This document shows positions 1 to 36,225 of a stretch of 36,225 nucleotides of DNA, one piece after another. Origin of the DNA: an uncultured Sphingorhabdus sp. (GTDB taxonomy: Bacteria > Pseudomonadota > Alphaproteobacteria > Sphingomonadales > Sphingomonadaceae); the NCBI GenBank assembly GCA_937944295.1, contig CALDZL010000036.1, positions 1 through 36,225 on the forward strand, written 5' to 3'. A program made the translations under genes and the position numbers. How positions within the stretch are numbered: position 1 is the stretch's first letter; every line of letters begins with the position of its first letter. Below the pieces are notes generated by a model. The model was not told the DNA's origin and did not search any database. It worked only from the letters and a program-made list of their open reading frames with translations.

Positions 1-1866
1 AGCGCGATGTACTATCAAATCAGCATAACGGCGTATTGGGCTGGTGAAATGCGCATAGCTGGTTAAAGCCAAACCAAAGTGCGAGCCATTTTTCGGACTA
101 TAATAAGCCTGCGTCTGACTGCGCAGCACTTGCTGCATAATTTGCGGCTTGCTCTCTTCATCATCAATTTTTTTGAGCAGTGCATTAAAGACACTCGGGG
201 TAATCACCTGCCCCATCGTAAAGGGCATATCATAAGATTTCAGAAAGTCTTTGAGAGCAATAAGTTTCTCGCGTGCAGGAGCTTCATGGACTCGGTAAAT
301 TAAATCGGCTTTTTTGCTCTCTAATGCTTTTGCCGCTGCAACATTGGCGGTAATCATAAAATCTTCGACCAACATATGCGCATCTAGCCGTTCTCTCACA
401 ACAACGCCAGTAACAGAGCCATTCTCATCAATAATGATACGTCTGTCGGGTAAATCGAGCGCAAGAGGGTCGCGATTTTTACGGGCTTTTGCCAAAAGCT
501 GCCAACATGCCCATAGGGGCTTAAGAGAGGCTTTCAAATGCGTATAAGCTTCATGAGTTTTTTCTAATGTTCCATCGATAGCCCCTTGTGCATCTTCATA
601 GGCAATATTCGCTGCAATCCTGATGGTAGCACGTTTAAACCGCCATGACGTCACATTGCCATTTTTATCGATGACAACATGGCAACAGAGCGCTGCCCTA
701 TCTTCATCAGCTTTCAAAGAACATTTATCTGATGACAAGCTATGCGGTAGCATGGGCACAACCAAGTCTGGGAAATATACGCTATTACCGCGCTTTTGTG
801 CCTCGCTGTCCAAATCAGTACCAGGACGTACATAATGGCTAACATCGGCAATAGCGATAATAGCCTTATACCCTCCTACATTTTGAGAATCATCATCCGC
901 TTGCGCCCATAGAGCATCATCATAATCGCGGGCATCACGCGGATCGATAGCGACTATCGGCAAATGGCGTAAATCTTCGCGCGCATTATCCACTATGGGA
1001 AGTTTAAGAACGTCCAACGCCTCTTGCTCGACGGCCTCTGGAAAGACATGAGGAATATCAAATTTATGGATCGCAATTTGACTGATCGTGCGACCAGAAA
1101 AGGGATTACCAAGAGTTTCACTGATTTTAGCGCTAGTCTGCGCACGGTGCTTTAAAATATCTGCAAGAACCAAATCGCCTTTTTTTGCAGCCCCCAAATT
1201 GCTAATCAAAGTATCATAGCGTATTTTTTTATCGACAGATTTAAGCCAATAACGTTCTTTATGATCTTGCGTCACCACGCCCAACATTTGTGAGGCTGAT
1301 TGCCCAAGCTTTTTCATTGGATAAGCTTGCCATCCAGCCCCTCTTTCTTCGGTACGCGCCAATATACGGTCACCCACTGCCAAAGCAGACCTGCGGCCTT
1401 TTTCGATAATCCGAATTTTGGGGGCGGCTATGCCTTCGGCTTCCCACTTTTCAGGAATAGCAATAGGAATTGTATCATCGATCGCTATAATTTTGAGGAC
1501 TGTTACCTTGGGAACTCCTCCCATTTTATGGAAAGAACGTCCAGCTGCAATATTAATCAATCCTTCATCGCTCATATCTCTTAGTAGAGATTTTAACGCT
1601 ATTTTCTCCTGCCCTTTCAATCCAAAAGCCTTGGCAATTTCGCGTTTACCAACTTCAGATTGGCTATTGTTAATAAATTCCATCACCTGGTCGCGGTTTG
1701 GAATCCCATTGGAATGACCTTTGGACCTCCTTCCACTATTTTTAGAAGGTGGTTTTTTAGATAAAGCCTTCTTAGAAGCATCACTCGCCGACAGCATTTT
1801 GCGTTTGGCCTTTGAACCCGCGCGATCTTTACGAACCTTTTTTTTGGGTTTGGGCGTATTGGCCAA
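1..1866 (-). CDS. rnr: Ribonuclease R, N-terminal part (runs off the window)
   Basis: This is a 3'-to-5' hydrolytic exoribonuclease of the RNB family that degrades structured RNA. I translated the minus strand by hand and found 622 uninterrupted codons reaching base 1. After a lysine-rich N-terminus comes a winged-helix-like segment (VGKREIAKAFGLKG), then cold-shock-type domains. The RNB catalytic signature is AIDPRDARDYDDALWA, whose aspartates bind Mg2+, and a second RNB motif, FTSPIRRYADLIVHRA, lies at the window edge. The end of RNB and the S1 domain are outside. The gene follows proS directly: the proS stop TAA is immediately followed, in the same frame, by a TTG that would be the first codon. 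The next in-frame ATG is at 1797 (codon 24). No strong ribosome-binding site decides between them. The function is secure; the start is not. Confidence 0.95.
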   Translation of the reverse strand, partial: MANTPKPKKKVRKDRAGSKAKRKMLSASDASKKALSKKPPSKNSGRRSKGHSNGIPNRDQVMEFINNSQSEVGKREIAKAFGLKGQEKIALKSLLRDMSDEGLINIAAGRSFHKMGGVPKVTVLKIIAIDDTIPIAIPEKWEAEGIAAPKIRIIEKGRRSALAVGDRILARTEERGAGWQAYPMKKLGQSASQMLGVVTQDHKERYWLKSVDKKIRYDTLISNLGAAKKGDLVLADILKHRAQTSAKISETLGNPFSGRTISQIAIHKFDIPHVFPEAVEQEALDVLKLPIVDNAREDLRHLPIVAIDPRDARDYDDALWAQADDDSQNVGGYKAIIAIADVSHYVRPGTDLDSEAQKRGNSVYFPDLVVPMLPHSLSSDKCSLKADEDRAALCCHVVIDKNGNVTSWRFKRATIRIAANIAYEDAQGAIDGTLEKTHEAYTHLKASLKPLWACWQLLAKARKNRDPLALDLPDRRIIIDENGSVTGVVVRERLDAHMLVEDFMITANVAAAKALESKKADLIYRVHEAPAREKLIALKDFLKSYDMPFTMGQVITPSVFNALLKKIDDEESKPQIMQQVLRSQTQAYYSPKNGSHFGLALTSYAHFTSPIRRYADLIVHRA

Positions 1867-3399
1867 TTAATAAGACCGCCCTATCAATATACGCTCAACG
1901 GCTTGTTCGCCCGTAAAAATACATTTCCCAGTTGCGGGTCTTGCATGTTGCGGAATGTTACGCGTAGTAAGTTTCAGTTTTTTCAGACGCTCTACCACTT
2001 TGTCGAGTGCTTCTCCTGTTGGTTTGCTCCATTGCACTTCAAGCCAGCCAGGATTAACTTTATCTTTCGCAAAAAAACTTTCTACGCCGCTATATTCTTC
2101 GACATCGTGGTGAATATTATCATCAAGTCGCTGTTTGGCTTGCATATATAACGCGCTTTGAATAGATTCGAGCAAAGTTGATGCACTGTCGATAAATTCT
2201 TGTTGCGATAGCGTTTGAAAAGCAACTTTACCATTTTCATTATAAAGAGAAGTGCGATTAATAAGAGAGACATTCTCGGCCTCCACATCTCTTCCGCCAA
2301 TTTCTAATATCAACGGCGCTCCTTTTCGCACCCAAGACCATCTTTTGTTGGATGCTTTGGCGCCTTTCTTATCTACTATAACCCGTAATTTTTCACCAAA
2401 AGGCGATTTTGTTCGCAATTGCTGTGCTATATTGTCGCAATATTCCAAGATCGGTTCATCTTCGGGCTTATCGCGCAACATCGGAATGATGATAATTTGC
2501 TGCGGTGCAATAAGCGGTGGTACGCGTAAGCCATCATCATCTCCATGCGTCATAATAACACCACCAATCAGACGGGTGGAGGCGCCCCATGATGTTGTAT
2601 GTGCATATTGAAATTCACCTTCTTTATCTTGATAGCGGATATTCTGCGCTTTTGAAAAATTTTGCCCCAAATAATGTGAGGTCCCTGCTTGAAGGGCTTT
2701 TCCATCTTGCATCATCGCTTCGATCGAATAGGTGGCATCTGCGCCTGGGAAACGCTCATCTTCTGATTTTTCTCCCGTAATAACGGGCAGCGCCAAACAA
2801 TCTTCGGCCAAAGACCTATAAAGCTCTAATATATTGAGCGTTTCTTCCATTGCACTTTCTCTGTCAGCATGGGCGGTATGACCTTCTTGCCAGAGAAATT
2901 CACTGGTTCGCAAAAACATTCTGGTGCGCATTTCCCAACGAACGACATTGGCCCATTGATTATACATAAGCGGTAAATCACGCCAACTTTGCAGCCATCT
3001 CGAAAATGCTGTGCCTATCACGGTTTCTGATGTGGGCCGCACGATTAAAGGCTCTTCCAATTTAGCATCAGGGTCTACGCCTAAACCATCATCATTGGCT
3101 TTAAGGCGGTGGTGCGTCACAACGGCCATTTCTTTCGCGAAACCATCAACATGTTCAGCTTCTTTGGCAAAATAAGAAAGAGGAATAAATAAAGGGAAAT
3201 AGCAATTTTCATGTCCAGTTTCTTTGATTTTCTGGTCGAGCAAATATTGTATACGTTCCCAAATACCATAACCCCAGGGACGCATAATCATACAGCCGCG
3301 AACACCGCTATCTTCAGCGAGATCGGCTGCGGTAATAATTTCTTGATACCAAGCGGAAAAATCTTTGGCGCGGTGCGCCGTCAAAGCATGTTTAATCAC
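1867..3399 (-). CDS. proS: Prolyl-tRNA synthetase, eukaryote/archaea-like type
   Basis: Class II synthetase that charges tRNA-Pro with proline in the cytoplasm. It has 510 residues. Visible hallmarks are the motif-2 region (VRWEMRTRMFLRTSEFLWQEG), the proline/ATP site around QDGKALQAGTSHYLGQNF, motif 3 (MTHGDDDGLRVPP) and a C-terminal domain ending in the tyrosine typical of this type (ERILIGRSY). The length and lack of a large insertion between motifs 2 and 3 mean no bacterial-type editing domain. From memory, sphingomonad ProRS proteins share this architecture and N-terminus. The start is a GTG 8 bases behind the phaR stop, with a weak AGAGA ribosome-binding site. No in-frame ATG fits the conserved N-terminus better. 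It is probably cotranscribed with phaR and rnr. Confidence 0.95.
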   Translation of the reverse strand: MIKHALTAHRAKDFSAWYQEIITAADLAEDSGVRGCMIMRPWGYGIWERIQYLLDQKIKETGHENCYFPLFIPLSYFAKEAEHVDGFAKEMAVVTHHRLKANDDGLGVDPDAKLEEPLIVRPTSETVIGTAFSRWLQSWRDLPLMYNQWANVVRWEMRTRMFLRTSEFLWQEGHTAHADRESAMEETLNILELYRSLAEDCLALPVITGEKSEDERFPGADATYSIEAMMQDGKALQAGTSHYLGQNFSKAQNIRYQDKEGEFQYAHTTSWGASTRLIGGVIMTHGDDDGLRVPPLIAPQQIIIIPMLRDKPEDEPILEYCDNIAQQLRTKSPFGEKLRVIVDKKGAKASNKRWSWVRKGAPLILEIGGRDVEAENVSLINRTSLYNENGKVAFQTLSQQEFIDSASTLLESIQSALYMQAKQRLDDNIHHDVEEYSGVESFFAKDKVNPGWLEVQWSKPTGEALDKVVERLKKLKLTTRNIPQHARPATGKCIFTGEQAVERILIGRSY

Positions 3400-3407
3400 A
3401 TTAATCT

Positions 3408-3995
3408 CTATTTGTCTAAACGGTCTAATCTGGCTTGTAATTCAGCCATTTGTTTTTTTAAAGCGTCAATTTCAGCTTGTTTATTGCGGCTAATGTCTTT
3501 TTCTTCAGAAGTATTTTTTCTCTCACTTCGCAATATGCTGGGCATTATAGCATCTCTGGCAGCCTTGGCCATTTCAATATTTTGCTTAGCAATGTCACCA
3601 AAAGGTCCAGAAGTCACAACATTCTCAAACACTTCTTTCATCTGTTTTTGATTCTTGCGGAAATTGGACATGGAAGCATCAAGAAATTGCGGCACCATAG
3701 ATTGCATCGAATTTCCATACATAGAGATGATTTCTTTCAAAAACCCGATTGGCAGCAAGGTTTCACCATTGGCTTCTTCTTCCATTATGATTTGAGTCAA
3801 AATAGTGTGCGTAATGTCATCACCAGACTTTGCATCAATAACAACAAAATCAATTTTTTTACGCGTTAGTTCAGCTAAAAAATCTAAGGTGATATAAGAT
3901 GATGAATCTGTGTTATATAGCCTGCGGTTGGCATATTTTTTAATGATAATATAGCCATCATCGCTAGTGCTTTTTTTATTATTCGTCATATTCAT
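3408..3995 (-). CDS. phaR: Polyhydroxyalkanoate synthesis repressor PhaR
   Basis: DNA-binding regulator of polyhydroxyalkanoate storage genes. It has 195 residues. The PHB/PHA accumulation regulator DNA-binding domain is at about residues 15-75 (IKKYANRRLYNTDSSSYITL, then DFVVIDAKSGDDITHTILTQ). A second conserved block follows (EANGETLLPIGFLKEIISMYG), and the C-terminus ends in a short coiled coil. ATG codons occur at residues 1 and 3; the first is used here. No phaC, phasin or depolymerase gene is in the window. PhaR proteins of Paracoccus and Rhodobacter bind TGC-rich sites and repress their own gene; such a sequence lies just upstream (see 4034-4050). The gene appears to head a transcript with proS and rnr. 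Confidence 0.93.
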   Translation of the reverse strand: MNMTNNKKSTSDDGYIIIKKYANRRLYNTDSSSYITLDFLAELTRKKIDFVVIDAKSGDDITHTILTQIIMEEEANGETLLPIGFLKEIISMYGNSMQSMVPQFLDASMSNFRKNQKQMKEVFENVVTSGPFGDIAKQNIEMAKAARDAIMPSILRSERKNTSEEKDISRNKQAEIDALKKQMAELQARLDRLDK

Positions 3996-4033
3996 ATGCC
4001 TTAAAATATATTTCTACATAACTATAATGATGA

Positions 4034-4050
4034 TGCAGTGCAACATGCAT
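4034..4050. promoter_or_regulatory. TGC-rich candidate PhaR operator upstream of phaR
   Basis: The 17 bases contain TGC-AGT-GCA (4034-4042) followed by an overlapping TGCA at 4046-4049, all about 40-55 bases upstream of the phaR ATG. PhaR of related alphaproteobacteria is known to recognise TGC-rich half-sites with 3-4 base spacing and to autoregulate. Assigning this site to PhaR is inference from position and motif. Confidence 0.4.
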
Positions 4051-4078
4051 AAAAAAGGGGCGATTAAAACCGCCCCTT
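4051..4078 (-). terminator. Rho-independent terminator of the TonB receptor gene
   Basis: On the minus strand an 8-bp GC-rich stem (AAGGGGCG/CGCCCCTT) with an 8-base loop is followed by a U run ending about 50 bases past the receptor stop codon. It separates the receptor transcript from phaR downstream. Confidence 0.85.
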
Positions 4079-4102
4079 AATGTTCAATATTATTATAAGC
4101 TC

Positions 4103-7100
4103 TTAAAACTCTTTTGTGACACTCACTGAGAATCTACGTCCGAATGAGTCATTAACATTGACGCAGAAGCCGTTAAGCCGTTGACATTGACGATCGAATA
4201 AATTCCTAACCACAAAATTAAATCGGAAATCATCATCCGTTGTAAATGATGTATTTAAATCAAAAACAACAAAATCTCTTATTTTGTCAAATTGGCGTGC
4301 ATCAGGGTTACGATTAAAACGAGATACTAATTGTTGACCAATATAACGCGCTGAAACACCGAAGTTCCAATCATCATTGTTATAATCAGTACGCAATATA
4401 CCAGACCATGTTGGATCGCCAACTATAGCATCGCTTCGTGATGGAGCAACACCAGTATTATCAACCAATCGGTTTAGTACAACGGTTAAATCGCCATTGA
4501 ATGATAATCTGCCAGGTAAACCAATAGCATCGAGACCTGTATTATAAGCTAGTGATGCTTGTACACCTTCGTAGTCACTTGCAAACCCATTGATATTGCC
4601 TGTTAAGACACCAGGATTCACAGGGTCATTGACAACTTCACCATTTGCTTGACGTTGTATCAAAGAACAGAATGCATTACCATTAGCAGGATCGCTTGCA
4701 TCAAAATCATCATTATCAAAACAAGCCGCATTAATAGCCCCTGCGGTTAAATTAACAATAGGGTCTGATATAGATATATTGATATAATCAGCTGTAATCA
4801 CCAAATTGGGTATCCAACGTGGGCGCAATATACCGCCTAGACTATAACTATCTGCACGTTCATTATCAAGATCTGGATTACCGCCCATAAGAATTGGTAT
4901 TGTGGCTTGTGATGCGAGTTGAGGGCGCGAGATATTTGGAAAAGCCGCTAAAAAGGCGGCACAGTTTGCCATACGTGCTGTTGGATTTGGACCACCGGAA
5001 ACCGCAGCTGCAAAACAAAGGTCAGGAACAGCAGCAAATGCCGAAGATTGTGGAGCAAATAATTCAGTAATTGCTGGCGCACGGAATGAGCGCGTAAAAT
5101 TCCCACGGAATTCGAAATCTTCAACAATAGCAAAAGTACCACCAGCAGCCCATGAGAAGAAACCACCATTTACAGTATTATCGACGTAACGACCGCGTGC
5201 AAATACATCAGCTTTATGAATGAAGCTATCATTGGAAGGTAAAATAAATGGAATGTAAAGTTCGCCAAAAACTTCATCAAGGTTAAATTGACCAGATAAA
5301 GCGGTAATTGGAGCGGTACGGCCTAATCCATTTTGTTGAAATTCTGAAGGATTAAAGTCGCCTTGTTCATCACGATGTTCATACCCAATGTTAACGGCAA
5401 CATTATTGCCATTAAAATCAAATAATGTACCACCAACATTAACATTCACTACAACTTGCTCTAATGTAGAAACAGTTAAATTATCGCTCAATATATAATC
5501 AAGGGCGGCGGCTGAATTGTTATTACTGAAAAAGTCAAACGGAACACAATTCGCATCTGCTATAGGCGTGAACCCTGCTTGAACGGGAGTAGTAGGCATA
5601 GCATCACAGACGATATTACCTGCTGCATCAGTAGTTACATTGACGGCATTTGTGAAATTTTGTTGATTAATATCCTGTAAGAAAGAATTTACTTCAGACT
5701 GCCCATAGTTAACAGAAGCTTCAAAATTCCAATCACTTTGACCGAATAATTCAAAATCGCCTCTTACACCTAATACACCGCGCAATAATTCCGTCTCAGA
5801 GAAACCTGTTGGGTCTGATATACCAACATTTGCACGTGATACAGTAAAACTCGTTACGCCAGCACTGTTTAGGACGCCTTGTGCCTGTGCTGTCAAAAAT
5901 GGGTTGTCGGATTGGAATGTTAACCCAGAACTAGCACCACCAAAAAAAGGTGAATTAAATGAAGGCTGCTGAACCAGTTCGTCAGAGCGTGCATCATAAT
6001 ATTGCAACTCAGTGAATACATTAATATTATCGGTTACGTCATAATTGGCAAATATATTGGTGCCAAAACGACGTAAATCTGAGGTTATTTGCCCAAAGTC
6101 AACAAACTGAAAACCATCACCACCAAAACCTCTAATGCCAGTAGCGGCTGTACCCGCTGTATTTAATGGCCTTATGCCTGGATTAAATGGAAGAAGATTT
6201 CCTTCTGAATTAAAAGCAAAAGCACCAGTACCACTCAACCCGTCAAGATTACCACCAGCAGAAGAAACTCCCAATGGACCGCCTGATATCACACCATTAT
6301 TAGACAAAACGAATATACGAACATCATTAAATAATACTTGCGCTGGGACACCATCCATAGGACCAGTGTCAAGTGCTAAAGACGGATCTACTCGAAAGTC
6401 ATTTATTGTGTTGGGTTCGAACTCCACATTATCGCGATTAAATTGACGTGCACTGCTCAACACACCCTCAACATCAGTGTAAAATGCGGACACTTGGATA
6501 TGACCACGTCCATCTGCAAAGCTGGTACCATAAACACCTTCGAGACGATATGTAAAATTATCCCCCTCTTCTGTTATACCAGCTGTGCCATTGAGGGAAA
6601 GTCCTTCATATTTATCATCCAATATAACATTAACTGTTCCCGCAATAGCATCTGACCCATATACAGGTGCACCTGCCGTAGATACAATATCTACATTTTT
6701 GATGAGAGCAGTTGGAATGATGTTAAGGTCAACTTGAACACCTGCTCCCGCTGGACCAAATGGCGTAGGTGTGTTTGATGACACAACACGACGCCCATTC
6801 ACCAATGTTAAGGTACGGTTTGAACCAAGGCCAAAGTTATTAACAAAGTTAACACCGCCGCCAAAACCAGATTGGCCGCCATCAGGTGTTACTGAACCAC
6901 GAAATTGAGGTAAATCATTGAGAGCATCTGCAACGTTAACAAAGTTACGTTCGCTAATAAACTCAGCATCTACAACCGTTGTTGATTCGATACCTTCTAA
7001 ATTATTATTACGAATACGCGAACCCGTAACAGTGATGATATCTTCTTCCTCTACTTCAATAGAGTCTTCAGGCGCTTCAGCATCTTGAGCGTATGCCGGT

Positions 7101-7159
7101 GCAGACACTATGGCCAAACTAGCTGCCGTTGTTAATAATCTTGAGTATCTCGTTTTCAT
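4103..7159 (-). CDS. TonB-dependent outer-membrane receptor
   Basis: Outer-membrane transporter driven by TonB/ExbBD; the substrate cannot be told from sequence. It has 1018 residues, long for the family. A signal peptide ends at about residue 24 (SAPAYA-QD). A TonB-box-like DIITVTGSRI follows, then the plug domain (about 50-180) with VADALNDLPQFRG, GSNRTLTLVNGRRVV and GAPVYGSDAIAGTVNVIL. The remainder is beta-barrel, with the second conserved region around RGNFTRSFRAPAITELFAPQ (about 690-710) and a terminal phenylalanine (VSVTKEF). This subtype is abundant in sphingomonads and Caulobacter relatives. No transport or hydrolase gene is adjacent, and the gene has its own terminator. The 230-base AT-rich upstream gap (7160-7389) holds a GCATTAATGC palindrome near 7260 but no convincing promoter by eye. 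Confidence 0.95.
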   Translation of the reverse strand: MKTRYSRLLTTAASLAIVSAPAYAQDAEAPEDSIEVEEEDIITVTGSRIRNNNLEGIESTTVVDAEFISERNFVNVADALNDLPQFRGSVTPDGGQSGFGGGVNFVNNFGLGSNRTLTLVNGRRVVSSNTPTPFGPAGAGVQVDLNIIPTALIKNVDIVSTAGAPVYGSDAIAGTVNVILDDKYEGLSLNGTAGITEEGDNFTYRLEGVYGTSFADGRGHIQVSAFYTDVEGVLSSARQFNRDNVEFEPNTINDFRVDPSLALDTGPMDGVPAQVLFNDVRIFVLSNNGVISGGPLGVSSAGGNLDGLSGTGAFAFNSEGNLLPFNPGIRPLNTAGTAATGIRGFGGDGFQFVDFGQITSDLRRFGTNIFANYDVTDNINVFTELQYYDARSDELVQQPSFNSPFFGGASSGLTFQSDNPFLTAQAQGVLNSAGVTSFTVSRANVGISDPTGFSETELLRGVLGVRGDFELFGQSDWNFEASVNYGQSEVNSFLQDINQQNFTNAVNVTTDAAGNIVCDAMPTTPVQAGFTPIADANCVPFDFFSNNNSAAALDYILSDNLTVSTLEQVVVNVNVGGTLFDFNGNNVAVNIGYEHRDEQGDFNPSEFQQNGLGRTAPITALSGQFNLDEVFGELYIPFILPSNDSFIHKADVFARGRYVDNTVNGGFFSWAAGGTFAIVEDFEFRGNFTRSFRAPAITELFAPQSSAFAAVPDLCFAAAVSGGPNPTARMANCAAFLAAFPNISRPQLASQATIPILMGGNPDLDNERADSYSLGGILRPRWIPNLVITADYINISISDPIVNLTAGAINAACFDNDDFDASDPANGNAFCSLIQRQANGEVVNDPVNPGVLTGNINGFASDYEGVQASLAYNTGLDAIGLPGRLSFNGDLTVVLNRLVDNTGVAPSRSDAIVGDPTWSGILRTDYNNDDWNFGVSARYIGQQLVSRFNRNPDARQFDKIRDFVVFDLNTSFTTDDDFRFNFVVRNLFDRQCQRLNGFCVNVNDSFGRRFSVSVTKEF

Positions 7160-7389
7160 AATTTATTCCCCAAAGTTGAATTAGATACCTAATGGCTGAA
7201 TAGCGTGCTACGTTAAAGAGATAATTTACGAATGCTTAAAATTTGTTTCATTATGTCGCATTAATGCAACATTGTTTAATTATTAATATTCAGTGAATCA
7301 TTTGTTAATCATTTTACATAAAATATAATTTTATTTTTTATCAATAACTTAAGCTTAAATTTGATATTATAAGAACATTATCTTTTGCT

Positions 7390-8445
7390 TTATTTGATGT
7401 AATGAAGCTCACAACGTTTTCCTAAATTTGTTAACAATTCATATTGTGAAATATCTGATAATTTTGATAAATTTAGGATATTAAAATCAATATTTATCCA
7501 ATCTCCTTCTGCGATATCAACCGATTCCCTAGTTTCTATCGTAATTAAATCCATCGATATACGTCCGATAATCGGCAATTTTACACCATTAAATCGTGCA
7601 AAGCCTCTGTTTGTCGAATCTATACCAGACAAATTACGTGCATAACCATCAGCATAACCAAGCGACGCCGTTGCCACCATCATATCATCAGGGCAAATAT
7701 AAGTCGCATTATAGCCAATACCCTGACCTTTACCTATAAAGCGTATTTGTAGAATTTTACTCTGAATGGAAATTACAGATGCTATATGAGGTTTAAGTTC
7801 TCTTCGGGATATCCCGCCATAAAGGGCCAAACCAGGCCGTGTTAAATCATAATGATAGTCATGACCCAGCATAATTCCCGCACTATTGGCTAGGCTATTC
7901 CTTTTACCATTAATGCACGTGCGCATTACATTAAATGTTTTGCGCTGTATTTCATTACACACATTATCTTCATCGGCTGAGGCCAAATGACTCATCACAA
8001 TATCGATGTTAAGACCTTGAAATAAGGAGGTGTCTATTTGTTCTTGCCCAATACCAAGTCGATTAATACCGCTATCAAGCATCACATCGCACAAAGTACC
8101 GCCATTTTCGCGCCACATCGCAATTTGATGCGGTGTATTGAGAACAGGCTTAAATCGGTGCGCTTTGGCAAATGCAATATTATCGCTATCTATGCCATTT
8201 AAAACAGAAATCATATTTTGCGGGATTATATTTTTGAGTTGATTAGCTTCGTTCCAATTGGCCACGAAAAAATCACGACAACCTGCATTGTAAAGGGCTT
8301 TAACCACCTCTGTTGCTCCCAATCCGTAAGCATTGGCCTTTACAGCCGCACCAGCAGATCCCGACAGCTTATTGAGAGCTTTCCAATTTTTAACGAGCGC
8401 TGATAGATCAATTTGCAGCCTTGTAGTGGCAGTTGGTTCAACCAT
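7390..8445 (-). CDS. alr: Alanine racemase
   Basis: PLP-dependent enzyme interconverting L- and D-alanine, supplying D-Ala for peptidoglycan. The N-terminal barrel carries the PLP-lysine motif AAVKANAYGLGA (about residues 34-45). The C-terminal beta domain carries GIGYNATY, the second catalytic tyrosine region, and VATASLGYADGYARN. Length is about 351 residues, normal for the family. The ATG at 8445 is preferred over a TTG two codons upstream. It overlaps the stop of the upstream transporter gene by 8 bases, so the two are probably translationally coupled. No catabolic dadA is next to it, which fits a biosynthetic role, though that is inference. Confidence 0.93.
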   Translation of the reverse strand: MVEPTATTRLQIDLSALVKNWKALNKLSGSAGAAVKANAYGLGATEVVKALYNAGCRDFFVANWNEANQLKNIIPQNMISVLNGIDSDNIAFAKAHRFKPVLNTPHQIAMWRENGGTLCDVMLDSGINRLGIGQEQIDTSLFQGLNIDIVMSHLASADEDNVCNEIQRKTFNVMRTCINGKRNSLANSAGIMLGHDYHYDLTRPGLALYGGISRRELKPHIASVISIQSKILQIRFIGKGQGIGYNATYICPDDMMVATASLGYADGYARNLSGIDSTNRGFARFNGVKLPIIGRISMDLITIETRESVDIAEGDWINIDFNILNLSKLSDISQYELLTNLGKRCELHYIK

Positions 8446-10063
8446 TTTCAAACTCGGTTATTTTTCCATTGGGCAATCCTAATGCGCCAACCACCAAAGC
8501 AATGAAGGTAATAGCTATTGTATACCAAAGTCCTGCATAAAGATCACCTGTGAAGGCTACGATTACACTGGCGATTAACGGTAAAAATCCACCAAAATAA
8601 CCTGCGCCAATATGATAGGGTATCGACATGCTACTGTAGCGCACCTTGGCTGGAAACATTTCTGACAAGAGCGCAGCCACAGGCCCATAGGTAGCACCAG
8701 ATAGAGCGCTTAATCCCACCAATGCTAAAATGATGAAGATAATATTTTGAGCTGGTGGTGTGACGGGTGCGAAATCATATCCTGCTTCGGCTAAGGCTGT
8801 GTCAATCCTCTCATTGGAACGCGCAATTTGTTCATCATTATCATAATTCAAGTCTATCAATGTTTCAGAACCAATATTTAAAATGGGCCCACCTTCCCCC
8901 TTTACCACATCATAAGGCAGTGATTTGCTTGCAACAGATTGGATAATATTGCCGCATTGGCTTTCTTGTTTATCCGCAAAAGGGTTATAATCGCATTGCT
9001 CTCCGCTAATTGTGATGGGCGCTTTTTCTAGCGCTGCGGATAAATTGGGATTGGCTTGACTACCAATAGTCCAAAATAGCGGGAATACGGCGATAATCGT
9101 TAGAGCATATCCCCATATGATCGGTTTTTTACGGCCAATTTTATCGGATAATCTCCCAAAATAGACAAAGAAACCGAGGCCGCAAGCCGCAGCCAAACCT
9201 ACAATCATTTCTGCAACCACGGGTTCAACACGCATTGGTCCCTTTAAGAATGTTAGTCCGCTAAACATGGCCGTATACCAGATTACGGTCAGTCCAGCAG
9301 CCACGCCAAATAATGCTATCAATATACGCTTGGTATTGCCAGGATAGGTAAAGCTTTCTTTGACAGGGTTTTTTGCGATCTCACCCGCTTCTTTCATCGC
9401 TTTAAAAACAGGGCTCTCGGATAATTTTAACCGCATCCATAATGATATAGCCAACAATATGAGCGATAAAAGAAAAGGAACACGCCAGCCCCAGCTTTCC
9501 CACACATCCGTTGGCATTAAATATCGGCAGGACAATACGACAATAAGGCTAAGCACAAAACCGCCCGCTACGCTCGCTTGGATGAAGCTGGTATAAAAAC
9601 CGCGTTTTTCAGGCGGGCTATGTTCCGCAACATAGATGGCCGCTCCGCCATATTCACCTCCAAGAGCTAGACCTTGCATAATGCGTAACAAGATAATGAT
9701 AATCGGTGCGGCAATCCCAATAGTAGCAGCTGAGGGCAGCAAACCAACCCCCGCTGTTGCGATGCCCATCAGAGTGACCGTCACCAAAAATGTATATTTA
9801 CGGCCTACTTTATCGCCAAGGAAACCAAATAATACAGCGCCTAAGGGACGAAAGCCAAAACCAACGGCAAAGCCAGCCCACACCAACAATGTTTCTAATG
9901 TCTGATTGCCGCTCGGGAAGAATGTCGTGCCAATAATAGCGGCTAAAGTACCGTAAATGAAAAAATCATACCATTCAAAAATCGTTCCCGCCGAAGATGC
10001 GGCGATAACCAATCTAATTTCTTTTTTGCTCGGAACATGTTGTTCTATTGCGACTTCAGACAT
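8438..10063 (-). CDS. MFS transporter, metabolite:H+ symporter (MHS) family
   Basis: Inner-membrane proton symporter of the ProP/KgtP-like family; substrate unknown (dicarboxylates, osmolytes or similar are usual). It has 541 residues. N-terminal signatures are GTIFEWYDFFIYG, FGFRPLGAVLFGFLGDKVGRK (residues 70-90) and the loop motif EHSPPEKRGFYTS. A second FGRLSDKIGRKKPI lies in the C-terminal half. Between membrane segments, about residues 330-425, is a roughly 95-residue hydrophilic insertion with two cysteines (GEQCDYNPF and ESQCGN) and an acidic stretch. Similar inserts occur in one MHS subgroup. The gene overlaps alr at its 3' end; a terminator separates it from sodB upstream. Confidence 0.9.
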   Translation of the reverse strand: MSEVAIEQHVPSKKEIRLVIAASSAGTIFEWYDFFIYGTLAAIIGTTFFPSGNQTLETLLVWAGFAVGFGFRPLGAVLFGFLGDKVGRKYTFLVTVTLMGIATAGVGLLPSAATIGIAAPIIIILLRIMQGLALGGEYGGAAIYVAEHSPPEKRGFYTSFIQASVAGGFVLSLIVVLSCRYLMPTDVWESWGWRVPFLLSLILLAISLWMRLKLSESPVFKAMKEAGEIAKNPVKESFTYPGNTKRILIALFGVAAGLTVIWYTAMFSGLTFLKGPMRVEPVVAEMIVGLAAACGLGFFVYFGRLSDKIGRKKPIIWGYALTIIAVFPLFWTIGSQANPNLSAALEKAPITISGEQCDYNPFADKQESQCGNIIQSVASKSLPYDVVKGEGGPILNIGSETLIDLNYDNDEQIARSNERIDTALAEAGYDFAPVTPPAQNIIFIILALVGLSALSGATYGPVAALLSEMFPAKVRYSSMSIPYHIGAGYFGGFLPLIASVIVAFTGDLYAGLWYTIAITFIALVVGALGLPNGKITEFENG

Positions 10064-10142
10064 TATTTACCCCTCATTCTGGTTTCATAATTATGATGAA
10101 AACCAAAGTTTCCCATTCTCTTAACAAAATTATGGGCGCAGA

Positions 10143-10174
10143 AAAGCCCCAAAACTATATTTCAAGTTTTGAGG
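10143..10174 (-). terminator. Rho-independent terminator after sodB
   Basis: On the minus strand a 10-bp stem (CCTCAAAACT with AGTTTTGGGG, one G-U pair) and an 8-base loop are followed by CTTTTCT, starting about 30 bases past the sodB stop. It should end the sodB transcript ahead of the transporter gene. Confidence 0.7.
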
Positions 10175-10206
10175 CTATTCCTAATTTTATGATATAGTGC
10201 TTTAAT

Positions 10207-10827
10207 TCAGCCTTGATCAGCGCGAGACACGCCATTGCCATCTAAATTCTGCGCAACGAAATCCCAATTGATGCTATTTTCCAACAAAGCATCTAAATAG
10301 CTAGGACGGGCATTGCGATAATCCACATAATAAGCATGCTCCCATACATCAAGTGTCAATAATGGTGTCATGCCATGCGTAATAGGCGTATCAGCATCAT
10401 GCAAAGATGTAATTTCAAGCTTATCATTGTTCAAAATCAACCAAGCCCAACCACTGGCAAAATGGCCAACGCCTTCTGCTTTAAACTTCTCGATAAAGCC
10501 CTCTGTAGAACCAAATGCATCATTGATCATTTCTTTTAACTTGCCAGTAGGCGCTTGTTTTTCTGGTGAAAGTCCGAGCCAATAAAAGCTATGATTCCAA
10601 ATCTGCGCGCTATTGTTAAATAAACCTACATTACCAGTATCTTTGGCTATTTGAACAACTTTGGAGAGGCTGGCGCCTGATAGGCTATTATCTGCTGCAA
10701 CAAATTCATTGGTTTTACCAACATAAGCATTGTGATGTTTGCCATGATGATAATCAAATGTTTCGGCCGAAATAATATCGCCAAAACTGTCTTTAGCATA
10801 AGGCAAATCAGGAAGAATGAATGTCAT
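10207..10827 (-). CDS. sodB: Superoxide dismutase, iron type
   Basis: Cytoplasmic enzyme dismutating superoxide to peroxide and oxygen. It has 206 residues. Metal ligands sit in FDYHHGKHHNAYV (first His, residue 27), WNHSFYW (second His) and DVWEHAYYVDYRN (Asp and His). FNNSAQIWNHSFYW with glutamine in this position and GHFASGWAWL indicate the iron-cofactor subtype rather than manganese. There is no signal peptide. It is monocistronic in appearance, with its own terminator and about 75 bases to pspF upstream. Confidence 0.95.
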   Translation of the reverse strand: MTFILPDLPYAKDSFGDIISAETFDYHHGKHHNAYVGKTNEFVAADNSLSGASLSKVVQIAKDTGNVGLFNNSAQIWNHSFYWLGLSPEKQAPTGKLKEMINDAFGSTEGFIEKFKAEGVGHFASGWAWLILNNDKLEITSLHDADTPITHGMTPLLTLDVWEHAYYVDYRNARPSYLDALLENSINWDFVAQNLDGNGVSRADQG

Positions 10828-10902
10828 AGTACGTCCTTTATCATGTTAAATTTAAATCTGTTTAATCATAATATTAGTAAATGTCATGTCCCAATGACCA
10901 TA

Positions 10903-11958
10903 TTAGCCCAACATATCATATTTTTTTAAGCAATGGCGCAATTGGTCATAGCTAAGATTTAATGCTGCTGCGGTTTGCCGTTGATTATAGCGGTGTTTTT
11001 CCATCGCCGCTTCTAATATCATTTTTTCATAAGTTTCAGAGGCTTTTCGGAAATCATTAATATCAATAGGTAAGATATTATCTTGTGCATCATTTTGAGA
11101 TATATCACTGTTATCATCATTATTCGCTGTCGATGTGGTGGGTTGTAAAGATGATGCGGAAGATATGTTAGAACCGCTTGGAGACCAAATAGATTCGAAC
11201 GGATCAAATTCGATGTGGTTAATTGCCACATTGGCATTGCCCGATCGATATACGGCGCGCTCTACTACATTACGCAATTCGCGCACATTGCCAGGCCAAG
11301 CATAGTCATCCAGCTCTTTTTTTGCCATATCATCAAAACCAGGCCAGCTGTCCCAACTGAGTTCAGCTGCCATTCTGCGGCCAAAATGATCAGCCAATAC
11401 TTCAACATCGCCTTCGCGTGCACGCAAGGGTGGTAACGTTATCACTTCAAACGATAAGCGATCAAGCAAATCAGCTCTAAATTTATAATCATCTACCATC
11501 TTAGGCAAATTCTCATTGGTAGCCCCGACGATACGAACATCGACATTGACAGGTTTTGATGAACCAATGCGATTTATTTCACCATATTCGACGGCGCGCA
11601 ACAATCTCTCTTGCGCACCCATTGAGAGCGTTCCGAGTTCATCCAAAAATAATGTACCACCATCAGCTTCTTCAAAACGCCCCGCCCGTGTCTTGGTGGC
11701 GCCTGTAAAAGCTCCTGCCTCATGGCCAAATAATTCGGCCTCTATCAGAGTTTCTGGTAAAGCAGCGCAGTTCATGGTGACCAGCGGTCCATCCCAGCGA
11801 AGACTTAATCGGTGTAGCCTTTCAGCTATCAATTCTTTACCCGTGCCGCGCTCACCAACGACTAATATTGGACGTTCCAACGTTGCGGCTTGGCTCGCTC
11901 GATCCAAAGCATCCAAAAATGCCGTTGATTGCCCAATAAATTGACTCGCTCGCTCCAT
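10903..11958 (-). CDS. pspF: Phage shock operon activator PspF
   Basis: Bacterial enhancer-binding AAA+ ATPase that drives sigma-54 transcription of the psp operon and is inhibited by PspA. The protein lacks an N-terminal sensory domain, as in E. coli PspF. It has Walker A (GERGTGKE), the sigma-54 contact loop ELFGHEAGAFTGA, Walker B (GGTLFLDE), the arginine-finger segment FRADLLDRLSFEV and WPGNVRELRNVVERAVYR. An asparagine/serine-rich linker (about 265-305) leads to a Fis-type helix-turn-helix (YNQRQTAAALNLSYDQLRH). The ATG at 11958 is preferred over a TTG two codons upstream. It is divergent from pspA, and the shared 160-base gap contains the sigma-54-type promoter. Confidence 0.95.
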   Translation of the reverse strand: MERASQFIGQSTAFLDALDRASQAATLERPILVVGERGTGKELIAERLHRLSLRWDGPLVTMNCAALPETLIEAELFGHEAGAFTGATKTRAGRFEEADGGTLFLDELGTLSMGAQERLLRAVEYGEINRIGSSKPVNVDVRIVGATNENLPKMVDDYKFRADLLDRLSFEVITLPPLRAREGDVEVLADHFGRRMAAELSWDSWPGFDDMAKKELDDYAWPGNVRELRNVVERAVYRSGNANVAINHIEFDPFESIWSPSGSNISSASSLQPTTSTANNDDNSDISQNDAQDNILPIDINDFRKASETYEKMILEAAMEKHRYNQRQTAAALNLSYDQLRHCLKKYDMLG

Positions 11959-12056
11959 TACCAAACATTAGCATTAAATTCATATTATTAGCAATATATA
12001 CTATATGTAAATTTAAGAAAAATTATTTTATCATTATATTACAGTACTTTAAAAAT

Positions 12057-12072
12057 TGGCACACTTTTTGAT
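12057..12072 (+). promoter_or_regulatory. Sigma-54-type promoter for the psp operon
   Basis: TGGCACACTTTTTGAT matches the -24/-12 pattern: GG at 12058-12059, ten bases, then GA (consensus GC) at 12070-12071. The predicted transcription start is near 12083, about 45 bases before the ATG at 12127. Position between pspF and pspA supports it. I see no clear PspF enhancer repeat in 11965-12050, which is otherwise AT-rich. Confidence 0.7.
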
Positions 12073-12126
12073 ATACATCTATTAAATTCACTTAAAGCAT
12101 GGGGTAAGCCGATAGAAAGAAATATA

Positions 12127-12345
12127 ATGAACAATATATCTAGCAATTCATCTTCTGGACCATCAAGTGAAACGTCCCCAAATGCGCATCAAAATTCACT
12201 TAGCGGCCCGGATATGCGATCAGAGCTGGCACCAATCCCCCCAAATGAGGCTCTCTCTCCTCAAAAAAGCTTGGCTCTGATCGCGCCCCTCTATAAAGAT
12301 AAAGAATATTTTCGCCAATATCAGCAAATAAAACGGAGCTTCCCT
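12127..12345 (+). other. In-frame leader or N-terminal extension of pspA
   Basis: Seventy-three codons starting with ATG at 12127 run without a stop straight into the PspA frame. The first half is Ser/Asn/Pro-rich; the second half reads PLYKDKEYFRQYQQIKRSF. Normal PspA begins at 12346, where a good GGAG ribosome-binding site (12335-12338) stands 7 bases before the ATG. The predicted sigma-54 start lies about 45 bases before 12127, so both starts are on the mRNA. This stretch could be a long PspA isoform, a leader peptide or simply untranslated leader. Confidence 0.4.
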
Positions 12346-13023
12346 ATGGGTATATTTTCACGAACACGCGACATAGTCGCCGCCAACTTTGCCGATATGC
12401 TCGACAAATCAGAAGATCCTACCAAGATGATCCGCATGATCATTTTGGAAATGGAGGAAACATTGGTCGAGGTTCGTGCCTCTGCGGCGCGAACTATTGC
12501 GGATAAAAAGGAATTATCCCGTCATATTGAAAAATTGGATACACTTCAAAAAGATTGGACTGAAAAAGCGCAATTGGCCCTGTCCAAGGGCCGTGAAGAT
12601 TTGGCTAAAGCTGCATTGGTTGAAAAACGCAAAGCCAGCGAAATGTATTTTCAATTGAGCGCAGAAGTTGCCGTGTTGAGCGATGCTCTTACTGCCAATG
12701 AAAAAGACATATCTATGCTGCAAAAGAAATTGGCTGATGCCCGTTCACGACAAAATGGATTAATGACACGATTAGAAAGCGCAGAAAATCGAGTAAAATT
12801 ACGCACCATGTATAATGGCGACAAGGTTCAAGAAGCTTTCTCTCGCTTTGATATATTGGAACGCGAAGTTGATTATACTGAGGGCCGTGCTGAGGCCTTG
12901 GGTATGGGCAATGAAGGTCCGCAAAGCCTCGGCGATGAAATTGCTGCTTTAGAATCGGTTGATGAAATTGACGAGGAATTAGAAGCTATGAAAAAAGCCT
13001 TAGATACGAAGAAGGAAGTTTAA
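12346..13023 (+). CDS. pspA: Phage shock protein A
   Basis: Peripheral membrane protein of the PspA/IM30 (ESCRT-III-like) family, which restrains PspF and stabilises damaged inner membrane. From this start it has 225 residues, almost the E. coli length. The conserved N-terminal amphipathic start is MGIFSRTRDIVAANFADML, followed by DPTKMIRMIILEMEETL and a long all-helical coiled-coil body up to about residue 190. The C-terminus is acidic. I chose 12346 because the family N-terminus and a strong ribosome-binding site coincide there. An open in-frame extension back to 12127 exists (see separate entry). pspB follows after 3 bases. Confidence 0.95.
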   Translation: MGIFSRTRDIVAANFADMLDKSEDPTKMIRMIILEMEETLVEVRASAARTIADKKELSRHIEKLDTLQKDWTEKAQLALSKGREDLAKAALVEKRKASEMYFQLSAEVAVLSDALTANEKDISMLQKKLADARSRQNGLMTRLESAENRVKLRTMYNGDKVQEAFSRFDILEREVDYTEGRAEALGMGNEGPQSLGDEIAALESVDEIDEELEAMKKALDTKKEV

Positions 13024-13026
13024 GAA

Positions 13027-13326
13027 ATGCCAGATGAATTTATTGCAATAATCATCGTAGGAATGTTGTTTATAGGCTTGCCATGGTTGATATTTCATTA
13101 TGTTACCAAATGGAAAACCGCTGCAACGCTGACCAATGATGATGAACGTATGCTAGAAGAAATGAACGCGCTGAGCCGCCGTCTCGAAGAACGTCTTGAA
13201 ACCGTAGAACGCCTTACCGCGCAAGAAAACCCAGGATGGACACCGCGCCGTATTGCTAATGAAGATAGGCAGAGATTTATAGCTCATAAAGACCAATCCG
13301 CTAATCAAAATGTAGGGAGAAAATAA
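13027..13326 (+). CDS. pspB: Phage shock protein B
   Basis: Small inner-membrane protein that, with PspC, senses envelope stress and recruits PspA. It has 99 residues. One membrane helix (about 5-25, FIAIIIVGMLFIGLPWLIF) is followed by a cytoplasmic coiled coil with LEERLETVERLTAQENPGW, the recognisable PspB pattern. The tail (about 25 residues) is longer than in E. coli. It is 3 bases downstream of pspA and 1 base before pspC, with ribosome-binding site AAGGA overlapping the end of pspA. Its coiled coil resembles those of the four small proteins encoded downstream. Confidence 0.92.
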   Translation: MPDEFIAIIIVGMLFIGLPWLIFHYVTKWKTAATLTNDDERMLEEMNALSRRLEERLETVERLTAQENPGWTPRRIANEDRQRFIAHKDQSANQNVGRK

Positions 13327-13327
13327 A

Positions 13328-13708
13328 ATGGCGAGCGACAGAACCAAATTTTACCTCGACAAGCAAAATGCCAAATGGAAAGGCGTTTGCGCGGGCATTG
13401 CCGATTATACAGGTATTGATTCTACATGGGTTAGATTAGGTGCCGTATTATTAACATTCATGGGCGGCTTTCCATGGACTCTCATTGCTTATGCAGCAGC
13501 TGCGATGATTGGCGATAAAAAACCGCTTCATCTCTATGAAGATGCGCAGCAGCAAAAATTTTGGCAAGGTGTACGTCAATCTCCTGCTCGGACAACGCGC
13601 GAGTTAAAATCGCATTTTAGAGAGATTGATAATCGTCTTGCTGATTTGGAAATTTATTACACCAGCAGCAATAAGCAACTCGCCGATGAAATCGATAGTT
13701 TACGTTAA
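13328..13708 (+). CDS. pspC: Phage shock protein C with a C-terminal coiled-coil tail
   Basis: Inner-membrane stress sensor. It has 126 residues. The PspC domain spans about residues 5-70: KWKGVCAGIADYTGIDSTWVRLGAVLL, then the membrane segment GFPWTLIAYAAAAMI. After it, residues about 90-126 form a helical tail, IDNRLADLEIYYTS then ADEIDSLR at the very end. That tail matches the C-termini of the small proteins encoded next to it. Ribosome-binding site GGGAGA precedes the ATG, 1 base after the pspB stop. Confidence 0.92.
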   Translation: MASDRTKFYLDKQNAKWKGVCAGIADYTGIDSTWVRLGAVLLTFMGGFPWTLIAYAAAAMIGDKKPLHLYEDAQQQKFWQGVRQSPARTTRELKSHFREIDNRLADLEIYYTSSNKQLADEIDSLR

Positions 13709-13729
13709 ATTTGATTACAGGAGAAGTCT

Positions 13730-14020
13730 ATGAATTTCGCAGGTCCGCAATTTGTTATAGCCATTATAGTCGTTTGTTATGCAGGATGGATCATTAACAA
13801 TTGGGTTCGTGCAAAATATGGATATGACTTAGAAGATGAATGGGGTGGAAAAACACCCCCCTCTCTGCCCGATACCGAACGCAAAATTGAATTGCTCAGC
13901 AATGAGAATGAAAATTTAACCGGGAGAATAAGCAATTTAGAAGAACGTATAGCTGTCTTAGAACGTATCGCTACTGACAAGTCTAGCCGCCTCTCCGATG
14001 AGATAGAAAATTTAAGATAG
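13730..14020 (+). CDS. PspB-like small membrane/coiled-coil protein 1
   Basis: Function unknown; probably an accessory part of the Psp membrane complex. It has 96 residues. A membrane helix (about 8-24) is followed by the basic/aromatic segment WVRAKYGYDLEDEWGG, then a leucine-heptad coiled coil (LSNENENLTGRISNLEERIA), the module LEERIAVLERIATD and the ending SDEIENLR. I do not recognise a named family, but the order helix-linker-coiled coil is that of PspB. It lies 21 bases behind pspC with an AGGAG ribosome-binding site and belongs to the same transcript. It is clearly a paralogue of the next gene. Confidence 0.88.
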   Translation: MNFAGPQFVIAIIVVCYAGWIINNWVRAKYGYDLEDEWGGKTPPSLPDTERKIELLSNENENLTGRISNLEERIAVLERIATDKSSRLSDEIENLR

Positions 14021-14028
14021 GAATAATC

Positions 14029-14370
14029 ATGTCAATAGATGCTGCCGCAACAATAATACCTTACATACCCGCCTTTGTATTTGGAGGATTAACGATAGCC
14101 GCTGCTGGTATAGCAGGATGGGTTTACACTACCAAATTACGTATCAAAAATGGATATCCTTTAGATGGTACATGGGGGCAAGCAATTTACCCCAAAACGG
14201 ACCAGGAGGCGGTCGAGCGCGTAAAATTATTGAGCCAAGAAAATGCACAATTACGCGCGGAATTGGGTTCCATCAAAGACCGTATGGCCAATGTCGAAAA
14301 AATCATTGTTGATGACACGCATAAATTAACGAGCGAAATCGAAGCTTTGCGCGATAAACCTCTAAACTAA
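14029..14370 (+). CDS. PspB-like small membrane/coiled-coil protein 2
   Basis: Unknown function; tandem paralogue of the preceding gene. It has 113 residues. The membrane helix is at about 12-32 (IPAFVFGGLTIAAAGIAGWV). RIKNGYPLDGTWGQ corresponds to RAKYGYDLEDEWGG of paralogue 1. The coiled coil VKLLSQENAQLRAELGSIKD leads to the module IKDRMANVEKIIVDD and ending TSEIEALR. The topology suggests a short N-terminus outside and the coiled coil in the cytoplasm (inference). It is 8 bases behind paralogue 1 with an AGGA ribosome-binding site. Confidence 0.88.
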   Translation: MSIDAAATIIPYIPAFVFGGLTIAAAGIAGWVYTTKLRIKNGYPLDGTWGQAIYPKTDQEAVERVKLLSQENAQLRAELGSIKDRMANVEKIIVDDTHKLTSEIEALRDKPLN

Positions 14371-14385
14371 TAAGGAAGTCCCCAC

Positions 14386-14655
14386 ATGAATCCGTTTGAA
14401 ATGGTCGTAGCCATCGTTATCATTGTTACCATCGGTAAAGTTATCAGCACACGCTATAAAACAAAACATGGTATCATCGAAGATAATGCTGGCAATCAAA
14501 AATTAGCCCCTGCACAAGTTACGCAAGATAATGATGCACAAAGCCAAGAAATAAAGAACTTAAAAGAACGTGTTCAGATTTTAGAACGTATTGTTACTGA
14601 TAATAGTAAAGCGATTGATTTGGACCGCGAGATTGAAAGCCTGCGTAATACATAG
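14386..14655 (+). CDS. PspB-like small membrane/coiled-coil protein 3
   Basis: Unknown function; third tandem paralogue. It has 89 residues. A short membrane helix (about 4-20, FEMVVAIVIIVTIGKVI) is followed by RYKTKHGIIEDNAG, which aligns with the R-x-K-x-G segment of paralogues 1 and 2. Then come a polar linker, the module LKERVQILERIVTD and ending DREIESLR. Ribosome-binding site AAGGAAG; 15 bases behind paralogue 2. Confidence 0.87.
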   Translation: MNPFEMVVAIVIIVTIGKVISTRYKTKHGIIEDNAGNQKLAPAQVTQDNDAQSQEIKNLKERVQILERIVTDNSKAIDLDREIESLRNT

Positions 14656-14690
14656 TCCCAGGAAGATTATATGAATATAGAAAGGAGTTT

Positions 14691-14936
14691 ATGATGACCC
14701 AAGACACCAATTTTTATATTGCTTTTGCTAGCGTAAGCCTTTTTGCTCTTACACTTACCGCTTATACCATCGTCCGTATGTGGAATCAATGGATTGATCT
14801 TAAACGAGCAGAACTTCATAATTATCAAGATGATAATAATTACAATTCTCCCTCACCAATGTCACGTATCGAAGTTGCCGACCTCAAAGAACGGGTGCGC
14901 AAATTAGAGGCTATCGCGGCAGGTATCGATATCTGA
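14691..14936 (+). CDS. PspB-like small membrane/coiled-coil protein 4
   Basis: Unknown function; fourth and most divergent member of the row. It has 81 residues. A membrane helix (about 9-27) is followed by WNQWIDLKRAELHNYQ and the shortened coiled coil LKERVRKLEAIAAG at the end. It lacks the EI-x-LR ending of the others. A strong AAAGGAG ribosome-binding site precedes two adjacent ATG codons (14691 and 14694). A seven-codon frame at 14671-14694 ends exactly over this start, which may couple translation. It is probably the last psp gene; 56 bases separate it from sufE. Confidence 0.85.
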   Translation: MMTQDTNFYIAFASVSLFALTLTAYTIVRMWNQWIDLKRAELHNYQDDNNYNSPSPMSRIEVADLKERVRKLEAIAAGIDI

Positions 14937-14992
14937 GCTCCTACACTAATTTTGCTAATGACTAACCATAGTCTCGATGCTAATGCCCCGCT

Positions 14993-15397
14993 ATGAGCAA
15001 AATTGATGATATATATGAAGAATATGATTTTCTCGATGCTGATGATCGTTATCGATTATTAATAGATTTGGGCCGTGAATTGTCTGAAATGCCAGCAGCG
15101 CTAAAAAATGATGCGACTTTGGTGCGCGGTTGCAGCGCATCTGTCTGGGTTTATCCGACACAAAATGAGGATGGAAGCCTCAATTTTTTGGCCGATAGCA
15201 ATGCATCAATCACCAAAGGTATTATCGCGCTTGTGCTACTTACCGTGCAAAATCAAAGCGCCGCCGATATTATTAAAATTGATATAAATGAGAAACTAGC
15301 GCCGTTTAATCTAACCGCACAATTATCATCTAATCGCACGCAAGGCATACCCAATATGATTGCATTGATTCAAGAAACGGCAAGACGATACATATAA
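14993..15397 (+). CDS. sufE: Cysteine desulfuration protein SufE
   Basis: Accepts persulfide sulfur from the cysteine desulfurase SufS and passes it to the Fe-S scaffold. It has 134 residues. The sulfur-accepting cysteine is Cys47 in LVRGCSASVWVYP. Other conserved parts are the N-terminal YRLLIDLGREL and the late LSSNRTQGIPNMI (usual form LSPNRxxGxxxM). No other suf gene is present in the window. The ribosome-binding site is poor. It may be read through from the psp operon because no terminator is visible in 14937-14992. Its stop codon abuts that of the convergent minus-strand gene. Confidence 0.92.
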   Translation: MSKIDDIYEEYDFLDADDRYRLLIDLGRELSEMPAALKNDATLVRGCSASVWVYPTQNEDGSLNFLADSNASITKGIIALVLLTVQNQSAADIIKIDINEKLAPFNLTAQLSSNRTQGIPNMIALIQETARRYI

Positions 15398-15904
15398 TTA
15401 TGAGACCGCTGATAATTTGGTTTCAAATGTTTTGCGCCATGTATCACCATTTTTGCGTTCGCCAAATTCATTCCAGATTCCGCTGTCTAGCCGTTGAAAA
15501 GTCAACCGAAAATCCCTGTTCTTTGTATAGCAAATAAATTGATCTTCATTCGTTAAAGTGCATGTAAACGGCCGCGTTCCATTGGCGCTGTAAGGCGAAT
15601 AAATATAATGCCCTGTTTTGCTATCAAAATATATGACGGTATGTAATTGATAAGTTGTTTTGCCATCTTGGCTCCCGCGCGCATTGATTAGCAAAATCTG
15701 TCTATCAAGATCATAACGGATAAATTCCTCATCATGATATTTAGAGACCGAACCATCCGCAGAATAAGATAATCCCTCACCAGCCCAATTACCAACTAAG
15801 AAATTTAACTTTTCCATCGCTGTCTCTACGGTTTCCTCTGACGCAGCAATCACAGGGCTTATGCTTATATAAGATAAAGCAAGTATAGATAATAATGTTC
15901 TAAT
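15398..15904 (-). CDS. Putative secreted small protein of unknown function
   Basis: I do not recognise the family with confidence. From the first canonical start (GTG at 15853) it has 151 residues. The pattern FLVGNWAGEGLSYSADG, alternating beta-strands and tryptophan-containing ending (TWRKTFETKL) resemble small lipocalin-like/DUF1579-type beta-barrel proteins. Upstream of the GTG the frame stays open and encodes a good signal peptide (RTLLSILALSYISISPVIA, then AS). No ATG, GTG or TTG precedes it in frame before the end of the J-domain gene. The only plausible initiator there is ATT at 15902-15904, used here as the tentative boundary. Exported location and start are inferences. Confidence 0.6.
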   Translation of the reverse strand: MRTLLSILALSYISISPVIAASEETVETAMEKLNFLVGNWAGEGLSYSADGSVSKYHDEEFIRYDLDRQILLINARGSQDGKTTYQLHTVIYFDSKTGHYIYSPYSANGTRPFTCTLTNEDQFICYTKNRDFRLTFQRLDSGIWNEFGERKNGDTWRKTFETKLSAVS

Positions 15905-15917
15905 GAAGTGGGTGATG

Positions 15918-16454
15918 TTATTGTCCTCTCCAAACCCGCTGCTCTTCGGCCATTTTCAGAACATCAAAAGCGGCCTGCCCTTGCTGAAATTTGATCTCGG
16001 CTTCTTTATTACCAGGGTTAACATCGGGATGGGTTTCTTTGGCGATTTTGCGCCATGCCAATTTAATTTCATCCATAGTGGCATCGCTATCCAGATCAAA
16101 AAAATCAAGCGCAGTCATCTCATCGCGGCTGCGGCTGCCATCGCCGCTACCCATCCAACCATAATGGGCAGTTTCTTTATAGCCTGAATAATCGCTTTTT
16201 TCCTGCGCTTCTCGTGCTGCAGCTTCTTCTTTGTCAAGGCCTTCAAAATAATCCCAACCGCGATTATATTCTGCGGCATGTTTTTCACAGAACATCCACC
16301 TATCAGGGTTATTAGGAGATTTAGGCGCAGGACAGGTCCCCGCTTCATTACAATTATGGCGATCACATAATTTAACGGTTTGCGCCTCGCGGCCACCGTT
16401 ATAACTTCCCCAACGTGGAAAACCCCAACTATCTTTTCGTCTATTACCAGCCAT
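15918..16454 (-). CDS. J-domain protein with an N-terminal cysteine cluster
   Basis: Probable co-chaperone stimulating a DnaK-type Hsp70. It has 178 residues. The J domain is C-terminal (about 115-178): ALDFFDLDSDATMDEIKLAW, then the HPD tripeptide at 142-144 (KETHPDVNPG), which contacts Hsp70. The N-terminal half has cysteines at 30, 35, 41 and 56 and nearby histidines (CDRHNCNEAGTC and MFCEKH), suggesting a metal site. It ends with NRGWDYFEGLDKEEA. Proteins of this layout are widespread in alphaproteobacteria and are not DnaJ itself, which has an N-terminal J domain and a central zinc finger. It precedes the small secreted protein gene by 13 bases and follows rnpB. Confidence 0.88.
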   Translation of the reverse strand: MAGNRRKDSWGFPRWGSYNGGREAQTVKLCDRHNCNEAGTCPAPKSPNNPDRWMFCEKHAAEYNRGWDYFEGLDKEEAAAREAQEKSDYSGYKETAHYGWMGSGDGSRSRDEMTALDFFDLDSDATMDEIKLAWRKIAKETHPDVNPGNKEAEIKFQQGQAAFDVLKMAEEQRVWRGQ

Positions 16455-16517
16455 ATCAGTCTATTAACGTCCTCTATCAATTTTTGCCACCAAAGAATAA
16501 TATAATAAGAAAATTAT

Positions 16518-16884
16518 CAGAGGGTTTATAAGCCGGGTTCTGTCCAGCGCAATGCGCCTGTGCGACCATTCATCTAGGAATGAGATTACTCTCATCCTCA
16601 AGCAACCAACCCGAACAACTGCTTTGGAATATAGCTGGACCGAAGCCGCGTTGTTCCTATTTGGTTTTGCTCCAACTAGGGTTTACCATGCCATGATTGT
16701 TACCAATCACGCGGTGCGCTCTTACCGCACCCTTTCAAAATCACATATCAATGATATGAGGTCTGTTCTCTGTTGCACTTTCCCTAAGGTTTCCCTTGCC
16801 GGCAATTAACCGGTAGTTTCATTCCATGGAGCCCGGACTTTCCTCGTTCCAACGAATATCTTCACGCGGTCGCCCAACCCTCTG
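16518..16884 (-). ncRNA. rnpB: RNase P RNA (bacterial type A)
   Basis: Catalytic RNA that trims the 5' leader of tRNA precursors. On the minus strand the 5' part has GAGGAAAGTCCGGGCTCC, the 3' part has ACAGAACCCGGCTTA, and the ends pair as P1 (CAGAGGGTT with AACCCTCTG). These are universal RNase P RNA elements. Ends are set by P1, giving about 367 nt. A U-rich stretch follows the 3' end. Open reading frames crossing it are coincidental. Confidence 0.95.
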
Positions 16885-16906
16885 ATGGGAAACTAATAAC
16901 AGAATT

Positions 16907-17578
16907 TTATTCGACTTCCAACAATAATGCATATAATATAGATCGGCATTCACCATCCATCATGCCATCCACTTTATTGGGACGAAAGCGCCGCTGGAAA
17001 GCGGTTATCATTTTGTCACTTGCTGCATTGCCATAGCCATATTGCTGTAACTTTTGGATGAAGCTTTCTTCATTCCAAACAGGGTCGAGAAGGCTTTCTA
17101 CAGGTCTTTTCATGGCCAATTTATGTTTGGCGAGATAGTCCCAATCAAATAACTCCCCAGGATCTTGCTTTCTATCGGGAGCAATATCGCTATGGCCAAT
17201 GACATTATACCGTTCAATATTATGGCGTTTGACTATTTTTTTTGCTAGTCTCTTCACAGATTTCATCTGTTCTTTTGGAAAAGGGCGATAACCCCATTCA
17301 TGCCCTGGGTTAACAATTTCAATCCCAATGCTGGCACTATTTATATCTGTAATGCCGCGCCAATAGGATAGACCAGCATGATGCGCCCTATTTTCTTCTT
17401 TGACCATATGTATGATTTGCCCATCTTCTTCTACGACATAGTGCGCAGAAACACCTGATTCAGGGTTCGCAAGCCAATTTATTGCGGATGGGCCATCCTG
17501 CATTCCTGTATAATGCATAACCAAAATAGATATAGGAAGTGTGCGGGTACCAAAATTAGGGGAAGGTGTCCAAATCAT
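16907..17578 (-). CDS. N-acetylmuramoyl-L-alanine amidase, AmpD family, with C-terminal PG-binding-like domain
   Basis: Zinc amidase that cleaves the bond between N-acetylmuramic acid and L-alanine in muropeptides. It has 223 residues. The Amidase_2 domain covers about 1-150: ILVMHYTGM (zinc His22), SAHYVVEEDG, NSASIGIEIVNPGHEW, and VIGHSDIAPDRKQDPG with the second zinc His and the Lys/Asp pair. Residues about 175-220 (GYGNAASDKMITAFQRRFRP, then DGECRSILYALL) look like a peptidoglycan-binding helical domain. There is no signal peptide, so it probably recycles anhydro-muropeptides in the cytoplasm like AmpD/AmiD-type enzymes (inference). It lies 54 bases behind cheR; a hairpin ends one base before its ATG. 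Confidence 0.9.
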   Translation of the reverse strand: MIWTPSPNFGTRTLPISILVMHYTGMQDGPSAINWLANPESGVSAHYVVEEDGQIIHMVKEENRAHHAGLSYWRGITDINSASIGIEIVNPGHEWGYRPFPKEQMKSVKRLAKKIVKRHNIERYNVIGHSDIAPDRKQDPGELFDWDYLAKHKLAMKRPVESLLDPVWNEESFIQKLQQYGYGNAASDKMITAFQRRFRPNKVDGMMDGECRSILYALLLEVE

Positions 17579-17579
17579 A

Positions 17580-17621
17580 TATCAACATTAATCTATCAGG
17601 ATAGAATTGCCAATGTTGATA
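17580..17621. repeat. Inverted repeat between cheR and the amidase gene
   Basis: Perfect 10-bp arms TATCAACATT (17580-17589) and AATGTTGATA (17612-17621) enclose 22 bases containing a second small hairpin (CTAT-CAGG-ATAG). No T run follows on either strand in the terminator position; on the minus strand a T run precedes it. The structure ends one base before the amidase ATG, so it could be an operator or an RNA hairpin covering the translation start. Confidence 0.6.
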
Positions 17622-17632
17622 GTGAAAAAATA

Positions 17633-18460
17633 TTAATTATGATTGCGTTTGTAAAAACCCCTAAAATCCTGACAAGGTTCTATTTTGCTTTTATAATCCG
17701 CAAGTGTCTCGGCCGAACCCATCATTAAATATCCATTAGGATTCAAGGCATTCTCAATATTCTGAAATGCTATCATTTTATTCTCTTCGCTTAAATACAT
17801 GAGCATATTGCGGCATAATATTAGATCAAATTTACCTATAAATTTATTATTATGAACCATATTATGATTGTGATATTGGATCATATTTAAAATTTTTTGA
17901 TTAACTTGCCACTCTTGATCAACCTGTTTGAAATATTTGATTAACAAACCGATTGGCAATCCTCGCTGTACTTCAAATTGGCTATATAATCCCTTTTTAG
18001 CCCGATATATCGCCTGATTAGAGACATCTGAACTTATTATCTCAATATTCCAACCACTCCATTTTTGGAAATTTTCGGATAGGGCAATAGCTATAGAAAC
18101 AGATTCTTGTCCAAAGGAACAAGCTGAAGACCAAATACGCAATTTTTTTTCTTTATTTTTATTATATTTTATGGCATCCAAAACTGGTCCTGTTAAGAGT
18201 GCGAAATTAGCCTGATCTCTAAAAAAACAACTTTCATTGTTCAAAATAGCCTCTAGGCAATCGGTCTCAAGATTTCTATTTGCATTTGATAGTATAACCG
18301 ACACCAGTGAATCAATATCTGGAATATTATGTTCTCGCATAATGGGTTGCAAAGATGTTTGTATGCGCCAATATCTCTCGGCTGATAAAATTTGTCCTGT
18401 TTTTTCTTCTAATATAGAAGATAATATTTCTAATGATTTTATGCTAGAATGGATATTCAT
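17633..18460 (-). CDS. cheR: Chemotaxis protein methyltransferase CheR
   Basis: Transfers methyl groups from S-adenosylmethionine to glutamates on chemoreceptors. It has 275 residues. The N-terminal helical domain is at about 1-75, then NNESCFFRDQANFALL (conserved NE-x-x-FFRD). The SAM site is RIWSSACSFGQESVSIAI (usual ACSTGEEPYS), followed by SSDVSNQAIYRAKKGLYSQFEV and DLILCRNMLMYLSEENK. No TPR extension. The ATG overlaps the cheB stop (ATGA). No methyl-accepting receptor is in the window. Confidence 0.93.
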   Translation of the reverse strand: MNIHSSIKSLEILSSILEEKTGQILSAERYWRIQTSLQPIMREHNIPDIDSLVSVILSNANRNLETDCLEAILNNESCFFRDQANFALLTGPVLDAIKYNKNKEKKLRIWSSACSFGQESVSIAIALSENFQKWSGWNIEIISSDVSNQAIYRAKKGLYSQFEVQRGLPIGLLIKYFKQVDQEWQVNQKILNMIQYHNHNMVHNNKFIGKFDLILCRNMLMYLSEENKMIAFQNIENALNPNGYLMMGSAETLADYKSKIEPCQDFRGFYKRNHN

Positions 18461-19512
18461 AATTTAAATATCCTGTTCACAGTTTCGGCCATTTTTTTGG
18501 GACTTAATTGTGCTTTACTAAAGCCTCTATTTACAACGCTCCCTGGCATTCCCCAGACGACACTGGAGGATTGGTCTTGTGTCCATATAATAGATTTTTT
18601 TTCATATAGTGACTGAGCGCCTTTAGTGCCATCTTGCCCCATACCACTGAGAACCAGACCCAAAACTTTTGGACCATATATTTTAGCTGCTGAATGAAAA
18701 AGGGCATCAACTGATGGCGTATAATTACTATATTCATAAGCATCTAAACGACTTGCATATTTAATATTTAATATTTTTTCAAGCACCATATGCCCATTGC
18801 CAGATGCCAAATATATTTTATTATCTTTTATTATTATTCGATCATCAACCGTTATAACGTCCCTATTTCCAAAACTTAATTGACGCGCAAAATAGCTGAT
18901 AAATGCTTCTGGTAGATGTTGTGCAATCAAAATTGGTACGGTTACATTTTGTGATAAATTTTCTAAAAATTCCTGGATGGCTGGAATACCGCCTGTCGAT
19001 GCTCCCAAGCAAATTATGTCTGGTTTGCTCAGTGTATTAATATAATCATCATTTAAGTCTTCTTCAGTATTATCAACAATATTATAGCTGCTAAGGCGTA
19101 TTATCTTATCCAATAATTGTTTAGAAAACCCGCTATTGGCCCCTCCTTTACCAGGTTTAGCCAATGTATCACAGGCCCCTAATGACAGAGCTTGTATTGC
19201 AGAGGGGCCACTACTATCCACAAAAGCACTGACGATAATAACCTTACCATTTCCTGCTTTAGCGATAATATCGGGCAAGGCGTCCAAACCAGAACGGTTA
19301 GGCATTTCTATATCCAATAAGATAATATCCGCGCTAACTTTGTCCATTAAGGACAATGCTTCATTCGCGCTATTCGCAATGCCTACAATTTCAATAAAGC
19401 CACTAGATTGCAATACACGTTCAAATATTGATAATACAACTTTGCTATCATCAACTAAGACAACTTTAATCTTATTTGTATTATTTTTAATTTCTTTAGA
19501 GTGATATGCCAT
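18457..19512 (-). CDS. cheB: Chemotaxis response regulator / protein-glutamate methylesterase CheB
   Basis: Removes methyl groups from chemoreceptors, activated by phosphorylation from CheA. It has 351 residues. The receiver domain (about 15-135) has the acidic pair in VVLVDDSKV, phospho-acceptor Asp67 (IILLDIEMPNRSG) and the conserved KPGKGG end. The methylesterase domain (about 163-351) has the catalytic triad Ser172 (CLGASTGG), His199 (LIAQHLPEAF) and Asp294 (LSGMGQDG). All key residues are present. It is 9 bases behind cheY and overlaps cheR by 4. Confidence 0.95.
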   Translation of the reverse strand: MAYHSKEIKNNTNKIKVVLVDDSKVVLSIFERVLQSSGFIEIVGIANSANEALSLMDKVSADIILLDIEMPNRSGLDALPDIIAKAGNGKVIIVSAFVDSSGPSAIQALSLGACDTLAKPGKGGANSGFSKQLLDKIIRLSSYNIVDNTEEDLNDDYINTLSKPDIICLGASTGGIPAIQEFLENLSQNVTVPILIAQHLPEAFISYFARQLSFGNRDVITVDDRIIIKDNKIYLASGNGHMVLEKILNIKYASRLDAYEYSNYTPSVDALFHSAAKIYGPKVLGLVLSGMGQDGTKGAQSLYEKKSIIWTQDQSSSVVWGMPGSVVNRGFSKAQLSPKKMAETVNRIFKL

Positions 19513-19521
19513 AAGGTTGGA

Positions 19522-19887
19522 TTATGAACATCCAACAATCTGTAATTTACTCTCTAGAGTCATACGATCAAAGGGTTTCATTACATATTCATCTGCACCT
19601 GCCGATATAGCGGCTTGAATATGGCCTATTCCATTTTCAGTGGTGCAAAATATCACCTTTGCATCATTATTATGTTCAGATTGTCTATATTTTTTTAAAA
19701 AGTCCATTCCGCTCATAACGGGCATATTCCAATCCAATAAAATAACATCATGTTTATTATCAATACAGGAGTCGAGAGCTTCTTGCCCATCACAGGCTTC
19801 ATGCACCTCAAAATTCATTGTTTCTAGGATATGACGCGCTACTTTTCTGATAACTTTACTATCATCAACAATTAAACAAGATTTCAT
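19522..19887 (-). CDS. cheY: Chemotaxis response regulator CheY
   Basis: Single-domain receiver phosphorylated by CheA. From ATG at 19887 it has 121 residues: CLIVDDSKVIRKVARHILE, phospho-acceptor Asp52 (VILLDWNMPVMSG), the switch threonine region FCTTEN and Lys104 (YVMKPFD). No output domain. A GTG four codons upstream is possible, but the family start MK and spacing from a weak AGTGG ribosome-binding site favour 19887. It sits in the che operon between cheW and cheB. Confidence 0.93.
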   Translation of the reverse strand: MKSCLIVDDSKVIRKVARHILETMNFEVHEACDGQEALDSCIDNKHDVILLDWNMPVMSGMDFLKKYRQSEHNNDAKVIFCTTENGIGHIQAAISAGADEYVMKPFDRMTLESKLQIVGCS

Positions 19888-19953
19888 TTGGTTTACCACT
19901 TCATATTATTGTTGCGAAATACTATCATTTTTATATTATTGAATAGTTAATTC

Positions 19954-20388
19954 TTAAGCAGCAACCAGAATATCTATTTTTACCAACGATCTTAAATTTA
20001 ATAATAATAGTAATTTTTCATCATGCGTTATCATACCATTACTAATTGCTCGCCACTTTTTATTAGCAAAACCAATGTGCATTAAGTTTCCCTGTTTAAC
20101 CGTTACCACATCTTCGACATTATCAACGATTAAACCATATGGATGACCGTCGATTTCAGTTACAATGCAAAAATCACCTTTGTGAACAAGGCGGCTCTCT
20201 TCTGTCACAAGAAATTGAGTGTCGATTAGAGTTAAAACCCGACTTCTTAGAGCAAATAGACCAGCGATGACGGGACTAACCCCTGGTACAATTACTATAT
20301 TCTCGACACGAACAACAGATTCAACCTCGTGACTGGGCAAAGCAATGCGCTCACCTGCAATTTCAACAATTAGAAATAGAGTGTTCAT
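19954..20388 (-). CDS. cheW: Chemotaxis coupling protein CheW
   Basis: Adaptor linking chemoreceptors to CheA. It has 144 residues from the ATG at 20388, 4 bases past the cheA stop with AGAGGA as ribosome-binding site. An upstream frame start inside cheA (20445) is less likely. The single CheW fold shows LFLIVEIAGERIALPSHEVE, SPVIAGLFALRSRVLTLIDT and the late GLIVDNVEDVV. No other domain. Confidence 0.93.
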   Translation of the reverse strand: MNTLFLIVEIAGERIALPSHEVESVVRVENIVIVPGVSPVIAGLFALRSRVLTLIDTQFLVTEESRLVHKGDFCIVTEIDGHPYGLIVDNVEDVVTVKQGNLMHIGFANKKWRAISNGMITHDEKLLLLLNLRSLVKIDILVAA

Positions 20389-20392
20389 AATA

Positions 20393-22915
20393 TTATCCTC
20401 TTGCAATTCTGTCTTCAATAGCAGCCAATAATCCCAAGCGATCATATCTATATATACTATTTATATTTTCATTAACCGCCATATTTTTACGCAAATTGAC
20501 ACAATTTTTGCTGTCAAAGCCTATGTCATTATCTTGGTCTTCAAAAGATAAAATAACATCCGCTTTTTTGATATCTTCTATGTTAGTTGAGATGCGGTAT
20601 CCAGTAGCTTTTAAGAGCGGTAATAAAATTTTATCGGTCCAATCATCACCATCCTCATTATTTAAATAGCATAAAGGCTTTTCATTATCGCTCAGATAAA
20701 CGGCACTATCATGCTCAAAAAATTGATAAGGGTTTATGAGTTCCACCTGTGTCTCATCTATTGTTAATACACCTTCTGTTTTTTCTGGATTAAGACTTGG
20801 CGCTATATTTTCGTTTAATTTAATAATATCAATCGCTTCATTGACAGCTAAAAATTTCCAACGCTCGCCATCGGATAGTCGTAATAGTTTTACTATTCCA
20901 GTCTCTGGAATCGCCTCTAAACCAAATATTTCGTATAATTTATCTTTTATTTTTACACGGTTAATCCCACCGCTTTTCCCAATAAATTTTGCTTCTACTT
21001 CTTCAATTCTATCCAACACGGATAGTCTAATAGCTTTTTGTTCGCCATCCAGAGTTTCAAATAATAGAGCGGATGTTAGCTTTATCTTCTCATCTTCATT
21101 ATCATCTACAACGTATTCTTCTGTCCCTCCATATTGATTATTTGAACATATTTTTTCAGCCACTGTATTTGCATCAAGCAATAATAAGGGACGTCCATTA
21201 TCTGGCAGAGATGTTCCTGCATATAGGCCCGATGCCATCAACAGAGGGGCTCCAGGTTTCACTACTAATTCTTCATTATCAATGACAGCATCAACGTCTA
21301 TCACATAGCTTTTACCAAGTGCTGGTTTTACCACTACTAATGTACTGCTATCACAGGCTATATCCTGTGAATTTGTAATTCCAACTAAATCGGATAAATG
21401 TACATAGGGAAATCGCTCACCTCTGATACATGCAATCTTTGATCCACCAATATCCTCAATCGTCACATTATTATTTTTTTTTAGGATCAATTCTTGAACA
21501 GAGTTCCTTGATATTGCGAACATTTGATCACCACATCGCATGGACAATCCAGCAATGATAGACAACGTTAGTGGCAGGCTGAGTGTAAGTTTCAAACCCT
21601 GTCCCTCGTTATTTTCAAGGCTTATAGTACCGCTAATATTCATAATATTGTTGCGAACCACATCCATGCCAACACCACGCCCAGAAATAGATGTTATACT
21701 CTTTGCGGTAGAAATACCTGGTGCAAAAATCATGTCGAGCTTTGCTTTTTCTGATAAAATATCCCATTGTTCAGGAGTTTTTAATTTTGATGTTATGACT
21801 TTTTGTCTTAATCTATTCAAATTTATGCCTGAACCATCATCAATTACTTCAATTAATATTTGATTGCCCAGCTGGCGCGCATTGATTCTAATTTTACCAA
21901 TGGGGTTTTTACCTGCTGCAATTCTCTCTTCTCTACTTTCAATTCCATGATCCGCTGCATTCCGAATGATATGCGTCAGAGGGTCTCGCAATGCTTCTAT
22001 CATTTCACGGTCAATTTCAACCTCGCTGCCATCAATCTCTAGCTCAATATCTTTATCAAGTTCATCACTAATATCGCGCACCAACCTTGGCAAAGCGGAG
22101 AATAAACGATCAATATTTTGCATCCGCATCAAACTAACAGCATCACGCATCTCTGCGACAGAGGCAGTTAATCGTCCAAAAACAACATCAACATCAGATT
22201 TATCAAGAAGTTCACTTAATTTACGCGATACTTCATTTCTGGCCAACACGAGATCAGAAACACCAGACATGAGATTATTTAATATATTGAGCGAAACTCT
22301 GATTGTTTTATTTTCGTTAATTTCTTGTGGAGTATTTATAACCTCTCTATTATCATCATTAGGACTAGACATATTCTCTGTAAGAGGAGCGGTTATAAAA
22401 TTTATTGGTTGAGCAATGAATTGATCAGAAGATTGCGATTCAGCGGGTTCAAGAGATTGTTTCAAAGGCTCAAATTTATCTGCTCCAGTGGGTTGAGGTG
22501 TTTCATCTTGAATATGTCTATCATCAGAGGAAGTTCTAGCCCCTTCCAATTCTTTATATAATTCAGTAATCAAATTGGCATCATCATCAATAATGTCATT
22601 ATTTGTTTCTATTGCATTTGTTAGCAGTGCGATACGGTCTACTATGGCTAATACCGATGAAACCAGAGAATGTGTAGGCAATATATTACCATCTCTTGCT
22701 TCTGACATTATGTCTTCGGCTGCATGGCTTAGTGCTAATAACCTTGGCAAGTCCAGGAAACCACAGCTTCCTTTCACCGTATGGACAAAACGAAATATAC
22801 TGTCTACAGATTCACTATCATTAGGGTTTTTCTCCCAATTTAAAATCTGAGATGTTAAAGATTCGAGATTGTCACGTGTTTCTTCGACAAAATCATTAAT
22901 TAACTCTTCCATCAT
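20393..22915 (-). CDS. cheA: Chemotaxis histidine kinase CheA with duplicated CheW-like and degenerate receiver domains
   Basis: Autophosphorylating kinase of the chemotaxis pathway. It has 840 residues, much longer than E. coli CheA (654). Order: Hpt domain with phospho-His45 (FVHTVKGSCGFLDLP); a low-complexity linker (about 110-200); dimerisation helices; kinase with N box DPLTHIIRNAADHGIE, IDDGSGIN, FAPGIST and GRGVGMDVV; and a CheW-like regulatory domain starting at SLPLTLSIIAGL. Residues about 613-734 look like a second CheW-like domain (SALLFETLDGEQKAIRLSVL). Residues about 735-840 match a receiver fold (LLPLLKATGYRISTNIED, then YRYDRLGLLAAIEDRI), but the phospho-acceptor position in ADVILSFED is phenylalanine. 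Two adjacent ATG starts; 128 bases separate it from chpT. Confidence 0.95.
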   Translation of the reverse strand: MMEELINDFVEETRDNLESLTSQILNWEKNPNDSESVDSIFRFVHTVKGSCGFLDLPRLLALSHAAEDIMSEARDGNILPTHSLVSSVLAIVDRIALLTNAIETNNDIIDDDANLITELYKELEGARTSSDDRHIQDETPQPTGADKFEPLKQSLEPAESQSSDQFIAQPINFITAPLTENMSSPNDDNREVINTPQEINENKTIRVSLNILNNLMSGVSDLVLARNEVSRKLSELLDKSDVDVVFGRLTASVAEMRDAVSLMRMQNIDRLFSALPRLVRDISDELDKDIELEIDGSEVEIDREMIEALRDPLTHIIRNAADHGIESREERIAAGKNPIGKIRINARQLGNQILIEVIDDGSGINLNRLRQKVITSKLKTPEQWDILSEKAKLDMIFAPGISTAKSITSISGRGVGMDVVRNNIMNISGTISLENNEGQGLKLTLSLPLTLSIIAGLSMRCGDQMFAISRNSVQELILKKNNNVTIEDIGGSKIACIRGERFPYVHLSDLVGITNSQDIACDSSTLVVVKPALGKSYVIDVDAVIDNEELVVKPGAPLLMASGLYAGTSLPDNGRPLLLLDANTVAEKICSNNQYGGTEEYVVDDNEDEKIKLTSALLFETLDGEQKAIRLSVLDRIEEVEAKFIGKSGGINRVKIKDKLYEIFGLEAIPETGIVKLLRLSDGERWKFLAVNEAIDIIKLNENIAPSLNPEKTEGVLTIDETQVELINPYQFFEHDSAVYLSDNEKPLCYLNNEDGDDWTDKILLPLLKATGYRISTNIEDIKKADVILSFEDQDNDIGFDSKNCVNLRKNMAVNENINSIYRYDRLGLLAAIEDRIARG

Positions 22916-22958
22916 ATCATCATTCCATACACTATTGTTATTGCATGAACGAAGATGG

Positions 22959-22973
22959 TTAATAATTATCTAA
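22959..22973. promoter_or_regulatory. CtrA-box-like sequence upstream of cheA
   Basis: TTAA-TAATTAT-CTAA matches the CtrA consensus TTAA-N7-TTAA in seven of eight defined positions and lies about 45-60 bases before the cheA ATG. In DNA this AT-rich such a match can arise by chance; the neighbouring chpT gene makes it worth noting. Confidence 0.25.
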
Positions 22974-23043
22974 TATTGGTAAAATATCCGCAACAGATTA
23001 TGTTTATTAGATCTCATTAGAGCTTTATATTTGACAAACTTTG

Positions 23044-23682
23044 CTATTTCTTTGCAATGGCTCCTATTACAAAATCCTCATTGCCGTTTTGATTAATTTG
23101 TACTGTGCCACCTCCTTTATGCGCAACATCATATACCATCCAAGCGGCCGCTGTACGGCTATCTATTTTTGATGGATCCATATGCCCTAATAAGGTTTTT
23201 TTAATATTCTCATCGAAAATTACTTTAGGGCCGCTCCCACCAATTACAATTTCAGATTCTGTAGAGCGCATTTCAGCGCCGATTTGCAGTGTACCACCGC
23301 GCACCAGTGCCTCATTGGCGATAAGGGCAAGATTCAATAATATTTTGATAGCATTCTTCGGCATTAATTCATCGGGTATTGCCCAAACAAGTTCGGTACG
23401 TCCTAATTTTAACATAGATTCAATGACTGCCTTAGCTTCCTTAGGGTCAACGCTAGGGCCAAATCCCCCAGCAGCACCAAACGCCAAACGAAAAAATTTC
23501 AGCTTATTTGCTGCTGCTGCTGAGCTTTCCGTTAATAATTCCATGCATCTTTTGCGCATTTCTGGATCTTTTTCATCGGCTAGTAATTCCAAACCATTAT
23601 TCATAGCACCGACTGGACTAAGCAAATCATGGCATAGGCGCGAACATAATAAACTCGCTAAATCTATATTATGGTCTGACAT
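23044..23682 (-). CDS. chpT: Histidine phosphotransferase ChpT
   Basis: Relays phosphate from the hybrid kinase CckA to CtrA and CpdR in alphaproteobacteria. It has 212 residues. The helical-hairpin phosphorylation motif is SLLCSRLCHDLLSPVGAMNN with His18, followed by a degenerate kinase-like C-terminal domain (ILLNLALIANEALVRGGTLQ and TAAAWMVYDVAHKGGG) that lacks ATP-binding glycine boxes. Ribosome-binding site GAGGGA. It is upstream of cheA on the same strand with a 128-base gap, and 83 bases behind the JAMM peptidase gene. Confidence 0.9.
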   Translation of the reverse strand: MSDHNIDLASLLCSRLCHDLLSPVGAMNNGLELLADEKDPEMRKRCMELLTESSAAAANKLKFFRLAFGAAGGFGPSVDPKEAKAVIESMLKLGRTELVWAIPDELMPKNAIKILLNLALIANEALVRGGTLQIGAEMRSTESEIVIGGSGPKVIFDENIKKTLLGHMDPSKIDSRTAAAWMVYDVAHKGGGTVQINQNGNEDFVIGAIAKK

Positions 23683-23765
23683 GAAATATATTCCCTCATA
23701 AAATGCAGATAATTTATAATGACACTAGCATTGCTATGCTTTGCCTTAATTTAGGTTTCAACCTC

Positions 23766-24179
23766 TTAATTGACTATATTGATGATAATAGAGTTGAATC
23801 TATCATAGATTTCACCATTTTCATCGCTCAACCAGCCTCGCATGCTGTTATTTGCAATAATGATCCATATTTGTCCTAATACTACATTTGAAGCATCTAA
23901 TTTTGATGGAACCGCTCTTCCATTGGGATGTGAATGAAATACTCCTATTAATTTATCGTCAGATACTCTGGATTTTCGATTTGCATCGAATAGAGGTTTT
24001 GGATCAATTTCAAAATGCTTTAGTGGGTTGAGAGCAATATTTTTGGTCAATTCTAATTTATCTACATGATTCATTTTATTCTTTTTAACCCATATCAAGC
24101 CGCAACATTCCTCTGGATATGCTCGTTCAGCCCAAATCAGCATTTGATTATAATCATGTCTTGATAATGATAATATCAT
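23766..24179 (-). CDS. M67 (JAMM/MPN+) metallopeptidase
   Basis: Small zinc peptidase of the Mov34/MPN/PAD-1 family; the natural substrate is unknown. From ATG at 24179 it has 137 residues (141 from the first of three possible ATG codons, at 24191). The JAMM motif is complete: glutamates in YPEECCGLIW, then H-x-H and downstream Ser and Asp in VFHSHPNGRAVPSKLDAS. The C-terminus ends in short hydrophobic strands. It is divergent from rluD with start codons only 5-17 bases apart. Bacterial relatives act on ubiquitin-like or sulfur-carrier proteins in some pathways, but no ThiS/MoaD-like partner is nearby. Confidence 0.87.
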   Translation of the reverse strand: MILSLSRHDYNQMLIWAERAYPEECCGLIWVKKNKMNHVDKLELTKNIALNPLKHFEIDPKPLFDANRKSRVSDDKLIGVFHSHPNGRAVPSKLDASNVVLGQIWIIIANNSMRGWLSDENGEIYDRFNSIIINIVN

Positions 24180-24196
24180 GCTCCACATCATAGGGT

Positions 24197-25138
24197 ATGA
24201 ACGCAGATAAATCTATTAAAGAAGGCATTGTTGGTGGCGGCAGGCTTGATACGGCCCTAGCTAATGTATTGCCTAATCTATCGCGTGAGAGGATTAAAGC
24301 CTTAATCTTAGATGGTGCATTATTAATAGATAATCAGAAAATTTTGTCTGCATCTAGCAAAAAATATGAAGGCAAAACCTTTACTTTATATATACCTAGG
24401 CCCAAAACCGATAAAGCAATTGCACAGAACATTCCACTCAATATCGTGTTTGAAGATAAGCATCTCATCATTATTGATAAGCCCGCTGGATTGGTGGTAC
24501 ATCCATCGGCAGGCCATGCAGATGGAACATTGGTCAATGCCCTGCTCTACCATTGTAATGGTACATTATCGGGCATTGGCGGTGTCGAACGCCCAGGTAT
24601 TGTGCATCGCATTGACCGAGATACATCGGGTTTAATCGTAGCCGCTAAAACGGACGCAGCGCATAGCGGCCTGAGCACATTATTTGCAAGCCATGACATT
24701 GATCGTCAATATCTTGCAATAGTCTCTGGCCGCCCAAAAAAAGCAAAAGCTACAATAGCAACACAAATTGGACGATCACCGCATCACCGGAAAAAAATGG
24801 ATGTATTAGAAATTGGCAAAGGCAAACATGCTATTACCTATTATTCTGTAGAACGATATTTACACGAGGCTGCATTGGTCCGATGCACACTTGAAACGGG
24901 CCGTACACACCAAATTCGGGTACATATGAAATACATAGGTCACCCACTTATTGGGGATCAAGTCTATAATGTTCGACAAAAATGCATTAAAAGTCGACCA
25001 ATATGCTCTAATTTCGGCAGACAGGCCTTGCATGCAGCCGTGTTAGGCTTTATTCATCCAATTACTGGAGAAAAATTATATTTTGAGAGTAACCTTCCTG
25101 CGGACATGCAGGAATTATTTAGGGAAGCTATAATATAA
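24197..25138 (+). CDS. rluD: Ribosomal large subunit pseudouridine synthase, RluD family
   Basis: Converts uridines to pseudouridine in RNA, probably helix 69 of 23S rRNA if it is true RluD. It has 313 residues. N-terminal S4-like RNA-binding domain (about 10-75: GGGRLDTALANVLPNLSRER); catalytic domain with IDKPAGLVVHPS, the signature GIVHRIDRDTSGLIV with catalytic Asp140, and RCTLETGRTHQIRVHM. RluA/RluC specificity cannot be excluded. Next downstream is rpoH, an arrangement common in alphaproteobacteria. Confidence 0.92.
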   Translation: MNADKSIKEGIVGGGRLDTALANVLPNLSRERIKALILDGALLIDNQKILSASSKKYEGKTFTLYIPRPKTDKAIAQNIPLNIVFEDKHLIIIDKPAGLVVHPSAGHADGTLVNALLYHCNGTLSGIGGVERPGIVHRIDRDTSGLIVAAKTDAAHSGLSTLFASHDIDRQYLAIVSGRPKKAKATIATQIGRSPHHRKKMDVLEIGKGKHAITYYSVERYLHEAALVRCTLETGRTHQIRVHMKYIGHPLIGDQVYNVRQKCIKSRPICSNFGRQALHAAVLGFIHPITGEKLYFESNLPADMQELFREAII

Positions 25139-25213
25139 TTTATAACAGTAAAATCGCTGATCAAAGGGTGCTTGATGAGGCCCAGAGGCAGTGAAATTAT
25201 AAAGGAGGCGAAT

Positions 25214-26125
25214 ATGTCTAAGAAGAATGTTCCGGCCACAATCCCAGCCTTAGGGGGGGATGCAAGCCTTAATCAATATTTATCAGAAATTAAAAAATAT
25301 CCTATTTTAACAGCTGACCAAGAGTTTATGCTCGCCAAACGCTATCAAAATCATGAAGATAGCGATGCCGCTGCACAGCTTGTTACATCGCATTTGCGGT
25401 TGGTTTCTAAAATAGCAATGGGATATCGGGGCTATGGCCTGCCTGTCAGCGACCTTATTTCAGAAGGTAATATTGGTTTGATGCAAGGTGTTAAGAAATT
25501 TGATCCTGATCGCGGTTTCCGATTGGCAACCTATGCTATGTGGTGGATTCGCGCATCGATGCAAGAATTTATCCTAAGAAGCTGGAGCCTTGTTAAGATC
25601 GGCACTACGGCTGCACAAAAAAAATTATTCTTTAACTTGCGCCGAATGAAAAATAACCTTCAAGCTTTTGATGATGGCGAGTTGAAACCCGAAGATGTTG
25701 CCAAAATATCAACTGACTTAGGCGTTAGTGAGCAAGAAGTCGTCAATATGGACCGCCGTATGGCACGCGGCGGCGATAGTTCACTTAATATGCCCATGAG
25801 CGATGATGGTGAAGGCCAAGTCCAAGACTGGCTTGAAGATCAAGAACCTCTCCAAGATAAAGCAATTGCCGATCAGCAAGAGGCGCATTTACGCCACGAA
25901 ATGCTGAGCGAAGCTATGACAGATTTGAATGACCGAGAAAAATATATTTTAACCGAACGTCGTTTGGTGGACTCTCCGAAAACGCTCGAAGAATTAAGCA
26001 AAGTTTATTCAGTGAGCCGTGAACGTATCCGCCAAATCGAAGCCCGTTCGTTTGAAAAACTTCAAAAAGCTATGCTCAAAATTGCGTCCGAAAAAAATAT
26101 TATCGGCCAAAACGCACTGAATTAA
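25214..26125 (+). CDS. rpoH: RNA polymerase heat-shock sigma factor RpoH (sigma-32)
   Basis: Directs transcription of heat-shock genes. From 25214 it has 303 residues. Region 2 shows LVTSHLRLVSKIAMGYRGYG, SEGNIGLMQGVKKFDP and RLATYAMWWIRASMQEFI. The RpoH box is AAQKKLFFNLRRM. Region 4.2 has the helix-turn-helix LEELSKVYSVSRERIRQIEA. A very strong AAAGGAGG ribosome-binding site (25201-25208) sits 5 bases before ATG 25214, so this start is preferred over an upstream in-frame ATG at 25172. tig, clpP and clpX nearby are typical RpoH targets. Confidence 0.95.
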   Translation: MSKKNVPATIPALGGDASLNQYLSEIKKYPILTADQEFMLAKRYQNHEDSDAAAQLVTSHLRLVSKIAMGYRGYGLPVSDLISEGNIGLMQGVKKFDPDRGFRLATYAMWWIRASMQEFILRSWSLVKIGTTAAQKKLFFNLRRMKNNLQAFDDGELKPEDVAKISTDLGVSEQEVVNMDRRMARGGDSSLNMPMSDDGEGQVQDWLEDQEPLQDKAIADQQEAHLRHEMLSEAMTDLNDREKYILTERRLVDSPKTLEELSKVYSVSRERIRQIEARSFEKLQKAMLKIASEKNIIGQNALN

Positions 26126-26145
26126 GAGTATTTGAAAGTTTAAGG

Positions 26146-26838
26146 ATGGCAAAAGCAAATCGGCGCTCTTTCATCCTTAAACTATTCTTATTATTAATAA
26201 AAATTATAATATATTTTTTATTATTCAGCCTTTTGTGGATTTTTATATATAAATTTATACCAATACCTATCACCGCAACCATGATGATGGATGATAATGG
26301 GGCAAAACGTGAATGGGTTAATATCACTGAGGTCGACAGCGATATGCCACGCGCCATTATTGCTGGTGAGGATAGTAAATTTTGCGTACATGATGGCTTC
26401 GACAGAGAAGCCATAGAATTAGCGATAGAAAATAACCGCCAAGGCAAAAGATTGCGCGGCGGCTCTACGATTAGCCAGCAGACCGCCAAAAATGCCTTCC
26501 TCTGGCAAGGTGGTGGCTATTTTCGCAAAGGATTAGAGGCTTATTTCACATATTTAATTGAGAAAATATGGGGAAAACAGCGCATCATGGAAGTCTATCT
26601 CAATATAGCGGAAACGGGCATTGGAACATATGGAGTAGAGGCTGGTGCGCAACGCTATTATGGCAAATCAGCCCAAAATTTAAGCGTCAACGAAGCGGCC
26701 AAAATGGCTGCAGCTTTGCCATTACCTAAGAAACGCGCTGTCATCGCCCCTAGTGGCTTTACCCGCCGCTACGGCCGCACTATCGCTGCGCGTATGAATG
26801 TGGTGAAACGCAATGGCCTTGATGGATGTTTATATTAA
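26146..26838 (+). CDS. mtgA: Monofunctional peptidoglycan glycosyltransferase MtgA
   Basis: Polymerises lipid II into glycan strands at the periplasmic face. It has 230 residues. One N-terminal membrane helix (about 10-34) leads to the GT51 domain with catalytic Glu75 in IIAGEDSKFCVHDGF, RGGSTISQQTAKNAFLW, KQRIMEVYLNIAETG and EAAKMAAALPLP. It lacks the transpeptidase domain. It starts 20 bases behind rpoH with AAGG next to the ATG and is probably cotranscribed with it. Confidence 0.93.
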   Translation: MAKANRRSFILKLFLLLIKIIIYFLLFSLLWIFIYKFIPIPITATMMMDDNGAKREWVNITEVDSDMPRAIIAGEDSKFCVHDGFDREAIELAIENNRQGKRLRGGSTISQQTAKNAFLWQGGGYFRKGLEAYFTYLIEKIWGKQRIMEVYLNIAETGIGTYGVEAGAQRYYGKSAQNLSVNEAAKMAAALPLPKKRAVIAPSGFTRRYGRTIAARMNVVKRNGLDGCLY

Positions 26839-26858
26839 TATATATTGACAGATGCTGT

Positions 26859-27340
26859 CAGGGTCGCGATATTAATATGATATACCTTCCAGCAAGACCA
26901 AATATTTTCAGCCCATTGATATACCAAATCACAGTGTTGCTGTGCATTTTGTGCATTTAGAACATCAACAATATTCATACTATCTTAAAACTAGGTGGAT
27001 GATACCATTGGAATTTATCTTTGTGGTTGTTTTTCAATACTACCATCAATTTCGTTATATGTTGCAGTGATAGTTATCCTCAGAACACCAAAATAGTCGG
27101 CTAAACGAAGGTTTATAGATTGTAGAGTTTGTTGGTTTTGTTAGCATACATGCTGTGCACAATAGCTCTATGCATAGTTAATCTATGAAACTGCATATAT
27201 TCTGAATTAGAATATTCTTTTGCACAAAGAATATCAAATTGCTGCCATCATGACGCCGAACATCCTAGGTATTGATGTGTCACATTGTCTTTAACTTTCA
27301 AAACAACACCGCATCCAGGGCATTGTTCTTTATCAGTCAT
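26859..27340 (-). pseudogene. Decayed DUF5946-family gene directly behind clpX
   Basis: The clpX stop TAA is followed at once by ATG on the same strand. Reading on gives MTDKEQCPGCGVVLKVKD, then THQYLGCSAS, a TGA stop (27248-27250) where the family has a cysteine, then WQQFDILCAKEYSN and FHRLT. A frameshift near 27170 moves the homology to another frame (SYCAQH, stop, QTLQSINLRLADYFGVL). Further stops and shifts precede MNIVDVLNAQNAQQHCDL and QWAENIWSCWKVYHINIATL. These blocks correspond in order to the CPGCG, THxY, HRLTVDAYAVQH, VADVL and W-x-x-x-VW-x-x-WxxHH parts of DUF5946 proteins as I remember them. The function of the intact family is unknown. Nothing else is visible in this 500-base gap apart from a short TGACAG/CTGTCA repeat at 26846-26860. 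Confidence 0.75.
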
Positions 27341-28615
27341 TTACGCAGCATTTTCTTTTTCGGACTGCTTCTTTTTCTTTTCAAAAACGCGAACAGGCTC
27401 TTTTCGGCCTTCAACAACATCCTTATCAACAACTATTTCGCTAATATCGTCAAGGCTAGGCAGTTCAAACATAGTATCAAGTAAGATTGCCTCTAAGATT
27501 GAGCGCAATCCGCGTGCGCCTGTTTTACGTTCGATGGCTTTTTTAGCTACGGCTTCCAACGCATCATTGGTAAATGTAAGCTCAGTTTCTTCCATGGAAA
27601 ATAATTTACGATATTGTTTTACAAGAGCATTTTTAGGCTCTGATAAAATTTGAACTAAGGCTGGAATATCTAGATCTTCCAAAGTTGCAAGTACTGGTAA
27701 ACGCCCAACAAATTCAGGAATAAGTCCAAATTTTAATAAGTCTTCTGGTTCGGTTTGTTTCAAAACTTCACCCGTTTTGCGCTCATCAGGATCAGCGACA
27801 TTGGCACCAAAACCAATGGACTTACCCTCAAGGCGGTTGCTGATGATTTTCTCTAACCCAGCAAATGCCCCACCAGCGATGAATAATATATTGGTGGTAT
27901 CGACTTGCAAAAATTCTTGCTGCGGATGTTTACGACCACCTTGTGGCGGTACAGAGGCGGTTGTACCTTCCATTAACTTGAGCAATGCTTGTTGCACGCC
28001 CTCACCTGACACATCACGCGTAATAGATGGATTCTCGGTCTTACGTGTGATTTTATCAATCTCATCGATATAGACAATACCACGCTGGGCCTTTTCCACA
28101 TTATAATCAGAAGCCTGCAGCAATTTTAAGATGATATTTTCAACATCTTCACCAACATAGCCAGCTTCGGTTAAGGTTGTAGCATCCGCCATAGTGAATG
28201 GTACATCAAATGTTTTGGCCAAGGTTTGCGCCAATAATGTTTTACCGCACCCCGTTGGACCAACAAGCAAGATATTGGATTTTGCTAGCTCTACATCTTT
28301 GTTTTTTTCAGCATGATTTAGGCGTTTATAATGATTATGTACGGCAACAGAAAGCACTCGTTTGGCTTGCGCTTGGCCAATCACATAATCATTGAGCAGA
28401 TCGCATATCTCTTGCGGACTAGGAACTTCTCCATCCTTACGAACAGTGCCAGCACCCTTAATTTCTTCGCGGATAATATCATTGCATAGTTCAACGCATT
28501 CATCGCAAATAAAGACGGTTGGCCCAGCTATTAATTTGCGCACCTCATGTTGAGACTTCCCACAAAAGGAGCAATATAATGTGCTTTTATTGTCTGAGCC
28601 TGTTAATTTGGTCAT
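27341..28615 (-). CDS. clpX: ATP-dependent Clp protease ATP-binding subunit ClpX
   Basis: AAA+ unfoldase that feeds substrates to ClpP. It has 424 residues. N-terminal zinc domain with Cys15, Cys18, Cys37 and Cys40 (YCSFCGKSQ and [10 protein letters not shown]); Walker A GPTGCGKT; pore loop GYVGED; Walker [11 protein letters not shown]; ClpP-contact loop KSIGFGA; sensor segment [11 protein letters not shown]. The tail is lysine-rich. It follows clpP with a 157-base gap, so it may have its own promoter. In Caulobacter, ClpXP degrades CtrA with help from CpdR, which ChpT phosphorylates. Confidence 0.97.
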
Positions 28616-28684
28616 AAAATCCTCAAGAAACTAAAATAATCACTGATTCCCCTATGTTAGAGCGAAGCCAGAGTTTGGCAATAG

Positions 28685-28704
28685 CGTAAACTATATTGTT
28701 TACG
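28685..28704. repeat. Palindrome in the clpP-clpX gap
   Basis: CGTAAAC and GTTTACG form perfect 7-bp arms around TATATT. No T run follows immediately on the minus strand, so a terminator is unlikely. It may be an operator or part of the clpX promoter region. Confidence 0.5.
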
Positions 28705-28772
28705 TTTATGATATATAGTTAATATTTTATTTTTATAGTATCACCCTAAGTATCAATATCAGTTTAAATCAA

Positions 28773-29387
28773 TCATTCTGAAACTTCGGGGCGTTTAGAA
28801 AATACTTCATCGATCAGACCAAATTTTTTGGCTTCTTCGGCTTCTAAAAATGTATCACGATCCATTGCTTTTTCAATGTCTTTCAGCGGTTTGCCTGTAT
28901 ATTCAGCATAAAGATCATTCATACGCTTTTTAATACGCAATATCTCTTGGGCTTGAATCTGAATATCAGAGGCCATGCCCTGTGCACCACCAGAGGGTTG
29001 ATGCACCATGATACGCGCATTGGTCATAGCATAGCGCATTCCAGGCTCACCAGCGGCCAATAAAAAGCTACCCATGGATGCCGCTTGACCAATACAAACA
29101 CTACCAACTTTCGGACGAATATATTTCATAGTATCATGAATCGCCATACCAGCAGTGACAACGCCACCAGGCGAATTAATATACATCCATATATCTTTTT
29201 TGGGGTTGCTCGATTCCAAATAGAGCAGTTGCGCAGAAATCATAGCTGCCATATTATCTTCAACAGGACCAGTAACGAAAATGATACGTTCTTGCAAAAG
29301 AGCAGAAAAAATATCAAAAAATGATTGATCACGCGGGGATTGCATTCCAACCATGATATTTTTGATGACGAGATCTTGGTCTAACAT
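28773..29387 (-). CDS. clpP: ATP-dependent Clp protease proteolytic subunit ClpP
   Basis: Serine protease that forms the ClpXP/ClpAP chamber. It has 204 residues. Catalytic triad: Ser104 ([12 protein letters not shown]), His129 ([13 protein letters not shown]) and Asp178 ([11 protein letters not shown]). Further family sequence: [14 protein letters not shown]. Upstream on the minus strand, CTTGAA (29453-29458) resembles the -35 element of heat-shock promoters, but a matching -10 is poor. It lies 151 bases behind tig. Confidence 0.97.
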
Positions 29388-29538
29388 GGCGATGCCCCTT
29401 ATTCTTTTTGGCGAATTACTATTTGGTTTATATCTGTTTAAATGTGGGCAGTTTCAAGGATAAAAATAATTTAAACTGGTAAATAAATTTATAGCGCAAT
29501 ATTTAAGAGCATAATGAGCCTATATAACGCCAAATAAA

Positions 29539-31080
29539 TTACTTTTCAGGTACTGCTTTCTTTGTGAGTGCTTTTTTAGCAGTAGATTTTTTAGCGGGTG
29601 TTTTTTTAGTTTCTGCCTTGGCGTCAGCTTTTTTCGCTGCGGGCTTTTTGGCCGATGTTTTTTTACCCGTATCTTTTTTATCAACCTCTTTCTTGTCTGG
29701 TGCTTTCTTAGCAGCTTTCTTTTTAGCAGGCTTTTTCTTATCCGTTTCTTCTGGATCAGCCTCGATCGCTGTTTCTAATTCCTCACGGCTAACAGTTTTC
29801 TCAGAGACTTTTGCTTTTTCAAACAATATATCAACCACCTTGTCTTCAAACATAGGAGCACGAAGCTGTGCTGCTGCCATAGGTGTGTTTTGGATGTATT
29901 GCGTGAATTTCTCACGATCTTCTGGACCATATTGTTGAGCCGCTTGCGCAATTAACATTTGCATCTCTTGCTGTGTAACCTCTACACCTTGTGCATGACC
30001 AATTTCAGACAGTAAAAGGCCAAGGCGGACACGGCGAACCGCTATATCGCGATAATCCTCACGATCTTTCTCCATCTCAGCCTTAGCGGCTTCGGGATCT
30101 TCTTCGCGCGCAGCTTCTTGCTCTAATTGCTGCCAAATTTGTTCAAATTCAGTCTCTGCCATTGATGGCGGCACTTCAAAATCATGATCCGCAGCCAGCG
30201 TATCGAGCAATTGGCGCTTCATATAGGTACGCGTTAGACTATTTAATTCTTGCTCAACCTGTGTTTTCAAGAGACCGCGTAATTGTTCCAATCCCTCTAG
30301 GCCGAAGCTTTTCGCCATATCATCATCAATTTTGGATTCGGTTGGTTTCTTCACTTCACCAACAACAATATCGAAAGTCGCATCTTTGCCTTTTAAATTT
30401 TCTACATTATAATCACTTGGAAAAGTCACATTGATGATCGTATCATCATTGGCTTTTAAGCCGATGAGTTGATCTTCAAAGCCAGGGATTAATTGACCAG
30501 AGCCAATTTCAACAGCCATTGATTCGCCTTTGCCGCCATCAAATGGGACGCCATCAACCTTGCCTTCAAAATCAATAATGACCTGATCGCCCGCCGCAGC
30601 TTTGTATGACTTAGCAGCAGTTTCAAAACTCTTTTGTCCTTCCGCTAATTTTTCAACGGCAGCGTCAACTTCTTTGTCGCTGACTTCAACGATTAAACGC
30701 TCTAACTCCAGACCTTCAATTTCTGGAATTATGATTTCAGGTAAAACTTCCAATTCCATTGAAAGGACGACATCCTTACCAACAGCATATTGCTCGCTCA
30801 TATTGACTTGTGGCTGCACAGCGGGACGCAACTTATTATCATTAATCGCTTTATCAACACTCTCTTGTATAGATGAATTCAGCGCTTCTTGGGTAAGCGC
30901 ATCACCATGCATTTTGCGTACAAGATTAGCAGGAACTTTTCCAGCTCGGAAGCCAGGCATTTTAACTTGTGGAGCAATTTTTTTCACTTCAGCGTCAATG
31001 CGGCTTTCAATATCTTTGGCATTTATGGTGATGGTATAGGCTCTTTTTAAGCCTTCTTTTAGCGTTTCAACACTTTGCAT
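29539..31080 (-). CDS. tig: Trigger factor with a lysine-rich C-terminal tail
   Basis: Ribosome-associated chaperone and peptidyl-prolyl isomerase. It has 513 residues; family members usually have about 430-450. The ribosome-binding domain has the signature MPGFRAGKVP (about 39-48). The FKBP-type domain is at about 150-240 (AGDQVIIDFEGKVDGVPFDG), and the C-terminal chaperone helices end at about 440. Residues 447-513 are a repetitive Lys/Ala/Pro tail (PAKK, SAKK and TKK units) with 28 lysines in 67 residues, resembling histone H1-like tails. The tail is in frame, with no sign of frameshift. Confidence 0.95.
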   Translation of the reverse strand: MQSVETLKEGLKRAYTITINAKDIESRIDAEVKKIAPQVKMPGFRAGKVPANLVRKMHGDALTQEALNSSIQESVDKAINDNKLRPAVQPQVNMSEQYAVGKDVVLSMELEVLPEIIIPEIEGLELERLIVEVSDKEVDAAVEKLAEGQKSFETAAKSYKAAAGDQVIIDFEGKVDGVPFDGGKGESMAVEIGSGQLIPGFEDQLIGLKANDDTIINVTFPSDYNVENLKGKDATFDIVVGEVKKPTESKIDDDMAKSFGLEGLEQLRGLLKTQVEQELNSLTRTYMKRQLLDTLAADHDFEVPPSMAETEFEQIWQQLEQEAAREEDPEAAKAEMEKDREDYRDIAVRRVRLGLLLSEIGHAQGVEVTQQEMQMLIAQAAQQYGPEDREKFTQYIQNTPMAAAQLRAPMFEDKVVDILFEKAKVSEKTVSREELETAIEADPEETDKKKPAKKKAAKKAPDKKEVDKKDTGKKTSAKKPAAKKADAKAETKKTPAKKSTAKKALTKKAVPEK

Positions 31081-31152
31081 GATTATCTGCTCTCTATAAA
31101 CTCTTTAAACCGTCAATATTGGCATGAACTTGCTTGTCCATGTAAATATTTA

Positions 31153-31237
31153 TGGTGCGGGCGAAGGGACTCGAACCCCCACACCTTGCGATACCAGAAC
31201 CTAAATCTGGCGCGTCTACCAATTCCGCCACGCCCGC
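31153..31237 (-). tRNA. tRNA-Leu (anticodon UAG)
   Basis: The 85-nt cloverleaf has acceptor GCGGGCG/CGCCCGC, D loop with GGTAGACGC, anticodon stem CCAGA/TCTGG around TTTAGGT, a long variable arm (class II) and GGTTCGAGTCC in the T arm. The CCA end is encoded. The anticodon UAG reads CUA and possibly other CUN codons. It lies 73 bases upstream of tig on the same strand. Confidence 0.97.
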
Positions 31238-31393
31238 ATGTTATTTCATGGGCGCGTCTATACAAGCTTGATGAAAAGGGCAAGTCTATCCTATGCATTA
31301 TCGGCTGAAAAAACGAAATTATTTCTAATTTGACCATAATATTGGCAAATTTATCATTCATTTCGTTCAAATTATGACAGGATGTATAAATTA

Positions 31394-32692
31394 TTACATG
31401 CGATCATTCAGAGTTTTTTCTTCTACTTCATCTTTCATAAGATTCTCGTCTTCATCCTTTATACCCGTTAACAATCTGATCATACGTCTGTCGACTGCAT
31501 CGGGCAAACGTCTCAAATATTCTAATAAGACTGTTTTGCCTTCTTTTTTTTTGTTATCGCGCATCAATGACAAACCCATGCCGCGCCAATTTTCGGGTTT
31601 TTGCGAGCCAGCATCAATAGATTTTTGATAAAATTCTACGGCCTTTATGAAATCATCTTTTTCTCCGCGTTTACGCAAAAGCTCTGCTTTGGCGAAATAA
31701 AGATCTGCATCCCAGCCATTTTGGGCCAATTGGTCAACGAGAAATTCACCCGATTTGAAATTTTTGGCCTTGACTTGATCGTTAATAAATTTCGGCCACC
31801 AGTCCCCTAATGCAGCCCGATATTGTATTTTATTGGTAAATATAGCCTTATTTGGGTCTTTGCTTTGTGCTAAATCAGACAATGTTTGCATGCGATCTTC
31901 GCTGGTAGGATGGGTCGAAAAGAAATTGCTCAATAAACTATCATCGCTCTTCTTTTCATCAGTCAATTTCGATTCTTCTAATAATTGCTTCCAAACATCG
32001 GATGAAGATTGCGGTTTATAGCCTGCCGCATATAGATATTCTAATGACAACCTGTCCGCCTCGCTCTCCATTTCTCTGCTAAATGCAAATAATGATCCAA
32101 CCGTGCCTAGGGATGCAAATAATCCTACGTAGGGAATGAAACTGGTCGATTCTATATTTTTAGCCAATAGCAAGGTCTGCAGACTGTGGCGCCGAACATA
32201 ATGGGCATATTCATGGGCCAATATAGAGGCAAGCTGCGCTTCATCTTTCATGCGAATCAACAGCCCTGACCAAACCTGCATCATCCCATTGGGGGCCATC
32301 AGCGCATTGAACTGCGTTGTTCGCACCAAATAGAGCCTTATGGGGGCACAGCGCGCATTGCCTATGACCTTGCATAAAACTTCTTTTACATAAGCATTTA
32401 ATTCTGGATCATCAATTATATTACTCGAATTGTTTTTAAAGTCAGCTTCAAGTTTGTCAGCCTGCTCCCAAAGAGTCTTTTCAAGCTCAGTGACAGGTTT
32501 ATGGTCAGGATCAATATCTATACTAAAATCATAGTCCGCCGCATCAGCAGGCGGGTTTTCAGAAATGTTTTTAGCGGATTGATAAGAAGAAATATGCGAT
32601 TTTGCAGGTACAGAAAACTGCATTGTCAGGGTAGAAAAAGACACTAATAAAATAAGTATCCATCTTCCGAATATATAAACATCATTACTCAT
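31394..32692 (-). CDS. M48 family metalloprotease with C-terminal TPR-like region
   Basis: Probable periplasmic or membrane-anchored zinc protease of the BepA/LoiP group, involved in outer-membrane protein quality control (inference from family). It has 432 residues. A hydrophobic N-terminal segment (about 10-28) is a signal peptide or anchor. The zinc motif is HEYAH at 160-164 (ASILAHEYAHYVRRHS), with the third ligand in SREMESEADRLSLEYL. FSTHPTSEDRMQTL is the conserved family end. Residues about 310-415 form helical repeats like TPRs (AVEFYQKSIDAGSQKPENWR). The C-terminus is acidic. It sits 24 bases behind gatB. Confidence 0.92.
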   Translation of the reverse strand: MSNDVYIFGRWILILLVSFSTLTMQFSVPAKSHISSYQSAKNISENPPADAADYDFSIDIDPDHKPVTELEKTLWEQADKLEADFKNNSSNIIDDPELNAYVKEVLCKVIGNARCAPIRLYLVRTTQFNALMAPNGMMQVWSGLLIRMKDEAQLASILAHEYAHYVRRHSLQTLLLAKNIESTSFIPYVGLFASLGTVGSLFAFSREMESEADRLSLEYLYAAGYKPQSSSDVWKQLLEESKLTDEKKSDDSLLSNFFSTHPTSEDRMQTLSDLAQSKDPNKAIFTNKIQYRAALGDWWPKFINDQVKAKNFKSGEFLVDQLAQNGWDADLYFAKAELLRKRGEKDDFIKAVEFYQKSIDAGSQKPENWRGMGLSLMRDNKKKEGKTVLLEYLRRLPDAVDRRMIRLLTGIKDEDENLMKDEVEEKTLNDRM

Positions 32693-32716
32693 ATCTTTAA
32701 GTGAGCAATAATCAGC

Positions 32717-34216
32717 CTAACTATCAAGTTTTTTCTTTAATATCTCATTAACAATTTGCGGATTAGCTTTCCCTTGCATTGCTTTCATCGTTTGGCCAAC
32801 GAAAAATCCTAACAAACGCTCATTACCGCCGCGATATTGTGCTACCTTATCTTCATTGGCCGCAATAATGGTGTTGATAGCTGCTTCAATAGCGCCCGTA
32901 TCCGACACTTGTTTCAAGCCCTTTTCTTCGACAATCTGCTCAGCGCCTTGTTTGGTTTCTAGCATGATTTCAAACACATCTTTGGCAATTTTACCCGAAA
33001 TAGTGCCATCGGCCACCAAAGATAATAATTCCGCACCTTGCGATGGCGAAACGGGGCTTTCCTCTAATGTCACGCTAAGCTTGTTGAGTGCGCCAAAAAG
33101 CTCTGACAAGAGCCAGTTTGCGCATTGTTTTGCCAAATCTTTATCGGACTTACCCGTGCGCTCAACGCTTTGCGCGAGCAATTCTTCAAACCAGTAAGAT
33201 GTTTCCGATTCCGCCGTTAAAACCGCCGCATTATAAGCGGTAAGTCCTAGCTCCTTCTCATAGCGTTCGCGCTTTTCATCGGGCAATTCGGGTAGGCTGG
33301 AACGACATTCTTCTAGGAAAGCATCGTCCAATTCCACGGGCAGCAAATCAGGGTCGGGGAAATAGCGATAATCATGCGCATCTTCTTTGGAGCGCATAGA
33401 GCGCGTTTCCATACGATTGGGATCAAATAGCCGGGTTTCCTGTACCACTTCACCGCCATCTTCGATCAGATCAACTTGGCGCCGCGCTTCAATTTCGACA
33501 ACCTGCATCAAAAAGCGAATCGAGTTTACATTTTTGGTCTCGGTCCGCGTGCCCAATTCTTCACCAGGACGCCGCACACTAACATTCACATCAGCGCGCA
33601 TAGAGCCTTGCTCCATATTGCCATCACACGACCCAACATAGCGCAGAATTGATCTTAGCTTTTTAACATAAGCTCCTGCTTCCTTGGGTGATGTCATATC
33701 AGGCTTTGACACAATCTCCATCAAAGCAACGCCGCAGCGGTTCAAATCAACATAGCTGCTGGTGGGGTGCTGATCGTGCATTAATTTGCCCGCATCTTGC
33801 TCCACATGAATACGTTCAACACCAATTTTTTTGGTTGCGCTATCGGGGTCTTTCTCATCCAAAGTGACCTCAATCTCGCCCTCACCCACGATTGGATGAT
33901 AAAGCTGCGAAATTTGATAGCCTTGCGGCAGATCAGCGTAGAAATAATTTTTACGATCAAAGCGCGAATATTTGTTAATTTGCGCGCCCAACGCCATGCC
34001 CGTGCGCACCGCTTGGCGCATACATTCCATATTCGGAACGGGCAGCATTCCAGGCATTGCGGCATCAACCAATGACACTTGCGTATTTTGTTCCGCACCA
34101 AATTCGGTCGATGATCCAGAAAATAGCTTGGATTGGGTGCTAATTTGAGCATGAACCTCTAGGCCGATGACCACTTCAAATTCGCCTGTTGCGCCCTGCA
34201 CTGTATATTTGTTCAT
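32717..34216 (-). CDS. gatB: Aspartyl/glutamyl-tRNA amidotransferase subunit B
   Basis: tRNA-binding kinase subunit of GatCAB, which converts Glu-tRNA-Gln and/or Asp-tRNA-Asn to the amide form. It has 499 residues. Hallmarks: [63 protein letters not shown] and TETKNVNS; the tail has the YqeY-like domain ([20 protein letters not shown]). Its ATG overlaps the stop of the GIY-YIG gene (ATGA), so it depends on translation of that inserted gene or on its own weak start. Confidence 0.96.
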
Positions 34217-34665
34217 ATTTTATTCCATTCGGGCTTCAGAGATAACCTTAAATCAGCTTCGATTTGCTTATAATTAATTGTCTGACAAAACCATAACATC
34301 ACATCTTTACCATTGTTGATTTGTTCAAAAATAATACTATTTAATCTACAATTAGTCTCTTGGCCGTTTTTATAACAATTCCTAGGAGATATATTTCCAT
34401 ATCCATTATTAAATCTATTTGAGAGGTTTACAGTCTCTCCTATGTATTTTATCATATTACCTATAGTTAAAGCATAAACTCCAGGTTTATTGTAGTTATT
34501 ACATATTTTAAATTTTAGAAAAGGTCCTAAACCATATCGGTTAAGTGCAAGTTTGTTAATATTATTGTATCTATCTTGAGGCATGTAAGTTCTAATATTT
34601 CCTAATTCATCTCTATTAGGCAAAATATTACAAACTTTATTAAATTCATATTTGCCTATTTTCAT
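34213..34665 (-). CDS. GIY-YIG nuclease family protein inserted in the gat operon
   Basis: Predicted DNA endonuclease-type fold; target unknown. From ATG at 34665 it has 150 residues. The GIY-YIG core is at about 65-150: [16 protein letters not shown] (GIY as GVY, then YIG), [11 protein letters not shown] with the catalytic arginine, the subgroup motif [18 protein letters not shown], and a late glutamate in [17 protein letters not shown] that fits the metal ligand. The N-terminal 65 residues ([19 protein letters not shown]) are a basic, Asn-rich region of unknown fold. It lies between gatA (5-base gap) and gatB (4-base overlap). Its base composition is far more AT-rich than its GC-richer gat neighbours, a sign of later acquisition. 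A start inside gatA (34680) is possible but less likely. Confidence 0.85.
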
Positions 34666-34670
34666 TGAGC

Positions 34671-36155
34671 TCACCACCATTTATCCGGACGGGCGGTAAA
34701 GCCTGCCCGTTCTTCAATCGCTAAACCAGCGTTCAAAACACTTTGCTCATCCAGCATATTACCAATGATTTGTAATCCCAAAGGCAACCCATCTTTGTCT
34801 AGGCCGCAAGGAACCGACATTGCGGGTAATCCCGCCATAGAGGCTGGAACAGCAAAAACATCGTTCAGATACATTGATAGCGGGTCTTTATCCTTATCAC
34901 CCAATGGGAAGGACGCCGTTGGCGTGGTTGGTGCCAAAATCACATCGCATTCGGAAAAAGCCGCCTTAAAATCTTGCGAAATTAACGTGCGGACTTTTTG
35001 CGCTTGTGTGTAATAAGCATCATAGAAACCAGCGCTAAGCACATAAGTACCAATCATGATACGGCGCTTTACCTCTGCTCCAAATCCAGCGCTGCGGGTC
35101 GCTGCATACATATCTTGCAGATTTGCACCCTCTGGCACTTCGCGCATACCATAGCGCACGCCATCATAGCGCGATAAGTTTGACGAAGCCTCTGCTGGCG
35201 CAATGATATAATAGGCTGGCAAAGCATATTTGGTGTGCGGCAAGGATATATCGACTATGTCCGCACCTGCATCTTTGAGCCAAGCGATGCCTTGATCCCA
35301 GCTATCGAGGATATCTTGGTCGGTGCCATCCATACGATATTCTCGCGGAACTCCGACTTTCTTGCCCTTCAAATTGCTGTTTAAAGCAGCTTCCCAATCG
35401 GGCACTGGCAAATCCAAGGATGTGCTATCTTTCGGGTCAAAACCCGCCATAGACTCAAGCATAATCGCACAATCGCGCACATCATGCGCCATTGGCCCTG
35501 CTTGATCGAGCGAAGATGCAAATGCGACAACGCCCCAGCGCGAACAGCGCCCATAGGTTGGTTTAATACCCGTAATACCCGTAAAAGCGGCGGGTTGGCG
35601 AATAGAGCCGCCCGTATCTGTACCCGTAGCTGCTGGACACAGCCGCGCAGAAATCGCAGCCGATGACCCACCCGAAGAGCCTCCAGGGGCTAGCGGTGCA
35701 TTATTGCCGCCGCCAATGCGCCAAGGCGAAATAACATTGCCAAAAGCGCTGGTTTCATTGGATGAACCCATCGCAAATTGGTCGAGATTAAGCTTGCCGA
35801 GCATCCCTGCCCCCGCTTTCCAGAGGTTGGCAGACACGGTTGATTCATATTGCGGGACAAATCCGCCTAAGATGTTAGATGCAGCAGTGGTTTGCGTGCC
35901 TTCGGTGCAAAACAAATCCTTCATCCCAATGGGGACGCCAGCCATTTTGCCCAATTCTTTGCCCGCAGCGCGATCATCATCCACGCTCTTGGCCATGTTC
36001 AGAGCGATCTCTGGCGTTTCAACGATGAAAGCATTGAGCGCTAATGCGGCTGCTATATTTGCATTAAACGCCTCTGCCACTTCTACAGCGGTAAAATCGC
36101 CGCCCGCAACACCATCACGGATGGCCGCTATTCCCAATTCGGTTATATCAGTCAT
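34671..36155 (-). CDS. gatA: Aspartyl/glutamyl-tRNA amidotransferase subunit A
   Basis: Amidase subunit of GatCAB that releases ammonia from glutamine. It has 494 residues. The amidase-signature triad is Lys79 ([10 protein letters not shown]), Ser160 ([12 protein letters not shown]) and Ser184 ([14 protein letters not shown]), all present. Further family sequence: [20 protein letters not shown]. It overlaps gatC by ATGA at its start. The gatC-gatA-gatB order is normal except for the inserted GIY-YIG gene. Confidence 0.97.
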
Positions 36156-36225
36156 TCAATCACTTTCGGTACGGCAAAAAATCCATCTTCGGCATCGGGC
36201 GCATTGGCAAGAACCTTATCGCGCA
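36152..36225 (-). CDS. gatC: Aspartyl/glutamyl-tRNA amidotransferase subunit C, C-terminal end only
   Basis: Small chaperone-like subunit of GatCAB. Only the last 24 codons are in the window; they read [20 protein letters not shown] then VIE and stop. The N-A-P-x-x-x-x-G-F-F-x-V-P-K pattern is the conserved GatC C-terminus. TGA overlaps the gatA ATG. Confidence 0.93.

What the first reader, a model, noticed from the sequence alone, without database searches (positions are those of the whole stretch)
13027..14936. Phage-shock operon expanded by four tandem PspB-like membrane/coiled-coil genes
Behind pspA-pspB-pspC are four consecutive genes for proteins of 81-113 residues, each with one membrane helix and then a coiled coil. 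Their coiled coils align with each other and with PspB: LEERLETVERLTAQ (PspB), LEERIAVLERIATD, IKDRMANVEKIIVDD, LKERVQILERIVTD, LKERVRKLEAIAAG. The first three also share an R-x-K-x-G segment after the membrane helix and an EI-x-x-LR end. This looks like serial duplication and divergence of a PspB-type adaptor, giving a multi-subunit stress sensor in place of the usual PspB/PspC pair. No standard psp operon I know of has this row. The function is unknown.
Basis: partly seen in the sequence, partly recalled or inferred. Interest (0 to 1): 0.8.

Follow-up and report, generated by a model that had tools for sequence, protein, structure and literature searches.

The report
Sphingomonad phage-shock operon with accessory array
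In sphingomonad bacteria the phage-shock (membrane-stress) operon carries an extra row of small membrane proteins with a shared coiled-coil tail and varying heads, which may act as additional membrane anchors or sensors for this stress response.

Summary
Behind pspABC lie four same-strand genes (96, 113, 89, 81 aa), each with one hydrophobic segment and a coiled-coil-like tail, under purifying selection, behind a sigma54-type site next to pspF. Orf1-3 are clear paralogues. Orf4 is only a probable distant relative.

The row is not peculiar to this genome: all 80 named sphingomonad loci fetched (chosen for having orf1) carry a version of it. It is an array, (F/G)-A-B-C-D-E between pspC and sufE, of 2-9 genes in nearly fixed order; the window has A, B, D, E. 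PspB is not shown to be its source. The array genes group with a separate small-protein family found in 0-3 copies elsewhere, and in window sequences the best Psp match is the PspC C-terminal tail, not PspB. PspB and the PspC tail are weak, distant kin. Heads differ more than tails between paralogues, and head/tail chimeras occur.

Best mechanism (inferred): C-in membrane anchors whose constant PspC-like tail docks on PspA/PspBC, while variable heads tune sensing. A 2024 survey already notes 'PspB duplicates' in some psp operons. I found no description of this array in the papers searched.

The parts
10903..11964 (-). pspF, sigma54 activator of the psp operon (divergent)
   Evidence: TIGR02974 484.9 bits, cut-off 443.55
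12057..12072 (+). sigma54 -24/-12 type promoter site TGGCACACTTTTTGAT before pspA
   Evidence: 10 of 11 consensus positions (consensus recalled); a site of >=9/11 in 111 of 112 pspF-pspA gaps vs 4 of 112 mononucleotide-shuffled gaps; many records are held twice, so not independent
12127..13023 (+). pspA (core PspA starts at the internal ATG 12346; in-frame 73-codon extension upstream)
   Evidence: TIGR02977 268.5 bits from residue 74
13027..13326 (+). pspB
   Evidence: PF06667 82.2 bits, TIGR02976 82.6 bits
13328..13708 (+). pspC; its C-terminal tail (LKSHFREIDNRLADLEIYYTSSNKQLADEIDSLR) resembles the tails of orf1-3
   Evidence: TIGR02978 123 bits
13730..14020 (+). orf1 = array family A: membrane helix, RAKYGY..EDEWGG, coiled-coil tail
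   Evidence: 33 members in genus loci, window included; alignments A1, A7; AlphaFold2 helices 6-30, 47-95
14029..14370 (+). orf2 = array family B: membrane helix, RIKNGYPLDG.WGQ, coiled-coil tail
14386..14655 (+). orf3 = array family D: membrane helix, coiled-coil tail; family C, found between B and D in many relatives, is absent from the window
14691..14936 (+). orf4 = array family E: membrane helix, short coil SRIEVADLKERVRKLEAIAAGIDI; only probably related to A-D
14993..15397 (+). sufE, conserved downstream boundary of the array (not part of it)
   Evidence: PF02657 111.8 bits; 69 of 80 named loci show both pspC and sufE around the array, the other 11 lack a sufE hit in the stretch held

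Best explanation
Orf1-orf4 are accessory membrane components of the Psp response. PspF and sigma54 transcribe them with pspABC from the site at 12057 (inferred from sequence). Each is a single-pass inner-membrane protein with a short N-terminus outside and a coiled coil in the cytoplasm (inferred from the charge pattern). The constant tail (L-x-[ED]-R-x3-LER-I-x-TD-x5-L-x-x-EI-x-x-LR) resembles the C-terminal tail of PspC and, more weakly, the coil of PspB. I propose that it forms mixed coiled coils with PspB/PspC and gives PspA extra docking sites at the membrane. More docking sites would release PspF and hold PspA oligomers at damaged membrane. The divergent membrane helices and juxtamembrane segments would set where or when each subunit engages. 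The array grows and shrinks by duplication, loss and recombination within the shared coil, so species differ in subunit sets (2-9 genes). Shown here: gene row, family relations of A-D, conserved order, sigma54 site, tails more alike than heads, chimeras. Inferred: topology, co-transcription, PspA/PspBC binding, sensing.
For: Operon: gaps of 1-56 nt, no + strand terminator-like site between pspA and sufE, sigma54-type site in 111 of 112 pspF-pspA gaps. Linkage: 80 of 80 named loci carry pspC plus array genes (chosen for having A); in the 69 with sufE too, order A-B-C-D-E holds in 67. In 33 of 33 genus rows with both anchors the order is the same. In a second family of the order (f8) a single homologue follows pspB-pspC (gene order read in L067, L075, L160, L166), and by coordinates in 6 of the 9 f8 genomes with a match. 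Relation: orf1-3 to PspC tail z 4.1-5.1; homologues from outside the genus hit the NCBIfam PspC model in 15 of 15 and the PspB model in 14 of 15, E <= 0.1. Constant tail, variable head: paralogue identity in tails 0.36-0.49 vs heads 0.21-0.38, tails higher in 6 of 6 family pairs, though barely for A-B, 0.41 vs 0.38. Chimeras: L054 gene A ends in B-like DNA, L051 has a C-like head on a D tail. Literature: in E. coli the PspC 69-119 fragment interacts with PspA only with PspB present and then induces psp (PMC3068692, section 22 read).
Against: No binding, topology or expression data. The PspC/PspB kinship is weak: profile probabilities of A-D and S with PspB or PspC are 5-88% and 3-91%, window-protein hits to the NCBIfam models are far below cut-off, and one coiled-coil control pair (S with PspA) reached z 7.1, as high as some PspB/PspC pairs. 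PspB and PspC themselves are barely alike here (z 0.5, 3.2). Orf4 has no link to PspB or PspC (E-pspB z -1.0, E-pspC z 0.4). Homologues also exist away from psp genes in other families, so the family is not Psp-specific. Sigma70-like consensus matches occur inside the array (16 in the region vs 10.8 +- 3.5 expected, both strands), so internal promoters are not excluded. Orientation of the E. coli PspC C-terminus is disputed.
Confidence: 0.5

Rival explanations
1. One reading: the four genes arose by serial duplication of pspB in this operon and form a multi-subunit PspB-type stress sensor.
For: Same architecture as PspB (N-terminal membrane helix, then coil). One array gene of another sphingomonad passes the Pfam PspB cut-off (G261, 32.8 bits) and a D gene scores 24.0, just below 25.6 (G276). 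A second gene of PspB type follows pspC in a genome of another family (L159). [quoted passage not shown]
Against: No orf is listed against Pfam PspB at E <= 1; PspB is a separate branch 100/99 (only 80 columns, bootstrap not settled); families A-D and F are far closer to family S than to PspB; the PspC tail matches orf1-3 better.
Confidence: 0.15
2. Structural effectors, not sensors: the array proteins act only as membrane scaffolds for PspA oligomers or as membrane stabilisers, comparable (from recall) to PspG/PspD of enterobacteria, without signalling.
For: Position behind the signalling genes in the operon; tails conserved within each family; gene number varies freely between relatives, which suits dose more than a defined circuit.
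Against: The tail resembles the PspC region that E. coli work ties to PspA contact and induction; nearly fixed order and distinct conserved heads per family (e.g. GW..NW.RA..GY.LE.EWGG in A) suggest specialised roles.
Confidence: 0.25
3. The genes are co-transcribed neighbours with another membrane function (for example envelope assembly or cell division coiled-coil adaptors) and no direct role with PspA.
For: Homologues lie away from psp genes in several families, e.g. beside genes that look by eye like rpoD or a GAF-domain gene (coordinates); sub-cut-off hits of orf1 and orf3 to DivIC and of orf2 to ZapB and other coiled-coil models.
Against: Linkage to pspC in 80 of 80 named loci chosen by orf1, psp linkage also in another family, tail similarity to PspC.
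Confidence: 0.1

Closest known systems
PspB (PF06667, TIGR02976)
   Same: small, one N-terminal membrane helix, then a coil with L-x-x-R-x3-[LV]E pattern, same operon
   Different: lacks the TD-x5-L-x-x-EI-x-x-LR end; orf1-4 do not reach the PspB models; separate branch in the tree
PspC C-terminal tail (TIGR02978 positions ~86-121)
   Same: best Psp match of the orf1-3 tails, ungapped over 34 residues with orf1, same EI-x-x-LR end
   Different: no PspC domain (PF04024) in the orfs
S family: unnamed small membrane coiled-coil proteins (about 66-93 aa in the members used), 0-3 per genome in other families of the order; a few in other classes
   Same: closest relatives of A, C and D outside the arrays by profile (99.4-99.6%)
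   Different: not in long arrays (tandem pairs in L161, L162); mostly not beside psp genes, except in family f8
[quoted passage not shown]
   Same: extra PspB-type genes within pspFABC
   Different: one clause; section 17 and the passages I saw give no array, fixed order, chimeras or sphingomonads ('sphingomonad' occurs 0 times); organism of the example and supplement not checked

Membership tests
PspFABC operon (sigma54/PspF type) | pspF next to a pspABC run with a sigma54 site before pspA | tested here: met
PspFABC operon (sigma54/PspF type) | orf1-4 transcribed with pspABC | not testable with these tools
   indirect only: short gaps, no + strand terminator-like site, internal promoters not excluded
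PspB (PF06667 / TIGR02976) | orf1-4 reach the curated model score | tested here: not met
   no PF06667 row at E <= 1; TIGR02976 12.0 bits (orf1), 14.3 (orf3), none listed for orf2 and orf4, cut-off 51.7
PspB (PF06667 / TIGR02976) | clusters with PspB in a tree | tested here: not met
   PspB rows form their own branch, no window orf in it; 80 columns only
PspB (PF06667 / TIGR02976) | one N-terminal membrane helix plus cytoplasmic coil | tested here: met
   hydropathy and charge, orf1 model; side of the membrane inferred
PspC (PF04024 / TIGR02978) | PspC domain | tested here: not met
   no PF04024 row for orf1-4; TIGR02978 12.5, 18.1, 14.6 bits for orf1-3, none for orf4, cut-off 104
Array family A-B-C-D-F/S (defined here) | orf1, orf2, orf3 mutually homologous and homologous to S | tested here: met
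   hhalign A-B 99.9, A-D 99.6, B-D 99.2, A-S 99.6, B-S 97.2, D-S 99.5; column-shuffle controls
Array family A-B-C-D-F/S (defined here) | orf4 (family E) homologous to A-D | tested here: inconclusive
   hhalign E-C 93.3, E-D 86.3, E-A 47.7, E-B 10.0; window z 2.2-3.2
PspD / PspG effectors of enterobacteria | sequence or fold similarity | not tested
   no direct comparison was run; no such family appeared

The most novel reading that the evidence does not exclude
Sphingomonads built a combinatorial membrane-stress sensor. An expandable, ordered cassette of single-pass proteins carries one constant PspC-like docking tail and interchangeable membrane/juxtamembrane heads. Recombination in the shared coil shuffles heads and tails between species, so that different envelope stresses feed into one PspA-PspF switch.
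Probability: 0.2. Interest if true: 0.75.

Novelty: new variant of a known kind. Interest (0 to 1): 0.5.

Why it matters
The Psp response is usually described as PspA plus the PspB/PspC pair. If a common bacterial group routinely adds 2-9 further membrane subunits with a PspC-like tail, then how PspA is recruited and how many signals feed PspF become testable by natural variation: relatives lack single members, have chimeras, or carry up to nine. In the one annotated record looked at (Sphingomonas parapaucimobilis) these genes are called only hypothetical proteins.

Tried and rejected
Serial PspB duplication: tested by Pfam/NCBIfam, profile comparison, tree and shuffles; not supported as the source. 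Peculiarity of this one genome: rejected by the surveys. Solved structures: no PDB sequence match for profiles of orf1 or PspC at E <= 0.1. AlphaFold2 of PspC was poor (mean pLDDT 61.6), so the two tails were not compared as folds, and no fold search was run, because a membrane helix plus one long helix would match trivially. Rfam at gathering thresholds found no RNA element in the operon in 10000-17000, only RNase P RNA further on. Family G (51-53 aa by profile) showed no relation to the others, but is counted in array sizes. Literature: 'phage shock' + PspB + PspC + Sphingomonas gave 0 papers. The other searches gave listings only, save for papers opened: passages of PMC11237479 plus its section 17, passages of PMC9239133, passages of PMC3068692 plus its section 22, one passage of PMC5443232. 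None of what I saw describes this array. Only open-licence PMC papers were searchable and no supplement was read.

Limits: the 80 named loci were selected by orf1 similarity, so presence of A there is by construction, and several are the same records as genus loci. The tree is a sample of 92 rows on 80 columns. hhalign z-values used 25 column shuffles, and one negative control (S-PspA) was high. Names of neighbours of stand-alone homologues were given by eye. The listing of array ORFs was cut in output; one search replaced it. Rows dropped before counts: one search left out 11 of 80 loci without a sufE hit and array hits under 40 aa; the genus order count left out 5 of 38 rows lacking pspC or sufE (L031, L032, L035, L056, L057); one search left out hits under 48 aa; the S alignment A5 used 15 of 18 loci from outside the genus (L065, L068, L069 left out); G003 had no match and no locus was taken.
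Full report
WHAT IS THERE. The operon reads pspF (-), pspA, pspB, pspC, orf1, orf2, orf3, orf4, sufE, with the known genes confirmed by Pfam and NCBIfam. The four orfs are 96, 113, 89 and 81 aa, on one strand, with gaps of 21, 8, 15 and 35 nt in front of them. Each has one strongly hydrophobic segment near the N-terminus with net charge 0 or -1 before it and two or three K/R in the 15 residues after it, which by the positive-inside rule places the coil in the cytoplasm (inference). orf1 is modelled as a helix 6-30 and a long helix 47-95 (mean pLDDT 76.7, pTM 0.35). They behave as real genes: dN/dS of orf1-4 is 0.05-0.17 against L033 and L055.

TRANSCRIPTION. A sigma54-type site TGGCACACTTTTTGAT lies at 12057-12072 before pspA, the only site with at least 9 of 11 positions and the GG/G core on the + strand between 11951 and 15100. 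Of 112 pspF-pspA gaps examined (window included, many records held twice), 111 hold such a site, against 4 of 112 mononucleotide-shuffled gaps (the consensus is recalled). No + strand terminator-like site was found between pspA and sufE; sigma70-like matches inside the region were 16 against 10.8 +- 3.5 expected (both strands), so internal promoters are not excluded. Co-transcription is likely but not shown.

ARE THE FOUR RELATED? Cytoplasmic parts were compared with shuffles that keep the hydrophobic/polar pattern: orf1-orf2 z 10.1, orf1-orf3 7.7, orf2-orf3 6.0 (0, 0 and 1 of 2000 shuffles as high). orf4 has z 3.1, 2.2 and 3.2 with orf1, orf2 and orf3, against 2.3 with the unrelated PspA coil. 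Profiles built from relatives give A-B 99.9%, A-D 99.6%, B-D 99.2%, A-C 99.0%, A-F 99.1%; E gives 93.3% with C, 86.3% with D, 47.7% with A and 10.0% with B. So orf1-3 are paralogues, and orf4 is a probable distant member at best.

ARE THEY PspB? In window sequences the PspC tail is the better match: z 4.9, 4.1, 5.1 for orf1, orf2, orf3 against PspC (0, 4 and 2 of 2000 shuffles as high), and 2.4, 0.9, 3.3 against PspB (53, 371 and 10 of 2000). At profile level both are weak and uneven: with PspB, A 77.8%, B 15.5%, C 84.0%, D 2.6%, S 17.5%; with PspC, A 75.4%, B 83.1%, C 66.0%, D 37.6%, S 91.1%. Column shuffles leave 0 of 25 as high for these ten pairs, but a control pair, S with PspA, was also above all 25 (z 7.1), while A-PspA and D-PspA were not (1 and 19 of 25 as high), so profile scores between coils must be read with care. 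PspB and the PspC profile are themselves only z 3.2 apart from chance. Further support for distant kinship comes from the libraries: the homologues S hit the NCBIfam PspC model in 15 of 15 and the PspB model in 14 of 15 members at E <= 0.1, best E 7e-5 and 9e-5, and Pfam PspB in 10 of 15, best E 0.0013, where the next family, unrelated, had 5 of 15. In the order-wide PspB search one array gene (G261; L157:4771-5064) scored 32.8 bits, over the 25.6 cut-off, and one D gene (G276, L158) scored 24.0. In the tree (92 sampled rows, 80 columns, bootstrap not settled) PspB forms its own branch (100/99) with the G261 gene next to it (96/87); C and E are branches of 100/100; A, B, E and F group only weakly (67/90); S, C, D and PspB lie together on the other side (96/100). 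The simplest reading is that the array genes belong with the S-type family, a third branch beside PspB and the PspC tail, and were not copied from pspB in this operon.

HOW GENERAL IS IT? In the genus, 36 of 37 genomes hold a match to orf1 or a paralogue at E <= 0.01. Classified loci show pspC-[F][G]-A-B-C-D-E-sufE, members present or absent, in this order in all 33 rows with both anchors. Sizes run from 2 (L029, L037) to 7 (L042, L051). The window lacks C, which L030, L033 and L055, its nearest relatives by pspA identity (84-92%), have. Among 80 named loci picked for having A (Sphingorhabdus, Sphingomonas, Sphingobium, Sphingopyxis, Blastomonas, Parasphingopyxis, Sphingosinicella, Pacificimonas and unnamed sphingomonads), all 80 show pspC and array genes; 69 also show sufE. 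Array sizes in these 69, family G counted, are 2 (1), 4 (18), 5 (29), 6 (18), 7 (2) and 9 (1), and order A-B-C-D-E is kept in 67; exceptions are L081 (Pacificimonas) and L149 (Sphingosinicella terrae, nine genes). In a sample of 99 genomes of the order a profile of array and S proteins (A6) matched all 38 genomes of the window's family with 2-6 matches, and 45 of 61 genomes of other families with 1-3. Pfam PspB matched 93 of the 99, 90 of them once; one genome of the window's family, G225, has two A6 matches and no PspB. In 144 genomes across the class A6 matched 3, all in the window's family, while PspB matched 16, so 13 PspB genomes had no A6 match. Across the phylum A6 matched 17 of 199: 9 in the family, 2 elsewhere in the class, 6 in other classes, these eight with 1-2 matches. 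So the array is a trait of the window's family in these samples, and low-copy homologues exist elsewhere. In family f8 of the order a homologue follows pspB, pspC and a short second PspC-type gene (L067, L075; L160, L166); by coordinates this holds for 6 of the 9 f8 genomes with a match. Shared ancestry of the two linkages is not excluded. In one genome of a further family a second gene of PspB type follows pspC (L159).

CONSTANT TAIL, VARIABLE HEAD. Between paralogues of one genome, tails are more alike than heads in six of six family pairs (44-70 loci each): 0.36-0.49 against 0.21-0.38, with A-B nearly equal (0.41 and 0.38). There are chimeras. In L054 the end of gene A and the DNA behind it match B (alignment score fraction 0.83 against 0.22 in the last window), and no separate B is found there. 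In L051 a D tail carries a C-like head (0.44 against 0.15 at the start, 0.23 against 0.92 at the end). L036 shows the same less strongly, L045 weakly and L026 hardly; controls L038 and L053 stay A throughout. Recombination inside the shared coil is the natural reading.

HOW IT MAY WORK. In E. coli, PspC residues 69-119 interact with PspA when PspB is present and then induce psp; the leucine zipper there is reported as required (PMC3068692, section 22 read; the topology is disputed in the same paper). Proteins that display a similar tail from the membrane could add docking sites for PspA or join PspB/PspC coils. This is inference; binding, topology and expression were not testable here.

WHAT IS KNOWN. 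[quoted passage not shown] That is the nearest statement found; I could not check the organism or the supplement. In the main texts of that survey and of the 2022 survey PMC9239133 the word 'sphingomonad' does not occur. In the one annotated record looked at, Sphingomonas parapaucimobilis, the four genes annotated between pspC and sufE are all 'hypothetical protein'.

VERDICT.

Noticed in passing
window 12127-12345: pspA carries an in-frame 73-codon extension before the usual PspA start (ATG 12346, preceded by GGAG). An open frame of 59-80 codons is also present, with differing sequence, in 8 of 13 relatives examined, all 8 in the genus (L033, L055, L030, L021, L028, L036, L042, L031); dN 0.06, dS 0.26 against L055. 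It may be an N-terminally extended PspA isoform or a coupled upstream frame.
   Followed up: partly
genus loci, between pspC and orf1 (e.g. L028:5780-5935): A 51-53 aa protein (family G, FTLIILGLIGWFAYRHFAKKKR...) in 20 genus loci, without coiled coil and unrelated to the array families by profile.
   Followed up: partly
L058:5876-6247: In G022 a 123 aa protein away from psp has a cysteine-containing N-terminal part (CPKC...CDEC) joined to an orf1-like coiled-coil tail.
   Followed up: no
L067, L075, L160, L166: psp operons of family f8 have a second, short PspC-type gene between pspC and the S-type gene; in L067 and L075 an ORF of 183-188 aa follows, which I did not identify.
   Followed up: partly
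L161, L162: Away from psp genes, two S-type genes stand in tandem in G218 and G221.
   Followed up: no
L167: In Sphingomonas parapaucimobilis the whole psp operon with its array lies on an 880 kb record labelled plasmid.
   Followed up: no
window 16513-16885 (-): RNase P RNA, class A.
   Followed up: no
window 10207-16454: Gene order superoxide dismutase - pspF - psp operon - sufE - J-domain gene (first and last named by eye in the window) resembles that annotated in Sphingomonas parapaucimobilis.
   Followed up: no
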